A stretch of DNA of 44,763 nucleotides from Candidatus Aminicenantota bacterium (GTDB taxonomy: Bacteria; Acidobacteriota; Aminicenantia; Aminicenantales; UBA4085): assembly GCA_003141555.1 (NCBI GenBank), contig PLMN01000013.1:1-44763 (forward strand), given 5' to 3'. The position numbers and the translations under genes were made by a program. Of the stretch, positions 1 through 44,763 are shown piece by piece. The notes beneath the pieces were generated by a model that saw only the letters and a list, made by a program, of their open reading frames with translations, did no database searches and had not been told where the DNA came from. Each line of letters starts with the position of its first letter. Position 1 is the first letter of the stretch.

Positions 1-355
1 TTTCTCGATTAGACACTACTGATCTGCAACGTTAATCAGAAATAGGGGGGATAGCTTTATTCTGAGAAATACGATATGGACATTATGCCTAAACAAACCG
101 AGTCGGCAGGAGGTCATGATAGCCTTTGAAGAATATCAGCTATCCTCAGGACCTCATCTCTGAAAATTGGACCAGACAAAGTGGCAGGTTCAATTTAACA
201 AGAAAATTCCCCCTCCCAATGGACCAGGATCCGGGGCTCGGGCCAGTGCCATGGTCGACATCACGCTTTATCCAAAATGAGGAGGTTGGTGAAGGCGCCC
301 GTCGATCGCCTGACTCGGAGCGCGGTCGTTTTGGATCGCCCGGACCGAAAATATT
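1..355. other. Left-edge intergenic region
   Basis: No convincing gene is visible in this stretch. It holds a 6-bp inverted repeat (GATAGC at about 122-127 and GCTATC at about 138-143) and copy 1 of the dispersed repeat at 149-245. An open frame crosses the region on the plus strand but runs through the repeat and antisense to the better-supported small gene at 356-553. Confidence 0.5.
149..245 (+). repeat. Dispersed intergenic repeat, copy 1
   Basis: The head reads CCTCATCTCTGAAAATTGG, followed by an A+T-rich middle and a tail containing CCAGGATCCGGGG. The head matches the heads at 13291, 31821 and 41637, and in reverse complement at 29098. The tail matches the reverse complement of the 31861-31887 part of copy 6. 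It lies about 110 bp past the stop of the small minus-strand gene at 356-553. Confidence 0.6.
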
Positions 356-553
356 TCAGGGCAACCCGTTGATGTGGACGATCGGCTGCGCATCGGACCC
401 ATATTGGGCCGTCACTGTCACATCTACGTGGTACGGCGTCGGCCTCCCGAGCCTCATGATGTCGATTGCCGAGGGCGATATCATCAGGTTGAACCCTGCC
501 AGGGTGATGATCACCGCCACCAGTAAGATTGCGATTTTCGTTTTGCTTTTCAT
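356..553 (-). CDS. Small secreted or membrane-anchored protein, unknown function
   Basis: This 65-residue protein starts with a charged K-S-K-T-K segment followed by one hydrophobic segment (about residues 7-27), a signal peptide or signal anchor. The remaining ~38 residues are polar (YHVDVTVTAQYG) and could form a short beta segment. I chose the ATG at 553 because GGAG lies 8 bases upstream. A longer frame starting at 610 would put 19 unlikely residues in front of the signal. I do not recognise a family. No neighbour on the same strand is visible, so no role is proposed. Confidence 0.45.
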   Translation of the reverse strand: MKSKTKIAILLVAVIITLAGFNLMISPSAIDIMRLGRPTPYHVDVTVTAQYGSDAQPIVHINGLP

Positions 554-827
554 ATTGAATCTCCATGTTGAATTCTTATCTTCACCCTTATATACGTTGA
601 GAACTACCAAAAGGTTACCGCTGACGTTCGGTGATCCTCCAGGCGATGGGTCGCCGCCCCCCCCCGTCGAATGCTTTCCATGATTGACTCCAAGCCCGGA
701 AGGCGAGGTGCTGTCGATTTCCGGCGGGATTGTCGCCGCAAAAGGGAAAACGCGGACGCCTTGTCCGTCCGGCCTCGGCTATGATACCCTGACCTTCTCG
801 CCGCGATCAGCGGAAGAGGAGAGGATT

Positions 828-953
828 ATGATCATCGCCGAGCTGGCCGTTTTTCCGACGAGCGAGGGCTCGTCAATCAGTCGTTATGTCCGGGAAGCGG
901 TCCGAGCCGTCGAAGCTTTAGACGCCGTCCTGACCAGAAGGTTGGATTCATGA
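828..953 (+). pseudogene. Truncated thiamine-binding DUF77 (YqgV/MTH1187-type) protein
   Basis: The 41-residue frame opens with MIIAELAVFPTSEGSSISRYV, the typical N-terminus of the DUF77/thiamine-binding family, whose members have about 95-100 residues. The family continues with a conserved T-P-M-G-T strand; here the match stops around residue 33 and the frame ends with an unrelated tail, TRRLDS. A good ribosome-binding site (GGAGAGG) precedes the ATG. Its stop overlaps the start of the M23 peptidase gene as ATGA, so it is translationally coupled to it. It could survive as a leader peptide, but as a thiamine-binding domain it lacks more than half the fold. The truncation is read directly; the family call rests on the N-terminal pattern. 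Confidence 0.5.
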
Positions 954-2245
954 AAAAAACGATCACGATTGCCGTCCCCGTTCTCCTCATCCTGATCGGC
1001 GGGGGGGTCGGACTGAAGCTGACCAAGTTCGAGTCCGGAAAGCCCTGGGTCCGGATGTCGGGGGACACCGCGGCGTTGGGCCCCGAGCTCGTTTTCCAGG
1101 CCGGGGACGCAAAGAGCGGTCTGGACAGGCTTCGCGTCGAGGCCGTCCAAGCCGGAAAGTCCGCCGAGATCTGGTCGGGATCGTTCCCGCCCTCGACCCG
1201 CGAAACCGAGCAAAAGATCTCTCTCCGTCCGCTCCCCGCCGGTCTGTCGGACGGTGAGGTCCTCATCCGGATCACGGCCGTGGACAGATCGTGGAACGGC
1301 GGCAATGTCATGGTCCTCGAGAAGAAGATGATCATCGACACCAAGCCGCCGCGGCTGACCGTCCTGGGCGGTCCGCATTACGTCAACCAAGGCGGGACGG
1401 GATGCGTCGCCTTTACCTCGGACGAAGCTCCGGCTTCGAGCGGGATCCGGGTCGGGGACGCCGAGTTCGCCGGCTTTCCCGTGGAATCGGGCCGCATCCT
1501 GACCTTCTTCGCCTTGGGATCCGGCGTGCCGACGGACGTCTCCTTCCAAGCCGTCGCAGCCGACGCCGCGGGCAACCGAGCGAGCGTGGCCTTCCGGCCG
1601 AACGTGAAAAAGAAGGCCTTCAGAAGGGACAAGGTCGAGATCACCGATAGGTTCCTGGCCGATGTCCTGCCGTATTTCAAGGAGCGGGATGCGAAGCTTC
1701 ATGGGAGCGATCTCGAAATCTTCCTGACCCTCAACCGCGATCAACGGGCCCGAGACGCCGATCGGATCCGGGCGATCTGCCGGGAAACGGCGCCGAAGAT
1801 GCTCTGGTCGGGCGTCTTCCTTCGTCTGCCGAACTCCAAGCCGATGGCCCGCTTCGGCGACGAGCGGACCTATTTGTACGACGGCAAGGAGATCGACAGA
1901 CAAACTCATCTAGGCATCGATCTGGCCGCCCTGGCCAATAGCCGGGTTCCGGCCGCCAACGCCGGCCGGGTCGCCTTCACCGGCTCGCTCGGCATCTATG
2001 GCGAAGCGGTCATCCTCGACCACGGGCTGGGCGTTTTCAGCTTATACGGCCACCTCAGCCGGATCGACGTCACGGCGGGACAAGGCGTGACCCGGGGCGC
2101 CACGATCGGCCTGACCGGCTCGACCGGCATGGCCGGCGGCGACCATCTCCACTTCTCCATGATCGTTCAGGGCGTCTTCGTCAATCCGGTGGAATGGTGG
2201 GATGAACATTGGATCCGCGACAATGTCACGTTGAAGACGAAGTAA
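950..2245 (+). CDS. M23 family metallopeptidase (LytM type), membrane-anchored
   Basis: This 431-residue protein has an N-terminal hydrophobic segment (about residues 3-22) that directs it to the periplasm, a long beta-rich middle (about 30-220) resembling Ig-like or bacterial surface domains, and a C-terminal peptidase M23 domain (about 305-420). The LytM zinc site is complete: H320-L-G-I-D324 and H399-L-H401. Such enzymes cut glycyl or other peptide cross-links in peptidoglycan, or the peptide tail of cell-wall polymers. The gene begins inside the stop of the DUF77 remnant (ATGA) and is followed after 18 bp by the NagB-like gene, so it may be co-transcribed with the amino sugar cluster. That would fit a link to cell-wall turnover. 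Confidence 0.85.
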   Translation: MKKTITIAVPVLLILIGGGVGLKLTKFESGKPWVRMSGDTAALGPELVFQAGDAKSGLDRLRVEAVQAGKSAEIWSGSFPPSTRETEQKISLRPLPAGLSDGEVLIRITAVDRSWNGGNVMVLEKKMIIDTKPPRLTVLGGPHYVNQGGTGCVAFTSDEAPASSGIRVGDAEFAGFPVESGRILTFFALGSGVPTDVSFQAVAADAAGNRASVAFRPNVKKKAFRRDKVEITDRFLADVLPYFKERDAKLHGSDLEIFLTLNRDQRARDADRIRAICRETAPKMLWSGVFLRLPNSKPMARFGDERTYLYDGKEIDRQTHLGIDLAALANSRVPAANAGRVAFTGSLGIYGEAVILDHGLGVFSLYGHLSRIDVTAGQGVTRGATIGLTGSTGMAGGDHLHFSMIVQGVFVNPVEWWDEHWIRDNVTLKTK

Positions 2246-2263
2246 CCGTCAAGGATCGTCATC

Positions 2264-3193
2264 ATGAGAAAAAGCAGCCTTGTCGCCCCGGGGTGGTGGG
2301 ACTATACGACCCTGGACCAAAAAATCCAGGAGGACGTCGCCCGGCTGACGGCCCGCGACCTGGAGCAGCTCGCCCGCCCCGGCTTCGAGATCCACTTCTA
2401 TGACACGCGGGAGAGCTTTTATCTGGCCGAGGCCCTTGAGTATATCCAGGCCTGGCGCCAGGCCACGGAAAGCCGCCCGGCCGGGATCTGCGGTCCCATC
2501 GGCCCAACGGAGCAGCTTCCGCTCGGGGCGATGCTCGTCAACGAGCTCGGAATCAATCTCCGCAACGCCCATTTTTGGGGCATGGACGAATGGGTGATCG
2601 GAGGCAAGGAAGTCGGAGCCGACCATCCCCTCGGCTTCGCCCGGACCGACCTCGAGCTCTGTTTCAACCGAATCAACAAGAAATACGCCATGCCGCGCGA
2701 AAACATCCATTTCCCGAGCGTCGCCGGTCTCGAGGCCTATTCCAAAAGCTTCAGCGAGGTCCGCTGCGTCGTCATGCAGGGCGGCCAGGGCGAGGTCAAG
2801 CACTGGGCTTTCAACGATCCGCTGAAGCGCGAAGGCCGCTGGAAAGACGTTCCGCCGCCGCCCGAGGAATACCGGAAGCTCCGGACGCGCGTCGTCGACC
2901 TCCATCCGATGACGATCATTCAGAATGCCCGGACCTCGGGGGGCGGGGCGGTGAGCCGGGTCCCCAGCCAGGCCCTCACGGTCGGCCCGGTCGAAACCTG
3001 GAAGGCCGAGACGGTCTCGATCTGGCATTACGGCCTTCATGACAATCCTTTCGGCCTGAGGCTGACGGCTTTCATGATCTCGAAAAAGCTCCCCGACTCG
3101 GCCGTCCCCATGTCGCTCCTGGCCGATCATCCGAGCGTCCGGTTCAACTACTACCGCGGCGGGATCGGCACCTGTGACGTGGACATGCATTGA
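2264..3193 (+). CDS. Glucosamine-6-phosphate deaminase/isomerase-like protein (NagB family)
   Basis: This 309-residue protein belongs to the NagB/RpiA/6-phosphogluconolactonase fold. The family's catalytic D-E pair is visible at 108-109 (FWGMDEW), and the catalytic histidine is in G-E-V-K-H180-W-A-F-N-D-P, which lines up with the GHIAFNEP loop of E. coli NagB. It is about 40 residues longer than classical NagB and the GHIAF glycine is replaced, so the substrate may not be glucosamine-6-phosphate itself. The predicted reaction is isomerising deamination of an amino sugar phosphate or a related aldose-ketose step. A PIG-L deacetylase follows 13 bp downstream, and a symporter is in the same run, which suggests uptake, deacetylation and deamination of one substrate. 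Confidence 0.8.
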
Positions 3194-3206
3194 GAAGGAC
3201 CGAAAT

Positions 3207-3977
3207 ATGATCGTCTTCGCGGTCGGCTGCCATCCGGACGACATCGAATTCATGATGGGGGGAACGCTCCTCCACCTCAGGGACAGGGGTTGCTCTCTCC
3301 ACTACCTGAACATCGCCAACGGGAGCTGCGGGACGGCCGGCTATGATAAAGCGGAGATCATCCGCATCCGGCGGGAGGAGGGGAGGCGGGCTTCCGAGTC
3401 CCTCGGGGCGGTCTATCACGAAAGCCTCGTCGACGACCTGGATGTCTATTTCGCCCGGCCCCTCCTCGACAAGGTCGCGGCCATCCTGCGGAGGGTTCAG
3501 CCGGATGTCGTCCTGACCTTATCCCTCGAGGATTACATGGAGGACCACATGGCCGCCGCCCGGCTCGCGGTCACGGCGGCGTTCATCCGGGGCATGCGGA
3601 ATTTCGAGACCGATCCGCCGACGCCGCCGTATCAGAAGGACGTCGCCCTCTACCACGCCCTGCCCTACGGACTGCGCGACATGATGCGGCGCGAGATCCT
3701 CCCCGAGTTTTTCGTGGACGTCTCCGGCGTCATCGACCGGAAGATAGATCTCCTGGCCAGGCACGAAAGCCAGCGGGACTGGCTGGATAAAAGCCAGGGA
3801 CTCGACTCCTATCTCCTGGCCATGCGGGAGATGACGAAAACGGTCGGAGTCCATTCCGGCCGATTCGAATACGCCGAAGGCTGGCGTCGGCACAGCGCGT
3901 TGGGGTATGCGGCCTCCGACACGGATCCCCTGCGCGCACTCCTGGGCGGGCTTTGCGAACCGCCGGCCGCTCCTTGA
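3207..3977 (+). CDS. PIG-L/LmbE family N-deacetylase
   Basis: This 256-residue protein has the family's zinc site: C-H9-P-D-D12 near the N-terminus and H114 in E-D-H-M. D11 of the HPDD loop is the expected general base. Family members remove acetyl groups from N-acetylglucosaminyl conjugates (BshB, MshB, PIG-L) or from diacetylchitobiose. I chose the ATG at 3207, which has GAAGGA 8-9 bases upstream and puts HPDD at the usual distance from the N-terminus; an upstream start would overlap the preceding gene. It sits between NagB-like and URO-D-like genes with gaps of 13 and 8 bp. Which N-acetyl substrate it uses cannot be read from the sequence. Confidence 0.85.
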   Translation: MIVFAVGCHPDDIEFMMGGTLLHLRDRGCSLHYLNIANGSCGTAGYDKAEIIRIRREEGRRASESLGAVYHESLVDDLDVYFARPLLDKVAAILRRVQPDVVLTLSLEDYMEDHMAAARLAVTAAFIRGMRNFETDPPTPPYQKDVALYHALPYGLRDMMRREILPEFFVDVSGVIDRKIDLLARHESQRDWLDKSQGLDSYLLAMREMTKTVGVHSGRFEYAEGWRRHSALGYAASDTDPLRALLGGLCEPPAAP

Positions 3978-3985
3978 AGGACATC

Positions 3986-5143
3986 ATGTCGAGCCCGACA
4001 TCCTGGACGGGCCGCAAACGCCTTCTCACCGCCCTGCGCTGCGGAATCCCGGACCGGGTCCCCATCAACACCTACGAGATGGCGGCCCTCGACAGCCGCG
4101 ATTGGTACAATCTCCAGCCGGGCTATCGCCGGATCATGGATCATATCCGTGCCCATACGGACTGCATCACGAACTGGAACCCCCAACCGCCCAATGACCG
4201 CTACATCGGCTCCGACGGGTTTCTAGGTTCTCTGTATCCCATGGAAACGGATACGCGGACGGAGACGATCGGCGGTTTCATCCGCACGGAGACGGTCATC
4301 CATACCCCCAAGGGCGGCCTCCGCTGCGTGACCCAGAAAGACCCCGCCCTGAATACGACCTGGTTCGTCGAGCACTATTGCAAAAGCCGGGGGGACGTGG
4401 ATAAAGCTCTAAGTGTCCCCTATGAGCCGGCCGTCTACGACGCCTCCGACCTTCTCCGGGTCCACGCGGAATTGGGCGAGAACGGCCTGGTCATGGCTTC
4501 GCTCTCGGATCCCGCCTACCTCGCCGCCGACCTCATGTCGTTCCAAGACTACCTCCTCTGGATCTTCGAGGATACGGAACACTTCGCCCGGGTTGTCGAG
4601 ATCACGGCCGAGCGGGTGATGGAAAACCTTCGCCGCCAGCTCCGCTGCTGCGTCGTCGACGCCTATCGGATCTGCGGCCCCGAATTCATGACTCCCCCCT
4701 ACACGCCTCCGGCGATGTTCCAGCGGTTCATGGTCCCTCATGTCCGGACCATGGTCGAGATCATCCACCAGGTCGGCGCGGCGGTTCGCCTCCATTGCCA
4801 CGGGCGGATCGGACGCGTCCTCGACATGATCCTCGACACGGGCTGCGACGGCCTCGACCCCTGCGAGCCGCCGCCGGACGGCGATATCACCCTCGGCGAA
4901 GTGAAAAAGCGGGCCTTCGCCCGCGGCGTCTCAGTCTGGGGGAATATGGAGCTGAAAATGCTCGAGAGCGGGACGCCCGAGGACGTCCGCACCCAGGTCC
5001 GGCGGATCATGGCCGAGGCGAAAGAGGGCGGGGGGTTCGTCCTCCTTCCCACGGCCTCGCCGGTTGACAATCTCCTTTCGCCCCGGACCGAAGAGAATCT
5101 GTTCGCCTTCATCGACGCCGGGCGGGAGTTCGGACGCTATTGA
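3986..5143 (+). CDS. Uroporphyrinogen decarboxylase (URO-D) superfamily protein, not haem pathway
   Basis: This 385-residue TIM-barrel protein has the URO-D/MtaA pattern: an N-terminal RVPIN segment (residues 24-28), and a late strand R-L-H270-C-H272-G followed by a conserved GCDGLDP loop. Methyltransferases such as MtaA use H-x-C at this strand to bind zinc; here the cysteine position is a histidine, so the metal site would differ. The arginine-rich N-terminus of true HemE is not evident, and no haem gene is near. URO-D-like proteins with sugar genes are common in fermentative bacteria but poorly characterised. ATG at 3986 has GAAGGA upstream. Role in the pathway is unknown: an isomerase, lyase or methyl-transfer step are all open. 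Confidence 0.75.
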   Translation: MSSPTSWTGRKRLLTALRCGIPDRVPINTYEMAALDSRDWYNLQPGYRRIMDHIRAHTDCITNWNPQPPNDRYIGSDGFLGSLYPMETDTRTETIGGFIRTETVIHTPKGGLRCVTQKDPALNTTWFVEHYCKSRGDVDKALSVPYEPAVYDASDLLRVHAELGENGLVMASLSDPAYLAADLMSFQDYLLWIFEDTEHFARVVEITAERVMENLRRQLRCCVVDAYRICGPEFMTPPYTPPAMFQRFMVPHVRTMVEIIHQVGAAVRLHCHGRIGRVLDMILDTGCDGLDPCEPPPDGDITLGEVKKRAFARGVSVWGNMELKMLESGTPEDVRTQVRRIMAEAKEGGGFVLLPTASPVDNLLSPRTEENLFAFIDAGREFGRY

Positions 5144-5165
5144 AGCGGGAAGGATACCGAGCATC

Positions 5166-6659
5166 ATGAATTTCTCGTGGCCCATCGACGGAAGCATCGT
5201 CGGCCTCTACCTCCTGGCGACGATGGCGGCCGGCCTCATGGTCCGCAAGTACGTCGGCAAGGTCGAGCACTTCCTCGTTGCCGGCCGGGAGATGAACGTC
5301 TACCTCGGAATCGCGTCGCTGGCGGCGACGGAATTCGGCGTCGTCACCTGCATGTATGCCGCCCAGAACGGCTACCGCTACGGGTTTGCGGGAGCGACGC
5401 CGGGAATTCTCATGGCCGCAGCGATGCTCGTCGTCGGGCTGACGGGGTTCTGCATCAAACCCCTGCGGGAATCGGGCGTCATCACGATCCCCGAGCTCCT
5501 CGAAAGGAAATTCGGCCCGAGGATCCGCTGGGCGGCCGGCGTCGTCATCGTCCTCGGCGGTCTCCTCAACATGGGGATGTTTCTCCGCACGGGCGGGGAA
5601 TTCCTGGTCGGCCTGACCGGTCTCAATCCGAAATATCTCGAGCTCACGATGACCGTGCTGCTCCTCTTCGTCGCCGTCTATACGATCCTGGGCGGCATGC
5701 TCTCCGTCCTCATCACCGACTTTCTCCAGTTCGTGGTCTTGAGCGTCGGCCTCCTGGCCGTGACGGTCCTGATCATCGCCAAGGTTGGCTGGGGGACGCT
5801 GGTCCACGCGGTCGAAACCCACATCGGGAGCGGAGGATTCAACCCCTTCGTCCACCCCGACATGGGATGGGAATATGTCCTGTTCAACGCCTTGCTCAAC
5901 ACCGCGGCCGTCCTGACCTGGCAGACGACCATCGCCCGGGTCCTGGCCGCTAAAAACGCCAAGACGGGGCTCAAGATCTACAAAGGAACGTCCTTTTTCT
6001 TCGTCTGCCGCTTTCTCATCCCGGGGATCTGGGGAATCGCCGCCCTGGCGATCCTGACTCCGGATCAAGTCGGGCCAAACACCCTTCAGGCCATGCCGAA
6101 GCTCCTGAGCACGATCGTCCCGGTCGGGATGATGGGACTCCTCGTCGCGGCCATGCTCGCCGCCGATATGTCGACCGATTCGTCCTATATGCTGACCTGG
6201 TCGAGCGTCATTTACAACGACATCATGGCCCCGTTCCGGAAGACGAAGTGGGCCGAGAAGAAGGGTCTCCTCTGGAACCGGATGATCGTCGGCCTCATCG
6301 GCATCTTCCTTCTTTTTTACGGGCTGTGGTACCCGCTCAAGGGCGACTTGTGGACTTATCTGGGCGTCACGGGGACGATTTACCTGTCGAGCATATCCGT
6401 GCTTCTCATCGCCTGCTGTTACTGGAAGAAGGCCAATAGCTGGGGGGCCGCGGCGGCGATTTTTTTCGGGGCGGTCATCCCCGGGTCCTTTCTGGCTATG
6501 GAACAGATCAAATCCACGGCCGCGCTGGCCAGGCGGATCGGCCCCTATTATTCAGGCATCGCGACGTATCTGATCGTCGGGGCGGCGATGGTCATCGGAT
6601 CGCTGATCAAGCCGAAGCCTAGGCCGGCAAGGGCCGATACCGGAGGGTCCCATGTTTAG
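5166..6659 (+). CDS. Sodium:solute symporter family transporter
   Basis: This 497-residue integral membrane protein has about 13 hydrophobic segments and the SSS-family N-terminal pattern: VGLYLL, then the polar V-E-H-F-L-V-A-G-R-E motif, then IASLAATEFG in the second helix. The segment W-Q-T-T-I-A-R-V-L-A-A-K near the middle is also typical. It should import a sugar, amino sugar or acid with Na+. I chose the ATG at 5166, because a longer frame would extend into the preceding coding region; GGGAAGGA lies upstream. It ends overlapping the 45-residue gene at 6652 by 8 bases, so the two are almost certainly made together. Confidence 0.88.
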   Translation: MNFSWPIDGSIVGLYLLATMAAGLMVRKYVGKVEHFLVAGREMNVYLGIASLAATEFGVVTCMYAAQNGYRYGFAGATPGILMAAAMLVVGLTGFCIKPLRESGVITIPELLERKFGPRIRWAAGVVIVLGGLLNMGMFLRTGGEFLVGLTGLNPKYLELTMTVLLLFVAVYTILGGMLSVLITDFLQFVVLSVGLLAVTVLIIAKVGWGTLVHAVETHIGSGGFNPFVHPDMGWEYVLFNALLNTAAVLTWQTTIARVLAAKNAKTGLKIYKGTSFFFVCRFLIPGIWGIAALAILTPDQVGPNTLQAMPKLLSTIVPVGMMGLLVAAMLAADMSTDSSYMLTWSSVIYNDIMAPFRKTKWAEKKGLLWNRMIVGLIGIFLLFYGLWYPLKGDLWTYLGVTGTIYLSSISVLLIACCYWKKANSWGAAAAIFFGAVIPGSFLAMEQIKSTAALARRIGPYYSGIATYLIVGAAMVIGSLIKPKPRPARADTGGSHV

Positions 6660-6789
6660 CCGTGGATTCTGGACGTTGCTCACCGGCGCGGCTTTGATCT
6701 GGTATTCGACCGTGACGGTCTATGTCGGCTGGAAGGGAATCCGCGACATCAAGGAAATGCTCAGCCGGCTGCGCCCCGGCCCAAAATAG
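6652..6789 (+). CDS. Small single-helix protein, probable symporter accessory subunit
   Basis: This 45-residue protein has one hydrophobic helix (about residues 5-27, rich in Trp, Leu, Ala, Val and Tyr) and a basic amphipathic tail (KGIRDIKEMLSRLR). Its ATG lies inside the last codons of the symporter gene and is preceded by GGAGGG, so it has its own ribosome-binding site. Small one-helix proteins encoded right after SSS transporters are known as accessory partners; the pairing here is inference from position and shape. Its last 29 bases overlap, tail to tail, the end of the minus-strand epimerase gene. Confidence 0.7.
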   Translation: MFSRGFWTLLTGAALIWYSTVTVYVGWKGIRDIKEMLSRLRPGPK

Positions 6790-7627
6790 CGTCCATCGCC
6801 CGCGAGGCATTGCCGATCAGGACCTCGGGGAAGTGCCTGTAGAGCGGAATCATCTCGGCCGTTAAAAAACCATCATAGCCGACCTCTTTGAGAGCCCTCA
6901 TGATCTCCGGCCAGTTCGCGTCCCCCGAGAGAATGTCCACGAACCCGTCCGCCGTGCCTACGGACCGGCGAAAGTCCTTGAGGTGGACGCGGGCGATTCT
7001 ATTTCCGAGAATCCGGATCCACTGCTCGGGATAGCCGGTGAGCATGCAGTTGCCGACGTCGAGATAAGAGCCGACCCACGGAGATTGGAACTGGTCGATG
7101 AAATGCCGCATCGACCAGGGATCGACGAGGAACTTGTTCCAGACGTTTTCCAGGCCCAAGACGATCTTCGCGGCCGCGGCCCGGGGCAGCAGATCGGCGA
7201 TCGTTTCGCCGGCCCTTTTATGGACGGTGTCATAGGGCACGATCGGAATGGAGGGGTCGAAAAAGACGTCCACCGCCCCGGGGATGACGAGGACCGCTCC
7301 CGCCTCGAGCCAGGCCGCGGCGTCGATGAGCTTGCGGCCGATCTCCAGAGCTTCGGCCCGGACCGACGGATCGTCGGCCGTAAGAGATTTTCCCCAAAAG
7401 AGTCCCGTTGCGACGGAGGAGATGCGGACGTCCGCATCCGAAGCGGCCTTGCGGATGTCCGCAGCTTTTTTCTCCGTGAAGTCCAGCCCGAGGTCTCCCG
7501 CCGGCGAAAGGGCGACTTCGACGGCTTCGAATCCGGCCTTTTTCGCCAGCGAGAACACCTCGCCGACCGGCCTGGTCCCCTCCAGCCCGCCCGGAAACGA
7601 CCAATAGCTGATGCTTTTGATGAACAT
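6761..7627 (-). CDS. Sugar phosphate isomerase/epimerase (AP endonuclease 2-like TIM barrel)
   Basis: This 288-residue protein has the xylose isomerase-like TIM barrel pattern: F-E-A-V-E-V-A near the N-terminus, V-L-G-L-E-N-V-W at the metal strand, S-Y-L-D-V-G-N for the next metal ligand, A-R-V-H-L-K-D-F, and a final G-F-L-T-A-E-M. These correspond to the E, D, H, E metal ligands of D-tagatose 3-epimerase and hydroxypyruvate isomerase-like enzymes. It is the last gene of a three-gene minus-strand unit, 19 bp after the Gfo/Idh gene. The family epimerises or isomerises ketoses and inosose-type polyols. The substrate is not deducible. Confidence 0.85.
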   Translation of the reverse strand: MFIKSISYWSFPGGLEGTRPVGEVFSLAKKAGFEAVEVALSPAGDLGLDFTEKKAADIRKAASDADVRISSVATGLFWGKSLTADDPSVRAEALEIGRKLIDAAAWLEAGAVLVIPGAVDVFFDPSIPIVPYDTVHKRAGETIADLLPRAAAAKIVLGLENVWNKFLVDPWSMRHFIDQFQSPWVGSYLDVGNCMLTGYPEQWIRILGNRIARVHLKDFRRSVGTADGFVDILSGDANWPEIMRALKEVGYDGFLTAEMIPLYRHFPEVLIGNASRAMDAILGRGAAG

Positions 7628-7646
7628 GACTTCTCTCCCCGGCCGA

Positions 7647-8672
7647 TCACATCGTCACAACCTGGCCGGTCGAGGCCGACCGCGCGACGGCGAGGCAGAT
7701 CCTAACGGCTTCGCGCGATTCCGCCGGCGTGACGACATCGGGCCTGCGGCCTTCGCGAAGGCAGGTCGTGAAATACTTGATTTCATTATAATAGCCGCCG
7801 AGCGAGCTGATGTTTCCCGCCGTCCCGGCCGCGGCGCCGACCTTGGGAAGGGGAAGATCGGGAATATGGGACGGGCCCTCGAAGGGATAAACGACGAGCG
7901 AGGGAGAGAGGCCGCTGTCGAACCGGATCGTCGCTTTTTCGCAGGCGACGAGGAGCGCCATCGAGAACGGGAACCCGGGAGAGAGACAGAGTGATCCCTC
8001 GGCGGCGCTTTTGGCGCCCGAGGGATGATCCCACCCGAGAGATACGACCGAGTCGATGCCGCCTTGCGGTCCGGCGACGCCGACGGCCTGGACGGATTTC
8101 GGCGGTCCGGCCAGCCAGGCGATCGCGTCCAGGTCATGGAGATGCAGGTCGAGAACGGCGCCGCTGCTTTTCGCGGGATCGAGCAGCCAGCCCTTCCAGG
8201 CCCAGGAAGGAGGCGGGCTCAGCCGGCGGGCGCTGAGCCATTCGAGGCGTCCCCATCGACCCGATTGGAGGATTTCCCGAATCACCTGGTATTCGGGCCA
8301 GAACCGGATGACCTGGGCGACCATGAACGGGACGCCCGTCTTGTCGACAGACTCGATCATCCGGTCGCACGCCTCCAAGGTGAGGGACATCGGCTTTTCG
8401 CAGAGGATGGGTTTGCCCTCCGCGGCCGCGGCGACGACCATCTCTTCATGGAGATAGGTCGGACTGCAGATGTCGACCATGTCGATCTCTCCCGCGGCCA
8501 ACATTTCCTCCAGGCTCATATAGGTCCGACAACGGAGCTTTTCTCCCGCTTCGCACCGCCGCTCGGCTTCGACGTCGGCCACGGCGATGACCTTGGAATC
8601 CCCCGTCGCCTCGTGGCATTGGGCGTGCATGTGGCCCATGAATCCATACCCGGCGAGTCCGACTTTGATCAT
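7647..8672 (-). CDS. Gfo/Idh/MocA family oxidoreductase
   Basis: This 341-residue protein starts with the Rossmann dinucleotide motif G-L-A-G-Y-G-F-M-G (GxGxxG) and has the family's second signature C-E-K-P-M-S-L near residue 100, where the lysine is catalytic. The C-terminal alpha/beta domain of about 200 residues is complete. Members oxidise or reduce sugars, inositols and sugar derivatives with NAD(P). It lies between two sugar epimerase-like genes with gaps of 19-20 bp, so the three form one unit. They may process a 3-keto sugar or a polyol together. Confidence 0.88.
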   Translation of the reverse strand: MIKVGLAGYGFMGHMHAQCHEATGDSKVIAVADVEAERRCEAGEKLRCRTYMSLEEMLAAGEIDMVDICSPTYLHEEMVVAAAAEGKPILCEKPMSLTLEACDRMIESVDKTGVPFMVAQVIRFWPEYQVIREILQSGRWGRLEWLSARRLSPPPSWAWKGWLLDPAKSSGAVLDLHLHDLDAIAWLAGPPKSVQAVGVAGPQGGIDSVVSLGWDHPSGAKSAAEGSLCLSPGFPFSMALLVACEKATIRFDSGLSPSLVVYPFEGPSHIPDLPLPKVGAAAGTAGNISSLGGYYNEIKYFTTCLREGRRPDVVTPAESREAVRICLAVARSASTGQVVTM

Positions 8673-8692
8673 TTTCTGCCTCCTCGACGGCT

Positions 8693-9547
8693 TCAGATCC
8701 TGGTTTTCCGCTCCATCTTCTTGAGGTGTCTAAGCCCGCGGGAGGCCAGCTCTTCGGGGCTGTCCGCCAGCTTGCGCCAGATGCAGCAGAGCTTGGAGAT
8801 GCTCTCCATGTCCGGGTCGAAGGACTCGATCGTAATCCAGCCGTCGTATCCCACCGCCTTCAGGGCCCGGAAGAATTCCTCCCACGGCACCATCCCGGTC
8901 CCGGGAATGCCGCGCTGGTTTTCGCAGGCGTGGACATATCCGAGCCGGGAGCCGCAGGCCTTGACCGCCTTCGTGAAATTCTCCTCTTCCCGGATCATGT
9001 GGAAGGTGTCCAGATGCACCCGGGCATTCTTTGCCCCGACGTCCTTGAGGAACTTGACCGCGTCCGCGGCGGTGTTGATGAAATGCGACTCGAACCGGTT
9101 GACCGGTTCGATGCAGAGGATGACGTCCGTGTTCTTCTTCGCGAACCGGCAGATTTCCCCGAACCCCTCGACCGCCCAGTCCCATTCCTGCGGGGTCCGC
9201 ATCTTGCCGGAGAGATATCCCCAGCCCGCGTAGTTGACGCCGGTCAGGTTTTCCGCGCCGATTTTCTGGCTCACGTCGATGAGCTTTTTCATGAAGGCGA
9301 TCCCGCGCCGGCGGGTCTTCTCCACCGGAGAGATAAGATTGTGCCTGGCCGAAAGGCCGATCCCGGTGTTGAGGCGCAGGCCCAGCGATTTGGCCCGCGC
9401 CCTGATGCCGTCAATCGGGAGCGGATCAGGATCGAACAGGGTGAACTCGACGCCGTCGAATCCCAGCTTCTTGGCCAGGTCCAGGACCCAGAGCTCTTTT
9501 GCGGTGAAATTCTCGGAAAACAACAGCTGATGAATACCATACATCAT
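8693..9547 (-). CDS. Sugar phosphate isomerase/epimerase (TIM barrel)
   Basis: This 284-residue xylose isomerase-like TIM-barrel protein shows G-F-D-G-V-E-F-T at the N-terminal strand, I-L-C-I-E-P-V-N-R-F-E (metal-binding glutamate; the E-P-V-N-R-F form is typical of D-tagatose/D-psicose 3-epimerase-like enzymes), R-V-H-L-D-T-F-H-M, and W-I-T-I-E-S-F at the end. I chose the ATG at 9547 because AGGAGG sits 6-7 bases upstream. The 47-residue N-terminal extension possible in the frame would be proline- and arginine-rich and has no support. First gene of the minus-strand unit; a TATAAT box lies 37 bases upstream. Confidence 0.85.
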   Translation of the reverse strand: MMYGIHQLLFSENFTAKELWVLDLAKKLGFDGVEFTLFDPDPLPIDGIRARAKSLGLRLNTGIGLSARHNLISPVEKTRRRGIAFMKKLIDVSQKIGAENLTGVNYAGWGYLSGKMRTPQEWDWAVEGFGEICRFAKKNTDVILCIEPVNRFESHFINTAADAVKFLKDVGAKNARVHLDTFHMIREEENFTKAVKACGSRLGYVHACENQRGIPGTGMVPWEEFFRALKAVGYDGWITIESFDPDMESISKLCCIWRKLADSPEELASRGLRHLKKMERKTRI

Positions 9548-9583
9548 AGGCGGCCTCCTTTCTTCAGGATCCGATTCCATCCT

Positions 9584-9589
9584 ATTATA
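9584..9589 (-). promoter_or_regulatory. -10 box for the epimerase/oxidoreductase unit
   Basis: On the minus strand this reads TATAAT, a perfect -10 match, 37 bases before the ATG at 9547. No good -35 element is visible at 16-18 bases upstream in the G+C-rich sequence there. Confidence 0.4.
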
Positions 9590-9681
9590 TGCGACTGCGC
9601 GGCGCGGAAACAGATGCCGGTCCTGGAAGGGAATCCATGCCGGCCGCCGCTTTTTTCCCCCCATGATCGACGCGGAGGGAA

Positions 9682-9710
9682 TGGACATCTTGATGAGCGA
9701 GACTTAAAAT
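9682..9710 (+). promoter_or_regulatory. Sigma-70-type promoter for the DUF6599/DUF362 pair
   Basis: TGGACA (9682-9687), a 17-base spacer and TAAAAT (9705-9710) give a good sigma-70 match. The start codon at 9729 is 18 bases past the -10 box, so the leader would be very short. Confidence 0.45.
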
Positions 9711-9728
9711 GGCCGCTGGAGCCGAACC

Positions 9729-10271
9729 GTGAACAGATATCTCCCGATGCGGGCGGCCTTGATATTCTTGATCGCCGCGATGATGGCCGGACGAGGAGCC
9801 AGCGCGGAAAAGCAGCGTTCCGGGTCAGGGCCGCTTCCGATTCCGCCGAAGCCCGGCCGCGGTTTCTCGATCTCCCTGGGCCCGCAGCTTTACGGCACCC
9901 GGGAGCAGCCTCTCAAGGACGGGGACATCTTCAAATTCATCGACGGGGGCGGCGTCGTCTACCTCCAGTATGGATTCCAAGCCGTCGTTCACGTCGTATT
10001 CACGGACAAAAACAAGAATGACCTGACCGTGGACGTCTTCGACATGGGAAGCGACGCCGGCGCCCGGAAGGCTTTCGCCGATGAATCGATCTGCGCGGAC
10101 GGATGGAGAATGATCTCCGTCGGCGCGGAAGCCAAGTCCTATCACTTTGAGCCGGACTATTTCCTGTATTTCGTCAAGAGACGCTACCTGGTCTATTGTC
10201 ATATCGGAGACGACGGCATGTCCGCTTTTTTGAACGAATATGCGAACGCTTTGTTCAAGGAGATCCTATGA
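9729..10271 (+). CDS. Secreted DUF6599-like protein
   Basis: This 180-residue protein has an N-terminal signal sequence (hydrophobic segment about residues 9-20, cleavage probably after ASA at 26). The mature part contains I-D-G-G-G-V-V-Y-L-Q-Y-G-F, the hallmark of DUF6599-like proteins (IDGGAELYLSYGF in the family), followed by D-V-F-D-M-G-S and an alternating alpha/beta remainder. No enzymatic motif is evident and the function of the family is unknown. Start is GTG at 9729 with GGAG upstream; ATG at 9747 is an alternative that shortens the signal. It overlaps the next gene by ATGA, which suggests the two secreted proteins work together. Confidence 0.65.
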   Translation: MNRYLPMRAALIFLIAAMMAGRGASAEKQRSGSGPLPIPPKPGRGFSISLGPQLYGTREQPLKDGDIFKFIDGGGVVYLQYGFQAVVHVVFTDKNKNDLTVDVFDMGSDAGARKAFADESICADGWRMISVGAEAKSYHFEPDYFLYFVKRRYLVYCHIGDDGMSAFLNEYANALFKEIL

Positions 10272-11236
10272 ATCGTCCCAACCGATCCGAGATCATCCGG
10301 GGGACCGTGACGCTCGCCCTTCTGTTGACCGTCGCTTTCTCCGGCGTCCGAGCCGCCGTGCGGACTTTATCCGAGGCCAAGTCCTGGGTGATCACGGTCC
10401 GGAGTCCCAAGGCCGTCGACAATCGCGGCCAGGCCGATGCGGCGGAGATTCAGGCGATGCTTGAACAGGGGCTGCGGGCGCTGTCCGGGAAGGCGACGGC
10501 CGGGGAAGCGTGGATGACCCTCGGCTTGAAGCCAAAAGACATCGTCGGGGTAAAGATCAATTGCAATAACTGGACGATCAATCTGTCCCCCCAACCGGAA
10601 TTGGTCGCCGTCCTCGCGGACAGCCTCAGCTCGGTCGTCCCGTTGAACAATATCGTCTTTTATGACATGCACAAGGCGGATTTGGAGCAGGCCGGGTTCA
10701 AACGGAACGCGACGAAGAACGGCGTCCGATTCCTAGCCGCCGAGACCGACGCCCGATACGATGACCGGGAAAAGTTGACCGAGATCGCGACCTCTTTATG
10801 TACCAAGCTGATCAATTTCGCCTCTCTAAAAACCGTGTACGAGCCGGACGCTGATGAGCCGTACGAGGCCAGCCTGCACTTTAAAAATCAGATCGGCAGC
10901 TTGACGGCCGAGGATGCCCCCAAATGCCATGATGATGCCGATTTCCTGGCCGCGATCCTGGCCCGCCCGAGTATTCGCCAAAAGACGATCCTCAATCTCT
11001 GCACCGGCCTTCGGGCAAGCTATAAACGGGGTGTCCCCTGGTATTGGGGAGGGATCATATTGGGCGTCGATCCCTTGGCCACGGAATACGTCGCCCTTCA
11101 GGTTATCAACGAGAAAAGAACCCTCGAAAAGGCCAAACCGTTGGGTTTGTCTCCCTACTTGACCATCGCCGAGACGAAGTACGGACTTGGCAGCTGTCTG
11201 CCGGAAAAGATCGAGTGGGTCAGGCTGGAACGATAG
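10268..11236 (+). CDS. Secreted DUF362 domain protein
   Basis: This 322-residue protein has a signal peptide (hydrophobic about residues 14-27) and then a DUF362 domain: DIVGVKINCNNW (the usual VGIKpN segment), NIVFYDMHKADLEQAGF, and KLINFASLKTVYEP. The iron-sulfur cluster-binding C-terminus found in some DUF362 proteins is absent. I chose the ATG at 10268, with AAGGAG 5 bases upstream, overlapping the DUF6599 stop. DUF362 proteins are uncharacterised; some are annotated as redox proteins on weak grounds. The convergent regulator gene ends 120 bp downstream, with a strong hairpin between them. Confidence 0.7.
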   Translation: MNRPNRSEIIRGTVTLALLLTVAFSGVRAAVRTLSEAKSWVITVRSPKAVDNRGQADAAEIQAMLEQGLRALSGKATAGEAWMTLGLKPKDIVGVKINCNNWTINLSPQPELVAVLADSLSSVVPLNNIVFYDMHKADLEQAGFKRNATKNGVRFLAAETDARYDDREKLTEIATSLCTKLINFASLKTVYEPDADEPYEASLHFKNQIGSLTAEDAPKCHDDADFLAAILARPSIRQKTILNLCTGLRASYKRGVPWYWGGIILGVDPLATEYVALQVINEKRTLEKAKPLGLSPYLTIAETKYGLGSCLPEKIEWVRLER

Positions 11237-11282
11237 CGGTCTTTGATCGTGCGACAGGAATCGCCTTAGCCCCCTTGGTGAT

Positions 11283-11345
11283 CTGCTCCCCGGATCCTGG
11301 TCCGAAACGGATCAAGATTCGGGGTTCAGGCCACAGGGACGTTTT
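11283..11345 (-). repeat. Dispersed intergenic repeat, copy 2 (tail/hairpin part)
   Basis: Read on the minus strand, this aligns with the 3' part of copy 6 at 31858-31918: GAACCCCG, TCTTG and TCC in the same order, then an AGCAG-TCA end. No CTGAAAAAT head is recognisable. It fills the gap between two convergent genes. Confidence 0.5.
11288..11324. terminator. 17-bp hairpin between convergent genes
   Basis: The arms at 11288-11304 and 11308-11324 pair over 17 positions with one mismatch and two G-T pairs, around an AAA loop. It lies 52 bp after the stop of the DUF362 gene and 32 bp after the stop of the convergent HD-GYP gene. It is strong enough to stop transcription from both sides, though neither side has a clear T-run. 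It forms the core of repeat copy 2. Confidence 0.5.
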
Positions 11346-11355
11346 CGCCGGGGCG

Positions 11356-13173
11356 TCACTTCTTCATGGCGTAGCCTTTTTCACGGAACAGCTTTAGGCA
11401 CGCCGAGACGACGGCTGGGTCGTAGAGGACGCCCTTGCCGGCTTCGATCTCTTTCAGCGCCGCCTCGATGCCCAAGGCGGGACGGTACGGCCGATGGGAC
11501 GCCATCGCCTCGATGACGTCGGATACTGCCAGAATCCGGGATTCGAACAAAATGTCGTCGCCTTTCAGTCCCTGCGGATACCCGGACCCATCCAGCCGCT
11601 CATGGTGTTGGAGAATGATTTGGGCGATAGGCCATGAGAATTCGATATCTCTGAGGATGTCATGGCCGATTTGGGCGTGGGATTGGATCAAACTGAATTC
11701 GAGCTTGGAAAGCCTGGTCGGCTTGCTCAAGATTTCGGCCGGAATGCCCAGCTTCCCGATGTCATGAACGACTCCGGCCACCCGGATTCCCTCCACCTGA
11801 TCCGGGGAAAGCGCCAATTCCTGGGCGATGGCCCGGGCCAGATCCGCCACCCGCCTTTGGTGCCCGGCCGTGTAGGGATCCCTGAATTCCGAAGCCGCTG
11901 ACAGGACCTGGATGATTCCGCCGAGGGCCTTCCGCAGGCCGAGAAGAGTTGCGTGGAGCTTCGCCTCGGCCCTATTTTGATCGGTCATATCGTGGTAGAT
12001 CGCCTGAAAGCGCTTCTGGTCGTCCCAGATAATCTCTTTACGGAACACCTGGAGATGGCGGATCTCCCCGGTTTTTCGGATGATGTCGATTTCATATTCC
12101 GAAGGAACGTCCCCTTCGGCCATTCTCTTCTTTTTTCGCGCTTGATATTCGGCATAGCTCGCGGCGGTGTAGCGCTTGGAGATCGGGGTCGATTGCAGTT
12201 CATCGATGTCGTCATAGCCGTAGAGATCCAGCATCGCCTGGTTGACGTAGAGCATTTCGCCTTCGGCGCTGACGATGCTGATGCCCAGCGGAGAACTATC
12301 CAGGGATCGGCGGAAATTCTCTTCGGCCCGGCGCAGAGCCCCCTCCGCCTGCTTGCGTTCGGTAATATCTCTCACATGTTCCGTGACGAATTCCACGTTA
12401 CCTAATACGCCAGGTACTGGGTAGGCACTCACTTCAAGGATCTTGCCAGTGTATAAATTCTTTACTTCCATTGTTACGGCATGCCCTATACGGAACACCT
12501 CCAATGTCGGACATAGCTCACAAGGCTTATTGCGACGCATGTAGCAGGCATAGCAGTAAGGTTCGCTTCTTCGCTCCTCCTCAGTAATATGTTCCCGCCC
12601 ATGCCAATTGCTCAAGACTACATGTAGATTCCTGTCTTGAACGGTTACTAGGTCGTCTATGGCCGCGAGCGTGTTCTCTAGTTGAGCCGTGGTTTTACGC
12701 AGCGCCTCCTCCGTCCGTTTGCGCTCGGTGATATCCGAGACGGCGCCCAGCCACTTCACGGGTTTGCCCGATTCATCACGAACGACGGTGCCCCGATCCT
12801 GCCAATAGAGATAGGTTCCGTCCTTCCGCCGCACACGGCTCTCCACGCAATACGGCTCCTCGGACTTCAATCGATTGTCGACGGCCGCAAGAACTCGCTC
12901 CCGATCCTCGTTATGTAACAGGCTCGTATATCCTTCCCAAGTCCGGGGAATTTCATTGGGTTGGTAGCCGAGAAGTTCGTCCACGTGTCCGAGCCATTCT
13001 ACGCGCGAACCGAGATCCCACTCATAAATCAAATTCGCGGCCGATTCCGCCGCCAGGCGGTAGCGCTGGCCTTTCACCCTCTCCTGCTCAAGATCGATTT
13101 TCAGGCGGGCGATCTCGGAGGCGGATACGTCCACTTTCGTCGTCCTGACGCGGCTTTTCAACTTCATTGGCAT
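11356..13173 (-). CDS. PAS-PAS-PAS-HD-GYP cyclic-di-GMP phosphodiesterase-type regulator
   Basis: This 605-residue cytosolic protein has a short coiled coil (about 18-40), PAS 1 (about 42-150, ending DITERK), PAS 2 (about 165-270, ending DITERK), PAS 3 (about 288-398) and an HD-GYP domain (about 420-605). The HD-GYP signature is intact: H470-D471, GKLGIP, and H523-H-E-R-L-D-G-S-G-Y-P. It should hydrolyse cyclic-di-GMP in response to a signal sensed by the PAS domains. PAS 2 has a C207-x2-C210-x7-C218-x2-C221 cluster that could bind a metal. The DNA for PAS 2 is much less G+C-rich than its flanks. GGGAGG lies 8 bases before the ATG. No histidine kinase or receiver domain is present. Confidence 0.9.
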   Translation of the reverse strand: MPMKLKSRVRTTKVDVSASEIARLKIDLEQERVKGQRYRLAAESAANLIYEWDLGSRVEWLGHVDELLGYQPNEIPRTWEGYTSLLHNEDRERVLAAVDNRLKSEEPYCVESRVRRKDGTYLYWQDRGTVVRDESGKPVKWLGAVSDITERKRTEEALRKTTAQLENTLAAIDDLVTVQDRNLHVVLSNWHGREHITEEERRSEPYCYACYMRRNKPCELCPTLEVFRIGHAVTMEVKNLYTGKILEVSAYPVPGVLGNVEFVTEHVRDITERKQAEGALRRAEENFRRSLDSSPLGISIVSAEGEMLYVNQAMLDLYGYDDIDELQSTPISKRYTAASYAEYQARKKKRMAEGDVPSEYEIDIIRKTGEIRHLQVFRKEIIWDDQKRFQAIYHDMTDQNRAEAKLHATLLGLRKALGGIIQVLSAASEFRDPYTAGHQRRVADLARAIAQELALSPDQVEGIRVAGVVHDIGKLGIPAEILSKPTRLSKLEFSLIQSHAQIGHDILRDIEFSWPIAQIILQHHERLDGSGYPQGLKGDDILFESRILAVSDVIEAMASHRPYRPALGIEAALKEIEAGKGVLYDPAVVSACLKLFREKGYAMKK

Positions 13174-13214
13174 CGGATCAGCCTCCCCATCGATCCCTTT
13201 AATGACAAATTAGG

Positions 13215-13256
13215 CCGATCACGCAGTAATGTCAAACAAAGACGATTCGTGATCGG
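13215..13256. promoter_or_regulatory. 8-bp inverted repeat upstream of the HD-GYP gene
   Basis: CCGATCAC (13215-13222) and GTGATCGG (13249-13256) are perfect complements separated by 26 bases. The site lies 42-83 bp upstream of the regulator start at 13173, so it could be an operator or a terminator for the gene entering from the right. Confidence 0.25.
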
Positions 13257-13290
13257 GGCCGGGCCTTCTTAGATCGAGAGGGCGGGTTGG

Positions 13291-13316
13291 GGCCTCATCC
13301 CTGAAAAATGGTCGCG
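13291..13316 (+). repeat. Dispersed intergenic repeat, copy 3 (head only)
   Basis: The head CCTCATCCCTGAAAAATGG matches copies 1, 5, 6 and 7. The tail is not recognisable. It lies 18 bp past the stop codon of the sulfotransferase gene, consistent with the 3'-flank location of the family. Confidence 0.55.
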
Positions 13317-13333
13317 ATATTGTTCATCTTGAA

Positions 13334-14953
13334 TTATGGCGTGAACCTCGCAGGAATTGCAGGATAGAGGGACGGAATGCGGCGGGTTCGGTAAACGATA
13401 TCGTATTTGCCGAACTCCGCCACCGCGCATAGATTCCTAAAGCGGATCGTGGCCTCGAAGACGACGTCCCCGGCGGGATAGGTGACCTCCACGACCTTGG
13501 CGCTGGGATCCTCGGGGACTCGCACGACACCGGGTGCGATAAGGCGGTTCGAGGTCAGCGGCAGATATTGCACCGAGCTGATGACAGAGGCGTAAAGCTC
13601 CTTGCCGCGCTCCTTGCCGTACTGCCAGACTTGACGGACGGTCATGGCCCGTTCGTCCACCGCATATTCCACGCCCCGGGAAAAATATGGATCGCCGTCC
13701 CTGAACATCCTGTGTAAGCCGTTGTCGAAGACGAAGAGAGTCCCGTCCGGGGTGAGCATGGGATCGTGCTGGCCCCACGGCCAGTCGAAATCGTCGTCGT
13801 CGGCGAAACCGCTCTGGATGTCGTCAGGGTAAGGCGCGCCGCTCGCATCGACCGCCGTGAGGAGGTAGGGCGCGGGGCTGGGACCCGAGCCGTCCCAGCC
13901 CGATGCCACCCAGCCCGATTCGGCCCAGCTGGAATGGGCAGCCAGGATCCACACGAGCTGGTTGTCGCGCGTCACCTTGACGAGTCCCTGGTTGCGGCCC
14001 GAAATGATGAAGCTGTCGTCCTCCGGGCAATACCACACTCCGTTCATGTGGAACCAATCGCCCGGCGTGTCGATCTCCTCGTTTCGCCTGACATCCAGTA
14101 GAGCCCGCATGTCCCACTCCCGCAAAACCTTTCCGCTGGTCCGCTCGATCTGGATCATGTGGTCCGCGATGCTGGGGACGATCCCCATCCAGGTCACGAT
14201 CTGGGTCCCGGCCTTGTCCACGACGGCAAGGAGGCTCCCGTCGGGCATTTCCCGGACGTCGTGATGGAACGAGTAGCCGGGGACGTCGAGCCGATTGCAG
14301 AGCCGTCCCATGACGTCGTATTCATAGACAGTCGATCCCGTCCCGACGACGAAATGGCCGTTGGCCGTCTGCTCGAAGGGGATCGTCTGGCCCGGCGTCT
14401 GCGCGAGGTTGAAATAAGCCCGGACCTGCCCGGTCGCATCGAAGAGGAACGGAACGGTGACAGAGACCTCGCCCGTGAAATGGGAGAAAACGCTGAGATT
14501 GAATCCCGGCTCCATCTGAGACGGAACGGCTGTGTCGATCACGATCGTCGGGAAGAAATCCGGCAGCGGGTCCGTCGTGATCGACAGCGTCTGGTGCTCG
14601 GCCGTCCCGTGGTGGCGGTAAAGGGCGAGGTCGATCGTATTCTCTCGTCCGGGGTAGAGTCCGACGATCGGCACGGCGTGCTCCGTACTCTCGTCCATGA
14701 AATTCTTTTGGACCGGGATTTCGCCCCGGACCTCAAGAAAAACGTTGCAGGGAATGCGGGTGGTGAATTCGGCGAGCGCCGCCAGCGGGGCGATACCGTA
14801 AGGATTCAGCGTGAGCGTGATATCCGAGTCGATATAGCTCGACGAGGCTTTTACGCGGGCGACACGGACCTGGCCTGCGGACTCAGCGCTCCCAGGCAAA
14901 AAGATCGCCGCAAATAGAAATAGGACAAGACATGACGTTGTCTTCATGATCAT
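13334..14953 (-). CDS. Arylsulfate sulfotransferase (ASST family), secreted
   Basis: This 539-residue protein has a signal peptide (about 1-25) and the ASST beta-propeller. The catalytic residues known from E. coli AssT can be placed: the FHHD histidine (H230/H231) for H252; H302-M-N304 with R320 for H356-x-N358 and R374 (the spacing H to R of 18 is identical); and H396 in G-Q-H-D-P for H436, the histidine that carries sulfate. It should move a sulfo group between phenols in the periplasm without PAPS. No DsbA/DsbB-like partner is adjacent. Start is the ATG at 14953. The family call and active-site assignment are strong; substrates are unknown. Confidence 0.85.
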   Translation of the reverse strand: MIMKTTSCLVLFLFAAIFLPGSAESAGQVRVARVKASSSYIDSDITLTLNPYGIAPLAALAEFTTRIPCNVFLEVRGEIPVQKNFMDESTEHAVPIVGLYPGRENTIDLALYRHHGTAEHQTLSITTDPLPDFFPTIVIDTAVPSQMEPGFNLSVFSHFTGEVSVTVPFLFDATGQVRAYFNLAQTPGQTIPFEQTANGHFVVGTGSTVYEYDVMGRLCNRLDVPGYSFHHDVREMPDGSLLAVVDKAGTQIVTWMGIVPSIADHMIQIERTSGKVLREWDMRALLDVRRNEEIDTPGDWFHMNGVWYCPEDDSFIISGRNQGLVKVTRDNQLVWILAAHSSWAESGWVASGWDGSGPSPAPYLLTAVDASGAPYPDDIQSGFADDDDFDWPWGQHDPMLTPDGTLFVFDNGLHRMFRDGDPYFSRGVEYAVDERAMTVRQVWQYGKERGKELYASVISSVQYLPLTSNRLIAPGVVRVPEDPSAKVVEVTYPAGDVVFEATIRFRNLCAVAEFGKYDIVYRTRRIPSLYPAIPARFTP

Positions 14954-14988
14954 CGACGGCCTGGACGCAATCTCGTCTTATGAACATA

Positions 14989-15018
14989 ACAATAAAGTAT
15001 TGCGGGCGGGATTGTCAA
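14989..15018 (-). promoter_or_regulatory. Promoter for the sulfotransferase gene
   Basis: On the minus strand TTGACA (15018-15013), an 18-base spacer and TATTGT (14994-14989) lie 36 bases before the ATG at 14953. The -35 is a perfect consensus; the -10 matches at four of six positions. Confidence 0.4.
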
Positions 15019-15079
15019 AGAACTGAATCGGCCATAGCCGGCGCTTCCTTCATTGTCGCTTCCCGAGCGATGACCTTCC

Positions 15080-15121
15080 TTGATTTTATGGCCCAGGGCT
15101 CCTATATTATGAAAGTATAAT
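15080..15121 (+). promoter_or_regulatory. Promoter and operator-like site of the AOR-hydrogenase operon
   Basis: TTGATT (15080-15085), a 17-base spacer and TATATT (15103-15108) form a good sigma-70 promoter. It is overlapped by an ATTAT-gaaagt-ATAAT inverted repeat (15106-15121) that would cover the -10 and start site, a position suited to a repressor. The leader to the ATG at 15194 is about 80 bases and includes a small CTCTCC/GGGGAG hairpin (15145-15158) and the palindrome GAAGCGCTTC (15164-15173) just before the ribosome-binding site. Confidence 0.5.
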
Positions 15122-15193
15122 CGTGGAAAAAGAATCCTATGAGACTCTCCAAGGGGAGAAAAAGAAGCGCTTCCTCAAAAGGAGGGATTTATC

Positions 15194-15661
15194 ATGGCGA
15201 AGGTCTTGATGATCCAGGCTGACAAATGCACGGGATGCCGGAATTGCGAGTTGGCCTGCTCCGCGTTCCATGAAGGCCGTTTCAGACCGCGATTGTCCCG
15301 GGTGCACGCCTACACGTGGGAAAGAGAAGGCCTGTCCGTTCCGATGATGTGCCAGCAGTGCGAGGATGCGCCCTGCGTAGCCGTCTGCCCGACCGGGGCG
15401 ATGCACCGCAACAAGGCCGAGAATTCGGTGGACTGGAACAAGAACACCTGCATCCGCTGCCGGATGTGCACCATCGCCTGCCCGTTCGGCAACGCCGTCT
15501 ACGATTCCGAAAGCAATGCCATCATCAAATGCGACCTCTGCTCCGGCGATCCCGAGTGCGTCAAATTCTGCCCCAACGAAGCCCTGACCTTCCTTGAGGG
15601 CACGATCGCCGTCCGGGCTAGGAAAAAGGCCTATGCCGCTAAGTTCAAGGAGGTAAGCTGA
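15194..15661 (+). CDS. Four-cluster iron-sulfur electron-transfer subunit (AorA-like)
   Basis: This 155-residue protein has sixteen cysteines in four groups: C12/15/18/22, C53/56/61/65, C86/89/92/96 and C113/116/122/126. That is the pattern of DMSO-reductase-type electron-transfer subunits with four 4Fe-4S clusters. It ends one base before the AOR gene, like the small AorA subunit that accompanies AorB in Aromatoleum-type aldehyde oxidoreductase. It should take electrons from the tungsten site and hand them to another acceptor. AorA-type proteins are known to polymerise into electron-conducting filaments carrying AorB. AGGAGG is 7-8 bases before the ATG. There is no flavin-binding AorC gene; hydrogenase genes follow instead. 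Confidence 0.85.
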   Translation: MAKVLMIQADKCTGCRNCELACSAFHEGRFRPRLSRVHAYTWEREGLSVPMMCQQCEDAPCVAVCPTGAMHRNKAENSVDWNKNTCIRCRMCTIACPFGNAVYDSESNAIIKCDLCSGDPECVKFCPNEALTFLEGTIAVRARKKAYAAKFKEVS

Positions 15662-15662
15662 C

Positions 15663-17474
15663 ATGTTCGGCTGGACTGGGACAATTCTAAGGGTGGATCT
15701 TAGCAGTGGGAAGATCTTAAAGGAATCGCTAGACCCGGGCCTCGCGAAAACGTATATCGGGGCGCGGGGCCTCGGCGCCAGGATCATTGTCAACGAGGTC
15801 GATCCGACGGCCGATCCTCTGGGGCCGGCCAACAAGCTCATCTTCGCCGCGGGACCTTTGACCGGCACATATGCCCCGTCCTGCGGCCGCTATGACGTCG
15901 TCACGAAAGGGCCGCTCAACGGGACGATTGCCGGCTCGAATTCGGGCGGCTCGTTCGGACCCGAGTTGAAGTACGCCGGCTACGACCTCCTGATCATCGA
16001 GGGGAAGGCGGCCAAACCGTCCTACATCTGGATTGAGGACGCCAAGGTCGAGATCCGGAGCGCCGAGCATCTCTGGGGGAAGAACGTCCCCGATGTGACC
16101 GACGCGATCCGGGCCGAAACGGACGATGAAGCAAAGGTCGCCTGCATCGGGCCGGCGGGCGAAAATCTGGTCCTTTTCGCCTGCATCATGAACGAGATGC
16201 ATCGGGCCGCCGGGCGGACGGGCGTCGGCGCCGTGATGGGGTCGAAGAACCTCAAGGCGGTCGCCGTTTCCGGAAGCGGGTCGGTCGTCGCCGCCGATCC
16301 GGACGCTTTCAAGCAGGCCGTGATGAAGGCCCGGCGGAAGATCCAGGCCAACCCCGTCGGCGGGAAGGGCCTTAAGGCTTACGGCACCGACGTCCTGGTC
16401 AACATCCTCAACAGCGTCGGTTCCCTGCCCACGCGGAATTCCCGCGACGCGTATTTTCCGACGGCCGACAAGGTCGGCGGGGAGACGCTCTCAGCGAACA
16501 ACCTCATCCGCCCCAAGGGCTGTTTCTCCTGCATTATCAGTTGTGGCCGGGTCAGTCGGGTCACCGACCCGAAATTCGAAGGGCTGGGGGAGGGCCCTGA
16601 GTATGAAACGGCCTGGGCATTCGGGCCGGCTTGCGGGATCGACAACCTGGATGCCGTCCTGAAGGCCAATTTTCTCTGCAACGAGCTGGGGCTGGATACG
16701 GTAACGATGGGTTCGACCATCGCCTGCGCCATGGATATGTTCGAGAACGGAATCCTGACTTTGAAGGACACCGGAGGCCTGGCCCTCAATTTCGGGAACG
16801 CGGACGCCATCGTGGAGCTGACCAAGCAGACGGCCTACAAGGAAGGCCTCGGGGCGAAGCTCGCCCTCGGTTCGTACCGGTTTGCCAAAAGCTTCGGCCA
16901 TCCGGAATACTCGATGACCGCCAAGAAACAGGAGATGCCCGCCTATGACCCAAGAGCCGTCCAAGGCATCGGTCTTCAATACGCGACTGACAACCGAGGA
17001 GGCGATCACGTCCGCGGGTATACGATCGCGGTCGAAGTCTTGGGCAACCCCGTGAAGATGGACCAATACGCCACGAAAGGGAAAGCCGAACTCGTCAAGA
17101 CGTTTCAGGACTTGACGGCCGCCCTCGATTCTTCGGGGGCCTGCCTCTTCACGACGTTCGGGATCGGGGCCGACGAGCTGGCCGAGATGCTGAGCGCCGC
17201 GACCGGCGTCCCCTATTCGACGGCCGAGTTCATGAAAATAGGAGAGAGGATTTGGAACATGGAGCGCCTGTGGAATCTCAAGTCCGGTCTCTCGGCCAAG
17301 GACGACACGCTTCCGGAACGTCTCCTCAAGACCCCGATCGTGACGGGGCCTTCGAAAGGCCGGGTCAGCGAGCTCGGTACGATGCTCCCCGAATACTACG
17401 AGATCCGGGGCTGGGATAAGAACGGAGTTCCGATGGCCGCGAAACTCAAGCAACTGAGCCTGGCGGGCGCATAA
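15663..17474 (+). CDS. aor: Aldehyde:ferredoxin oxidoreductase, tungsten-type (AOR family)
   Basis: This 603-residue protein is full length for the family. It starts with the AOR_N pattern (M-F-G-W-T-G-T-I-L-R-V-D-L) and has A-G-R-T-G-V-G-A-V-M-G-S-K-N-L-K-A-V, the pterin-contacting segment. The 4Fe-4S ligands are C287, C290, C294 and, far downstream, C494, almost the same positions as in Pyrococcus AOR. It should oxidise aldehydes to acids, or reduce acids at low potential, using a tungsto-bispterin. AGGAGG precedes the ATG. It lies between its iron-sulfur partner and hydrogenase genes, and the ThiF/MoaD pair at the end of the operon could help make its cofactor. No signal peptide, so it acts in the cytoplasm, probably at the membrane. 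Confidence 0.93.
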   Translation: MFGWTGTILRVDLSSGKILKESLDPGLAKTYIGARGLGARIIVNEVDPTADPLGPANKLIFAAGPLTGTYAPSCGRYDVVTKGPLNGTIAGSNSGGSFGPELKYAGYDLLIIEGKAAKPSYIWIEDAKVEIRSAEHLWGKNVPDVTDAIRAETDDEAKVACIGPAGENLVLFACIMNEMHRAAGRTGVGAVMGSKNLKAVAVSGSGSVVAADPDAFKQAVMKARRKIQANPVGGKGLKAYGTDVLVNILNSVGSLPTRNSRDAYFPTADKVGGETLSANNLIRPKGCFSCIISCGRVSRVTDPKFEGLGEGPEYETAWAFGPACGIDNLDAVLKANFLCNELGLDTVTMGSTIACAMDMFENGILTLKDTGGLALNFGNADAIVELTKQTAYKEGLGAKLALGSYRFAKSFGHPEYSMTAKKQEMPAYDPRAVQGIGLQYATDNRGGDHVRGYTIAVEVLGNPVKMDQYATKGKAELVKTFQDLTAALDSSGACLFTTFGIGADELAEMLSAATGVPYSTAEFMKIGERIWNMERLWNLKSGLSAKDDTLPERLLKTPIVTGPSKGRVSELGTMLPEYYEIRGWDKNGVPMAAKLKQLSLAGA

Positions 17475-17489
17475 CCGTCGCCTAAGACA

Positions 17490-20400
17490 ATGGCCCTGCC
17501 GCCGTTGTTCTCTCTGGCTCCTGTAGGCCTCCTGCTCGCGGGAGTGCTCGTTGTCGCCCTCTCCTCGAAAGTATTAACTTCCCGAGGCAAGGGCTGGCTG
17601 GCCTTTTCCTTCGGCCTGGCCGCGTTCCTTTGCGTCCTTATCCTTTTCACGACCACATCTCGGGGCGGAGTCATAGACCTGAGACTGGGCGCCTGGGACG
17701 GCCCCATCGTCCTGGCCTATCACATCGATGGCTTGAGCCAGCTCTTCGCCCTGATGGCCGCCGGCATCGGGGCCGCGGTCCTTGTCTTTTCCGTGGGCTA
17801 CATGGCCCGTGACCGCGCCGCGACCCGCTTTTTCATGCTCATACTCGTGTTCATTGCGGGTTTGATCCACCTGGTGTATGCGGCGGACCTGTTCCTCATG
17901 TATCTGAGCTGGGAGATCATTGGCCTCTGCTCCTTCCTGCTGGTCGGATTCTGGTACAAGGACCCCGAGGCGGCCAGGGGCGCGCGGAAAGTCCTGGTGA
18001 TGACGCATATCGCCGGATACGGATTTCTGGCGGCGGTCCTCATCCTTCACGCCCGAACCGGGACGACCCTGTGGACCGATCCGAGGATGGCCCCGGCTTT
18101 TTCGACCGGCCTCTTTCTGCTGATGCTTGTCGCCGCAATGGCGAAGTCCGTTCAGTTTCCCATTCATACCTGGATCCCGGATGCCATGGCCGCGCCCACG
18201 CCCGTCAGCGCGCTCCTCCACGCCGCGTGCTATGTCACGGCCGGCGTCTATCTCGTGGCCAGGATGCACAGCTTCGTTCCCTGGCCGGCGTCCTGGCAGA
18301 GTCTTGTCGTCTGGATTGGGACGGTCAGCCTGCTGGTCGGCGCGCTCTTCGCGATGGTCCAGTCGGACCTGAAACGCATGCTGGCCTTCAGCACGATCAG
18401 CCAAATCGGCTACATGATGCTGGGGTTGGGCCTTGGAACGCCCTTGGGCATCGCGGCCGGCCTGCTTCATTGCCTGAACCACGGCCTGTTCAAAAGCGGG
18501 CTTTTTCTCTGCGCAGGGAGCGTCCAGCAGGCAACAGGGACGAGGGACATGAATGTCCTGGGAGGCGTCGGAAAACGGATGCCGTGGACGATGGCCCTCT
18601 GGCTGGTCGGCGGGGGGGCCATCGGAGGCTTCCCCCTGCTAAGCGGCTTCGTCAGCAAGTGGCTGATCTACACCGCCGCGCTGGAGGCCGGCCGGATCGT
18701 GCCCGCCCTCGCGGCCTGGATCGGGAGCACCCTCACCGTTTTCTATATCCTCAAGGCGACGAGCGGCGTTTTCCTCGGCGATCCGACCCCCGCGGCCGAC
18801 GTGGCACGGGAAGTACCGCGGACCATGCTGGCCGGCGGGATCGTTCTCGGAACGGGGACGGTCGTCCTCGGCCTGGCTCCTCAGATCGCCATCCGCTATG
18901 TCATAAATCCTCTTCTTCCGAACCTGGGCGCCGCACCGGTCATCGGAGTCTCCTGGCTGGGGCTGACCGCGGGGACCGGAACTTGGTTCTCCACGGCCGG
19001 CTTCGTGCTCGTTCTTCTTGCCGTGGCCATCGGTGTCGCGATCTACGCGACCGCGAGGCCCGTTTCGGCGCGCCGGGCGGGAGGCTTGAGCTTCGCGCGC
19101 GCGGCCGGGACGCCGTTCACCGGAGGCGAGCCGATGGCGGTTCCTTCGCGGCTTTCCGCGGGAGATTTCTCGCTCATCGTCAAGACGGCTCTCAAGCCCT
19201 TTTATCGGTGGATGGACATGGACCTTTATTACGCCGCCGCCTGGAAGGCGATCAACGCCGTTTGCCGGGCGGCCGCGCAGGCCGGGCGGTGGGTCGAAAA
19301 ACGGGCCGTTCCGGCGCTCATCGGCCTGTCGGCGCTCATCATGCTCGTCGTCGCCGTGGCGATCCCCGGCGGCGAGCGTACGGGGGGGACCGCGGCGCCG
19401 TTCAGCGGAAGGCCCCTTATCCTCGGTGTCGGGGTGGCACTCATCGCTCTTATGATGAGTTCGACCAAGTCCCGGGACATGCGGGGCCGCCTTCCGATCA
19501 TGGCCGGAGCGGGGCTGGCCGCCTTCGCGAGCCTATGGGCCGGGCCCGTGACGATGAGATTTCTTCTCCTGGACGCGGCGGCGTTCGCCGCCTTGTACCT
19601 GGTCTGGAAAACGAGCCGGGGGGCGATCGCCAGAAAAGCCTACTTGGCCGCCGTCGCCATTTCGGTCGCCGCGACAATCGGGGGGGACCTGGTCAAGAAC
19701 AGCGCCCCACGGTCCGTGGTCATCGCCCTGTTTATAACCGGATTCGCCATCAAGCTGGCCCTGGTCCCCTTATATATCTGGCTTCCCCTCGTCGCCGAAT
19801 CGGTCCCGGCTGTGGCCGTGGGACTCGTGACGGCGGTCGTGGACGTAGCCGCGTTCGGCCAGCTTCTGGTATTGAGGCAAAGCTCGCCCTGGCTTTTCGA
19901 GCCGGCCTTCCCCTGGATAATATTCGCTTTGCTCTCGGCTTTCGTCGGCGCCGGGCTAATGCTCGGTCAGAAGGACCTCAAGCGGCTCTTGGCCTTCTCC
20001 ACGATCGAGGACATGGGATACCTTGTTCTCGGCGTGACGGTGGCGGGCAATCTGGGACTGGCGGGAGCCGCGGCCGGCGCGACAGTCCATGCTCTGGCCA
20101 AAGCCCTCCTTTTCTCGAGCCTGACGAAAATCGAGTCCGACGGCGTTCCTTTGTCGCTTTCCGTAAGGGGTATGGCCTCCCGTTACCCGGCGGCCGGGAC
20201 TGGCTTCCTGTTCGGAATGCTGGCCATGCTCGGCCTGCCGCCAACCGCGGGCTATCCGGCCCGCTGGAGGCTTTACCAATGTGCCGGCCAGGCCGGGGCC
20301 TATGCCCTGGTCATCCTGATCGCCGCCACGGCTCTGGCCGTGCTGGCCTACAGCCGGGCGATCACTTATTACTGGTGGGGCGGGGGAGATACGATCAAGG

Positions 20401-20492
20401 CGTCGGAGCCGGCCGTCCTGACTGTCGTGTATGCGGGCCTGGCGGTCCTGTTGCTCATATTCGGGCTCATGCCGCGGCTCCTGATGGGATAA
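17490..20492 (+). CDS. Fused antiporter-like subunit of energy-converting hydrogenase (EchA/CooM/NuoL type)
   Basis: This 1000-residue membrane protein is about twice the usual antiporter subunit. Module 1 (about 1-560) is a complete NuoL/MrpA-like channel: E142 in Y-L-S-W-E, K219 in A-K-S-V-Q-F-P-I-H-T-W and K335 in H-G-L-F-K-S-G, with S-D-L-K-R-M-L-A-F-S-T-I-S. A linker with an amphipathic stretch (about 560-600) leads to module 2 (about 610-1000), which keeps K755 (F-A-I-K-L-A-L-V-P-L-Y-I-W-L-P), a second K-D-L-K-R-L-L-A-F-S-T-I and K871, but has lost the WE glutamate and the front helices. Large CooM-like subunits are known. It should move H+ or Na+. The ribosome-binding site is weak; the ATG is 15 bases after the AOR stop. 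Confidence 0.9.
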   Translation: MALPPLFSLAPVGLLLAGVLVVALSSKVLTSRGKGWLAFSFGLAAFLCVLILFTTTSRGGVIDLRLGAWDGPIVLAYHIDGLSQLFALMAAGIGAAVLVFSVGYMARDRAATRFFMLILVFIAGLIHLVYAADLFLMYLSWEIIGLCSFLLVGFWYKDPEAARGARKVLVMTHIAGYGFLAAVLILHARTGTTLWTDPRMAPAFSTGLFLLMLVAAMAKSVQFPIHTWIPDAMAAPTPVSALLHAACYVTAGVYLVARMHSFVPWPASWQSLVVWIGTVSLLVGALFAMVQSDLKRMLAFSTISQIGYMMLGLGLGTPLGIAAGLLHCLNHGLFKSGLFLCAGSVQQATGTRDMNVLGGVGKRMPWTMALWLVGGGAIGGFPLLSGFVSKWLIYTAALEAGRIVPALAAWIGSTLTVFYILKATSGVFLGDPTPAADVAREVPRTMLAGGIVLGTGTVVLGLAPQIAIRYVINPLLPNLGAAPVIGVSWLGLTAGTGTWFSTAGFVLVLLAVAIGVAIYATARPVSARRAGGLSFARAAGTPFTGGEPMAVPSRLSAGDFSLIVKTALKPFYRWMDMDLYYAAAWKAINAVCRAAAQAGRWVEKRAVPALIGLSALIMLVVAVAIPGGERTGGTAAPFSGRPLILGVGVALIALMMSSTKSRDMRGRLPIMAGAGLAAFASLWAGPVTMRFLLLDAAAFAALYLVWKTSRGAIARKAYLAAVAISVAATIGGDLVKNSAPRSVVIALFITGFAIKLALVPLYIWLPLVAESVPAVAVGLVTAVVDVAAFGQLLVLRQSSPWLFEPAFPWIIFALLSAFVGAGLMLGQKDLKRLLAFSTIEDMGYLVLGVTVAGNLGLAGAAAGATVHALAKALLFSSLTKIESDGVPLSLSVRGMASRYPAAGTGFLFGMLAMLGLPPTAGYPARWRLYQCAGQAGAYALVILIAATALAVLAYSRAITYYWWGGGDTIKASEPAVLTVVYAGLAVLLLIFGLMPRLLMG

Positions 20493-20516
20493 GGTCTGAC
20501 TGGAGGAATGACGACG

Positions 20517-20999
20517 ATGGGTGTCTTCGACGGACTGGTCGCGAAATCGCAGCGGAGGTCCCCGTGGCTCTTCCGGTTGAATTCGGGAGGATGTAACGGC
20601 TGCGACATCGAATTCTCCGCCTGCCTCGGCCCGCGTTACGACGTGGAGCAGACGGGCGCCTTGCTCGTGGGAAGCGCCAGGCATGCCGACATCCTCTGCG
20701 TGACGGGGCCCGTGACCCGGGGCGCGCGAACCGCGTTGGAGACGATCTTCGCCCAGATCGGTGAGCCGAAAGCGGTCGTGGCCGTCGGGAACTGCCCGGC
20801 GACGGGCGATGTCTTCGCGGGGAGCCCGGTCATCGTTGGTCCGTTGGATCGCGTAATCCCTGTGGACGTGTACATCCCCGGGTGCCCGCCGCGGCCGAAC
20901 GACATCATCGAGGGGATCGCCAAGGCCGTAGCGACGCTCCCCGCGAAGGGAGTCCGTGCCCGGAACGGGGCGAAAAACGGAGGCCCGGCGACGGAATGA
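20517..20999 (+). CDS. Energy-converting hydrogenase small subunit (EchC/CooL/NuoB type)
   Basis: This 160-residue protein has the NuoB-family cluster site C26-N-G-C29-D-I-E, C93 in G-N-C-P-A-T-G and C123 in P-G-C-P-P-R-P. These four cysteines bind the proximal 4Fe-4S cluster next to the NiFe site. There are two in-frame ATGs: 20508 has its GGAGG only one base away, while 20517 has a 10-base spacing, so I prefer 20517. The short length and lack of extra domains are typical of group 4 hydrogenases. Its stop overlaps the start of the membrane subunit gene (ATGA). Confidence 0.9.
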   Translation: MGVFDGLVAKSQRRSPWLFRLNSGGCNGCDIEFSACLGPRYDVEQTGALLVGSARHADILCVTGPVTRGARTALETIFAQIGEPKAVVAVGNCPATGDVFAGSPVIVGPLDRVIPVDVYIPGCPPRPNDIIEGIAKAVATLPAKGVRARNGAKNGGPATE

Positions 21000-21904
21000 A
21001 CACCGCGAAAGTCGTGTTGCGGCTGCTCGTGTTTCCGGGGCTTCTCTATGCCCTGCCCGCCGCCTGGCTCATGCTGTGGATCGAGCGCAAAGCTCGGGCA
21101 AGGATGCAGGGGCGCATCGGCCCGCCTTTCTTCCAGCCTTTCTTCGATTTCGTCAAGCTCATGGCCAAGCGGACCGTTCCCATGCCCCCGTTCGATGCGA
21201 TCCTGACGGCCGGATTGCCGATCCTGGCCGGCTCCTCACTCCTGGTTGCTCTCAGCCTTTTGCCGGTTCTGTCGGGATCAGGCGGCTTCGTGGGAGATCT
21301 AATCCTGCTTGTCACCCTGCTCGAGGTCCCGGCCCTTGCCGCAGTCCTGGCCGGGTTCGCCTCGCACTCGATCTTCGGGCAGTTGGGAGGCGCGAGGGAG
21401 GCCGTCCTGAGCATCGTTTCGAGCGTTCCTTTCCTCACAGCCGCCGTCGCCTTGGCCGCGTCGGCCCACAGTCTCAGGCTTGCCGATATCGCGACTCGTC
21501 CCATAGCGGCCGCCAGATGGCCCGCGGTCCTCGCTCTCGTCCTCTGCCTTCCCATGAAGCTCCGAACCAACCCTTTTTCCTTGGTCAACGCCGAGCAGGA
21601 GATCTATTCGGGGCCGTTAACGGAGTATAGCGGGCCGAAGTTGGCCCTCTGGGAACTCGTTCACGGGATGGAGTGGGTCGCTCAGACGGGATTGATCGTC
21701 TGCCTTGCCTTGCCCCTGAGCTCGGGGCGGGCCGTCCAGGATATCGGCCTGCTGATCGCGGGGTCTTTCTTCCTGGTCGTCCTTCTGGCGCTGACGGCTT
21801 CCGGCACGGCAAGGCTGAAAATCAAACAGGCCGGCCGGTTCTACTGGAGTTGGGGCTTGGCGTTCTCCCTATTGGCCCTGGTCCTGGCGGTCATTCCGAG
21901 ATGA
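20996..21904 (+). CDS. Energy-converting hydrogenase membrane subunit (EchB/CooK/NuoH type)
   Basis: This 302-residue protein has about eight transmembrane segments and NuoH-family landmarks: W-I-E-R-K-A-R-A-R-M-Q-G-R-I-G-P-P in the first cytoplasmic loop and A-E-Q-E-I-Y-S-G-P-L-T-E-Y-S-G-P in the later one. These loops contact the hydrogenase arm and line the route that couples electron transfer to ion movement. I chose the ATG at 20996; a longer upstream frame would overlap the small subunit gene by 118 bases. The end overlaps the next gene (ATGA). Confidence 0.9.
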   Translation: MNTAKVVLRLLVFPGLLYALPAAWLMLWIERKARARMQGRIGPPFFQPFFDFVKLMAKRTVPMPPFDAILTAGLPILAGSSLLVALSLLPVLSGSGGFVGDLILLVTLLEVPALAAVLAGFASHSIFGQLGGAREAVLSIVSSVPFLTAAVALAASAHSLRLADIATRPIAAARWPAVLALVLCLPMKLRTNPFSLVNAEQEIYSGPLTEYSGPKLALWELVHGMEWVAQTGLIVCLALPLSSGRAVQDIGLLIAGSFFLVVLLALTASGTARLKIKQAGRFYWSWGLAFSLLALVLAVIPR

Positions 21905-21918
21905 GGAGGATGCGGCGG

Positions 21919-22452
21919 ATGAGCATCTTAGGCGTCATCTCCGGGAACTTGAGGAAGCGGAAGATCACGATCCGGTTCCCCGGGGAGGTTCCCCATCCAG
22001 ACACGTATCGCGGAGCCGTTGTCATCGATGAGGCCAAGTGCGTCTGCTGCGGTATGTGTCATTACGCCTGCGTCTCCGAGGCGATCGTCGTCACCGCCTT
22101 TGGGGACCGCTTCGTCTGGGACTATAATATCGGGCGTTGCACGTTCTGCGGAAAGTGCGTCGAAATCTGTCCTTCGCGGGCGTTGTCCCAGACCTCCGAT
22201 AGCCCGCCTCCCTATGCGGAGCCGGCCGAAGTTACGGGCTCCCACGCGATACTCTATCCGCCTTGCGCCGAATGCGGCCGGCCTGCGCTGCCCATCACCG
22301 ACACGGTTCTCCTCAAGGCGTTCAAGGAGATCGGCGAGGACATCGCGTCCTGGAGCAAACTGTGCCTGAGGTGCCGTCGCCGGAGGTATTCGAAAGGCCT
22401 CGCCGCTGGCCTGAAATCGACCCTCGGCCGGGATATGAAAAAGCCGGAATAA
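21919..22452 (+). CDS. Two-cluster ferredoxin subunit of hydrogenase (EchF/NuoI type), with extra cysteines
   Basis: This 177-residue protein has two 4Fe-4S motifs: C41-V-C-C44-G-M-C47-H-Y-A-C51 and C74-T-F-C77-G-K-C80-V-E-I-C84-P. They carry electrons from a donor to the small subunit cluster. After these a C-terminal region has two more pairs, C116-A-E-C119 and C149-L-R-C152, that could form a zinc or additional iron-sulfur site. I chose ATG at 21919, with GGAGG 10 bases upstream; starts at 21901 and 21910 are in frame and possible. A spare cysteine at C43 is unusual. It could be where AorA docks. Confidence 0.85.
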   Translation: MSILGVISGNLRKRKITIRFPGEVPHPDTYRGAVVIDEAKCVCCGMCHYACVSEAIVVTAFGDRFVWDYNIGRCTFCGKCVEICPSRALSQTSDSPPPYAEPAEVTGSHAILYPPCAECGRPALPITDTVLLKAFKEIGEDIASWSKLCLRCRRRRYSKGLAAGLKSTLGRDMKKPE

Positions 22453-22464
22453 CAGGAGCCGGAC

Positions 22465-22899
22465 ATGGATCTAGACGGGATCCCCTCCGCGATCGGCGCG
22501 GCGGGAACATGGACGAAGAAAACGGACGCCTGGTGGCTTGATGCTTCCGGGGCCGATCCCGCGGTCATGGCTCGGGCGATGCTCGATGCCGGCGCGCGCC
22601 TGGTGACGATGACGGCGATATCCGTCCCGGAAGGGGAGTTCCGGGTAATCTATCATTGGGACGTGGAGGGGCGGCTTTTGAACACCGCTGTCATGACGAA
22701 AGAGGAAACGCTGCCCAGCATCTCCGCGATCACGCCGGCGGCCGACTGGATCGAGCGGGAAATCCATGACTATTTTGCCGTCAAGTTCACCGGCCGCGAT
22801 TTGCCGCCCATCTTTCTGGCCCCGGAGGATCCGGCCGGAGCCCTGCGCTGGAATCTCCGGTGGGAGGGGCCGGGGAAGGAAGGGAAGGGCGAAGGATGA
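22465..22899 (+). CDS. Hydrogenase 30-kDa-type subunit (EchD/CooU/NuoC type)
   Basis: This 144-residue protein is a shortened NuoC-like subunit. It ends with the family signature W-I-E-R-E-I-H-D-Y-F-A-V-K-F-T-G-R-D, which corresponds to ERE-x-D-x-FG-x-x-F-x-G-H-P. It bridges the large subunit to the rest of the peripheral arm and has no cofactor. AGGAG precedes the ATG. Its stop overlaps the large subunit start by ATGA, so the two proteins are likely made in equal amounts. Confidence 0.85.
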   Translation: MDLDGIPSAIGAAGTWTKKTDAWWLDASGADPAVMARAMLDAGARLVTMTAISVPEGEFRVIYHWDVEGRLLNTAVMTKEETLPSISAITPAADWIEREIHDYFAVKFTGRDLPPIFLAPEDPAGALRWNLRWEGPGKEGKGEG

Positions 22900-23972
22900 G
22901 TTACATCGTTCCTATCGGACCCTATCATCCCGCCCTCGAGGAGCCGTGCCGGATCGATCTGACATGCGAAGGAGAGACCGTCAGGGAAGCCGCGATCATC
23001 CTCAAGTTCAATTTCCGCGGCGTCGAGTGGCTGGCCGAGCGGAGGAATTTCATCCAGGCCGTGGCCCTCGTCGAAAGGGTCTGCGGTATTTGCTCGAACG
23101 TCCACGCCATAACCTTCTGCCGTTCTCTGGAGACCATCGCCGGGATCGAAGTCCCCGAAAGAGCCCGCTATATCCGGGTCGTGGTCTCCGAACTCGAACG
23201 GGTGACTTCCCACCTGCTCTGGACGGGCCTGGCCGCGGAGGTCATGGGCTTCCAGACGCTGTTCATGACCTGCTTTGCCCTCCGCGAGCGGGCGATGGAC
23301 ATCCTTGAGCGGATCTCGGGGAACCGGGTGCACTACGGGATGAACTGCATCGGCGGCGTCACGCGGGATGTGGCCGATCCCGGACGCGTTCTGGGCGAGA
23401 TTCGGAGGCTCGGCGAAGAGACGGCGAAAAAGATCGTGCCCGTTTTCCAGAACGACCGGACAATCCGGGCGAGATGCGCCGGAATCGGAATCCTGCCCGA
23501 GGAGCAGGCCCGGGCCTGGGGCGCCGTCGGCCCCACGGCCAGGGCTTCGGGCGTTCCCCAGGACATCCGCAAGGCCGCCCCCTACGAGGCTTATGACAAG
23601 CTTGAATTCCGCGTGCCCGTCGAAACCGCGGGCGATGTGAACGCCCGCGTCGTGGTCCGTCTGCTCGAGCTCATTGAGGCCTACGGGATCATCTCCCAGG
23701 CGCTTGAAAAGATGCCGGCGGGCCCTTTGCGCGGTCCGGAGTTCGTGGAGATTCCCGCCGGAGAAGCGACGGCGCGTTCCGAGGCGCCGAGGGGAGAGTG
23801 CTTCTATTATGTCGCCTCGGGCGGGATGGACGCTCCCCTGAGGGTGAAAATCCGGACCCCGAGCTTCGTGAACATACCGCTGGTCAGGATCATGGTCCTT
23901 GGGGCGAACCTGGCGGATGTCCCCCTCATCAATGCTTCGATCGATCCGTGCTATTCCTGCACATGCCGTTGA
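22896..23972 (+). CDS. Group 4 [NiFe] hydrogenase large subunit (EchE/CooH/NuoD type)
   Basis: This 358-residue protein keeps both NiFe-binding motifs: R61-V-C63-G-I-C66-S-N-V-H near the N-terminus and D-P-C352-Y-S-C355-T-C-R at the C-terminus. Complex I NuoD proteins have lost these cysteines, so this is a hydrogenase rather than a dehydrogenase subunit. The protein stops directly after the last motif, with no C-terminal extension for a maturation protease to remove; CooH-type enzymes are known to be like this. I chose ATG at 22896, overlapping the NuoC-like stop. It would make H2 from protons with electrons from the iron-sulfur subunits, or run in reverse. HypA-F maturation genes are not in the window. 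Confidence 0.93.
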   Translation: MSYIVPIGPYHPALEEPCRIDLTCEGETVREAAIILKFNFRGVEWLAERRNFIQAVALVERVCGICSNVHAITFCRSLETIAGIEVPERARYIRVVVSELERVTSHLLWTGLAAEVMGFQTLFMTCFALRERAMDILERISGNRVHYGMNCIGGVTRDVADPGRVLGEIRRLGEETAKKIVPVFQNDRTIRARCAGIGILPEEQARAWGAVGPTARASGVPQDIRKAAPYEAYDKLEFRVPVETAGDVNARVVVRLLELIEAYGIISQALEKMPAGPLRGPEFVEIPAGEATARSEAPRGECFYYVASGGMDAPLRVKIRTPSFVNIPLVRIMVLGANLADVPLINASIDPCYSCTCR

Positions 23973-24033
23973 GGAGGCCAGACACCGGATCCCGAACAGG
24001 GTGCAGGGCCGGGGAGATGAAGGTTGGAGGAAG

Positions 24034-24771
24034 ATGATCACGGAAGATGAAGGCGATCGTTACGAGCGACAGATCAGGCTGTTCGGCCGGAAAGGCCAGG
24101 AACGGCTGAAGGCCGCCAAGGTCTTCGTGGCGGGAGTCGGCGGCCTCGGGTCGGCCATCTGCACCTACCTTGCGGCGGCCGGGGTCGGAACGCTGAGAAT
24201 CGTCGATGGGGGGACGGTCGAGAGGAGCAACCTCAACCGGCAGTTCCTGTTCGACGATAACGACATCGGGAGGATCAAGGTCGAGGTCGCCGCGGTCCGG
24301 ATTGGACGGATCAATCCCTCCGTCAGGATCGAGGCCCTGCGGGAGACGATCACGAATAGGAACGCCCCTGAGCTCGTCGGCGACTGCGCGATCATCCTCG
24401 ATGCGATGGACAATTATGCCGCCCGATACGCGCTGAACGACGCCGCCTGGGCGATGGGGATTCCCTTCGTTCACGGAGCGATCGATGGCTTCTACGGGCA
24501 GGTCACGACCTTCGTGCCCGGACGGACGGCCTGCCTGCGATGCATCGTCCCGGCCGAGCCGCCCGGCCGGACGCTTCCCGTCATCGGGGTTTCTTGCGGC
24601 ATCATCGGAAGCTTCGAAGCCGCCGAAGCCATCAAGTTTCTCGTCGGGAAAGGTTGCCTGCTCGAAAACAGGCTCCTCATGCTGGACGGGATGAATTCCA
24701 TCGTCGAGGAAGTGGCCCTGAGGAACGATCCGAACTGCCAGATCTGCGGAAGAGGAGGCTCAGGCCGATGA
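24034..24771 (+). CDS. ThiF/MoeB/HesA family adenylyltransferase
   Basis: This 245-residue E1-like protein has the nucleotide loop V-A-G-V-G-G-L-G-S, the R-S-N-L-N-R-Q-F arginine finger segment and D-A-M-D-N. Two cysteine pairs, C-L-R-C (in TACLRCIVP) and C-Q-I-C (near the C-terminus), make the usual zinc site. It activates the C-terminal glycine of a MoaD/ThiS partner as an adenylate. The partner gene overlaps it by ATGA. In AOR operons this pair is read as supplying sulfur for molybdopterin/tungstopterin. I chose ATG at 24034, with GGAGG 3-7 bases upstream. It follows the hydrogenase large subunit after 61 bp. Confidence 0.88.
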   Translation: MITEDEGDRYERQIRLFGRKGQERLKAAKVFVAGVGGLGSAICTYLAAAGVGTLRIVDGGTVERSNLNRQFLFDDNDIGRIKVEVAAVRIGRINPSVRIEALRETITNRNAPELVGDCAIILDAMDNYAARYALNDAAWAMGIPFVHGAIDGFYGQVTTFVPGRTACLRCIVPAEPPGRTLPVIGVSCGIIGSFEAAEAIKFLVGKGCLLENRLLMLDGMNSIVEEVALRNDPNCQICGRGGSGR

Positions 24772-25043
24772 AGGTCACGGTCCGATTTTTCGCGATGTTC
24801 CGGGAAGTCTTTCAAGCGAGGGAGAGGGATGTCGTGATGGCGGAGGGCGCCACGATCGCCGACCTTCTGGAATCCCTCTGTACATCGTCAAAGGAGCGAG
24901 ACGAGCTGTTCGAGAACGGAACGTTGAAGCCCTTCCTCATCATTTTGAAAAATGGCCGGCATATCCAGCACCTGGAGGGGCTCGCCACCGTGATTGAGAA
25001 CGGGGACGTTATCTCCGTCTTCCCAGCCGTTGCCGGGGGATAG
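24768..25043 (+). CDS. MoaD/ThiS-like sulfur carrier protein
   Basis: This 91-residue beta-grasp protein ends in A-V-A-G-G, the double glycine that is adenylated and thiocarboxylated. It has V-R-F-F-A-M-F-R-E at the N-terminus and I-E-N-G-D-V-I-S-V-F-P before the end, as in MoaD. It should donate sulfur to the pterin cofactor of AOR. It overlaps the adenylyltransferase by ATGA and is the last gene of the operon. Confidence 0.88.
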   Translation: MKVTVRFFAMFREVFQARERDVVMAEGATIADLLESLCTSSKERDELFENGTLKPFLIILKNGRHIQHLEGLATVIENGDVISVFPAVAGG

Positions 25044-25056
25044 GCGTCTCATTTAT

Positions 25057-25100
25057 ACTCTCATCTGCGGCCGGGGATAAAAATATTCTCTGATGAGAGT
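25057..25100. terminator. Inverted repeat between convergent genes
   Basis: ACTCTCATC (25057-25065) and GATGAGAGT (25092-25100) are perfect 9-bp complements with a 26-base loop. It lies 13 bp after the MoaD stop and 11 bp after the stop of the convergent SOD gene, so it may end both transcripts. The long loop makes it weaker than a classical terminator. Confidence 0.35.
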
Positions 25101-25111
25101 GGCCTCCATGC

Positions 25112-25690
25112 TCAAGTGCTGAATCTCTTTTCCACGTTCGCCCAGTTGATGATCCCCCAGAGCGCCTTGACATAGTCGGGCCGGCGGTTTCGATAGTCGA
25201 TATAATAGGCGTGCTCCCAGACATCAAAGGTCAGCAGGGCCTTTTTGCCGTGTTTGAGCGGCATGTCCGCGTTCGAGGTGGACAGGATCGACAGCTTCTC
25301 GGCGCCTTCCTTGATAAGCCAGGCCCATCCGCTGCCGAAGGTTTTGACCGCCGCATCGGAGAACTTCTCCTTGAAGGCATCCAGGCTGCCGAAATTCTGG
25401 GCCAGCAATTTCTCGATGGCGGCCGTGGGCTTGCTGCCGCCGGGCTTAAGACTCTCCCAGTAGAAGGTGTGGTTCCACACCTGGGCGGCATTGTTGAACA
25501 CGCCGCCTTCGGCGCGCTTGATGATCTCTTCGAGTGAAAGACTCTCCAAATCCCCGCCCTTGATGAGGTTGTTGATGTTGGCGACATAAGCCCGATGATG
25601 CTTGTCATAGTGGAACTCGATGGTTTCTTTCGAGATAACCGGAGCCAGTTCGTTCTCACCGTAAGGAAGCTTGGGAAGTTCAATGGCCAT
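25112..25690 (-). CDS. sodB: Fe-type superoxide dismutase
   Basis: This 192-residue protein has metal ligands H27, H74, D156 and H160, in H-Y-D-K-H-H, N-H-T-F-Y-W and D-V-W-E-H-A-Y-Y. The A-A-Q-V-W-N-H-T-F-Y-W segment, with Gln before the second ligand, is the pattern of iron enzymes. It turns superoxide into H2O2 and O2 in the cytoplasm. It is convergent with the AOR-hydrogenase operon, whose metal clusters are oxygen-sensitive. GGAG lies about 9 bases before the ATG. Confidence 0.93.
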   Translation of the reverse strand: MAIELPKLPYGENELAPVISKETIEFHYDKHHRAYVANINNLIKGGDLESLSLEEIIKRAEGGVFNNAAQVWNHTFYWESLKPGGSKPTAAIEKLLAQNFGSLDAFKEKFSDAAVKTFGSGWAWLIKEGAEKLSILSTSNADMPLKHGKKALLTFDVWEHAYYIDYRNRRPDYVKALWGIINWANVEKRFST

Positions 25691-25790
25691 GTTCGCGTCT
25701 CCTTCGCTTGAAAAAATTCTGCCCGCCCGATCTCAACCGGACAGCGCTATCACAACGATAAAACCGGACACGAATGCTGAAATCGAGGTT

Positions 25791-26402
25791 TTATCTCATC
25801 CCGATCATTGCTCCATACTTGGAATAAACGGCTTTGACCAGATCACCGGATTTAGGATTACCCCAATCGTGCATCCATTCTGAAACAAGCGACTCTAAAG
25901 TGATCGGAACGACCCCTGCCTGCAACATTCTCTCTATTCCGTATTTGTGGGCATCAGGAGTGGAATCTCCTGCGGCATCCATTAATCCATATACGTCAAA
26001 TCCTTTTTTTAAGCCGTGGAGAGCGGTATAGGCAAAGCACATGCTCGTCCATAAACCGGACACGACCATCTTCTTTCTCCCTATTTTCTTGACGGCGTTC
26101 CAGGTCGCCTCGTCTTCGAAAGCATCGAAACTAAGGATCTTGCGCGAAAATACTTTCCGGCCGGGGAATAGAGACGCTATTTCCGGAATGAATTCCCCAT
26201 TGGATTTGGGATGAATCGCGGATAATACGGCCGGAATTCTCAATATGCTTGCCGCTTTGGCTGCCCCCATAGCCGCTTGTTTGATGACAGACTTATCGCC
26301 CGACGCGATCCCCTTGAACATGGAAGCTTGATAATCCACGAGGATCAGGAAGCTATTTTTGGTAGACAGAAGTCCCAACCGGCCCTTTTTTGAATCGACC
26401 AT
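25791..26402 (-). CDS. Isochorismatase-family cysteine hydrolase (YcaC-like)
   Basis: This 203-residue protein has the triad of the family: D in F-L-I-L-V-D-Y-Q, K in the R-K-K-M-V-V-S segment region, and the nucleophile C in L-W-T-S-M-C-F-A-Y-T-A. Members hydrolyse amides, ureas or isochorismate; YcaC itself has no settled substrate. I chose ATG at 26402, with AAGGAG 8 bases upstream, rather than the start 21 bases further out. No metabolic partner is adjacent. Base composition is lower in G+C than the operon to its left. Confidence 0.8.
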   Translation of the reverse strand: MVDSKKGRLGLLSTKNSFLILVDYQASMFKGIASGDKSVIKQAAMGAAKAASILRIPAVLSAIHPKSNGEFIPEIASLFPGRKVFSRKILSFDAFEDEATWNAVKKIGRKKMVVSGLWTSMCFAYTALHGLKKGFDVYGLMDAAGDSTPDAHKYGIERMLQAGVVPITLESLVSEWMHDWGNPKSGDLVKAVYSKYGAMIGMR

Positions 26403-26555
26403 TTTCGTTTCTCCTTGTTCCATGCCGCGCGTGGATTCGGGTGGCCCAGAGATTCATCCCTGCCAAAAACCTCCCCCCATGATCATCCTATCAACATATC
26501 GTTAACTCAGGGATTCTGTCAACTATCCAATTATTGCTACCGACGAAAGCAAAAG

Positions 26556-26594
26556 AATTGCCTTCCCAACGGACAGGATCCGGGAAGCAGGTCA
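26556..26594 (+). repeat. Dispersed intergenic repeat, copy 4 (tail part)
   Basis: This 39-base segment matches the reverse complement of 29006-29044 at 36 of 39 positions by eye. It contains CCCAACGGACAGGATCCGG and ends GGAAGCAGGTCA. Inner arms CTTCCC and GGGAAG can pair. It sits about 80 bp past the stop of the barrel protein gene at 26671. Confidence 0.65.
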
Positions 26595-26670
26595 TGTTGT
26601 CGAAGAAAAATCGCCCGCCTCTATGGGTGAAATTCCGGAAAGAGCACAGACGCGAGGAAGCAGGAACCGG

Positions 26671-27513
26671 TCATTTCCGGGGGCCGAAAGTTAAATAGTA
26701 TCCGACATACATAAAGAATGTATTTGGCCCCCGGATGTCCCTGCCCACAGACACCAAAGCCGCCGCACCGCCGCCGATGGATAGGATTGCTCCTAAGTTG
26801 AGCCCGACCGTCGTCAACTCGCCCTTGACACTGGGAGTACTTGCGAAAATTTCTGCTCCTAAGGTGACAGCCTTGGAAATATCCCGTTGGACTTCCCAGC
26901 CGAACCACCAATAATTTTTGTTTTCAGGGCCGGGATTGATACAATATCCGCCTCCGCCATAAGATGTCCAATCTCCCCAGCTTTTCTGGATCCAAATCGG
27001 AAGGAAGAGCCGATAATTACCGCTTCCAAGGCCGCGGCTGCTTGCACCGGTGGGCACTTCAAGATGAGGAAACGTCCCAATCTGAGGTCGGCCGTCGGTC
27101 TCCTCGACGAATCGGTACTTCAAACCTATTTCCGTATCGCCCAATCCATACCGGAGCGTCCGGTTCTTAGGCAGATCAAAGCCCGCCGCAGCGATGACAT
27201 GGAGCATCGCGTTGGGCGCAAATCCGTAATTGATCTCAAAATGCGGCGCCGTGCCGGAATAATCAAGGCTATTTCTCGTCTGTGCCGAGGCCACGTAAAA
27301 TTCCCAATGACGGAATTTGACGGGATCGGGATCGTCAGTAAAGAAAGGTGGGCCGCCTGCGACGGAGAACACAAAGATGAAAAGGCTTACGGCTGATTTG
27401 GAAATTGCCCGCCAAAGCCGTGTTGCGGCGGGCTTCACCATTTTGAAACCGCAATCAGTCTCACCCCTCATGTGAAAAGAATATTCCCGGCTGCCGATCG
27501 ATGTCAACAACAT
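26671..27513 (-). CDS. Putative outer-membrane beta-barrel protein (transporter-like)
   Basis: This 280-residue protein has a hydrophobic signal region (about residues 40-52), then G-G-P-P-F-F-T-D-D-P-D-P and repeating amphipathic beta strands (W-E-F-Y-V-A-S, Y-R-L-F-L-P-I-W-I-Q, F-F-M-Y-V-G-Y-Y-L-T-F), ending in an aromatic-rich strand. This resembles the outer-membrane transporter family often labelled MetA-pathway of phenol degradation, but no specific substrate is indicated. The start at 27513 has GGGAG 4-5 bases upstream; a start at 27441 would give a cleaner signal peptide but has no ribosome-binding site. Confidence 0.55.
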   Translation of the reverse strand: MLLTSIGSREYSFHMRGETDCGFKMVKPAATRLWRAISKSAVSLFIFVFSVAGGPPFFTDDPDPVKFRHWEFYVASAQTRNSLDYSGTAPHFEINYGFAPNAMLHVIAAAGFDLPKNRTLRYGLGDTEIGLKYRFVEETDGRPQIGTFPHLEVPTGASSRGLGSGNYRLFLPIWIQKSWGDWTSYGGGGYCINPGPENKNYWWFGWEVQRDISKAVTLGAEIFASTPSVKGELTTVGLNLGAILSIGGGAAALVSVGRDIRGPNTFFMYVGYYLTFGPRK

Positions 27514-27579
27514 CGAACTCCCTGAAAACTCGACTAAGGGGGCTTAAAGGAATAAACAAAAAATCAGGAGAAATCGAGG

Positions 27580-27606
27580 CGTGCCTGAAAGGATTCGAAC
27601 CTCTGG
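27580..27606 (-). other. tRNA 3'-end fragment (attachment-site-like)
   Basis: On the minus strand this reads as a T-arm and acceptor strand: stem AGAGG, loop TTCGAAT, stem CCTTT, then CAGGCAC and a discriminator G. No D-arm, anticodon arm or 5' acceptor strand GTGCCTG is found upstream, so it is not a working tRNA gene. Such partial tRNA ends are left as att sites by tRNA-targeting integrases. Which tRNA it came from is not clear without the anticodon. Confidence 0.55.
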
Positions 27607-27617
27607 CCCATGGAGCC

Positions 27618-27776
27618 TCACCCAAAAACTGGTCCAACAAAAAACGTAATTTTCGGCTTCATGAACTTGCCCCCTGGTTTGGGCCATTTTTTATGGATGA
27701 GATCTAAGGGAATCGCCTTCCAACCTGAGAACAGACAGACCAAATCCTTTGTGCCAACCGTGTGCCAATTTGTGCT
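27618..27776 (-). pseudogene. C-terminal remnant of a tyrosine integrase (putative)
   Basis: A 52-residue open stretch begins S-T-N-W-H-T-V-G-T-K-D-L and ends at a TGA 11 bases from the tRNA fragment. The low-complexity N-W-H-T tail is the kind seen at the ends of phage-type integrases, which commonly lie next to their tRNA target. Upstream an in-frame stop interrupts it and no catalytic R-H-R-Y segment is present. The call rests mostly on position and composition. Confidence 0.3.
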
Positions 27777-27867
27777 AGAAACGAATTAAAAACGCTGAAA
27801 CTATGCTCTTGGGACTTAACGTCTAGAACGGAAATAATGAAATCGAAGTTCAAGGAAAAGGCATCGG

Positions 27868-28713
27868 CTACCATTTCATTCCTATTCCCGATGAACAGGA
27901 TGAAGCCCAGGCTTCCAATGAGATGTTATTGTTTTTCAAACGATGGAATTCCGGAATAAGGATGCCGCATAAGGCCCCGACTCCCAGGCCGACCATGACA
28001 TCGGAAGGAAAATGCATGAGCGCTTTCATTCTGAAATACCCTACGACAAGAGGAGGGATCAGCGCCGCGCCGTATAAAAGATATTTATTGTTTCCTATTT
28101 CAGGATGGTAATCGCTGTAAACTTTCACCAAAAAGAACGTGGTTGCCGCGGCAGAGGTGGTATGGCCGCTGAAGAATGAATTGCGGTTATCGGATTGCTT
28201 TCTCTCGTTGTAAGGAACTTGATCATAGTAAGTGATCGGCCGCATTCTATCTTGAAAATTGGGTCCGAGAAAGCTCCATTCATAAATGTTCGTCGCGATC
28301 GTTATTGTCTTCAAATACATCAGAAGCATGTCAAACCAATCCCGTCTGATCCGATGATCAAACAAGAGGGAAGCGGGAAGAGCCAGAGTGGACCACAGGG
28401 CATAATTTGAATAATGAAGGAAGGCAACCCTATGGGAGGGGTCTTGCTTAAGAGACCAGGTATCGATCCCGTGAATATCGCCTCTGTTCAATTCTTGGAT
28501 TTCCCAAAGAGACAATTCCGTTTTTCTTCGCACGTTTGGTGTTCCAAGGTAATTTGCCAACGATCCGATGCCGAGGATGGTCCCCGTGCCCCAATAATTA
28601 ATATGGTAAGGATGAAATGAAGAATCACTTGAAGAAGATTGAGGGTACACCTGTTGAATAAAACAAATGCAAGAAAGGAAAATCATCATGAATATAGGTC
28701 GACAAGTCTTCAT
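27868..28713 (-). CDS. Phosphatase PAP2 family protein, secreted or membrane-bound
   Basis: This 281-residue protein has a signal peptide (about residues 7-24) and the three PAP2 motifs: R-M-R-P (156-159), S-G-H (182-184) and R228...H234-F-P-S-D238. Together they form the phosphohistidine active site that removes phosphate from lipid phosphates or undecaprenyl pyrophosphate on the outer face of the membrane. Hydrophobic segments around 105-118, 187-197, 212-226 and 239-252 are consistent with a membrane enzyme. The gene is about 40% G+C in the part I counted, against roughly 60% in most of the window, and it lies next to the tRNA fragment, so it was probably acquired by transfer. Confidence 0.85.
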   Translation of the reverse strand: MKTCRPIFMMIFLSCICFIQQVYPQSSSSDSSFHPYHINYWGTGTILGIGSLANYLGTPNVRRKTELSLWEIQELNRGDIHGIDTWSLKQDPSHRVAFLHYSNYALWSTLALPASLLFDHRIRRDWFDMLLMYLKTITIATNIYEWSFLGPNFQDRMRPITYYDQVPYNERKQSDNRNSFFSGHTTSAAATTFFLVKVYSDYHPEIGNNKYLLYGAALIPPLVVGYFRMKALMHFPSDVMVGLGVGALCGILIPEFHRLKNNNISLEAWASSCSSGIGMKW

Positions 28714-29143
28714 GATTCCGACCTTGCGATGCGACGAGCTCCCTCTTTAGGCAAAGAATCTCTCTCCCGTCAGTTTGGAACCATATCATCCCAAAACCAG
28801 CCCGTCAATATTCCGAAAATAGGAGCCGAATCGCTGGCGATGGCGACGACCTCCATCGGCCCCGCCGCCCTCGGATATAATAGCCTCCCTTATTGCTTTC
28901 AGGGAGATTTTAAGTCTCTTGCTTCTTCCAGTTCTTATATCGGATTGCGCGGAGTTGGGTTAGCAGGTTATTAAACAGGTTCTAACCTGGTCCAGCCAGC
29001 GACCCTGACCTCCTTTCCGGATCCTGTCCGTTGGGAAGTCAATTTTTCCTAATAGAAAAACCACATTATGTCTGGACTATTTTTCAGAGATGAGGTCCGC
29101 GCAAATGGATAAAGGATATTAAGAGTCTTCAAGCTGAAGTAGC
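28714..29143. other. Intergenic region with repeat copy 5
   Basis: No convincing gene. A plus-strand frame at 28639-28974 lies partly antisense to the PAP2 gene and resembles nothing I know. The stretch holds a CTCCCT/AGGGAG hairpin followed by ATTTT at about 28887-28912, an ACAGGTT-ct-AACCTG inverted repeat near 28975-28989, and repeat copy 5 at 29006-29098. Confidence 0.5.
29006..29098 (-). repeat. Dispersed intergenic repeat, copy 5 (full length)
   Basis: On the minus strand it starts with the head CCTCATCTCTGAAAAATAG, goes through TCCAGACATAATG, an A+T-rich middle, and ends with the GGATCC-centred tail shared with copy 4. It is the clearest complete copy. Its orientation relative to the nearest gene end (29144) is opposite to that of the other copies. 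Confidence 0.65.
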
Positions 29144-29980
29144 TTATTTCAATTGTCCATCCAGCCGATCGCATCCCCTGTAAACATCCCTGACGAAATA
29201 CGCCGTGGGGCGGGTGAGAATATTAATCACCCCGCTGAGGGCTCCCGTTCCGTACAGATCGGACGAGCCGCCGCGGAGCACTTCGATGGAGCTTATGGAG
29301 GCGCGGGGGACGCGGTCCCAGTAAACCCAGCCGCCGAACGGATCGTTCAAGGGGATGCCATCCCTCAGGACGACGGCCCGACTCGGCCCGCTGGCCCCGA
29401 TGCCCCGCAGGGACGCCCCCTGGGAGCTTGGGTTCGCGGTCCGGCTTCCCGAACGGCGGAACAAGCTGAACCCGGGTACCTGGCGAAGGACGTCATCGAT
29501 GCCGAACGCGGCCGTCGTGGAGAGCGCCTCCGTTGTCAACACCACGACGCTCGCCGGAGTCTTGCCTACTCGGGCCTCGGTGCGGGTGGTCGTCACCGTC
29601 ATCTCCTGCCCGACGGCCCTCAAGATCAGGACAACGTCGATGCGCGCCCTGCCGTCCTGGTCGGTGATCCAGCTCCGCGCAAAATCGTCGAATCCGGGAG
29701 CCCGGACCGAAATCGTTCCCTTGCCCTTCGGGACGCCCTCAAAGCGAAACTCGCCCAAGCGGTTGCTCCGGCCCGCGGCAGACCAGCCTTCGGTTCGCAC
29801 GGTGATCTCGACGCCCGGGATCGGCGCCCCGTCGGCGTCAAGGACGATTCCCTCCACACGCCCGGCCCAATCCTGCGCAGCCGAAACGGCGGGGCACACG
29901 GATAGGCAAATCCCTACGGCAAGGAGATAAACGGCGGGTCGGGAGATGAAGAAGACGAAAGGTCGCGACACGACGTTCAT
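29144..29980 (-). pseudogene. TonB-dependent receptor, truncated: carboxypeptidase-like domain and plug only
   Basis: The 278-residue frame has a signal peptide (about 13-32), a carboxypeptidase-regulatory-like domain (about 40-118: V-E-G-I-V-L-D-A-D-G-A-P-I-P-G-V-E-I) and a complete TonB plug (about 125-255: V-L-R-Q-V-P-G-F, D-G-I-P-L-N-D-P, E-V-L-R-G-G-S-S-D-L-Y-G-T-G-A-L-S-G-V-I-N-I-L-T). It stops about 20 residues later where a receptor needs 400-500 more residues for its barrel. No barrel segment follows. The break lies 46 bp from repeat copy 5 and next to the A+T-rich island. Start is ATG at 29980; GTG at 29986 is possible. Confidence 0.75.
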
Positions 29981-30107
29981 TAACACCGGAAAAGACTCAC
30001 CTAGCCAAGACAGGAGATATGGCCCCGCCGGCGCCCGCTAGCCGGGCCTTCCGGGACGAATCCAGCAGTCTTGAGATATCTCAGGCCTGGCCCCTTGGGC
30101 GTCGCGG

Positions 30108-31715
30108 TCAAAGGGTGAAAATGACCACGGTTGTCGTGCCGCCTCCAAGGTCCCCAAAATTGCCCGAGACATAGCCGGAGATCACGGCCACATACTGTTT
30201 GCCATTGACCGAATAGCTGACGACTCCCCCGCCGACCGGACCGCCTGTATTGAACCGGAAGAGGACCTCGCCCGTTCGCGCGTCGAGGGCCAGGAAATCC
30301 TGCCCGTGCTCGCCGGTGAAGACCAACCCGCCCGCGGTCGTGCAAACCCCGGCCAACATGGGTGCGCCGGAATGATAGGTCCAATGCTCCTTTCCGGTGG
30401 CGGCGTCGAAAGCCGTGAGTGAGCCGCGTGACTGTTCCCAGGGATCAGGGGTGAATGTCCCCCCGAGAAACAGATCTTTGCCGGCCGGGACGGGGGCCTC
30501 CTTGGCCTTCACGTAAGTGCAGCCGCGCTCCACCGAGGGGACGTAGAGCATGTCCGTGAGATGGTTATAGGCGGGGCCGCTCCATTCCTCGCCGCCCAGG
30601 GCGCCGGGAAAGACATGTACGGGATTGGTGGTGACGGGGACATCAACATTCTCGCGCCGGGTGAAAGGGACCGAATAAAGCAGGGCGTGGCTGACGCGAT
30701 CGAGGACGCGAAGCAGTCCGTCCTTGCCGGCGACCGCGATCAGCTCCCGCTGGACGCCCTGGACCTTGGTCGTAAAGAGAGGACTCACCTGGGTGAGGTC
30801 CCAATCGTGGGTATCATGCGGGACGGCCTGGAAGTGCCAGCTCAGCTTGCCGGTGTTCACGTCCAGGGCGACCATGGAACACGTGTAAAGGTTATCCCCG
30901 GGACGCAGATTGTCATACAGGTCAGGGGCCGGATTGCCGACCGGCACGTAAACCAGTCCTCTGGCGCTGTCATAGGAGAGCGGGGTCCAGATGCTCCCGC
31001 CGCCATGGGCCATGACGGCCGGGTCCTTGCCCCATGTGTTTGCCCCGGGCTCGCCGGGATCGGGAACGGTGTTGAACTTCCAGAGGCGCGTTCCGTCGGA
31101 CAGGCGAAAAGCTCCGACCCAGCCCTTTGTCCCCCAGTCTGATCCGGCCGGCCCCATGATGATGCGGTCGCCGGCGATGAGAGGGGGAGCGCTGAGGAAT
31201 TCGCCGTCCTTCGGGGAAGCGATCTGACGTTCCCATCGCAGCGCGCCCGTCGCGGCATCCAGGGCGATCAGATAGCCGTCGGGCATGCCCCGGACGACCA
31301 AGCCATCCTTGATCGCCGCCCCGCGGTTGGTGATGTAATTTTCCGCATCCTTGGCCTTCCAAACGTATTCCCAATGCTTCCGGCCTGTCGCGGCGTCCAA
31401 GGCCACGGTCGTATGCGTCGTCGTGATATACATGACGCCGTTGTAGACGAGCGGGTTGGTCTGTGACGGGCCATATTCCCTGGTCTGGAAGATGGCCACG
31501 GCATGAAGGCCGCGCACGTTCTTCGGAGTGATCTGATTGAGGTCGACGAAACGCTGGCCGGTATAATCGTGCGTGGCGTGCAGCCAGTTCGCCCCCTGCC
31601 CGGCGGCGGCGTCAAGCTCGGCCTGTGTCGGGCCTTGCTGCGCCACGGCGGCCAACGCGAAACAAGCCACAAATCCGCATAACAGAAATCCTCTCAAAAC
31701 ACGAAAGCGTTTCAT
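30108..31715 (-). CDS. PQQ-dependent dehydrogenase-like quinoprotein, secreted
   Basis: This 535-residue protein has a signal peptide (about 8-26, ending A-V-A-Q-Q) and an eight-bladed propeller with repeated tryptophan-docking patterns (A-L-D-A-A-T-G-R-K-H-W-E-Y, A-L-D-A-A-T-G-A-L-R-W-E, A-F-D-A-A-T-G-K-E-H-W-T-Y). This is the methanol/alcohol dehydrogenase-type PQQ fold. There is no cytochrome c domain. The vicinal Cys-Cys pair of classic methanol dehydrogenases is not seen, so the substrate and even PQQ binding are less certain. I chose ATG at 31715, with GGAGG 5-6 bases upstream. No PQQ synthesis genes are in the window. Confidence 0.8.
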   Translation of the reverse strand: MKRFRVLRGFLLCGFVACFALAAVAQQGPTQAELDAAAGQGANWLHATHDYTGQRFVDLNQITPKNVRGLHAVAIFQTREYGPSQTNPLVYNGVMYITTTHTTVALDAATGRKHWEYVWKAKDAENYITNRGAAIKDGLVVRGMPDGYLIALDAATGALRWERQIASPKDGEFLSAPPLIAGDRIIMGPAGSDWGTKGWVGAFRLSDGTRLWKFNTVPDPGEPGANTWGKDPAVMAHGGGSIWTPLSYDSARGLVYVPVGNPAPDLYDNLRPGDNLYTCSMVALDVNTGKLSWHFQAVPHDTHDWDLTQVSPLFTTKVQGVQRELIAVAGKDGLLRVLDRVSHALLYSVPFTRRENVDVPVTTNPVHVFPGALGGEEWSGPAYNHLTDMLYVPSVERGCTYVKAKEAPVPAGKDLFLGGTFTPDPWEQSRGSLTAFDAATGKEHWTYHSGAPMLAGVCTTAGGLVFTGEHGQDFLALDARTGEVLFRFNTGGPVGGGVVSYSVNGKQYVAVISGYVSGNFGDLGGGTTTVVIFTL

Positions 31716-31820
31716 TAATACCTCCCCGGGAATCAAGATTGAAACAGAACTTAAATTTGATCGTAATCCGTTTTGCGGGTCACGTCAAATGAACGGAATG
31801 AAATGTCCCCCGGCCTGACG

Positions 31821-31918
31821 AACCCCATCCCTGAAAAATAGTCCGAACATAATGAGAGGGCCCGAACCCCGGGTCTTGGTCCATTCCAGAGTGGAACAAG
31901 ATTCAGGAAGCAGGTCAA
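31821..31918 (+). repeat. Dispersed intergenic repeat, copy 6 (full length)
   Basis: It starts CATCCCTGAAAAATAGTCC, continues with GAACATAATG and has a hairpin: arms 31868-31883 and 31892-31907 pair at 14 of 16 positions counting two G-T pairs. It ends GGAAGCAGGTCA. It lies about 70 bp past the stop of the rhamnosidase-like gene. Confidence 0.65.
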
Positions 31919-31986
31919 CGGTCAACCGGCCGGGCTTCCGTTCCGTCCGAGCGCGACGGTCAGAAAGAGGCGTCTCGCTTCCATGA

Positions 31987-34785
31987 CTAGCGGACCCGCA
32001 CCAGCCGGACCGGCCCGAACAGACCCGACTCGGCGAATTCGCCATAGGAATTGTTGATGAGATTGGCCACACGCACGCGGATCTCGTTCGCGCCGGGGCG
32101 GAGCGCTTCGCCCGCTTCAAACACATGGGGGGCCCACAGGCGGACGCCGCAGCTTTTCCCGTTGACCCAGACTTCGGCGACATGGGCCACTTTTCCGAGA
32201 TCGAGCTTCCAATCTCCGGCCGGATGGTCCACCTGGATCGTTTTCGTGTAATCGAGAAGGCCGCTGAATTTCAGAAGGCCCCAGGCTTTCCAGTCTTCGA
32301 GGGGCTTCACGATTCCCCCCGCGAATGCGGCGGGCGGCTTCAAGGGGAATTCCATCTCCGGTTGGATCGAGGCGTCGAACCGGACGGTCCAGGGTCCGTC
32401 GATCGCCGCGACGACTTCGGTCCGGGGGAGGCGCTCGGGTTCCCCGGCCCGGGCCGGTTCCTTGGGATCGAAGACGAGCCAATAAGCTTCGTAAGGCTTG
32501 AAGACGAGCGTCAGCCGGCTGCCCTCGGCCGCGTCGGAGGAAGCAACGGAACAGATGTCGCCGGTTTCGCAGTCCCAGATCGACGCCGCGCCCTTCGCTC
32601 CGCGCACTTCGAGCGCGCAGACCCGGGCCTCGTCCGCGTTGTTCACCAGCCAGAAGAATTCCCGGCCGTCGATTCGCCGCCGGAGCTGGAGCATCGGGAA
32701 AGTGCCCGAGACGAAGCGGACGGGGCTCCGAAGCCCCGGCGCCTCCGCCTCGAGCAGGGCTTTCAGGCCGGTTTTCGGGCAGGCCGTGAAGGTCGCTTGC
32801 GCCTTCAATTCCTCCATCAAGCTGACCATTTTCGGATCGTCCATTCCCTTCTCGGCCGAAGCCCGAGGCAGGCCGGCCAAAGCATAGACGCGGCCGCCGG
32901 CCCGGGCAAACCGGACGATCTTGCGGGCGGCCTCGAGGGGCAGGATATCGAGGTCCGGCAGGACGAGCGTCCGGAAGGAAAATTCGCCCCGGACGAGGGC
33001 CCCCGCCTCAACCTCCATCTGTCGCAGATAAAACCGATCGCCGCAGAGGAACTCGACCCGGGCCCCGGTCAGATCGTCGATGGCCTGGGCGTAAACCCGA
33101 TCGATCTCATTGATCCGCTTTCCGCCCGGGCTCGTCCCGGGATATTTCCACATTTCGCTTTCGAGGATGTCCGCGTCAGCCTGGATCCAGCCCGATTCGA
33201 GCGGGTTGAAAAGCAGGACGTCCGGAACGGCCCTGCCCATTGAGGTGACGTAGCTCGCCCGGCGGGCGAAATCGGTCCAAACGTGCAGATACGGAAACAT
33301 CGGGTTCTCGGTATACCAGTCCGGCGGCCAGGGGTTTCCGGTCAATTTGCGGGTGGTGAAGACGCCGTGGGGAATGATGTGGCTCATCCCCCAGGCCGTC
33401 ACGGCGTTGATGGCCTGCTTGAGGAAGGGCGGATTGAACGTGCCCCAGGGCGTGCCCTCGAACCCCCCCGCACCCATCAGCTCCGTTGTGGCGCGGGCGT
33501 TCTGGAATTCGGCGACCGACTCGATCTCCTTGAAGTCATGGACTCGGAGCGCCTTGCGGCCCAGGCAATCCTGGCCGGGCATGGTCAGGGCTCGCAGCTG
33601 CTTCATATGGTCGCCGACAGCGAAGACCTGAGGGGCGATGCCGTCTTCCCAGAAATGGGCCGTCGTGTACATTCCGCGGCGTTCGTGCCAGTCGGTCACG
33701 GCCCGGTACGTCGCCGCGTAGAGGTCGGAGACGAGATCGAACCATTCCCAGCGAGCCCGGGCGAAGACACCTTCGGCGTCCCGGTCGATCGAGAGCGGCA
33801 GCCAGAGCCGTATGTCGCGGCCGTAGCGCTCCCGATAGCGCTCGTCGAGCGTCGATGACCAGGCCAGACCCCAGCCGTAATCGCCTTCGTTGTCGATGAA
33901 ATCGCCCGGGATCGAATGACCCAGATCGGCGCCGAGCCGCCGGGCATAGGGTTCCAGGGCGGCGGCGATGAACAGGGGCGCGAGGCGGGCGTCGATGGCG
34001 TTGGTCTTGCCGCCGTCGGCCCCGGGGTGATGGAACAGGTTGAAGGCGTAGACGCGCCACGATCCTTCGGCCGGCGCTTTCCAGCTGAAAGCCGGCCCCG
34101 CTCCGACGATCCGCAAGGTCGAACTCCGGATGACCGCGGGGACGTGCCGTTCCTTCTCGCTCACGGAGCGCCAGGAGCCATTCCCGGCGCCCCCGGGAAC
34201 CGGTTGATCCCGCCGCGCGGCCGCGGCGAAATAACATTCCGGGACGCGGACTTCCGTCCCGCCGGGCACGTCGATGATGTCCCAGCGGAGCGACTGGGCC
34301 TTCAGCTCGGGGTGGGCGGCGATGAGGCGGTCGTGGGCCTGGAAGCTCGGCCACCAGTATTCGTCACAATAGCCCAGATAGCTTTTTTGCTTCTTGGCTT
34401 CCCCGAGGGCGGCGCCGAAGGCTTCGAACCATTTGTCCCCGAGCCATTCCGCGTCCGGAAGGTCCGGCGTCTTGACCATAGACATCCGGGCGTGGGCGAA
34501 ACCGGGATTGAAGCGCTGCCCGGCCATGGCCCGGGCCATCCCGGCCATCTTGGCGGTGTCGAGCGGCTCATCCCAGAACCAGAACATGAACGGGGCATAG
34601 ATCATGTCGGGCGCGGCGAATTCCGACCGGACCGTTTCGAAGGGGAGGGCCTTGCGAAGGCCCCAATTTTCCGGGCCGGGAATGGCCGCGGCGGGATGGG
34701 AACGGCAGCCCGTCGGCAGGACCGCGCCGCAAAGGACGAGAACCAAAGCGAATATGGGGAGGGCAATGAGCGAACGATGCGGCAT
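31987..34785 (-). CDS. GH106-like alpha-L-rhamnosidase/glycoside hydrolase, secreted
   Basis: This 932-residue protein has a signal sequence (about 7-27, with C27 possibly lipidated). The N-terminal F-M-F-W-F-W-D and P-G-F-A-H-A-R-M segments, the central F-I-D-N-E-G-D-Y-G-W, T-A-H-F-W-E-D-G, and the C-terminal beta-sandwich (W-V-N-G-K-S-C-G-V-R-L-W-A-P-H) are features of the GH106/GH2-like large rhamnosidases. It should release rhamnose or similar sugars from plant or microbial glycans outside the cytoplasm. I chose ATG at 34785, with GAGGAGG 7-8 bases upstream. The long upstream frame is discarded. Confidence 0.75.
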   Translation of the reverse strand: MPHRSLIALPIFALVLVLCGAVLPTGCRSHPAAAIPGPENWGLRKALPFETVRSEFAAPDMIYAPFMFWFWDEPLDTAKMAGMARAMAGQRFNPGFAHARMSMVKTPDLPDAEWLGDKWFEAFGAALGEAKKQKSYLGYCDEYWWPSFQAHDRLIAAHPELKAQSLRWDIIDVPGGTEVRVPECYFAAAARRDQPVPGGAGNGSWRSVSEKERHVPAVIRSSTLRIVGAGPAFSWKAPAEGSWRVYAFNLFHHPGADGGKTNAIDARLAPLFIAAALEPYARRLGADLGHSIPGDFIDNEGDYGWGLAWSSTLDERYRERYGRDIRLWLPLSIDRDAEGVFARARWEWFDLVSDLYAATYRAVTDWHERRGMYTTAHFWEDGIAPQVFAVGDHMKQLRALTMPGQDCLGRKALRVHDFKEIESVAEFQNARATTELMGAGGFEGTPWGTFNPPFLKQAINAVTAWGMSHIIPHGVFTTRKLTGNPWPPDWYTENPMFPYLHVWTDFARRASYVTSMGRAVPDVLLFNPLESGWIQADADILESEMWKYPGTSPGGKRINEIDRVYAQAIDDLTGARVEFLCGDRFYLRQMEVEAGALVRGEFSFRTLVLPDLDILPLEAARKIVRFARAGGRVYALAGLPRASAEKGMDDPKMVSLMEELKAQATFTACPKTGLKALLEAEAPGLRSPVRFVSGTFPMLQLRRRIDGREFFWLVNNADEARVCALEVRGAKGAASIWDCETGDICSVASSDAAEGSRLTLVFKPYEAYWLVFDPKEPARAGEPERLPRTEVVAAIDGPWTVRFDASIQPEMEFPLKPPAAFAGGIVKPLEDWKAWGLLKFSGLLDYTKTIQVDHPAGDWKLDLGKVAHVAEVWVNGKSCGVRLWAPHVFEAGEALRPGANEIRVRVANLINNSYGEFAESGLFGPVRLVRVR

Positions 34786-34889
34786 GATTCGCCTCCTCGA
34801 GACCCGAATTGCCCTTGATTGTATCAGAAGCGCGGGGGGATTTCGCCAGGTTTCTCTCATTCTCCCCGGACCGATTTAAGGGGGGCAGG

Positions 34890-35603
34890 TCAATTGACGA
34901 CGTAATCCTTGAAGTAGCTCGTGCTGTCGGTTTTTGACCACAGGCCGATCCGGCCCGACACCGGTTCCTTCAGCGAATATTCGAGCCCGAGAGTGCCATC
35001 GATCCAGCCCTTAAAGTCCGTGCCCTGAACCGTCATTTTCAACTCATGCCACAGGCTCCTGTCGAGCACGAACGCGTTCCGCACCCCGAATTTCATCAAG
35101 CGGCGGACGCCGTCATGGAACGTCCAGAGGGCGATATTGTTCTCCGTATCGTTGTAGCGAACGGCCAGCCAGTCGCCGTTCGGCTTGACGTTGAAGAGGA
35201 TTCCGGAGCAGCGATCGTTCCTTCCCCCAATCGTCTTGAACTTGAGGCTGACCGTGCCGTCCGTGAAGTTGTCGAGGCCGTTGAGGATCGCAATGGGGAA
35301 GTAGGCGAACTGTTTGACGTTGTCCATGAACTGCTCGTTCGTAGCGCCGTAGAATTTGCGGGCGCTATCGAGCAGGAGCTTGGTGGGGTTATCCTGTCGG
35401 GAGACCCACGGCTGACCGTCGACCATGATCACGGGATTTTCGCCGTCCGTGGCCACGATCCACGTGCCGACGATCGGCTGAAACGCCTTTGGCGTCTTGC
35501 CGATCTGCTCTTTGCTGAGATCGACCTTGAGCTCCGACGCGCCCAACGAAACCATCGCTATGACCACGGCGGCCGCGAGAAGCGAACCTTGGGAGATCTT
35601 CAT
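34890..35603 (-). CDS. Secreted concanavalin-like (DUF1080/LamG-type) domain protein
   Basis: This 237-residue protein has a signal peptide (about 1-23, ending LGAS) and a single jelly-roll domain (W-H-E-L-K-M-T-V-Q-G, G-W-I-D-G-T-L-G-L-E-Y, G-R-I-G-L-W-S-K-T-D-S-T-S-Y-F-K-D-Y) of the 3-keto-disaccharide hydrolase/LamG type. It likely binds or cleaves carbohydrates. Its ATG overlaps the stop of the ABC permease gene (ATGA), and AGGAG is 7 bases upstream. It could be an accessory lipoprotein-like partner of the ABC unit, or merely co-transcribed. Confidence 0.7.
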   Translation of the reverse strand: MKISQGSLLAAAVVIAMVSLGASELKVDLSKEQIGKTPKAFQPIVGTWIVATDGENPVIMVDGQPWVSRQDNPTKLLLDSARKFYGATNEQFMDNVKQFAYFPIAILNGLDNFTDGTVSLKFKTIGGRNDRCSGILFNVKPNGDWLAVRYNDTENNIALWTFHDGVRRLMKFGVRNAFVLDRSLWHELKMTVQGTDFKGWIDGTLGLEYSLKEPVSGRIGLWSKTDSTSYFKDYVVN

Positions 35604-36925
35604 GTTCTTCTCCTGAAGACGAAAACTCCGAAGCCCGCCACGATGGCGGGCCATAATCCAAAGAATACGACGGCAGCTCCCCTCGGCGACGCGATGAGCG
35701 GATGGCCGGCGAACGACGGTTCGGTCTCTTTCGGAGGCGTTATGCCGGCCAGGCCGTAAATCGTTTCGAGCACGGCTTCTTCCGTCGTGAGCCGATTCAT
35801 CGCTCTTTTTCCGCCGAGCTCGTACCAGACCTCGCCGTATCCGGCGCTTGTTTGCTCAAAGAGGCCGATCGACGTGGCCGAGACATAGCGCACCTCGACG
35901 GATGGCATTGCCCGGCGGAGCTTGGAGAGGGCCTGGTGTTCGAGATCGGAGCGGCGCGGATCCTCGGGCGCCAAGTGGGCCTCAATGTGGAGCGGGCCTT
36001 GAATCCGGGCGAGAGCCTCTTGATCGGCCTCGGGAAACGAATGGCGCCGGTTCTCCGAGACATCCCAGCTCGGATGGACGAACGCGCAGGCCACGACCAA
36101 AGCGGCGGCCGCCGCGACGAGGCCGGCCGATTCGAACGCGCGCCGCCGGGTGGAGACGCCGAGCCGGATCCAGAGGGACGCGATCCCCAGGCTCACGGCG
36201 ATAAAAACCAGGGCCACGAGGGACGTGCCGAGCGGGATGAGTCCGTGTTGGAACTTGTCCAACATGGCTGCGGGCGTGAACTTGGCGATCAGCTCCCACA
36301 TTCCGCCGCGCAGGGAAGCGATGAAACCCAGAATCCAGGTGCCGACCGTGAAGGAGAGGACTAAAATAGCGGCGGTCGACGGATTCTCCGCGATCGATGC
36401 AATCGCAATGGCCAGGGCGATCGTCAGGCCGGCGTTCAGAAGGTGACCCAGTGCGACGCTCGCAAGCTCCGGCGGATACGCGCTTCCGCCGTAGGTCTTC
36501 CACAGGATTCCCGCGACGAGCGCCGGGAAGCCGGCAAGGCACCATCCTCCAAAAAGAACGAGGGCCTTGGCTCCCATGCGGGAAAAGGGCGACATGGGGC
36601 CCTGGCCCTCGAGCTTCAACGCCCCGCTCTGGCGGTCGCCGGCGACGAGACGAATCGCGACGAAAGGAAGGAGGAACGTGGCCGCGATTTCATAGGCTAC
36701 GAACGTCGGCGCCCAAATGCCGTCCAGGGGCGAAAAGGCTTCTCCTACGCCCGCCGACGCCCCGCCGAGGCCGCTGGCCTCGGCATATGTCCGGACCGCG
36801 CCGATGAATGACACCCCGACTAACGGTCCGACAAGAAAAATCATCACCCACCAGGCGCGCGAAGAGAGAAGCTCGCGCCATTCCTTTCGGACGAGCTGAG
36901 GCCAGGGGTGGCTACGTAAGCGCAA
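35600..36925 (-). CDS. ABC transporter permease fused to a GldG-like domain
   Basis: This 441-residue protein has six or so membrane segments in the first 260 residues (E-W-R-E-L-L-S-S-R-A-W-W, as in ABC-2 permeases), then a soluble extracytoplasmic part (about 285-400: D-V-S-E-N-R-R-H-S-F-P-E-A-D-Q-E-A-L) that matches the GldG/ABC auxiliary domain, and one last transmembrane helix before the R-R-R-T end. It starts with TTG at 36925, supported by GGAG 8 bases upstream, and overlaps the ATPase gene by 14 bases. GldF and GldG are normally separate; here they are joined and short. Function is unknown; the family exports or builds surface components. Confidence 0.75.
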   Translation of the reverse strand: MRLRSHPWPQLVRKEWRELLSSRAWWVMIFLVGPLVGVSFIGAVRTYAEASGLGGASAGVGEAFSPLDGIWAPTFVAYEIAATFLLPFVAIRLVAGDRQSGALKLEGQGPMSPFSRMGAKALVLFGGWCLAGFPALVAGILWKTYGGSAYPPELASVALGHLLNAGLTIALAIAIASIAENPSTAAILVLSFTVGTWILGFIASLRGGMWELIAKFTPAAMLDKFQHGLIPLGTSLVALVFIAVSLGIASLWIRLGVSTRRRAFESAGLVAAAAALVVACAFVHPSWDVSENRRHSFPEADQEALARIQGPLHIEAHLAPEDPRRSDLEHQALSKLRRAMPSVEVRYVSATSIGLFEQTSAGYGEVWYELGGKRAMNRLTTEEAVLETIYGLAGITPPKETEPSFAGHPLIASPRGAAVVFFGLWPAIVAGFGVFVFRRRT

Positions 36926-37667
36926 GGAAGATCTCCTCGAAATCAGCCGGCGCCGTGACGCCGGGCCGACTCCCGGCCAGAGAGGCGAGCTCGTCGGCCG
37001 TACCCTCCCCGCCGACGCGCCCTCCGCTCAAGAGCACGAATCGATCGCAAACGTGTCCGGCATCCATGATCTGGTGGATCGAAAGAAACAGCGTCCGTCC
37101 GAGCGAAGCGTGCCAGCGAAGCGTCTTTGCGGCTTCGCGGCTCTGGCGCAAATCAAGCCCTTCGAAAGGTTCATCGATGAGCAATACCGGTTGCGGGGTG
37201 AGCAGACCCATCGCCAGCAAGGCGCGCTTGCGCTGGCCTTGGGAAAGCGCCCCGATCCGCTTGCGCCTCAGCGGCGCGATATCGAGGCGGTTGATCATGT
37301 CGTCAACCAGGTCGCGCCGCCCGCCGAAGAAATCCAGGAAGAACTTCAGGGCCCATTCCACCGACTGGTCAGGCCACGGGGCAATTCCGTCCGGCAAATA
37401 GAAGAGAACGTCGCCGCGCCGGGCCGTCTCATATCCTGTGCCGAACACCACCGTTCCCCTGTCGGCCGGCTGGACACCCGCCACGCACTCGAAAAGGGTG
37501 GTCTTGCCGGCGCCGTTGGGGCCGATCAGACCCAGAATCTCCCCGCGGTGGATTGAGAAGGCAACGTCATCAAGGGCGATAACGCTTCCATACCTCTTCG
37601 ACAAGCCGGAAACGGTGACGATCGGAGGGCGGATGTGACTGTCGAGCGGATTCCCGATTTCGTCCAT
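36912..37667 (-). CDS. ABC transporter ATP-binding protein
   Basis: This 251-residue ATPase has Walker A G-P-N-G-A-G-K-T-T (49-57), signature L-S-Q-G-Q (141-145) and Walker B V-L-L-I-D-E-P (161-167), followed by the switch histidine in L-S-I-H-Q. It drives the permease encoded by the overlapping downstream gene. The ABC-2/GldA-type sequence fits an exporter or a regulator of gliding or surface assembly. It is the first gene of the minus-strand unit. Confidence 0.88.
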   Translation of the reverse strand: MDEIGNPLDSHIRPPIVTVSGLSKRYGSVIALDDVAFSIHRGEILGLIGPNGAGKTTLFECVAGVQPADRGTVVFGTGYETARRGDVLFYLPDGIAPWPDQSVEWALKFFLDFFGGRRDLVDDMINRLDIAPLRRKRIGALSQGQRKRALLAMGLLTPQPVLLIDEPFEGLDLRQSREAAKTLRWHASLGRTLFLSIHQIMDAGHVCDRFVLLSGGRVGGEGTADELASLAGSRPGVTAPADFEEIFLALT

Positions 37668-37766
37668 GGTATCGAATTCAATCTTCCGACATACGCAAAT
37701 GAATTATGTCGATATCGCTCGTCTTCGTCAATCTGTGCTTCTTAGATCGACGCCCGACGACTCCGG

Positions 37767-37786
37767 TATGATAAAATAGTTTATCA
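37767..37786 (+). promoter_or_regulatory. Promoter -10 with overlapping palindrome
   Basis: TATGAT (37767-37772) is a good -10 box, and TGATAAA-atag-TTTATCA (37769-37786) is a perfect 7-bp inverted repeat overlapping it. The ATG at 37805 is 32 bp after the box. The overlap is what a repressor site looks like; no -35 match is convincing. It lies in the divergent region between the ABC ATPase and the M6 peptidase. Confidence 0.35.
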
Positions 37787-37804
37787 AGCTCTTGGAGGCA
37801 TCCT

Positions 37805-39895
37805 ATGACCAAGATTCGTTCTTTCCGAAGCGCCGCCGCACGTGGAATCGTCCTTGTCCTGGGCTTGGTCGGAGTTTTAATCGTCTCTTCTCCGGACGCC
37901 CTGGGTCTCCGTGGCCCCAAATATCCGCGGGAGAAGGAGATCGCGGCGGGGAACCAGGCCCCGGTTCCCGCGCCCATCGACCCGCAGAGAGTCAAGGACC
38001 AGGAAGACATGACTTGGAACGACTATCTGCCCGTTCCCGGCGTCGACTGGGCTGACCCGGTCCGAAAGCCTCAACGTGAATTTCACATGGCGCTTGTGGC
38101 GGTCGATTTTCCCGATCAACCCTTCGTGATGACGCTCCCCAAGCACTCCGACCTGTTCGGCAATCCGCAGATCGATCCGGTCCGGCGTGACCAGATTCCC
38201 CAGTTCTATGCCGACTTCTTCATCAAGCCGGGAGAGGTCAATCACGGCCATACGATCAACGGATATTGGATGGAGCAGTCGCGCGGCCGGTTCGGCATCA
38301 CCCGGCTCGACGCCTTCGGTCCGTACCGCCTGCCGAAGTCTCTTTGGGAATACGGTCTCAATGAGTGGGGCCAGAATTCCGCGACGCCCGACGGCAGCCG
38401 GGCCAACGGCCGTCTCGAGCCGGATTGCGACGCTCTGTGGGCGGCCGACAAGGGCGAAATCCGGAAAAGCTATGACGCCGTCCTGCGCATCTACGCGGGC
38501 TATGACGAGACGGGGGTTTGGATGGAATTCGGCGAGATGAAGTTCCAAACGAAGGAGGACATCCCCGCGGAATGGGGCAATCCCGACCCGACGAAACCGC
38601 GGTGGGTCGTTAGCCGCTATGTGCCCTGGACGAGCTGGCGGGCCGGGGCCCAGCAATGGGGGCTGTCCTCGATCCGGCAGGGCGAGAACTCCGGCACCAT
38701 CACCCACGAGCTCGGCCACTTCGCCTTCAGCATCGGGGACAACAATAACAACCCCTATGCGCTGCCCTATCGGAGGGCGGGCTCCGGGCCGTGGGACATG
38801 ATGGACCGCGGTTCATTCAACGGACCGGGCGGCCCGCACAACCGTTGGGAGGTTCCGGCCGTCGCGGGGGCCGCCATGCCCGCCGGCCTCATGCTCCGCA
38901 ACAAGCTCCTCAACGGATTCGTGACCCTCTCCCAGGTCCTGCAACTCAACCGGAACGGCCTGGCCAAGTCAGGGCCGGCGGTCGCCGACGTCACGGCCCG
39001 CGAGGTCGATCCGTTCCCCCATTCGTTCGCCGGCATCCTGGTCAAGCTAGACGGCGAGGCCCCGCAGGACAGGACCCCGGTAGGCGACCCGGCCTCGAAT
39101 CCCCTCTCTTCCGGCAGGCCGACCTACAACTTCTATTCGCTGGAAGTCGTCCAGCGGATCGGCTATGACTCCTTTTGCCCGGACAGCGGGGTATTGATCG
39201 CCAAGAACAAGGATGGTGAAGGGACCAACGGCGGCCCGAACGGCTTCAACTGCTTCAGCTGGGTCATCGACGCGCATCCCGAGGACATCCGCATGGTCGA
39301 TTACATGAAGCCCAACGGGCAGAAGGTCATGCGCACGGTCGCCGATTACCGGCAGCTGAATGACGCTCTCTTTCACGCCGGACTCAACTCCGGCAGCCAG
39401 TACGAATGGGAGGATCCGGCGAACAGGCTTCACTTTTACATAATCGAGCTGCACAAGGACGCCGGAGGCATTCTTTCCTACACGATCGGCGTTCGATCGC
39501 TGGACGGGGTGGGCCCGCAGCTGCGGGGGGTCCAGGTCGCGCCGCCGGCCGAGTCCATGCTGGAGGGAGCGGCCGCCGAGCTCCCCTTCATTCTGCGGAA
39601 CACGGGAAAGGGCGCCGCGACGGATCCCGCGGTTCATCCCCAGGACGCCGGGGCGTATCTTGAAAACGATATCTATCGTCTGTCGGTCTCGGTGACCGGC
39701 CAAGGCTGGTCGGCCGAATTGCGGAGCGCTTTGGCCGCGGCGAAGTTCGGCGCAGCGGCGACGATCCCCGTCTGCCTGACCCGACGGCCGGAAAGCTCCG
39801 CCTCGGCGAAGGTGACGTTGACCGCGAGGTCGGAGAGCGACCCGACTAAAACGGCGACGGCGACGGTCCTGGTGAAAGCCCCCGCCGGACGGTGA
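37805..39895 (+). CDS. M6 family zinc metallopeptidase, secreted
   Basis: This 696-residue protein has a signal peptide (about 13-33), then the M6 (immune inhibitor A-like) catalytic domain with H301-E302-L-G-H305 and a third ligand region G-D312 in the H-E-L-G-H-F-A-F-S-I-G-D motif, and the W-D-M-M-D-R-G-S-F Met-turn. A C-terminal beta-rich part (about 550-690) resembles an NEW3-type domain. It should degrade extracellular proteins. GGAGG is 7-8 bases before the ATG. A classical N-terminal propeptide of several hundred residues is missing, so activation may differ. It is convergent with the C69 peptidase, 30 bp apart. Confidence 0.85.
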   Translation: MTKIRSFRSAAARGIVLVLGLVGVLIVSSPDALGLRGPKYPREKEIAAGNQAPVPAPIDPQRVKDQEDMTWNDYLPVPGVDWADPVRKPQREFHMALVAVDFPDQPFVMTLPKHSDLFGNPQIDPVRRDQIPQFYADFFIKPGEVNHGHTINGYWMEQSRGRFGITRLDAFGPYRLPKSLWEYGLNEWGQNSATPDGSRANGRLEPDCDALWAADKGEIRKSYDAVLRIYAGYDETGVWMEFGEMKFQTKEDIPAEWGNPDPTKPRWVVSRYVPWTSWRAGAQQWGLSSIRQGENSGTITHELGHFAFSIGDNNNNPYALPYRRAGSGPWDMMDRGSFNGPGGPHNRWEVPAVAGAAMPAGLMLRNKLLNGFVTLSQVLQLNRNGLAKSGPAVADVTAREVDPFPHSFAGILVKLDGEAPQDRTPVGDPASNPLSSGRPTYNFYSLEVVQRIGYDSFCPDSGVLIAKNKDGEGTNGGPNGFNCFSWVIDAHPEDIRMVDYMKPNGQKVMRTVADYRQLNDALFHAGLNSGSQYEWEDPANRLHFYIIELHKDAGGILSYTIGVRSLDGVGPQLRGVQVAPPAESMLEGAAAELPFILRNTGKGAATDPAVHPQDAGAYLENDIYRLSVSVTGQGWSAELRSALAAAKFGAAATIPVCLTRRPESSASAKVTLTARSESDPTKTATATVLVKAPAGR

Positions 39896-39925
39896 TTTTT
39901 CCGCGGAGCGGGGGCCGGAAGCCCG

Positions 39926-41557
39926 TCAGAGCTCCTTGTCCTTTTTGGGTGTTTCTTTGACCGCGAATTTTCCGGGGTTCTTCTTCAATTCCTCTCTCAG
40001 CCAGGGCTTGGGATAGCCGAGCTCCCTGGCGTTGCCTTTATCGTCCTGAACATAGCCGTCGTTGTACTTCGTGATGAGAGAATCGGCCAGCTTCCACCAC
40101 TGATCCAGGTTCATCTGGGCGTTGGAAAGGCAGTAGCGGGTCAGGAAAACCGGAACCATCTGGGGCTGGGTGCTTGCCAGATTCGTCGCGCTCTGCTCGA
40201 CGGCCGGCTGGATGCAGAATTCCAGGTCCTCGATCTCCTTTTGGACCTTCTGGATGTCCTGGATCATATCGCTGAAGCGCAGGTTGGCGAAGTTGGCCAC
40301 GAAATTGAATGTCCACCAGGCCGAATCCCGGCTAAAGGCTTGGATGTTCCCCCGGATGTAGGCCGGAGGCAGCTCCGTGATGCTGGTGTAAAGCGGAATG
40401 AAGATGTTCGTGTAGGGATTGTCCATCCCGTACCAGAAGACGCCGCCCACGGAATCGGGAACGAAGGACCTCGCCTGGGCCACGAAAACGAATCCGACCT
40501 GCTGGGTCGAAATCGGCCGTTCCCAGGAGTACGCCTTTCCGTCGAGCTCCCAGCTCAGAGGGCGCCAGCGGTCCGGGGAGCCGAACGGTCCGGCGGAAAG
40601 ATCCTTGGTCGTGTCGAAGGGAGTCCCCTCGTAATGATCACGATGCAGGGCCATGACGTCCCGGACCGAAAGCTTCTTGTCCGGTTTGATCCACAGCGGG
40701 TAGGGCTTGGCGCCTTTGATAAAAGAGCTGGCATCGGGGGACAGGCCGGCCGACGGCGCCGCCCTGCGGAAGATGCTCCAAACCCGCCGGGAGGCGTGCT
40801 TGACCTGCTCCTCGGTGGGAGGGTTGTAAACCTGGGAAAAATTGAACGGCCCGTTTTTCGGGTTGTAATAGCCTTTCTCCACGGCAAAGGAGATGACATT
40901 TTTGGAATACAGGCAATTCTCCGGATCATTCAGGGGGAATTCGCCGATCCGCGACATGTTGGCGTGGGCGCAGATCATGCCGTCGGGAATCCGTTGGGCC
41001 ACCCAGACGGCCCCGTGCCCTCCCTTGCCCGTCCCGGCCATCTCCAGGATCCAGGCTTCTTCCTTGTCGCCGATGGAAATCGATTCGCCCGTGCTGCCAT
41101 AACCGTACTCATCCATAAGCTCCGTCATCAGCTTGACGGCGTCCCGGGCGGTCTTGGTCCGCTGCAGGGCCAGGATCATCAATTCATAATAGGAATCCAT
41201 CAGCCCGTCCGGATTTTCCAGCTCCGGACGGCCTTCAAACGTCGACTCGCCGATGGCCAGCTGGTGCTCATTCATGAAGTCGATCACTTTGTAGGTATGG
41301 GCGACCCAGGGGAGCTCGACGCGCCGGCCCCCCGACCTCTCGAGGATGACCTTTTCGCCCGGCTTGAAATCCGCCGCCGGGATGAAGCGGATCGTGGCCA
41401 GAAACTCCGCGTCGCAGGAATAGGTGATGATGACGGATCCGTCGGCAGAGGCGCCTTTGGTCACTAATATGGAAGTGCACGGGAGGCACAGCCGGGATAC
41501 GGAAAACAACAAGAGCGTCATCAACAAAGTCCGAGTCACATTCCTGATGATCCTCAT
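39926..41557 (-). CDS. C69 family dipeptidase (PepD-like), secreted
   Basis: This 543-residue protein has a signal segment (about 8-25) ending ahead of C-T-S-I-L-V-T-K-G-A-S-A-D-G-S, the N-terminal nucleophile Cys block of U34/C69 dipeptidases. Later landmarks are N-E-H-Q-L-A-I-G-E-S-T-F, the G-S-T-G-E-S-I-S-I-G-D-K-E-E-A-W segment and W-I-K-P-D-K-K-L-S. The signal peptide would be cut to leave Cys at the N-terminus. I chose ATG at 41557, with GGAG about 8 bases upstream. Products would be amino acids from peptides, in keeping with the neighbouring M6 peptidase. Confidence 0.85.
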   Translation of the reverse strand: MRIIRNVTRTLLMTLLLFSVSRLCLPCTSILVTKGASADGSVIITYSCDAEFLATIRFIPAADFKPGEKVILERSGGRRVELPWVAHTYKVIDFMNEHQLAIGESTFEGRPELENPDGLMDSYYELMILALQRTKTARDAVKLMTELMDEYGYGSTGESISIGDKEEAWILEMAGTGKGGHGAVWVAQRIPDGMICAHANMSRIGEFPLNDPENCLYSKNVISFAVEKGYYNPKNGPFNFSQVYNPPTEEQVKHASRRVWSIFRRAAPSAGLSPDASSFIKGAKPYPLWIKPDKKLSVRDVMALHRDHYEGTPFDTTKDLSAGPFGSPDRWRPLSWELDGKAYSWERPISTQQVGFVFVAQARSFVPDSVGGVFWYGMDNPYTNIFIPLYTSITELPPAYIRGNIQAFSRDSAWWTFNFVANFANLRFSDMIQDIQKVQKEIEDLEFCIQPAVEQSATNLASTQPQMVPVFLTRYCLSNAQMNLDQWWKLADSLITKYNDGYVQDDKGNARELGYPKPWLREELKKNPGKFAVKETPKKDKEL

Positions 41558-41636
41558 TCTGCATACTCCTTTGCTTTTATTATCGGGGATAGCATAATCG
41601 ACAGGCGCTGATTCTACCACTCGTGAAGTGAAATGC

Positions 41637-41712
41637 CCTCAGCCCTAAAAAATGGTCCAGACATCGGGCCGCCTCAGCGATGGCCTATTGTCCCGGGATC
41701 CGGACGAGCGGG
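41637..41712 (+). repeat. Dispersed intergenic repeat, copy 7 (degenerate, overlaps a coding end)
   Basis: The head CCTCAGCCCTAAAAAATGG and TCCAGACAT match the family; the tail CCCGGGATCCGG is weaker. The last codons and stop (41685) of the large lipoprotein gene lie inside the tail, so the repeat supplies the C-terminus R-I-P-G-Q of that protein. Confidence 0.5.
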
Positions 41713-44441
41713 CCCTGGATTTTAACCTCACCCCCGGTCGCGGGGAAGAAGAACTTCCAAATCGGAAGGCCGCGGGGGATTCTGAGCTCGTCGAGGAGAG
41801 AGGCCAGCCAGGTCTCCCAGCCCTCAGGACGGAGGGCGAGCTCGCTGTCCCAGAACGGCATGGCGCCGAACGCGATCACCTCGCCCCGGCCCACTTGGCG
41901 CGAATACGCCGCGGGCGCGCCGTCGGCATAGGTGAAGAGGACGACCGCCCCCGGGGGCGACTCCAACGTCCGGGCGTTCTGCGTGGCCCCGACGATCGGC
42001 AGCGGCCGCAGGGGCAGGGGCTTTCCGACTTTAAACCGCGCCTTCGCTTGCGCCGTCGGGAACAGCTCGGCGGCTTCCCGCTTTGCCGGCATGCCCGTCC
42101 CCAGGATCTCGCGCCGAACGTCATCGAGCGGGCCGCTCTCGATGTCATAGAGGAAGGCGTCGGGGTCGAGGACGACCAGCACCGCGCCCTCTTTCACCCG
42201 CCGGAGGATCTCCGCGGCGAAGGGCTTCGAGAGATACCCCAGTTCGGGGGCCAAGATCAATTTCTTGCCCTCGAGCGAATGGAGCCCCTTGCGCACGTGG
42301 TTCTCGCTGACGAAATGGAACGCCGCCCCCAGGTTCTCGCCGAGGAGAACGTGGAGGGTGTAATGGGCCTGCAGCCCTTCGTCGCCGGCCCGGGCGTCTT
42401 CGCTGAAGAGGACCGCGACGTCGGATCGGGCCGGAATATCGAGAGCGGGCAGGGACTTCCAGAGCTTGGAGATCCGAACCATTTCGCGGTAAACATCCGG
42501 ATAATTCAGCCGCGGAGTGCCCCACCAATCCAGCTTGGAGACGCCGGCCTTGGCCGCCTGGCTGGCCCACTCGCGGACGTTCTCGACGGTGGATAGGCGT
42601 TGGATCATCTCGCAGCCCTGGACGATCATCTGGGTGGGCTTCCCCGCGGCCAGGTCGGTCACGAGCTTGGACGTGAAGCCGACGTGATAGCGGGAGCGCT
42701 CCGGCCCGTAGACGTAGATGCAGAACGAGGGGTACGGATCGGCCGAGAAATAGTCCGTCTGGTCCCAGAGCCGGGACTGGTCGAGAAAATCGAGATCGGC
42801 CACCGAGTTCCTGTTGAAGGCCTGGAAAGCTTTGCCGGGAGCCAGGCGGCGGACGATCCCGCGCTCGCCGCGGGCCACCTCGGCGTAGGTCTTGTTCATC
42901 CAGCGGAACATGGCGATCCGGGAGAGGGCCGCGCGCCGGTCCGGCAGCATGCGGCTTTCGGCCTGGACGGGCTGCCTCTCATAAGCCAGGTTCGGAATGC
43001 CCGCCGGGACTCCGAGCTCCAGGCCGAACTCCTTCTGGAGATCGGCGTTGACCCGTTCGTAGATCCCGGGCTGGAGAATCGTGGAGATCTGGTTGAAGGG
43101 TTCGTCCTGTCCCCAGACGTCTTCCAGCCAGGGGGCCGCGGCGTATTTTTGGAGAAAGCTTTCAAGCAGCTTGTGCTTAAGCTTGATCATGACCGGGTCG
43201 AAGAACGCCGCCGTTCCGCCCGGCGTCAAAATCGCAGCACCCTGTTCTATCGCTTCCTTGGAATCGGCATAGCCGTGCAGGCTGAAGCGCATCCCCCAGC
43301 GCCGGTTGAGCTCGGCGAGGCGCGCCGACCCGGCCTTCTCCAGGAACGCCGGCAGGAATGGGCCGTTCGCTCCCGCTTCGCCGAACTCGGCCATCATGTT
43401 GGCTTCCTCGGCTTCCCAAGTTTTCGGATCGTAGAGCTTTTTGATCCGGTCGGAAAGAAGGAAGCTGCTCAAGCCGAGATAGAAATGGACGGACCGATTG
43501 GGATCGGGCCGGCCGGTGAGAAGCTTCGCATATTCAGCGTGTTCCCGCGGCACGCTCCAGGGGTCCTCGGTCTCGACAAAGCGGGTGAGGACGGCCCGGC
43601 CGTCTTCGAAACGGGCCGAGGCGAAGATCGTCGGATACTCCTGAATGAAATTCTCGGAAGCCCAGGGCTCGACACGGATGTTGGGGCCCGCGTACCAATT
43701 GAACCAGTCGCGCTCGGTTCCGCCCTCCGGAGTTTGGCGGGCGCGGACAAAATTGATCCGGAACGTGTCCCCGGCGTTGGGCAGGCCGCCGATGTCCGCC
43801 CACGGGATCGCAGCCTCGATGACGACCGTCTCCTTCCTGACCGCGACGGCGGTTTGCCAGCCGGATTTCCATGCATAATCGATGATGTAAGGAGCATGCG
43901 GGCCGACCTTGGACACGTTAGCCTGGCGGCGCGCGTTCGAAGAACTCACTTCAAAGCGTCTCATCGTCCGGACGGATTCATTGGCGTTTTTATAATCGAG
44001 CCGCTGGAGATAGGGGGAATAGAAGGGCGTCTCCGGCCGCGAAAAAATCGAGATTTCGCAGAGGTCTCCGCCCTCGGTTCCTTGCGGCCGGGGCGGCTCT
44101 TCGAGAACGAAGGCCGCGAAAAGCGCGTCCTTCCCGTACGCCAAAAGGACTTCCGTGGCGACTGCGGGCATGCGTCCGGGGTTGGAATCCACGCGGAACC
44201 CGCCGAGGCGTTCGGCGCTCTTCCAGAATGATTCCTCCAGCCGGCCGTCGACGAGACAGGGCCGGTCGGTTTGATGAACGACGAAGCCCTCCCGGGCAGG
44301 AAGGCCGGTCAAGGCGCTTCGGCCTCCGCTTTCCGCGGGCGAACGCCCGCAAGCGAAGAACAACACGGAAAGGGCAATGGCCAGGAAGGCGCTCCGGGCC
44401 GAGGGGAGTGCCGGCCAAAGGGTCGATCGATGTTTATTCAT
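41685..44441 (-). CDS. Large secreted CBM9/GH42-like lipoprotein
   Basis: This 918-residue protein has a signal peptide ending F-F-A-C (C31, likely lipidated), an N-terminal CBM9/DOMON-like beta-sandwich (about 50-265: V-D-G-R-L-E-E-S-F-W, W-Q-T-A-V-A-V-R, W-Y-A-G-P-N-I-R-V-E-P-W), a middle (beta/alpha)8-like region (about 330-640, with D-V-W-G-Q-D-E-P-F-N) and a C-terminal part (about 680-830) resembling the GH42 trimerisation domain (S-D-V-A-V-L-F-S-E-D). It is probably a glycoside hydrolase or glycan-binding lipoprotein of unknown substrate. AAGGAG lies 8 bases before the ATG. Its C-terminus is formed from repeat copy 7. Confidence 0.6.
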   Translation of the reverse strand: MNKHRSTLWPALPSARSAFLAIALSVLFFACGRSPAESGGRSALTGLPAREGFVVHQTDRPCLVDGRLEESFWKSAERLGGFRVDSNPGRMPAVATEVLLAYGKDALFAAFVLEEPPRPQGTEGGDLCEISIFSRPETPFYSPYLQRLDYKNANESVRTMRRFEVSSSNARRQANVSKVGPHAPYIIDYAWKSGWQTAVAVRKETVVIEAAIPWADIGGLPNAGDTFRINFVRARQTPEGGTERDWFNWYAGPNIRVEPWASENFIQEYPTIFASARFEDGRAVLTRFVETEDPWSVPREHAEYAKLLTGRPDPNRSVHFYLGLSSFLLSDRIKKLYDPKTWEAEEANMMAEFGEAGANGPFLPAFLEKAGSARLAELNRRWGMRFSLHGYADSKEAIEQGAAILTPGGTAAFFDPVMIKLKHKLLESFLQKYAAAPWLEDVWGQDEPFNQISTILQPGIYERVNADLQKEFGLELGVPAGIPNLAYERQPVQAESRMLPDRRAALSRIAMFRWMNKTYAEVARGERGIVRRLAPGKAFQAFNRNSVADLDFLDQSRLWDQTDYFSADPYPSFCIYVYGPERSRYHVGFTSKLVTDLAAGKPTQMIVQGCEMIQRLSTVENVREWASQAAKAGVSKLDWWGTPRLNYPDVYREMVRISKLWKSLPALDIPARSDVAVLFSEDARAGDEGLQAHYTLHVLLGENLGAAFHFVSENHVRKGLHSLEGKKLILAPELGYLSKPFAAEILRRVKEGAVLVVLDPDAFLYDIESGPLDDVRREILGTGMPAKREAAELFPTAQAKARFKVGKPLPLRPLPIVGATQNARTLESPPGAVVLFTYADGAPAAYSRQVGRGEVIAFGAMPFWDSELALRPEGWETWLASLLDELRIPRGLPIWKFFFPATGGEVKIQGPLVRIPGQ

Positions 44442-44709
44442 GAGGCCGTCTCCTTGAAATTCGGATAAGGTCGCTTCGCGCCTCGCGAGATTGGATTCTC
44501 CTATTATTGGGTAACATTTTCAAGAACTCCGGTGAAACGGAAGCCTATCGTCCATCAGGCGATTGGCGTCGCGGCGCGCTCGCGCATTTCATTACCATCG
44601 CGGTTTATGTCGCTCCCGCCGGGGGTGGCTCAGGCTCTTAGCTTATAGCGTCAGGCAGGTCATTGTGTTAGAATGCTCATCAAAGAACTTAAGTAAGGAG
44701 GAGGTTCCC

Positions 44710-44763
44710 ATGCGTAGATCCCTCGTTTTCATCGCGGCCGTGATTCTGGCGCTTGCGTTCAGC
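44710..44763 (+). CDS. Partial gene: secreted protein N-terminus
   Basis: Only the first 18 residues are in the window, M-R-R-S-L-V-F-I-A-A-V-I-L-A-L-A-F-S, a classic signal peptide start. AAGGAGGAGG just upstream is a strong ribosome-binding site. The rest lies past the right edge, so the family cannot be told. Confidence 0.75.
   Translation, partial: MRRSLVFIAAVILALAFS

Follow-up and report, generated by a model that had tools for sequence, protein, structure and literature searches.

The window, the whole stretch of 44,763 nucleotides that was analyzed (contig PLMN01000013.1 of a Candidatus Aminicenantota bacterium), carries a run of ten same-strand genes that begins with an aorA-like gene at position 15194 and ends at position 25043, with gaps of at most 61 nt and several overlaps. 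The aldehyde oxidoreductase (AOR) gene begins 1 nt after aorA and is followed by a complete group-4 [NiFe] hydrogenase operon, resulting in the gene order AorA, AOR, fused antiporter, NuoB-, NuoH-, NuoI-, NuoC- and NuoD-like subunits, ThiF and MoaD. The ten genes and three features within them are listed below with the basis of each assignment.

15194..15661, + strand: aorA-like (WorS) subunit, 155 aa, four [4Fe-4S] motifs (phmmer, Foldseek, AlphaFold2 model, alignment of relatives)
15605..15658, + strand: codons for residues 138-155, predicted C-terminal helix, counterpart of the Aromatoleum aromaticum AorA filament helix (AlphaFold2)
15647..15653, + strand: AAGGAGG, Shine-Dalgarno sequence of the AOR gene inside the aorA 3' end, encoding the last K-E-V (sequence)
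15663..17474, + strand: aorB-like (WorL) tungsten aldehyde oxidoreductase, 603 aa, [4Fe-4S] ligands C287/C290/C294/C494 (Pfam AFOR_N/AFOR_C)
17490..20492, + strand: antiporter-like membrane subunit, 1000 aa, two Proton_antipo_M domains, NuoL plus NuoN-like fusion (domain matches)
20508..20999, + strand: NuoB/HycG-like hydrogenase small subunit, one [4Fe-4S] (Oxidored_q6, NuoB models)
20996..21904, + strand: NuoH/HycD-like membrane anchor (NADHdh)
21901..22452, + strand: NuoI/HycF-like subunit, two [4Fe-4S] motifs and a C-terminal Cys quartet (profile matches, predicted model)
22264..22374, + strand: Cys quartet C122-x2-C125-x29-C155-x2-C158 and Arg127, proposed AorA-docking extension (sequence, HycF comparison)
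22465..22899, + strand: NuoC-like subunit (Complex1_30kDa)
22896..23972, + strand: [NiFe] hydrogenase large subunit, RVCGIC...DPCYSC, four of four NiFe ligands (motifs, profile match)
24034..24771, + strand: ThiF/MoeB-like adenylyltransferase, pterin cofactor synthesis (ThiF)
24768..25043, + strand: MoaD-like sulfur carrier, C-terminal GG (profile matches)

The operon is flanked by a divergent arylsulfotransferase (ASST) gene (13334-14953, - strand) and by an iron/manganese superoxide dismutase gene (25112-25690, - strand) that is convergent with the operon end.

The first open reading frame of the run starts with ATG and stops with TGA, and its product contains 16 cysteines (12/15/18/22, 53/56/61/65, 86/89/92/96, and 113/116/122/126), all of which are invariant in an alignment with 35 relatives. 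The phmmer matches include the small subunits 9mqx_E (50% identity, E = 2.9e-45) and 8c0z_C (42% identity, E = 1.4e-37), and a Foldseek search with the AlphaFold2 model (mean pLDDT 81.5) returned 9mqx and 8c0z as the best PDB matches (E <= 5e-15). Orthologs with 90-91% identity occupy the same genomic place in two further genomes of the order (G044 and G046). These matches and the orthologs exclude a chance reading frame and confirm a real AorA-type gene, with the four 4-Cys motifs, the double-ferredoxin fold and the adjoining AOR gene that characterize AorA/WorS small subunits. The sequence-only reading, which had placed an AorA-like protein with four 4Fe-4S clusters and 16 cysteines in four groups at 15194-15661, was correct in both identity and coordinates. 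Inspection of the protein, whose N-terminus begins MAKVLMIQADKC, revealed neither a Tat signal nor a transmembrane segment, and an assignment to the periplasmic Class V of the tungsten oxidoreductases (WORs) was rejected for this reason. An Rfam search gave no match.

The adjoining AOR matches 9mqx_D (E = 2.4e-242) as well as 1aor and 8c0z_A. Three further AORs are encoded in the same genome, each without an adjoining AorA. The NuoD-like large subunit retains both NiFe motifs and is closest to the large subunits of MBH and formate hydrogenlyase (FHL); together with the NuoB/H/I/L-like partners, its two CxxC motifs identify a group 4 [NiFe] hydrogenase, and the hydrogenase maturation gene hypD was found in the same genome. 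The first domain of the antiporter retains the channel Glu and Lys residues in an alignment to 8e9g_L; the roles of these residues in NuoL of complex I are well established. All genes of the cluster were identified, and the cluster contains neither AorC, the FAD/NAD subunit of Class III WORs, nor the WorABC proteins of the bifurcating Class IV WORs. FdhF is likewise absent from the cluster, where the AOR-family enzyme occupies its place, as are the CO dehydrogenase (CODH) and CooF of Coo hydrogenases.

In a phylogenetic analysis the hydrogenase-linked AorAs form a single clade (support 98/95) and the AorC-linked AorAs a separate clade (100/100), with the WorABC-linked AorAs also placed apart. 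Neighborhood annotation showed that AorC accompanies the AorAs of the AorC clade and never the hydrogenase-linked ones. Residue 60 of AorA touches AorC in 8c0z (PMC10413684); all 13 AorC-clade AorAs have Trp at this position, which no hydrogenase- or WorABC-linked AorA has. By the tree, the AorA subtype tracks the electron acceptor. AorC/NAD was rejected as the acceptor at this locus, since the gene is missing and the W60 contact is lost, which agrees with the earlier suggestion that the AorC/NAD route is missing here. A bifurcating system was rejected because WorABC is missing.

Relatives were surveyed by scanning species genomes with AorA, by searches with the hydrogenase large subunit and the AOR, and by annotation of the neighborhoods. 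The AorA-AOR-hydrogenase cluster is also present in G044 and G046 (another family of the same order), in G289 (another family of the same phylum), in Longilinea arvoryzae (L123) and G797 (Chloroflexota class), and in Azospirillum sp. TSO35-2 (L035, Alphaproteobacteria). Its distribution is sporadic (3 out of 94 genomes within the order of the window). An AorA-AOR pair with a truncated AorA lies at a contig end in an Actinomycetota metagenome-assembled genome (MAG; L033), and this AorA belongs to the hydrogenase-linked clade. In Pelotomaculum propionicicum (L124) the AorA-AOR pair is followed by a different, HycE-like hydrogenase; the AorA of this cluster groups with the WorABC-linked AorAs, and the cluster represents a second recruitment. 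The same organism contains an AorA-AOR-WorABC bifurcating cluster (L125) in addition to the hydrogenase-linked one, and the AOR of L124 looks interrupted near its end (a 547-aa frame and a separate 3' piece).

The catalytic partner of the hydrogenase is exchanged in two relatives. A second copy in L. arvoryzae (L034, 7101-17081) contains an AorA with 55% identity, which falls within the hydrogenase-linked clade, and the same hydrogenase without an AOR; a Mo-hydroxylase of the xanthine dehydrogenase family is encoded upstream, making a purine or aldehyde hydrogenlyase composed of Mo-hydroxylase, AorA-like protein and group-4 hydrogenase possible. In G776 (L135:3963-15602), CODH and a CooF-like ferredoxin accompany a hydrogenase that is 68% identical to that of the window, the most similar one outside the order. 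These partner changes indicate that ferredoxin and hydrogenase stay together when the catalytic partner is exchanged. A hydrogenase of the same clade is solitary in G428 (L134).

The link between ferredoxin and hydrogenase is also reflected in the NuoI-like subunit. The best PDB match of its predicted model is HycF (7z0s_F) over 161 columns, compared with mostly ~95-135 columns for NuoI of complex I, and Arg127 is the equivalent of HycF Arg122. In E. coli FHL the quartet-bearing extension of HycF contacts HycB (PMC9474812). The quartet is present in all 10 hydrogenases that are linked to a four-cluster ferredoxin (AorA- or CooF-like), among them the independent enzyme of Pelotomaculum, and in none of 19 distinct hydrogenases without a linked ferredoxin, a set that belongs mostly to one Ech-like clade with few independent contrasts and was in many cases viewed with a 1.5 kb flank only. 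The unlinked hydrogenases are mutually related and some of them entered the raw Fisher test twice; its p value was therefore not used as proof. The quartet is missing in the solitary enzyme of G428; it is present in L143, where the contig stops before any partner position. The correlation suggests that AorA docks on the Cys-quartet extension of the NuoI-like subunit. HycB carries a loop of ~38 residues between Cys motifs 3 and 4 that is missing in AorA, so that the docking cannot match that of FHL exactly and the contacts would differ in detail.

Together, these observations make it probable that the locus encodes an FHL-like membrane complex in which FdhF and HycB are replaced by a tungsten AOR and AorA, that is, an aldehyde:H+ oxidoreductase or "aldehyde hydrogenlyase". 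In such a complex, AOR would convert an aldehyde to its acid, and electrons would pass from W via the AOR [4Fe-4S] cluster, the four AorA clusters, the two NuoI/HycF-like clusters and the one NuoB-like cluster (eight [4Fe-4S] clusters, 1+4+2+1, as in E. coli FHL) to the [NiFe] site, where H2 would be produced, with the NuoH/antiporter membrane arm spending the free energy on ion pumping. AorA would act as a fixed connector docked on the NuoI-like extension; a stack of several AorAB units per hydrogenase would be possible but unnecessary. That AorA sits between the tungsten AOR and a hydrogenase that pumps ions, as the earlier reading had proposed, appears well supported by the recurrent clusters, the module swaps, the separate AorA clade and the HycF-type extension on NuoI. 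Gene order, full ligand sets and the quartet-ferredoxin correlation are evident in the sequences as well; the physical complex, its docking site, the direction of the reaction and ion pumping are inferred.

One of the nearest known systems, E. coli FHL (HycBCDEFG-FdhF; 7z0s/7z0t, PMC9474812), shares with the locus a pterin enzyme with one [4Fe-4S] cluster next to a four-cluster (HycB-type) ferredoxin, a HycF-like subunit with the C-terminal Cys quartet and an Arg after its first CxxC, counterparts of HycG, HycD and HycE, and an antiporter. It differs in having FdhF instead of an AOR-family tungsten enzyme and in the long HycB loop; furthermore, NuoC is separate from NuoD in the window, the antiporter is a 1000-aa double-domain fusion and the hydrogenase large subunit belongs to another clade. 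The group 4c Coo hydrogenase (CooMKLXUH with CooF/CooS) resembles the locus through the G776 relative adjoining CODH and a four-cluster ferredoxin, the fused antiporter and a gene order comparable to that of Rhodospirillum rubrum, but the window has AOR/AorA in place of CooS/CooF and its AorA is only 34% identical to the CooF-like protein of G776. A. aromaticum AorABC (Class III WOR, 8c0z) has an AorA that aligns without gaps and has the same helix start, and an AorB homolog, whereas the acceptor in the window is a hydrogenase instead of AorC. The electron-bifurcating W-AOR (Class IV WOR, WorSLABC; 9mqx), a wire-like WorSL stack feeding one plug, provides the closest AorA and AOR sequences in the PDB, but WorABC is replaced by the hydrogenase. 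Pyrococcus furiosus MBH (6cfw) contains the solved large subunit closest in sequence; it is ferredoxin-fed, has no HycB/AorA-like subunit and its NuoI-like chain (139 aa) is too short for the quartet extension.

An ordinary soluble two-subunit AOR of the Class II type might instead reduce free ferredoxin, with a merely co-transcribed hydrogenase drawing on the same pool. MBH and Ech hydrogenases accept electrons from ferredoxin. Class II WORs are made up of just the two subunits and use ferredoxin (PMC13328260). A link through free ferredoxin would predict neither the separate clade of hydrogenase-linked AorAs, nor an AorA that stays beside the hydrogenase in L034 where AOR is replaced, nor the correlation of the quartet with a ferredoxin partner, and these three findings make it unlikely. 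The proposed complex could also run mainly in reverse, with H2 oxidation and the ion gradient driving the formation of aldehydes from organic acids. Because H+/H2 is less negative than the aldehyde/acid couple, H2 formation is downhill, which counts against this direction; group-4 hydrogenases are nonetheless reversible. The reduction of acids with H2 by A. aromaticum AOR in vitro, as described in PMC9295118, favors the reverse reaction, which is nevertheless considered improbable here.

The aldehyde hydrogenlyase reading is compatible with a wire, in which several AorA-AOR protomers (n >= 2) are stacked via the AorA C-terminal helix and plugged into the hydrogenase, which replaces AorC or WorABC, so that many tungsten enzymes would feed one ion pump. 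In A. aromaticum, deletion of AorA from residue 138 onward abolishes filaments (PMC10413684). A tail helix is predicted for residues 138-154 of the window AorA at low confidence (pLDDT about 57-68, AlphaFold2), starting where that deletion starts, and the tail motif ARKKAYAAK aligns with ARMQAWAAK of A. aromaticum. All three groups (hydrogenase-, AorC- and WorABC-linked) share conserved residues at positions 143 (K/R), 145 (mostly K/R), 147 (mostly aromatic), 148 (A/S) and 150 (mostly K/R), and three orthologs differ in their tail codons by 0-1 non-synonymous versus 7-9 synonymous changes. On this comparison, the published restriction of the tail to the AorABC subclade looks too narrow.

The end of the tail serves a second function. 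The Shine-Dalgarno sequence embedded in the KEVS codons is found at homologous positions in L028, L123, L136, L033, L124, and L125; it is retained in most relatives with a following AOR but has been lost from L034, where none follows. The codons of the final EV(S), GGAGGT, form the AOR ribosome-binding site, which accounts for the conservation there, and these last residues were not counted as interface evidence. The aorA 3' end is, by its sequence, a coupling of protein tail and translation signal. Four residues of the G044 and G046 orthologs, AFKE (12 bp, one helical turn; region 15640-15655), are missing from the window AorA; they lie between two TTCAAGGA repeats and were probably lost by slippage, with the ribosome-binding site left intact. 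The sequence-only reading had tied a filament like that of A. aromaticum to conservation of the AorA-AorA interface; compared at the level of the helix only, the start at residue 138 and a partly conserved helix speak for it, while the final EV(S) drops out as a ribosome-binding site.

A filament in this system is plausible from the predicted helix, and stacking of at least two protomers is given somewhat less than an even chance. Both of the closest solved relatives stack (8c0z, PMC10413684; 9mqx, an electron-bifurcating W-AOR according to its Foldseek title), if 9mqx is taken as the wire-forming A. mobile enzyme of PMC13328260, and on that identification two of the three AorA groups (AorC- and WorABC-linked) contain wire-forming enzymes. 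The helix start, the motif likeness and the codon differences point in the same direction, and the tail is retained in L034 although AOR is replaced, which suggests a role beyond AOR binding. Against a wire, HycB, for which no polymerization is reported, has a similar tail start, stacking does not occur in the WOR5 and BamC homologs, the EV(S) residues are otherwise accounted for, the window copy lacks the AFKE turn, the pLDDT of the helix is low, and a single FHL-like AorA bridge would be enough. The extended form of this reading, an AOR-decorated AorA nanowire plugged straight into the ion-pumping [NiFe] hydrogenase that would gather electrons from dilute aldehydes into one pump without a soluble carrier and would constitute a new WOR class with a swappable membrane plug, is doubtful and is offered tentatively.

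The 2026 classification of tungsten oxidoreductases comprises five classes, none of them hydrogenase-linked, and names hydrogenase only with regard to Hdr homologs (PMC13328260); by subunit content alone, the system would probably be filed as a simple ferredoxin-dependent Class II WOR. An Asgard paper treats AOR and group-4 hydrogenases as separate systems, and no earlier description of an AOR-AorA-hydrogenase complex was found in the openly accessible literature. If the aldehyde hydrogenlyase reading is true, the complex would add an aldehyde-driven type to the formate hydrogenlyase family and represent a WOR class outside the five-class scheme, and four-cluster ferredoxins would form a common socket that makes tungsten AOR, Mo-hydroxylase and CODH exchangeable on one type of ion-pumping hydrogenase. 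Azospirillum sp. TSO35-2, L. arvoryzae and P. propionicicum are named strains with such clusters that are usable for tests.

The survey also revealed AorA genes in other contexts. A further AorA group (L043:7972-11806, L052:1322-3893, L046, and L047) lies beside distant AORs that are 33-36% identical to the AOR of the window, and neither AorC nor WorABC nor a hydrogenase was found as its partner; an HdrA-like gene follows in L043, and the group perhaps uses another electron acceptor. An AorC-type AorA with a full tail is present in Cycloclasticus (L055:9998-10468), with no AOR gene in the neighborhood examined, and L054 and L067 are similar cases. In a Rhodospirillaceae MAG (L105:10001-10414), which has no AOR nearby, the AorA reading frame of 137 aa stops before the tail helix, and CoxL/XDH-like genes are located on the opposite strand.
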